From contig CANQEB010000061.1 in NCBI GenBank assembly GCA_947594085.1, forward strand, positions 1 through 11,159: 11,159 bases of DNA, read 5' to 3'. Positions within the stretch are counted from its first letter, which is position 1; every line of letters starts with the position of its first letter. The notes beneath the pieces were generated by a model that saw only the letters and a program-made list of their open reading frames with translations, searched no databases and was not told the DNA's origin. The translations under genes and the position numbers were made by a program. Positions 1-11,159 of this stretch are shown piece by piece. Source of the DNA: an uncultured Lachnospiraceae bacterium (GTDB lineage: Bacteria > Bacillota > Clostridia > Lachnospirales > Lachnospiraceae).

Positions 1-107
1 GGCGATTGCATCGAGATAGAAAACGAGTCTAGGTTTGCGGTCAGGCCGTACCATGCGTTGTTCGTACGGGTTTTGTGAACTATACACGAATCCTGCGCCC
101 TCGCGGC

Positions 108-872
108 TCAGTGGAAGAACCTGCCACCCATATACCCGGTCATCCCGTCAACCTCGACCTTGTACCATCCAGTCGAGTCGTCGAGGACCCGCACAGTCGT
201 TCCATACATGTATTCGCCGATGATCTCGTACTCATAGCCCGGACCGCTGCGCAGATAGCAGGAACCTGTCAACGTCATGTAGACCGGTTCCGGAGTCGGC
301 GTAGGCGTTGGCTCCGGTGTAGGAGTCGGTGTGGGCGTTGGTACAGGCGTTGGCGTAGGAGTCGGTGTGGGCGTTGGTACAGGCGTTGGCGTAGGTGTGG
401 GTACAGGCGTTGGCGTAGAGGTCGGTGTCGATGTCGAGGCAGTTTCCGGAACTGTCTGCGTCTCTGACTGGCGCGTTATCGTCACACCAGAACCGTCCTG
501 CGGAATGAGACTTGTTCCGGGCGTCTTCGACCCTTGATCGTCCGCATTGCCTTCCTCCGGCTCATTTCCTAAACTACTCTCCTTCTCCGAAACCGCTTCA
601 GAAGCTTTCTCTGGCTCTGATTCTGCTGCTGACTCGGATTCTGACTCAGCCTCTGTTCTCATCGTTTCCTCCGACGATGCCTCCGACTCCTGTCGCGATT
701 CTGTCTGTTCTCCTGTTTCCGGGTAAACCTCTACAACATCCCGCAAATCCGGTTCGTTGTGGCGCTGAAAGAGCCTAACCCCGATCATCACCAGAAAAAA
801 TATCAAAACCGCCGCCAACAGCAGCATAATATACCGCAAATAGTCCGATAACCACTCTTTAAAGTTCTTCAT
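108..872 (-). CDS. Membrane-anchored SH3b-domain surface protein with Thr/Pro repeat linker
   Basis: Predicted single-pass membrane protein of 254 residues with a C-terminal extracytoplasmic SH3b domain, a fold that usually binds peptidoglycan or mediates wall attachment. Residues 1-14 (MKNFKEWLSDYLRY) are cytoplasmic, and about 15-35 form a hydrophobic helix. A Ser/Glu-rich acidic stretch follows, then a long TPTPTPVPTP linker coded by tandem repeats. The last ~55 residues carry the SH3b pattern: YLRSGPG, then GEYMYGTTVRVL, then GWYKVEVDGMTGYM. I chose ATG at 872, which has AAGGGG about 10 bases upstream; the frame extends to a TTG at 902 that would only add residues before the helix. It lies 89 bases after the small membrane-protein gene and may be co-transcribed with it. 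No catalytic domain is visible, so it is probably an adaptor or sensor of the envelope. The domain call is firm; the cellular role is not known. Confidence 0.85.
   Translation of the reverse strand: MKNFKEWLSDYLRYIMLLLAAVLIFFLVMIGVRLFQRHNEPDLRDVVEVYPETGEQTESRQESEASSEETMRTEAESESESAAESEPEKASEAVSEKESSLGNEPEEGNADDQGSKTPGTSLIPQDGSGVTITRQSETQTVPETASTSTPTSTPTPVPTPTPTPVPTPTPTPTPTPVPTPTPTPTPEPTPTPTPEPVYMTLTGSCYLRSGPGYEYEIIGEYMYGTTVRVLDDSTGWYKVEVDGMTGYMGGRFFH
320..415 (-). repeat. 36-bp in-frame tandem repeat coding the Thr/Pro linker
   Basis: Two identical 36-base units (320-355 and 356-391) are followed by a 24-base copy (392-415) that looks like the same unit with 12 bases deleted. Each full unit codes 12 residues of alternating Thr-Pro with one Val. 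Unit length is a multiple of three, so gain or loss of a copy would keep the SH3b domain in frame and only change spacer length. Shorter imperfect GTNGGN-type repeats flank the block on both sides. Confidence 0.9.
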
Positions 873-961
873 GGCTCCACTTCCCCTTTTGTATCTCAAC
901 AAATAGACAGCTTCCTCTGATCAAAGTCGCAAAACATGAAATTCAATATACGCCGCTTCCC

Positions 962-1318
962 TTACCAGAACTTCCTGATCACTTTTTTCATATAGATTGT
1001 ATACCATACGGCATAGACCGCAAACACAAGAAGAAATGACAGGTAAATGGCCGGGTTGACAAATCCAACTCCGAAGTCCTGTAATAGTCCTAGGATTCCG
1101 CACCCGAATGCCAAAACACCCAATACAAGCTGCTTCATCGCAATTGCCTGAATATAACCCTGTACATCCTTGCATCTCATGACATCAAGGCCCTTCGGCA
1201 TAAGCATATTTTGCTTGATCTTTCCGGTCGTCTTCATCTCCAGGCAAAGGTAAATGACATACACCCCACATGCAACGACTACCATATCGACCAGAGAAAA
1301 CAGCGAACTCGTATCCAT
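962..1318 (-). CDS. Small membrane protein of unknown function
   Basis: A 118-residue hydrophobic protein with three likely membrane helices: about residues 8-26 (LVDMVVVACGVYVIYL), 62-80 (LVLGVLAFGCGILGLL) and 90-110 (AIYLSFLLVFAVYAVWY). A basic KKVIRK tail suggests a cytoplasmic C-terminus. I do not recognise a named family. ATG at 1318 is chosen because AAAGGGGTAGG lies 5-10 bases upstream; the frame stays open to a GTG at 1396, but that extension (rich in Arg, Lys, Ser) has no comparable ribosome binding site. It sits 122 bases after thrC, with no clear terminator between them, and 89 bases before the SH3b gene, so the three could share a transcript. It looks like a genuine gene because of the ribosome binding site and coherent helices, but nothing indicates a function. 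Confidence 0.75.
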   Translation of the reverse strand: MDTSSLFSLVDMVVVACGVYVIYLCLEMKTTGKIKQNMLMPKGLDVMRCKDVQGYIQAIAMKQLVLGVLAFGCGILGLLQDFGVGFVNPAIYLSFLLVFAVYAVWYTIYMKKVIRKFW

Positions 1319-1440
1319 TTTTCCTACCCCTTTCTTTCGCGCCTGCATCCGTTTGTTCGATGACCGCGTACTGCCAAAGAAACCCGCAATCATCACCTTC
1401 TATTCGAACACCCTTATCTGTTCCCGACAAGCGTCTCAAA

Positions 1441-2931
1441 TCAGCATATTCCGAGAAATTCCTTGACTGCTGCCTCCATCTGTGTCCTCTCGATCACCTC
1501 GTCGTGCAGCACTTCAGCGCTGCGAATCTCCTCGATCGCCCGCGGCACCTTTGTCCCGGAAATCCTGCTCAATTCATCGATCAGTTCAAAGTCATCCATT
1601 CCAGCATACTTCGAATCGATCGCCTCCATCACGCTGCGCGCAAACTTGTACGGGCTGGCGGTCGACGCTATGACCGTCGGCGTATGGTCCCCCGACTGTG
1701 CCTTATAAGTACGGTATACACAGGATGCAACCGCCGTGTGCGTATCGAGCACATAGCCTGTCTTCTCATACAATTTCGCAATCTCCACCGTGACATCCTT
1801 CATGGTGGCAAACCCTCCGGTAAAGTCCCGCATCGCCTCTTTCATTGAATCGTTAATCTCATAGCTGCCCTTAGAAGAGAGCTCCGCCATCAGCCGAGCA
1901 TTCTCCTTCGCGTCATCACCTGCCATCCGATAAATCAGACGCTCCAGATTGCTTGAGATCAGAATATCCATCGACGGCGACGATGTCAGGATAAACTCAC
2001 GATTTCTATCGTAGACGCCGGTTTGGAAAAAGTCATACAGCACCTTATTCTCATTGGACGCACAGACCAGACGAGCAATCGGAAGACCCATGCACTTTGC
2101 GTAGTATGCCGCCAGAATATTGCCGAAATTCCCAGTCGGCACCACTACATTGATCAGATCGCCAGGCCGGATCCTTCCCTCCTTCATCAGTCTTCCATAC
2201 GCGTATACATAATAGACAATCTGGGGAACCAATCGTCCAATATTAATCGAGTTTGCAGATGAGAATCGATATCCGGCTCTCGCAAGTACCTCTCCAAGCG
2301 CCACGTCTCCAAAGAGCTTCTTCACGCCGGTCTGCGCGTCGTCAAAATTCCCATGGATTCCTATGACACACGTATTTGCGCCCTTCTGAGTCACCATCTG
2401 CTTCTCCTGCACGGCACTCACACCATTCTTCGGATAAAACACAATGATCTTCGTCCCGGGCACATCGGCAAACCCTGCCAAAGCAGCCTTCCCTGTGTCC
2501 CCTGAAGTCGCTGTGAGGATTACAATCTCCTTGTCCTCATGATTCTTCTTTGCCGCGGTCGTCATCAAATACGGAAGAATCGACAAAGCCATATCCTTGA
2601 ACGCAATTGTCGCGCCGTGAAAAAGCTCCAAATAATATGCGCCATCCGCTTCCCGGATCGGGGCAATCTCCGACGTGTCAAATTTTGCGTCATACGCACT
2701 GTTGATGCATGTCTTCAATTCCTGCTCCGTATAGTCAGTCAGGAATCGGCTCATCACCGTGTAGGCAGTTTCCTGATATGACATAGTCCCAAGCTTCTCA
2801 AGCGGAAGCTCCAGCTTCGGTATCTGCTCCGGCACAAACAAGCCTCCGTCCTCGGCCAGCCCCTTCAATATGGCCTGCGAAGCCGTCACCCGGTTTTGTT
2901 CATTTCTGGTACTCCTGTACATCAAATCCAT
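1441..2931 (-). CDS. thrC: Threonine synthase
   Basis: PLP-dependent enzyme (EC 4.2.3.1) that converts O-phospho-L-homoserine to L-threonine and phosphate, the last step of threonine synthesis, in the cytosol. The protein is about 496 residues, in the usual range for the long bacterial form. The N-terminal domain carries the family opening YRSTRN and GLAEDGGLFVP. The catalytic domain has HGATIAFKDMAL, with K112 as the expected PLP lysine, then TSGDTGKAA (142-150), SSANSINIGRLVPQ (224-237) and PTGNFGN (265-271) for phosphate binding. I chose ATG at 2931, giving MDLMYRSTRN, because AAAAGGATG sits directly upstream; ATG at 2940 and at more distal positions is possible but would place the start within or before that ribosome binding site. 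It has its own promoter-like sequence and lies downstream of a strong terminator, so it is probably transcribed independently of the hydrolase gene. Confidence 0.97.
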   Translation of the reverse strand: MDLMYRSTRNEQNRVTASQAILKGLAEDGGLFVPEQIPKLELPLEKLGTMSYQETAYTVMSRFLTDYTEQELKTCINSAYDAKFDTSEIAPIREADGAYYLELFHGATIAFKDMALSILPYLMTTAAKKNHEDKEIVILTATSGDTGKAALAGFADVPGTKIIVFYPKNGVSAVQEKQMVTQKGANTCVIGIHGNFDDAQTGVKKLFGDVALGEVLARAGYRFSSANSINIGRLVPQIVYYVYAYGRLMKEGRIRPGDLINVVVPTGNFGNILAAYYAKCMGLPIARLVCASNENKVLYDFFQTGVYDRNREFILTSSPSMDILISSNLERLIYRMAGDDAKENARLMAELSSKGSYEINDSMKEAMRDFTGGFATMKDVTVEIAKLYEKTGYVLDTHTAVASCVYRTYKAQSGDHTPTVIASTASPYKFARSVMEAIDSKYAGMDDFELIDELSRISGTKVPRAIEEIRSAEVLHDEVIERTQMEAAVKEFLGIC

Positions 2932-3013
2932 AGTATTCATCCTTTTCTGTTCCATCATGCCAGATCTGCTATCCGTCAATCATTCATTGATAACGTCTGA
3001 TCCATTCTGCATT

Positions 3014-3042
3014 ATCATACCACATAAAATAAAATCCTGCAA
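3014..3042 (-). promoter_or_regulatory. Putative thrC promoter
   Basis: On the minus strand a TATGAT -10 element (3014-3019, 5 of 6 to consensus) lies 17 bases after TTGCAG (3037-3042), which shares only the TTG of a consensus -35. Spacing is ideal and it lies between the upstream terminator and thrC, giving a leader of about 75 bases. That leader is too short for a T-box. The weak -35 overlaps a palindrome, so regulated use is plausible. Confidence 0.5.
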
Positions 3043-3051
3043 TGCAGGATT
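3033..3051 (-). repeat. Palindrome overlapping the thrC -35 region
   Basis: Perfect 8-base inverted repeat with a 3-base centre: minus strand AATCCTGC ATT GCAGGATT, followed by TTATTTTA. It covers the proposed -35 element of thrC. Two readings are possible: an operator for a dimeric repressor or activator, or a second weak intrinsic terminator hairpin for residual transcription from the hydrolase gene. The position on the promoter favours the first, the T-rich tail the second. Confidence 0.55.
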
Positions 3052-3109
3052 CGCTGTCTCATGGATTCACTGCCCCATGGAAAGTAACGCTTCCATCTCC
3101 CCGCGATAG

Positions 3110-3141
3110 AAAAAGGACTGCCACAGAAACTGCAGCAGCCC
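3110..3141 (-). terminator. Intrinsic terminator after the SleB-type hydrolase
   Basis: On the minus strand GGGCTGCTGCAG, loop TTT, CTGTGGCAGTCC form a 12-pair stem (including G-T pairs), followed at once by TTTTTC. It starts 5 bases after the stop codon of the hydrolase gene (3147), the textbook position and form for a rho-independent terminator. Confidence 0.92.
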
Positions 3142-3146
3142 TCTTC

Positions 3147-3968
3147 CTATGTATTACTCACATATTCTGCAAAAGTAAAATACTCATGTCCGCCATACTC
3201 AAAAATCTTGACAAGGCTTGAATCAAACCAGCTTGCGCAATCTGAGTCCGCATCATCGCGAGCGAAAAAGAACAAAGCGCCCTGTGAGTAATCCTCTCCC
3301 TGCAATACTCGGTCAACAGCCTCTATCGTCGAATCCGTAACGGTACAACTATAGATTCTGCCGTCCGATGTAGGCTGGAATTGCGCTTTCTGCCAGACCA
3401 CATCATAAATATTGTCAGGAAAATGCGAATCCTGTACACGGTTGAGAACCACCTGCGCCACGATCATCTTGCTCGTCAGATCTCCGCCTGTAGCTTCCGC
3501 TTCTACTATATGCAACAATGTGTAATAATCATCCTGCGACATCTGGTTTTCATATACTGCCTGTTGCGCGTAGTAGCCAAGCTCACTTGCGATCTTCGTA
3601 CCTTCCTCGATCGATGTCCGGTGGATGGCTCTTCTGTCAAGCCCTTTTATCCCCGCCAGTACTTCCTCATTCGCATCTGCGACGCTCACAAGCCGTGCAG
3701 CATCGGAATATCGCTCCATGTATGCCACACCATTGACAACCCCCATCAGCCCTGCCTGTAACTGCTGTGCCCTTCCATCCTCATCTTCCAGAGAATCTAC
3801 AGCATACACCCTGCCACGACCGCTGGTGTCAAATTCCGGTATGATCAGTACAACACCGGCGACAAGCATAATACCCGCCAGCGCTGATGCAATATCCCTG
3901 ATGTACCGACACATGATACGCCGCGTGAAACCAACAAGTGATTTCAGTTCGTCTCGTAACAGCATCAT
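3147..3968 (-). CDS. SleB-type cell wall hydrolase, membrane-anchored
   Basis: Peptidoglycan-cleaving enzyme of the SleB/CwlJ hydrolase family (Hydrolase_2, PF07486), 273 residues. A hydrophobic helix at about 26-44 (IASALAGIMLVAGVVLII) after a basic N-terminus places the rest outside the membrane. About residues 55-145 form a linker of no recognised fold. The domain spans about 148-266: LLHIVEAEATGG with the probable catalytic Glu near 156, then MIVAQVVLNRV, then QFQPTSDG, ALFFFAR and a late GGHEYF. ATG at 3968 is preceded by CAGGAGAG at the right distance. It has a consensus promoter upstream and a terminator downstream, so it appears monocistronic. Members include spore cortex-lytic enzymes, but many clostridial paralogues are vegetative; the N-terminal peptidoglycan-binding domain of classical SleB is absent here. 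Family confidence is high; a spore role is not supported. Confidence 0.9.
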   Translation of the reverse strand: MMLLRDELKSLVGFTRRIMCRYIRDIASALAGIMLVAGVVLIIPEFDTSGRGRVYAVDSLEDEDGRAQQLQAGLMGVVNGVAYMERYSDAARLVSVADANEEVLAGIKGLDRRAIHRTSIEEGTKIASELGYYAQQAVYENQMSQDDYYTLLHIVEAEATGGDLTSKMIVAQVVLNRVQDSHFPDNIYDVVWQKAQFQPTSDGRIYSCTVTDSTIEAVDRVLQGEDYSQGALFFFARDDADSDCASWFDSSLVKIFEYGGHEYFTFAEYVSNT

Positions 3969-4057
3969 AAACTCTCCTGTCGTTCATGGTAGACATCTCC
4001 CCATGTCCGCCTCTTATGTCCCTTATCGTTTACTTAACTGCCTCCCAACGTATCTGT

Positions 4058-4087
4058 ATTATACAAAATTCTGAAACCATATGTCAA
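4058..4087 (-). promoter_or_regulatory. Consensus sigma-A promoter of the hydrolase gene
   Basis: Minus strand TTGACA (4082-4087), 18 bases, TATAAT (4058-4063): both hexamers match the housekeeping consensus exactly. Transcription would begin near 4051, leaving a leader of about 80 bases before the ATG at 3968. Confidence 0.88.
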
Positions 4088-4123
4088 TATATTTTTCATA
4101 TTTTTGTAACATATTATCTGGTC

Positions 4124-4150
4124 GACATAATTCGATGTTTCAATTATGTC
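4124..4150. repeat. 9-bp inverted repeat GACATAATT
   Basis: GACATAATT (4124-4132), 9-base spacer, AATTATGTC (4142-4150); perfect arms. It lies about 35 bases upstream of the hydrolase -35 element, a location suited to an activator or repressor site. No T tract typical of a terminator follows on the minus strand. Confidence 0.6.
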
Positions 4151-4160
4151 TATTTTATCT

Positions 4161-4180
4161 CAAAATAAGCTCTTATTTTG
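4161..4180. repeat. 9-bp inverted repeat CAAAATAAG
   Basis: CAAAATAAG (4161-4169), CT, CTTATTTTG (4172-4180), perfect arms with a two-base centre. On the plus strand it is followed by CTCATTTTTTG. An A/T-only stem is weak as a hairpin, so a protein-binding site or a poor bidirectional terminator are both open. Confidence 0.5.
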
Positions 4181-4202
4181 CTCATTTTTTGTACATAATA
4201 TC

Positions 4203-4246
4203 AATTGGCAATCTCCTCATTTGTCTATTTTGTCAAATTGCCAATT
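4203..4246. repeat. 10-bp inverted repeat AATTGGCAAT
   Basis: AATTGGCAAT (4203-4212) and ATTGCCAATT (4237-4246) are exact reverse complements separated by 24 bases. The arms contain TTGGCAA/TTGCCAA. Centre-to-centre distance is 34 bases, a little over three helical turns, so two sites on nearly one face or one long stem are both possible. Confidence 0.6.
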
Positions 4247-4392
4247 CGACATTTTTCCCTTATTTTATTGATTTTGTGGGCTTTTTTGTTGAAATGATTG
4301 ATGTAATGTCGAGATATTAATATTTTTGTAATATTTCGTAATCATATTGTGAATGTGGAACAGCGGTTCTATATATCACAGGTAAAATATAT

Positions 4393-5175
4393 TTACGACA
4401 TAAGAAAAGTAACAGCAATGCCTAATACCAGAAGATGCAACGGGTAAAATGCATAAAACCATCGATTCCATTCTTCATGCTTCTGCTCCTCATTGTACAG
4501 CCAGATCAGATAAAAAGACAATGGCCCTGTGATGTGAATCAAACTAACCAGAACGCCTAACAAAGTTTTCAGCACATTGCGCGCATAAAAAAGATAAAAA
4601 ATCGCGACCAGCAGCACTGTGCTCGGTCCAAACTGCACACGCAGCAAAGTGACCCAGACCATCGCCCCAATCACGGTGCAGATACGCGCCAGGATGGCAA
4701 TAGCCCCTCTTCCCTCCTTGAAAAGATCCAGCACATAGAGCATCAGCAGGCTGACAACGACTCCGAACACAGGATTCTGCATAGAAAAATTGATAAAAGA
4801 TTGCTGCATCGCCAAATCAAACGGAATTTCGCTCAGAAGCGCAAGGATCAGAAGCCGCAGAAGGTACTTCCTGTAATCAGAGGTATGTCGAAATCCTTCC
4901 ACCAAAAGGAAGGCAAAAATCGGGACGGCGAATCCACCGATAATCTGCATTGCGGAGCCGATCCCGGCCATCATCACCAGATGAGAATCTGTCTCCATCG
5001 CCTGCGCGAGTCCTGCCTGAGTATAGCGGTCGAGATGGATGATCCCGTCCTGCACAACCGACGCGCCAATATTGCAGATCAGCATTGTCACACAGGCAAA
5101 CAGCTTCAACCCAAATGTCGAGATCGACGGCAATTTCCAGACCACATTCGGTTTTCTCATCATTGTATTGCTCAT
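4393..5175 (-). CDS. TraX-family integral membrane protein
   Basis: Polytopic membrane protein of 260 residues matching the TraX family (PF05857), named after the F-plasmid pilin N-acetyltransferase; chromosomal clostridial members have no proven substrate. Family features seen: FGLKLFACVTMLI near residues 21-33, PIFAFLLVEGFRHTSDYRKYLLRLL (about 85-109), LLSEIPFDLA, and the C-terminal RWFYAFYPLHLLVLG. About seven or eight hydrophobic helices are apparent. Where relatives I remember have MxIDHIG after the first helix, this protein has MLICNIG, so the usual Asp-His pair is replaced by Cys-Asn. ATG at 5175 is preceded by GGAGG about 11 bases upstream, rather far; ATG at 5163 (MRKPN) is possible. 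It follows the GH53 gene by 132 bases without a clear terminator or promoter, so read-through from the carbohydrate operon cannot be excluded. There is no conjugation machinery nearby. Confidence 0.88.
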   Translation of the reverse strand: MSNTMMRKPNVVWKLPSISTFGLKLFACVTMLICNIGASVVQDGIIHLDRYTQAGLAQAMETDSHLVMMAGIGSAMQIIGGFAVPIFAFLLVEGFRHTSDYRKYLLRLLILALLSEIPFDLAMQQSFINFSMQNPVFGVVVSLLMLYVLDLFKEGRGAIAILARICTVIGAMVWVTLLRVQFGPSTVLLVAIFYLFYARNVLKTLLGVLVSLIHITGPLSFYLIWLYNEEQKHEEWNRWFYAFYPLHLLVLGIAVTFLMS

Positions 5176-5307
5176 AACATCCGCGTCCTCCGTTTCCTAT
5201 CCGTCGTTCATACAGACGAGCATATCACTCTCTGATTCGCCATCTTCCAGTTGACAGTACAAACAGTGATAAAAAATATCTTCCGTGCAAAATAACCGCG
5301 CGAATTC

Positions 5308-6477
5308 TCAGAAATCACGTATCACTTCCAAAGCCGGAAGGGCATTCCCGTCATAGTCAAACAGCGCCTGGTTTGCCCATTCATTTCCTCCCGGTCCACG
5401 TTCTTTGATGTATGCGCAAGCCGCATCCGTCGCCCAACCGCTCCCCGGCACTGGAATCCAGGCCGGCTCCCAATAGAAAAAGCCTCTGCCTTGTCCATTT
5501 GGGACCTCACGGATGATCTGCAGGACGTCCCGCATAAAATCAGATTGTCCTTTTGGAGTCATCGGATAGTCAATCGCATCCGCCAGCTCCCGCCGGGTTG
5601 CCATCCCTTTCCGCTCGTGCGGCGCAAGCTGCTCGTAGGCACCATAATCTTTCATTGTATAACCCATCGAGACTTCCGTCACAATCAAGTCCTTCCGGTA
5701 GCGCACGGCAATGTCATTCATATTGGCTTTCAGCATCGCGGGCGTCCCGTGCCAGAACGGATAATACGACAGCCCGATGTAATCAAAATCCGCGCCGCCA
5801 TTTGCAAAATAGGAGTCAAACCAGCCGCGGTACAGCTCATTATTCCCGCCGTTATCCAGATGGATCATCACAGAGATTTCAGACTGGCCGCACACCGTCT
5901 GAGCGCCTGCCTGTGCATCTGTCGAGTGGTTCTCGCGCACTTCTGCCTCCATCTCGCGCACAGCGCGGATGCCCGCGCTCACGAATCGCGCGATGTTCGC
6001 AAAGTTCGGTGTCCTTCCATACGGCCACAAAAGGCCATTGGAAAGCTCGTTCCCGACCGCCACCATCTGCGGCAGAATGTCTTCTTTTTTGCAGCGCGCA
6101 AGCACCTCTTTTGTGTAATCGTAGACCGCCGTCTCCAGTTGCCCGGCGTCCAGACCGCGCCACGCCTTTGGTACGGTCTGCTTGCCCGGGTCTGCCCAGA
6201 AATCACTGTAGTGGAAGTCGAGCAGCCAGCCGACGCCTTTCTTCTTCGTGCGCTTTGCAAGCGCCAGCGTCGTCTCGATGTCGTTGCCGCCCGCGCCATA
6301 GGAGTTGCCCGCTTCGTCAAAGGGATCGTTCCAAAGGCGCAGGCGCACCATGTTCATCCCATAGTTCTTCAGGATGTCCATGGCGTCCCCGCGCACACCG
6401 TGATCATAGAATTTCCCTCCGCAGCGCTCGACCTCCAGCAGGGTCGACAGATCCATGCCCTTGATGAAATTCCCCAT
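5308..6477 (-). CDS. GH53 endo-beta-1,4-galactanase, cytosolic
   Basis: Glycoside hydrolase family 53 enzyme (arabinogalactan endo-beta-1,4-galactosidase, EC 3.2.1.89), which cuts beta-1,4-galactan chains such as type I arabinogalactan side chains of pectin. Length is about 389 residues, a single (beta/alpha)8 barrel without extra modules. Key stretches: FIKGMDLSTL (4-13), VRLRLWNDP (44-52), LLDFHYSDFWADPGKQ (85-100), VAVGNELSNG (139-148) with E144 as acid/base, IGLSYYPFWHG (234-244), and LIVTEVSMGYT (264-274) with E268 as nucleophile. ATG at 6477 is preceded by TGGAGGAACACAAA, a good ribosome binding site; the frame stays open upstream but that part overlaps the zinc-ribbon gene. No signal peptide or anchor is present, unlike secreted galactanases, so it should act on imported oligosaccharides. 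It is the last gene of a three-gene cluster, 35 bases after the zinc-ribbon gene. It would correspond to ganB of other Firmicutes, but its location in the cell differs. Confidence 0.93.
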   Translation of the reverse strand: MGNFIKGMDLSTLLEVERCGGKFYDHGVRGDAMDILKNYGMNMVRLRLWNDPFDEAGNSYGAGGNDIETTLALAKRTKKKGVGWLLDFHYSDFWADPGKQTVPKAWRGLDAGQLETAVYDYTKEVLARCKKEDILPQMVAVGNELSNGLLWPYGRTPNFANIARFVSAGIRAVREMEAEVRENHSTDAQAGAQTVCGQSEISVMIHLDNGGNNELYRGWFDSYFANGGADFDYIGLSYYPFWHGTPAMLKANMNDIAVRYRKDLIVTEVSMGYTMKDYGAYEQLAPHERKGMATRRELADAIDYPMTPKGQSDFMRDVLQIIREVPNGQGRGFFYWEPAWIPVPGSGWATDAACAYIKERGPGGNEWANQALFDYDGNALPALEVIRDF

Positions 6478-6512
6478 TTTGTGTTCCTCCACATGCGGCC
6501 TGCTTCGCCTCA

Positions 6513-6743
6513 TCAGTCGTCGAATTTCTCGAAGTCCTCCATCGCAAAGCGCCGCATCATATCGCCGTAGCGGAAACGCGCCATCTGGTTCTTCGCAAGT
6601 ACATCCTCCTCGCTCCCGCGGTACTGGCAACGGATACAGTAATATTCCTTCTTCTCCTTATCGTAAAACATATCGAGGTCCAGATCGCGCATGAAGCAGG
6701 ACGGACAGCGATAATTTAATTTCCCTTTTCCAGATTGAGCCAT
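6513..6743 (-). CDS. Small zinc-ribbon protein, translationally coupled
   Basis: A 76-residue cytosolic protein with two CxxC knuckles, CPSC (C13, C16) and CIRC (C36, C39), separated by 19 residues; this spacing fits a four-cysteine zinc ribbon. Between the knuckles lies an acidic/aromatic stretch (LDLDMFYDKEKKEYY), and the tail is charged (ARFRYGDMMRRF, EDFEKFDD). The ATG at 6743 overlaps the end of the upstream gene by 28 bases, and a strong AAGGAGG lies about 10 bases upstream inside that gene, so translation is probably coupled to it. The GH53 gene follows 35 bases later. Zinc ribbons of this size may bind nucleic acid or act as protein partners; nothing visible separates these. I do not recognise a named family. 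Being sandwiched between two carbohydrate genes, it may regulate or assist them, but that is only inference. Confidence 0.82.
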   Translation of the reverse strand: MAQSGKGKLNYRCPSCFMRDLDLDMFYDKEKKEYYCIRCQYRGSEEDVLAKNQMARFRYGDMMRRFAMEDFEKFDD

Positions 6744-8641
6744 GTCGCAAAGACCTCCTTCTCGCAGAGTTTCCCGGTATAGCCGAGCGTGAACATCGGG
6801 CTGAACGCATAGCCCTCCTTGAAATAGCCTTCCTTCTCCCTGCCCTCGCAGGTCATGGTGACGCGCGTGTCGATCGGCGGGAGCAGGCAGCTGACCGCGT
6901 CAGCGTCCTTCAGCGACGCTTCCCTGCATTTGTACTCATAGGGAAGCTCCGTCTTCTGCGTGCCCTTCACAGCCGAGAGCACGAGGCTCGACATATCCTC
7001 GGTGTACTCGGTCGTCCCATAGCAGCCGACCATGTACTCATTGATCGTCACGTCTGCAGACGGATCGCTCATCTCCAGCACCTTCCGCTCAATCTTAATC
7101 GAACTGCTGCCCTCCGTGAACGTAATCACGGTCTGCAGCTTTACGGTCAAATCAGAGAATTCAATGTCCACCGGATCCAGCGTCAGAACACGTTCGACGA
7201 TTTCATATCCTGCGCCGTTTCCACCGCTGACGTCCGATACGCGCTCCGTGTGAACCGCTCCCTGCGTCCTGTCGTCCGCCGGTCTTCTGTTCTCAGAGAA
7301 ATGTGCCTTCGTGCGGCAGAGGCAAAGGTCAACCTCCTCGCCGCCGTGACAGATTTTCGCGCTGCGCACCGTCCCCTCGCCCGCGTAGTGTGTGAAATAA
7401 CCCGCGCGGTACTTCTCCTGGATCAGAAACGGATAACTCGCGTCCTGGATATGCGGCGTGCCGATGCCCACCGGCCACTCAAGCTTCGCCACATATGGGC
7501 GCAGGTCAACGATCGCTCCACCCTGGTCCATGTTCACGCCGACGCGCATGAATGGATCACAGTACCAGAAGACCTGCTTCTTGCTCCCGTAGAGAATATC
7601 TCTCCACAGCGCGCACTCCGGCTCCGTATAAGACTTCTTCTTCCTGTAGTAATCCGCAAACTCGCTCATCGTCATGTCGATGAGCTTACCTTCCTTCTTG
7701 AGCTTCCCGTAGTAGGCGCAGCCGTCCTCGTAGGACTTCAGCAAAAGCTCATACGGGGACTCCCAGCGCCCCATCTTGTTCATCCAGCCCGGCCCGACAA
7801 ACATCATGTTGTAGGCGTAGCCGTTGTTGAATTTCTCCTGATAGCGATACTGGTCGATCAGGTTGTAGAGATACGGGTATTCCCATGTCTCGGTATCATA
7901 GATCATCCCACGCAGTACATTCTGCGGGTGCGTCCCGAAGTTCGAACCGTTGCCGTCGTAGCAGGCGATCAGGTCGCGACTCAAGTGCGGGATCGCGACG
8001 ATGCCGGAGTCCTCCGCCTCGTTCGCGGCCGGCGCATGTGTGTTCTGCTTCGACGGGATCCACGGCGCCCAGGGGCCGCCGTCCATGAAAGTGTACCAGC
8101 TGTTGTTGCAGGTGTGATAAGCCTTCGGCCCTTCCTCCCAGCAGGTCGCCACCGCGCACTTGACCGAAGGGTAGCGCTCCTTTATGTAGTTGATCAGATC
8201 CGCGTCCATGTAATACGAGCCAGTTGACTCCGGATAGAAGCCGAAGCGCTCGTAGAACTTTCCGAACACGTCCTCCACGATCGCCTTCTTGTCCTCCATC
8301 GAGAACATCCAGATGCAGAAATCCTTCGTCTTATATTTCTCGCGAAACTCCTTGCACGGCAGTCCGAGCAGCGTCAATCCGATCTCATCCCCGTACTTCT
8401 CGTGATGCTCTTTCGCTAAGGCAACCGCCTCGTCGTTGAACAAGCTGGCGTAGGTCATCTCAATTGTCGTCTTCAGCCCGTTCTTGTGCGCGCACTCCTG
8501 CTGTGTCTTGAAAATGTCGAGGCTCTCCGTCAGCAGGGCCTTGCGCCCGATATCCTCCGCCTGCCCGTGTCCGGTCACCTTCTCGGCGTACTCCGGCACC
8601 ATCTCAGGGCGGTGGACAATATTCAGGATAAACTCTCCCAT
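6716..8641 (-). CDS. Large cytosolic protein of unknown function in a sugar locus (DUF3863-like, possible carbohydrate-active enzyme)
   Basis: About 641 residues, no signal peptide or membrane segment. I recall similar proteins being labelled DUF3863/DUF3864, but could not verify it. The first ~350 residues look like a barrel enzyme: EMTYASLFND (61-70), KYGDEIGLTLLGL (82-94), FGFYPESTGSYYMD (133-146), then CAVATCWEE (162-170) and GGPWAPWIPSKQN. The pair DEIGL plus FGxxP-x3-GSYYMD resembles the NodB polysaccharide-deacetylase and GH57-type barrels, where such motifs hold substrate or metal. The C-terminal ~250 residues look beta-rich (VERVLTLDPVDIEFSDL, SSSIKIERKVLEMSD), like a sandwich domain of a glycosidase. 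ATG at 8641 is preceded by AAAGGA about 10 bases upstream; the longer open frame to 8746 runs through the leader. It is the first gene of the cluster with the zinc-ribbon protein and GH53 galactanase, downstream of the ABC permeases, which argues for sugar metabolism. The exact reaction is unknown. Confidence 0.85.
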   Translation of the reverse strand: MGEFILNIVHRPEMVPEYAEKVTGHGQAEDIGRKALLTESLDIFKTQQECAHKNGLKTTIEMTYASLFNDEAVALAKEHHEKYGDEIGLTLLGLPCKEFREKYKTKDFCIWMFSMEDKKAIVEDVFGKFYERFGFYPESTGSYYMDADLINYIKERYPSVKCAVATCWEEGPKAYHTCNNSWYTFMDGGPWAPWIPSKQNTHAPAANEAEDSGIVAIPHLSRDLIACYDGNGSNFGTHPQNVLRGMIYDTETWEYPYLYNLIDQYRYQEKFNNGYAYNMMFVGPGWMNKMGRWESPYELLLKSYEDGCAYYGKLKKEGKLIDMTMSEFADYYRKKKSYTEPECALWRDILYGSKKQVFWYCDPFMRVGVNMDQGGAIVDLRPYVAKLEWPVGIGTPHIQDASYPFLIQEKYRAGYFTHYAGEGTVRSAKICHGGEEVDLCLCRTKAHFSENRRPADDRTQGAVHTERVSDVSGGNGAGYEIVERVLTLDPVDIEFSDLTVKLQTVITFTEGSSSIKIERKVLEMSDPSADVTINEYMVGCYGTTEYTEDMSSLVLSAVKGTQKTELPYEYKCREASLKDADAVSCLLPPIDTRVTMTCEGREKEGYFKEGYAFSPMFTLGYTGKLCEKEVFATWLNLEKGN

Positions 8642-8726
8642 AGTCGTCTTTTCCTTTCTCAGATTCTCAGTATTTTCTCTCAAACCTGCAACGAAAAAAT
8701 CCTTCCGACTTCTCCTGTCGCAAGAT

Positions 8727-8801
8727 TTTGCCCGGCATTCTGGCACATTCCACGCTGAAAAGATTCATTTTCTCAGAGAAACGCCCCATCTGCCGGGCAA
8801 A
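8727..8801. promoter_or_regulatory. Paired palindromic sites TGCCSGGCA in the leader
   Basis: TTTGCCCGGCA (8727-8737) and its exact reverse complement TGCCGGGCAAA (8791-8801) are separated by 53 bases. Each arm contains a 9-base palindrome, TGCC-C/G-GGCA, so each could bind a dimer on its own. Centres are 62 bases apart, close to six helical turns. The site at 8791-8801 lies at the predicted transcription start. They could be twin operators allowing looping, or the closing stem of a leader RNA. A third palindrome, TTTCTCAGAGAAA (8769-8781), lies between them. Confidence 0.6.
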
Positions 8802-8811
8802 CCATATTCTT

Positions 8812-8840
8812 GTTATCACATAATGCAACCGATCTGTCAA
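8812..8840 (-). promoter_or_regulatory. Putative promoter of the second carbohydrate gene group
   Basis: Minus strand TTGACA (8835-8840, perfect -35), 17 bases, GATAAC (8812-8817, 4 of 6) with a TGT just before it, as in extended -10 promoters. An alternative is TTGCAT (8823-8828), 16 bases, TATGGT (8801-8806). Either would start transcription near 8795-8805 and give a leader of about 160 bases before the ATG at 8641. It lies 57 bases after the stop of the MalG-type permease gene, so the metabolic genes can be expressed apart from the transporter. Confidence 0.6.
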
Positions 8841-8897
8841 GTCCGATAAATCACTCTTGCAGATCTTTGTGATTCGTCAGCTGCGTACTAAGATCGC

Positions 8898-9752
8898 TTA
8901 GCCCTTCACAGCGCCTCCGGTCACACCCTCCACATAGAACTTCTGCATGATGAAGAACAGGATCGAGATCGGAATCGACACGAGCACGCCGCCGCAGCAG
9001 AAGATCGTAAAGTAGCTGTTGATCAGGCTCTTGTCGAGCATCTTGTACAGGCCGATCGCGACTGTGTAATTCTCGGAGATACCCGCATTCAGGATCATCT
9101 TCGCGAACACGAAATCCATCCACGGACCGAGAAAACTGCTGATGACCGTGTACACGATAATCGGACGACTCATCGGAATGATGATCGTCGAGAAAATTCT
9201 GGCCTCGCTGCAGCCGTCAAGCCTTGCCGCCTCGCAGAGCGCGCGCGGAATCGTATCAAAGAATCCCTTCGCAATCAGATACCCAAGCCCTGCGGATCCG
9301 GAATAGACCATGATCAGACCCGCGTAGCTGTTCGTCAGATTAAAGGTCTTCAACACGAAATATACCGCGATCATCGAGAGCATGCCCGGGAACAGGTTCA
9401 GGATCACGCCCATGTTCATCAGCGGCTTTCTCATCGGGAAGCGCATCACGGAGGTCGCGTAGGCGACCATCAGCACGAACGCCGTAGAGATCACCGTCGT
9501 GAAACACGCGACTATAAATGTGTTCATGAACCAACGCGGAAACTGCTGCACGGTATCCGGCTGAAACAGCTTCTGATAGTGGATCAGACTCCACTCCTTG
9601 GGGAAGAACGTGCTGGTGTTCATTCCCGAATATGCGCTGAACGATGTGCAGACCAGCCAGATGATCGGGATCAGCCAGACGAACGCCAGAAAAGCGATCA
9701 GCAGATTGTGCAGGATAATGCTTGAGGTTCGATTACTTTTCATCTTTCTCAT
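8898..9752 (-). CDS. Sugar ABC transporter permease, MalG/GanQ type
   Basis: Inner permease subunit of a carbohydrate uptake ABC transporter (CUT1, binding-protein-dependent permease family), 284 residues, six predicted membrane helices. The first helix is at about 13-36 (ILHNLLIAFLAFVWLIPIIWLV). The EAA loop that docks to the ATPase is at 174-193 (EAARLDGCSEARIFSTIIIP). The C-terminus ends QKFYVEGVTGGAVKG, a very common ending of MalG-type subunits. ATG at 9752 overlaps the stop of the upstream permease by one base (TAATG) and has GAGGAGG about 10 bases upstream, so the two are coupled and made in equal amounts. Substrate cannot be read from this subunit; the GH53 gene downstream suggests galactooligosaccharides. 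No ATPase gene is in the window; CUT1 systems often share a common MsmX-type ATPase coded elsewhere. Confidence 0.94.
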   Translation of the reverse strand: MRKMKSNRTSSIILHNLLIAFLAFVWLIPIIWLVCTSFSAYSGMNTSTFFPKEWSLIHYQKLFQPDTVQQFPRWFMNTFIVACFTTVISTAFVLMVAYATSVMRFPMRKPLMNMGVILNLFPGMLSMIAVYFVLKTFNLTNSYAGLIMVYSGSAGLGYLIAKGFFDTIPRALCEAARLDGCSEARIFSTIIIPMSRPIIVYTVISSFLGPWMDFVFAKMILNAGISENYTVAIGLYKMLDKSLINSYFTIFCCGGVLVSIPISILFFIMQKFYVEGVTGGAVKG

Positions 9753-11159
9753 TATTGGTAATCCTCCTCTCTTCCGTTTCCTATCATGCGGTTAAACGCA
9801 AACAGTGTAAACACCGCGCAGATAATGAATACGATAATGCCGATTGCCGAAGCCATCTTGTAATTGTAATAATCCTGCGTCAATCGGAACAGCCAGGTCA
9901 CCAGAAGATCGACCTCCTTGGCCTGCGAATTCGCCATCGCCTGGTTCGTCGTCGTGTAGACACCCTCCGTCAACAGATAAATCACGTTGAAGTTATTGAT
10001 ATTCTTGACGAAGTCCGTCACGAGCGCTGGACCAGTCACAAAGAGCATATACGGCATCGTAATGCTCTTAAAGATCTGGAACGGCTTCGCACCGTCCACC
10101 CTTGCGCTCTCCACCTGATCGGACGGCAGATTCATCAGCACGCCTGTCGCGATCAGCATCTGATACGGGATGCCGATCCAAATATTGATCAGGATGATCA
10201 TCACATGCGCCCAGCCCGGCGCTGACAAAAACGGAATGTAACTCGTCGAGATAAGACCAATGTCCCGCAGGAATCCGGTCAGTCCGATGTTCGCGCAGAT
10301 CGTGTTGACAATGCCTCCGTTCGAGAAGAAGTTTCTCACCAGAAGCAGCGATACGAACTGCGGCACCGCGATCGTGATGATAAACAGCGTACGCCACAAC
10401 CTCGGCAGCCTGGTTTTCTGGCTGTTCAGCAATATAGACAAAAGAATGCCGCCGATGTAAGTCGTAAACGTCGCGAAGAACGCCCACACAAGCGTCCAGC
10501 CCAGTACACGCACAAAGGCGTAGCCGAACGTGATGGTCATCCCGCCCCCGCCGAACAGACTGATGAAGTTGTTGAATCCGTTCCATGAGAACAGATTCGT
10601 CGGCGGCATGTGCTGCTGGTCATAATTCGTAAACGCGACAAGAATCAGCAGCAGAATCGGGACAAACGTGAAGACCGTGATCCCGAGCACCGGAAGCGTC
10701 AGCAGCGTAATGTGAAATTTCTCTTCCACATAAGAATGCAGATCTTCCCGGAAGGTATTGATGTGCTCCCCTGCCTCGGCCTTGAGCTGAAGGCAGTACA
10801 CATTCACCACATTTTTCATCCAGATGATGATACCGGCAGCCCAGACGACAAAGCTGAACAGAGAGAACAGCAGGATCAAAAACGAATTGTCGTAATCGTT
10901 CCATTCGTTTTTCATTGTCTTCATGTTGAACACCTTTTCCGGCTTCACCGTGCCAAGTGATCCGAACTTCGGCACATAGTCGAGCGCGAAAAAGATGGTG
11001 AACAGGATCAGGCCTGCTTCAAGCGCGGTCATGATCGCCGCTTTTACGTACTGCTTCCGGCGGGCATATCCTGCTCCCCACCAGAGCAGAGACAGCTTGA
11101 CAAACGCGTCACCCTTTGCGACCGCGCTGCCGAAGTCCGCCAGAAAGCGGCCGATCGCG
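9752..11159 (-). CDS. Sugar ABC transporter permease, MalF/GanP type (5' end outside window)
   Basis: Partner permease of the same CUT1 importer. The reading frame has no stop up to the window edge: 42 further codons precede the ATG at 11032 and read GDAFVKLSLLWWGAGYARRK, the kind of N-terminus (KLS..xGAGxxxRKQYVK) found before the first helix of MalF/GanP-type subunits. The true start is therefore beyond 11159 and the ATG at 11032 is internal, within the first helix. At least 468 residues are visible, with eight likely helices. The EAA loop reads ESARVDGAKPFQIFKSITMP near the C-terminus, and a charged loop (QLKAEAGEHINTFREDLHSYVEEKFH) separates helices 2 and 3. The stop codon overlaps the next permease start by one base. 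A solute-binding protein gene is expected just upstream, outside the window. Family is firm; substrate is inferred from the neighbouring GH53. Confidence 0.93.
   Translation of the reverse strand, partial: AIGRFLADFGSAVAKGDAFVKLSLLWWGAGYARRKQYVKAAIMTALEAGLILFTIFFALDYVPKFGSLGTVKPEKVFNMKTMKNEWNDYDNSFLILLFSLFSFVVWAAGIIIWMKNVVNVYCLQLKAEAGEHINTFREDLHSYVEEKFHITLLTLPVLGITVFTFVPILLLILVAFTNYDQQHMPPTNLFSWNGFNNFISLFGGGGMTITFGYAFVRVLGWTLVWAFFATFTTYIGGILLSILLNSQKTRLPRLWRTLFIITIAVPQFVSLLLVRNFFSNGGIVNTICANIGLTGFLRDIGLISTSYIPFLSAPGWAHVMIILINIWIGIPYQMLIATGVLMNLPSDQVESARVDGAKPFQIFKSITMPYMLFVTGPALVTDFVKNINNFNVIYLLTEGVYTTTNQAMANSQAKEVDLLVTWLFRLTQDYYNYKMASAIGIIVFIICAVFTLFAFNRMIGNGREEDYQ

Follow-up and report, generated by a model that had tools for sequence, protein, structure and literature searches.

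A barrel-sandwich protein and an overlapping zinc-ribbon-like gene as a candidate two-subunit enzyme of galactan loci in Lachnospiraceae

The nearest structural relative of the protein described here, referred to as X, is BDI_3119 (PDB 3LM3), a 'putative glycoside hydrolase/deacetylase' which has a similar fold at 17% identity and, in one profile alignment, lacks the HxCNNSW segment of X. We take 3LM3 to be a DUF3863-type structure. The NodB-type polysaccharide deacetylases and the allantoinase PuuE show 10–13% identity to X, which differs from them by the lack of the HxxxH metal motif and by the presence of a large C-terminal sandwich. The GH57 enzymes (amylopullulanase and the 4-alpha-glucanotransferase 1K1X) are about 10% identical; the rmsd of 18 in the 1K1X alignment indicates that its domains are placed differently from those of X. 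Galactose mutarotase-like sandwiches (3MWX and others) match at 6% identity, and since such sandwiches are common to many glycosidases, lyases and YidC, this resemblance does not show a function. For the second protein considered here, ZnR, the closest described counterparts are zinc-ribbon proteins (TFIIB-type, YheV and ECs_2282), which share with it two CxxC pairs, all the matches being weak.

The GH173 beta-galactosidases are presented as (alpha/beta)8 barrels of clan GH-A (PMC8810776), and by this description they differ from the X model. GH53 loci of Roseburia have been described, with 'hypothetical genes' marked in the figure legends (PMC5320581), and in Butyrivibrio a GH53 gene is reported to be induced on pectin (PMC6344614). 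In the open-access literature, supplements aside, we found neither a description of the X-ZnR pair nor a paper on the function of DUF3863 or 3LM3.

The window analyzed here, i.e. the whole stretch of 11,159 nucleotides from an uncultured Lachnospiraceae bacterium, carries on its minus strand, in this order, a MalF-like CUT1 permease (9752..11158, truncated by the window end), a MalG-like CUT1 permease (8898..9752), X (6716..8641), ZnR, a GH53 endo-beta-1,4-galactanase (5308..6477; PF07745, E 9.5e-115) and a TraX-like protein. Both permeases were assigned as BPD_transp_1 by Pfam/NCBIfam. In the open reading frame of X the ATG starts at 8641 and the stop codon lies at 6716-6718 (minus strand), and the plus-strand reading of the same interval is interrupted by stops. 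An earlier, sequence-only reading of the window had placed an uncharacterised 641-residue protein at exactly these coordinates, with the two permeases upstream and GH53 downstream, and both points were confirmed; the numerous homologues and the conserved ortholog alignment indicate that X is a real gene. Its further claim, that X is the first gene of its transcript, could not be established. The gap between the permease and X (256 bp) contains one terminator-like site (8799-8782, minus strand) and, in the promoter/terminator scan, no promoter-like site on the minus strand; sites of both kinds are not commoner than in shuffled sequence, and the scan is thus uninformative. No signal peptide is seen in X by eye, so the protein is probably cytosolic, as had been proposed, and the GH53 of the window is also devoid of one (by eye). 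The host genome has a single X and a single GH53. The TraX-like membrane protein (PF05857; 4393-5175, minus strand) lies 3' of GH53. The far end of the window (108-902, minus strand) codes for a protein that looks membrane-anchored and combines a long stretch of Pro/Thr repeats with an SH3_3 domain at the C-terminus.

The homologue search returned 2418 proteins at E≤1e-3 among 7997 scored candidates, and the identity to X ranges within 79–94% among the 120 matches listed. The orthologs (A-type; 26 aligned members) show a mean column identity of 81%, the B-type homologues are 33–41% identical to X, and the C-type relatives 16–20% (both in alignment A1). Within the family of the window, matches were found in 57 of 397 genomes; with three weak ones set aside (G400, G436, G448), the remaining 54 comprise 53 with A-type orthologs (some split across contigs) and one with a B-type homologue (G427). 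In a phylum-wide draw of 398 genomes X was found nowhere but in the window's own gene, and a plasmid collection gave no match (tblastn, E 1e-5). One weak remote match (L116) was dropped as a false positive, judged by its start and its neighbours by eye.

The predicted model of X consists of two halves, with the boundary at about residue 340: a NodB/GH57-like barrel (residues 1-340; 7622..8641, minus strand), indicated also by the fold matches, and a galactose-mutarotase-like sandwich (residues 341-641; 6719..7621, minus strand). The model and the fold matches thus support the earlier suggestion of a NodB/GH57-type barrel followed by a beta-rich C-terminal part, and the two motifs named with it are found as claimed, DEIGL at residues 85-89 and FGFYPESTGSYYMD at residues 133-146. 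A Pfam assignment to NodB or Glyco_hydro_57 was not obtained, as neither Pfam nor NCBIfam gave a match to X at E≤1; this holds for the GH57 and GH38 families, and for DUF3863 (PF12979) no match of X lies above the Pfam gathering score. Searching the PDB sequences with X by itself yielded just two matches, with E of 0.72-0.73. The proposed relation to DUF3863 survives in part: the X model resembles the solved structure 3LM3, and some distant relatives show weak profile matches (precomputed PF12979 annotation in 0/120, 7/120 and 24/120 of three sets of listed relatives; 3 of 28 relatives in our own profile scans, best E 0.0043). X therefore appears akin to DUF3863 only by its predicted fold and through these weak matches of distant relatives. 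A 29-residue insertion of low confidence (residues 455-483; 7193-7279, minus strand) is missing from most relatives; it is present in 4 of the first 30 aligned members (29, 29, 30 and 31 residues), the remainder having one residue.

GH57 and GH38 enzymes act on alpha linkages. Galactan is a beta-linked polymer, and the locus would therefore not be explained by simply likening X to these enzymes. The GH57-looking glutamate of FGFYPE (E138, in a register set by the motif rather than by superposed coordinates) is present in 23 of 26 A-type members and is replaced by other residues in the B and C types; the GH38 chains 7UFT and 7UFS appear among the listed fold matches at an rmsd of 21 only, and families outside this list may still be related in fold. 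The simple GH57/GH38 analogy was set aside on both grounds, the glutamate, variable in this register, and the alpha specificity.

The sequence-only reading overlooked a second gene that overlaps X. ZnR (6513..6743, minus strand), recognized from the sequence, a pattern search and an alignment, codes for a 76-residue Cys4 zinc-ribbon-like protein of an unannotated family. It occupies most of the gap between X and GH53, with its ATG inside the 3' end of X, and the two frames overlap by 28 nt including the stop codon of X (6716..6743, minus strand). A Shine-Dalgarno-like AAGGAGG for ZnR (6754..6760, minus strand) is located within the coding sequence of X, and GH53 starts 35 nt past the stop of ZnR. 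The cysteines C13, C16, C36 and C39 form two CxxC pairs, which are retained in all 12 aligned ZnR sequences and in 118/118 of those found by a search that itself required the pattern; judged by this signature, ZnR probably binds zinc. The ZnR model, built from 12 sequences, is of modest confidence (pLDDT 75.0). No family match lies above threshold (NCBIfam best E 0.012, far under the cut-off, and Pfam also sub-threshold), and neither the Foldseek matches (E at least 0.74) nor the profile matches (best E 0.08) are significant. Besides the one full ZnR, the host genome contains a weak 39-residue stretch with three stops.

The two genes are found side by side with few exceptions. ZnR is present in 77 of the 80 closest listed loci, and in the other three only 52, 88 and 161 bases remain past X. 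A wider search covered 125 loci, reduced to 121 by exclusion of four C-type ones (no X at E≤1e-30), and ZnR adjoins X in 118 of these. In the three loci without a call, the contig ends (L061), ZnR is interrupted by a run of N with its start still visible (L074), or ZnR lies downstream at a distance of ~210 nt from the X frame (L092). The overlap measures 28 nt in 110 of 111 A-type loci, the exception being a 148-nt gap in L084, where the X match is split over two frames; in seven B-type loci it is 31, 31, 31, 34, 34, 34 and 19 nt. ZnR starts with ATG in 118/118 cases, with AAGGAGG upstream in 99 and a shorter match in the other 19. It follows all seven B-type homologues (three from one genus) and all five A-type copies from other families (L129, L137-L140). 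GH53 is near four of these five copies (L137 and L138 by Pfam, L139 and L140 by eye) and was not seen in the 3.4-kb contig of L129. In a draw of 200 genomes, taken from the handles to be the first part of the 397, ZnR (E≤1e-3) occurs in 27, the same 27 that have a strong X (Fisher p 5e-34), and none was found at this threshold in the 173 genomes without a strong X.

The genomic context was described for the best 80 loci, i.e. the closest relatives of X among the matches listed, with neighbouring genes detected by tblastn at E≤1e-15. Of the 77 loci that offer over 1 kb of room, 67 have GH53 on the same strand within 1.2 kb downstream; 75 of all 80 contain it at some position. The other genes are MalG-like (56) and MalF-like (52) permeases, a binding protein (49), LacI (37), TraX (33), GH42 (22), GH13 (11), GH2 (8) and galT (6). 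A GH13-like protein is located directly upstream of X in several loci (L006, L007, L012, L013, L016, L068 and others). With broader permease queries, a permease ends just upstream of X in 48 of the 69 loci with room and is absent in 21. Over the 397 genomes, GH53 is matched in 45 of 53 with A-type X vs 48 of 344 others (Fisher p 3.9e-25, kinship of the genomes ignored). X immediately follows a MalG-like permease in seven of the eight A-type genomes without GH53. GH42 or GH2 genes are nearby in four of these seven loci, one has a melibiase-like gene by Pfam, and two more have one by eye. The eighth (L147) retains an X remnant of 253 aa (7616-8374, minus strand), a locus that is probably decaying. 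The seven B loci vary in gene content, with GH29 and CUT1-type permeases in L111, a melibiase-like protein and uronate genes (by eye) in L133, LplB/YtcP-like permeases (by eye) in L134-L136 (one genus) and L141, and an acyl-ligase/TIM-barrel protein in L132. The link of X to GH53/galactan loci is strong, yet it is not to GH53 alone, given the 8/53 ortholog genomes without GH53 and the B-type homologues in other loci.

Residues C167, E169, E170, H176, C178, H219, R222 and D223 are invariant in 84/84 A and B members and may surround the active site. In the 28 C-type relatives H176 is always gapped, C178, H219 and R222 are always replaced, E170 is retained once, and C167 is retained in all. The loop at residues 174-182 (AYHTCNNSW; 8096..8122, minus strand), defined from the alignment and the model, contains the HxCNNSW segment, which is invariant in A and B and missing from the C type. 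The pLDDT of the X model falls below 50 in exactly this loop, as expected if the loop needs a partner, a ligand or a metal, among other explanations. A ZnR-like pattern was not seen around the four C-type genes checked (L112-L115), so the loop goes with ZnR in the sense that both are missing from the C type, with ZnR sought in these four loci. Of the same relatives, L115 adjoins a GH127-like gene and L113 bears a CHB_HEX_C_1 domain.

We put at roughly even the chance that X and ZnR together make up a cytosolic carbohydrate-active enzyme of two subunits, with galactose-rich oligosaccharides as the substrate of the locus. The CUT1 transporter would bring these oligosaccharides into the cell, where the pair would act on them beside the intracellular GH53. 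X would contribute the NodB/GH57-type barrel and the mutarotase-like sandwich, and ZnR would be a small zinc-ribbon subunit, its synthesis kept in step with that of X by the overlapping start and the Shine-Dalgarno site inside X. Translational coupling, the X-ZnR complex, zinc binding, catalysis and the substrate are what we infer from the directly observed genes, overlap, conservation and co-occurrence, and from the predicted fold of X. As a guess, the reaction might cleave or rearrange a glycosidic unit, by chemistry that does not involve the metal of NodB enzymes. A bolder and less probable version is that the obligate X-ZnR enzyme forms a new CAZyme family: the NodB/GH57-type barrel would have lost the NodB metal site, the invariant Cys/Glu/His cluster (C167, E169, E170, H176, C178) would be completed or zinc-loaded by ZnR, and the Clostridia would employ variants of the pair in their various plant-glycan loci.

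Against the two-subunit enzyme we counted the alpha specificity of GH57/GH38 set beside beta-linked galactan, the 21/69 loci without an upstream permease, and the mirror-tree correlation over 59 loci, in which X-ZnR (r 0.48) falls below X-GH53 (0.82). The mirror-tree test did not favour a special X-ZnR link and goes against a complex, although the X-ZnR value is noisy because ZnR is short. Also counted was the high conservation of X, which is far more conserved than the GH53 or the permease of the same loci (mean distances, 59 loci: X 0.17, ZnR 0.24, GH53 0.39, permease 0.39). Such slow evolution would also suit an arrangement which we consider unlikely, in which X would be a pseudo-enzyme that binds an imported oligosaccharide, and ZnR would then act as its effector on the transcription or translation of the locus. 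The occurrence of the pair in loci of differing content fits this too, as do the transcription-factor ribbons TFIIB and TFIIE among the weak, non-significant ZnR matches; however, many loci already have LacI or AraC-type regulators (LacI in the 37 of 80 given above), and the many invariant polar residues kept in X are what one expects of an enzyme. There is also little chance, in our estimate, that X alone is the enzyme and ZnR an independent protein (e.g. a chaperone or an RNA-binding protein) sharing no more than the transcript. Bacterial operons often contain small overlapping genes, and the mirror-tree result agrees with independence, but the pairing is kept in the 7/7 divergent homologues of other loci (three from one genus) with overlaps of 19-34 nt, and ZnR is not matched without X in the 173 genomes. 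That X is a NodB-type (CE4-like) deacetylase stripping acetyl groups off imported oligosaccharides, as one part of the sequence-only reading would have it, is very improbable and was set aside, as the HxxxH of the Asp-His-His metal site is absent from residues 1-345 and the positions due to be its histidines are T/W/S and mostly L (columns 85-94, 90 members).

In general, the lasting association of X with ZnR, read from the sequences, suggests a two-part enzyme or a sensor. The loci of X otherwise look complete, with a transporter, GH53 and often GH42 or GH2, and for annotation the small gene overlapping X is a gain. If the two-subunit enzyme is correct, a glycosidase-like barrel tied to a small zinc-ribbon subunit would be an unusual design. 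Since 3LM3, the nearest structural relative, has no assigned function, a reaction found for X would inform the whole 3LM3 group, and the pair would bring to light a step of galactan use in gut Clostridia that is strongly conserved and unexplained.
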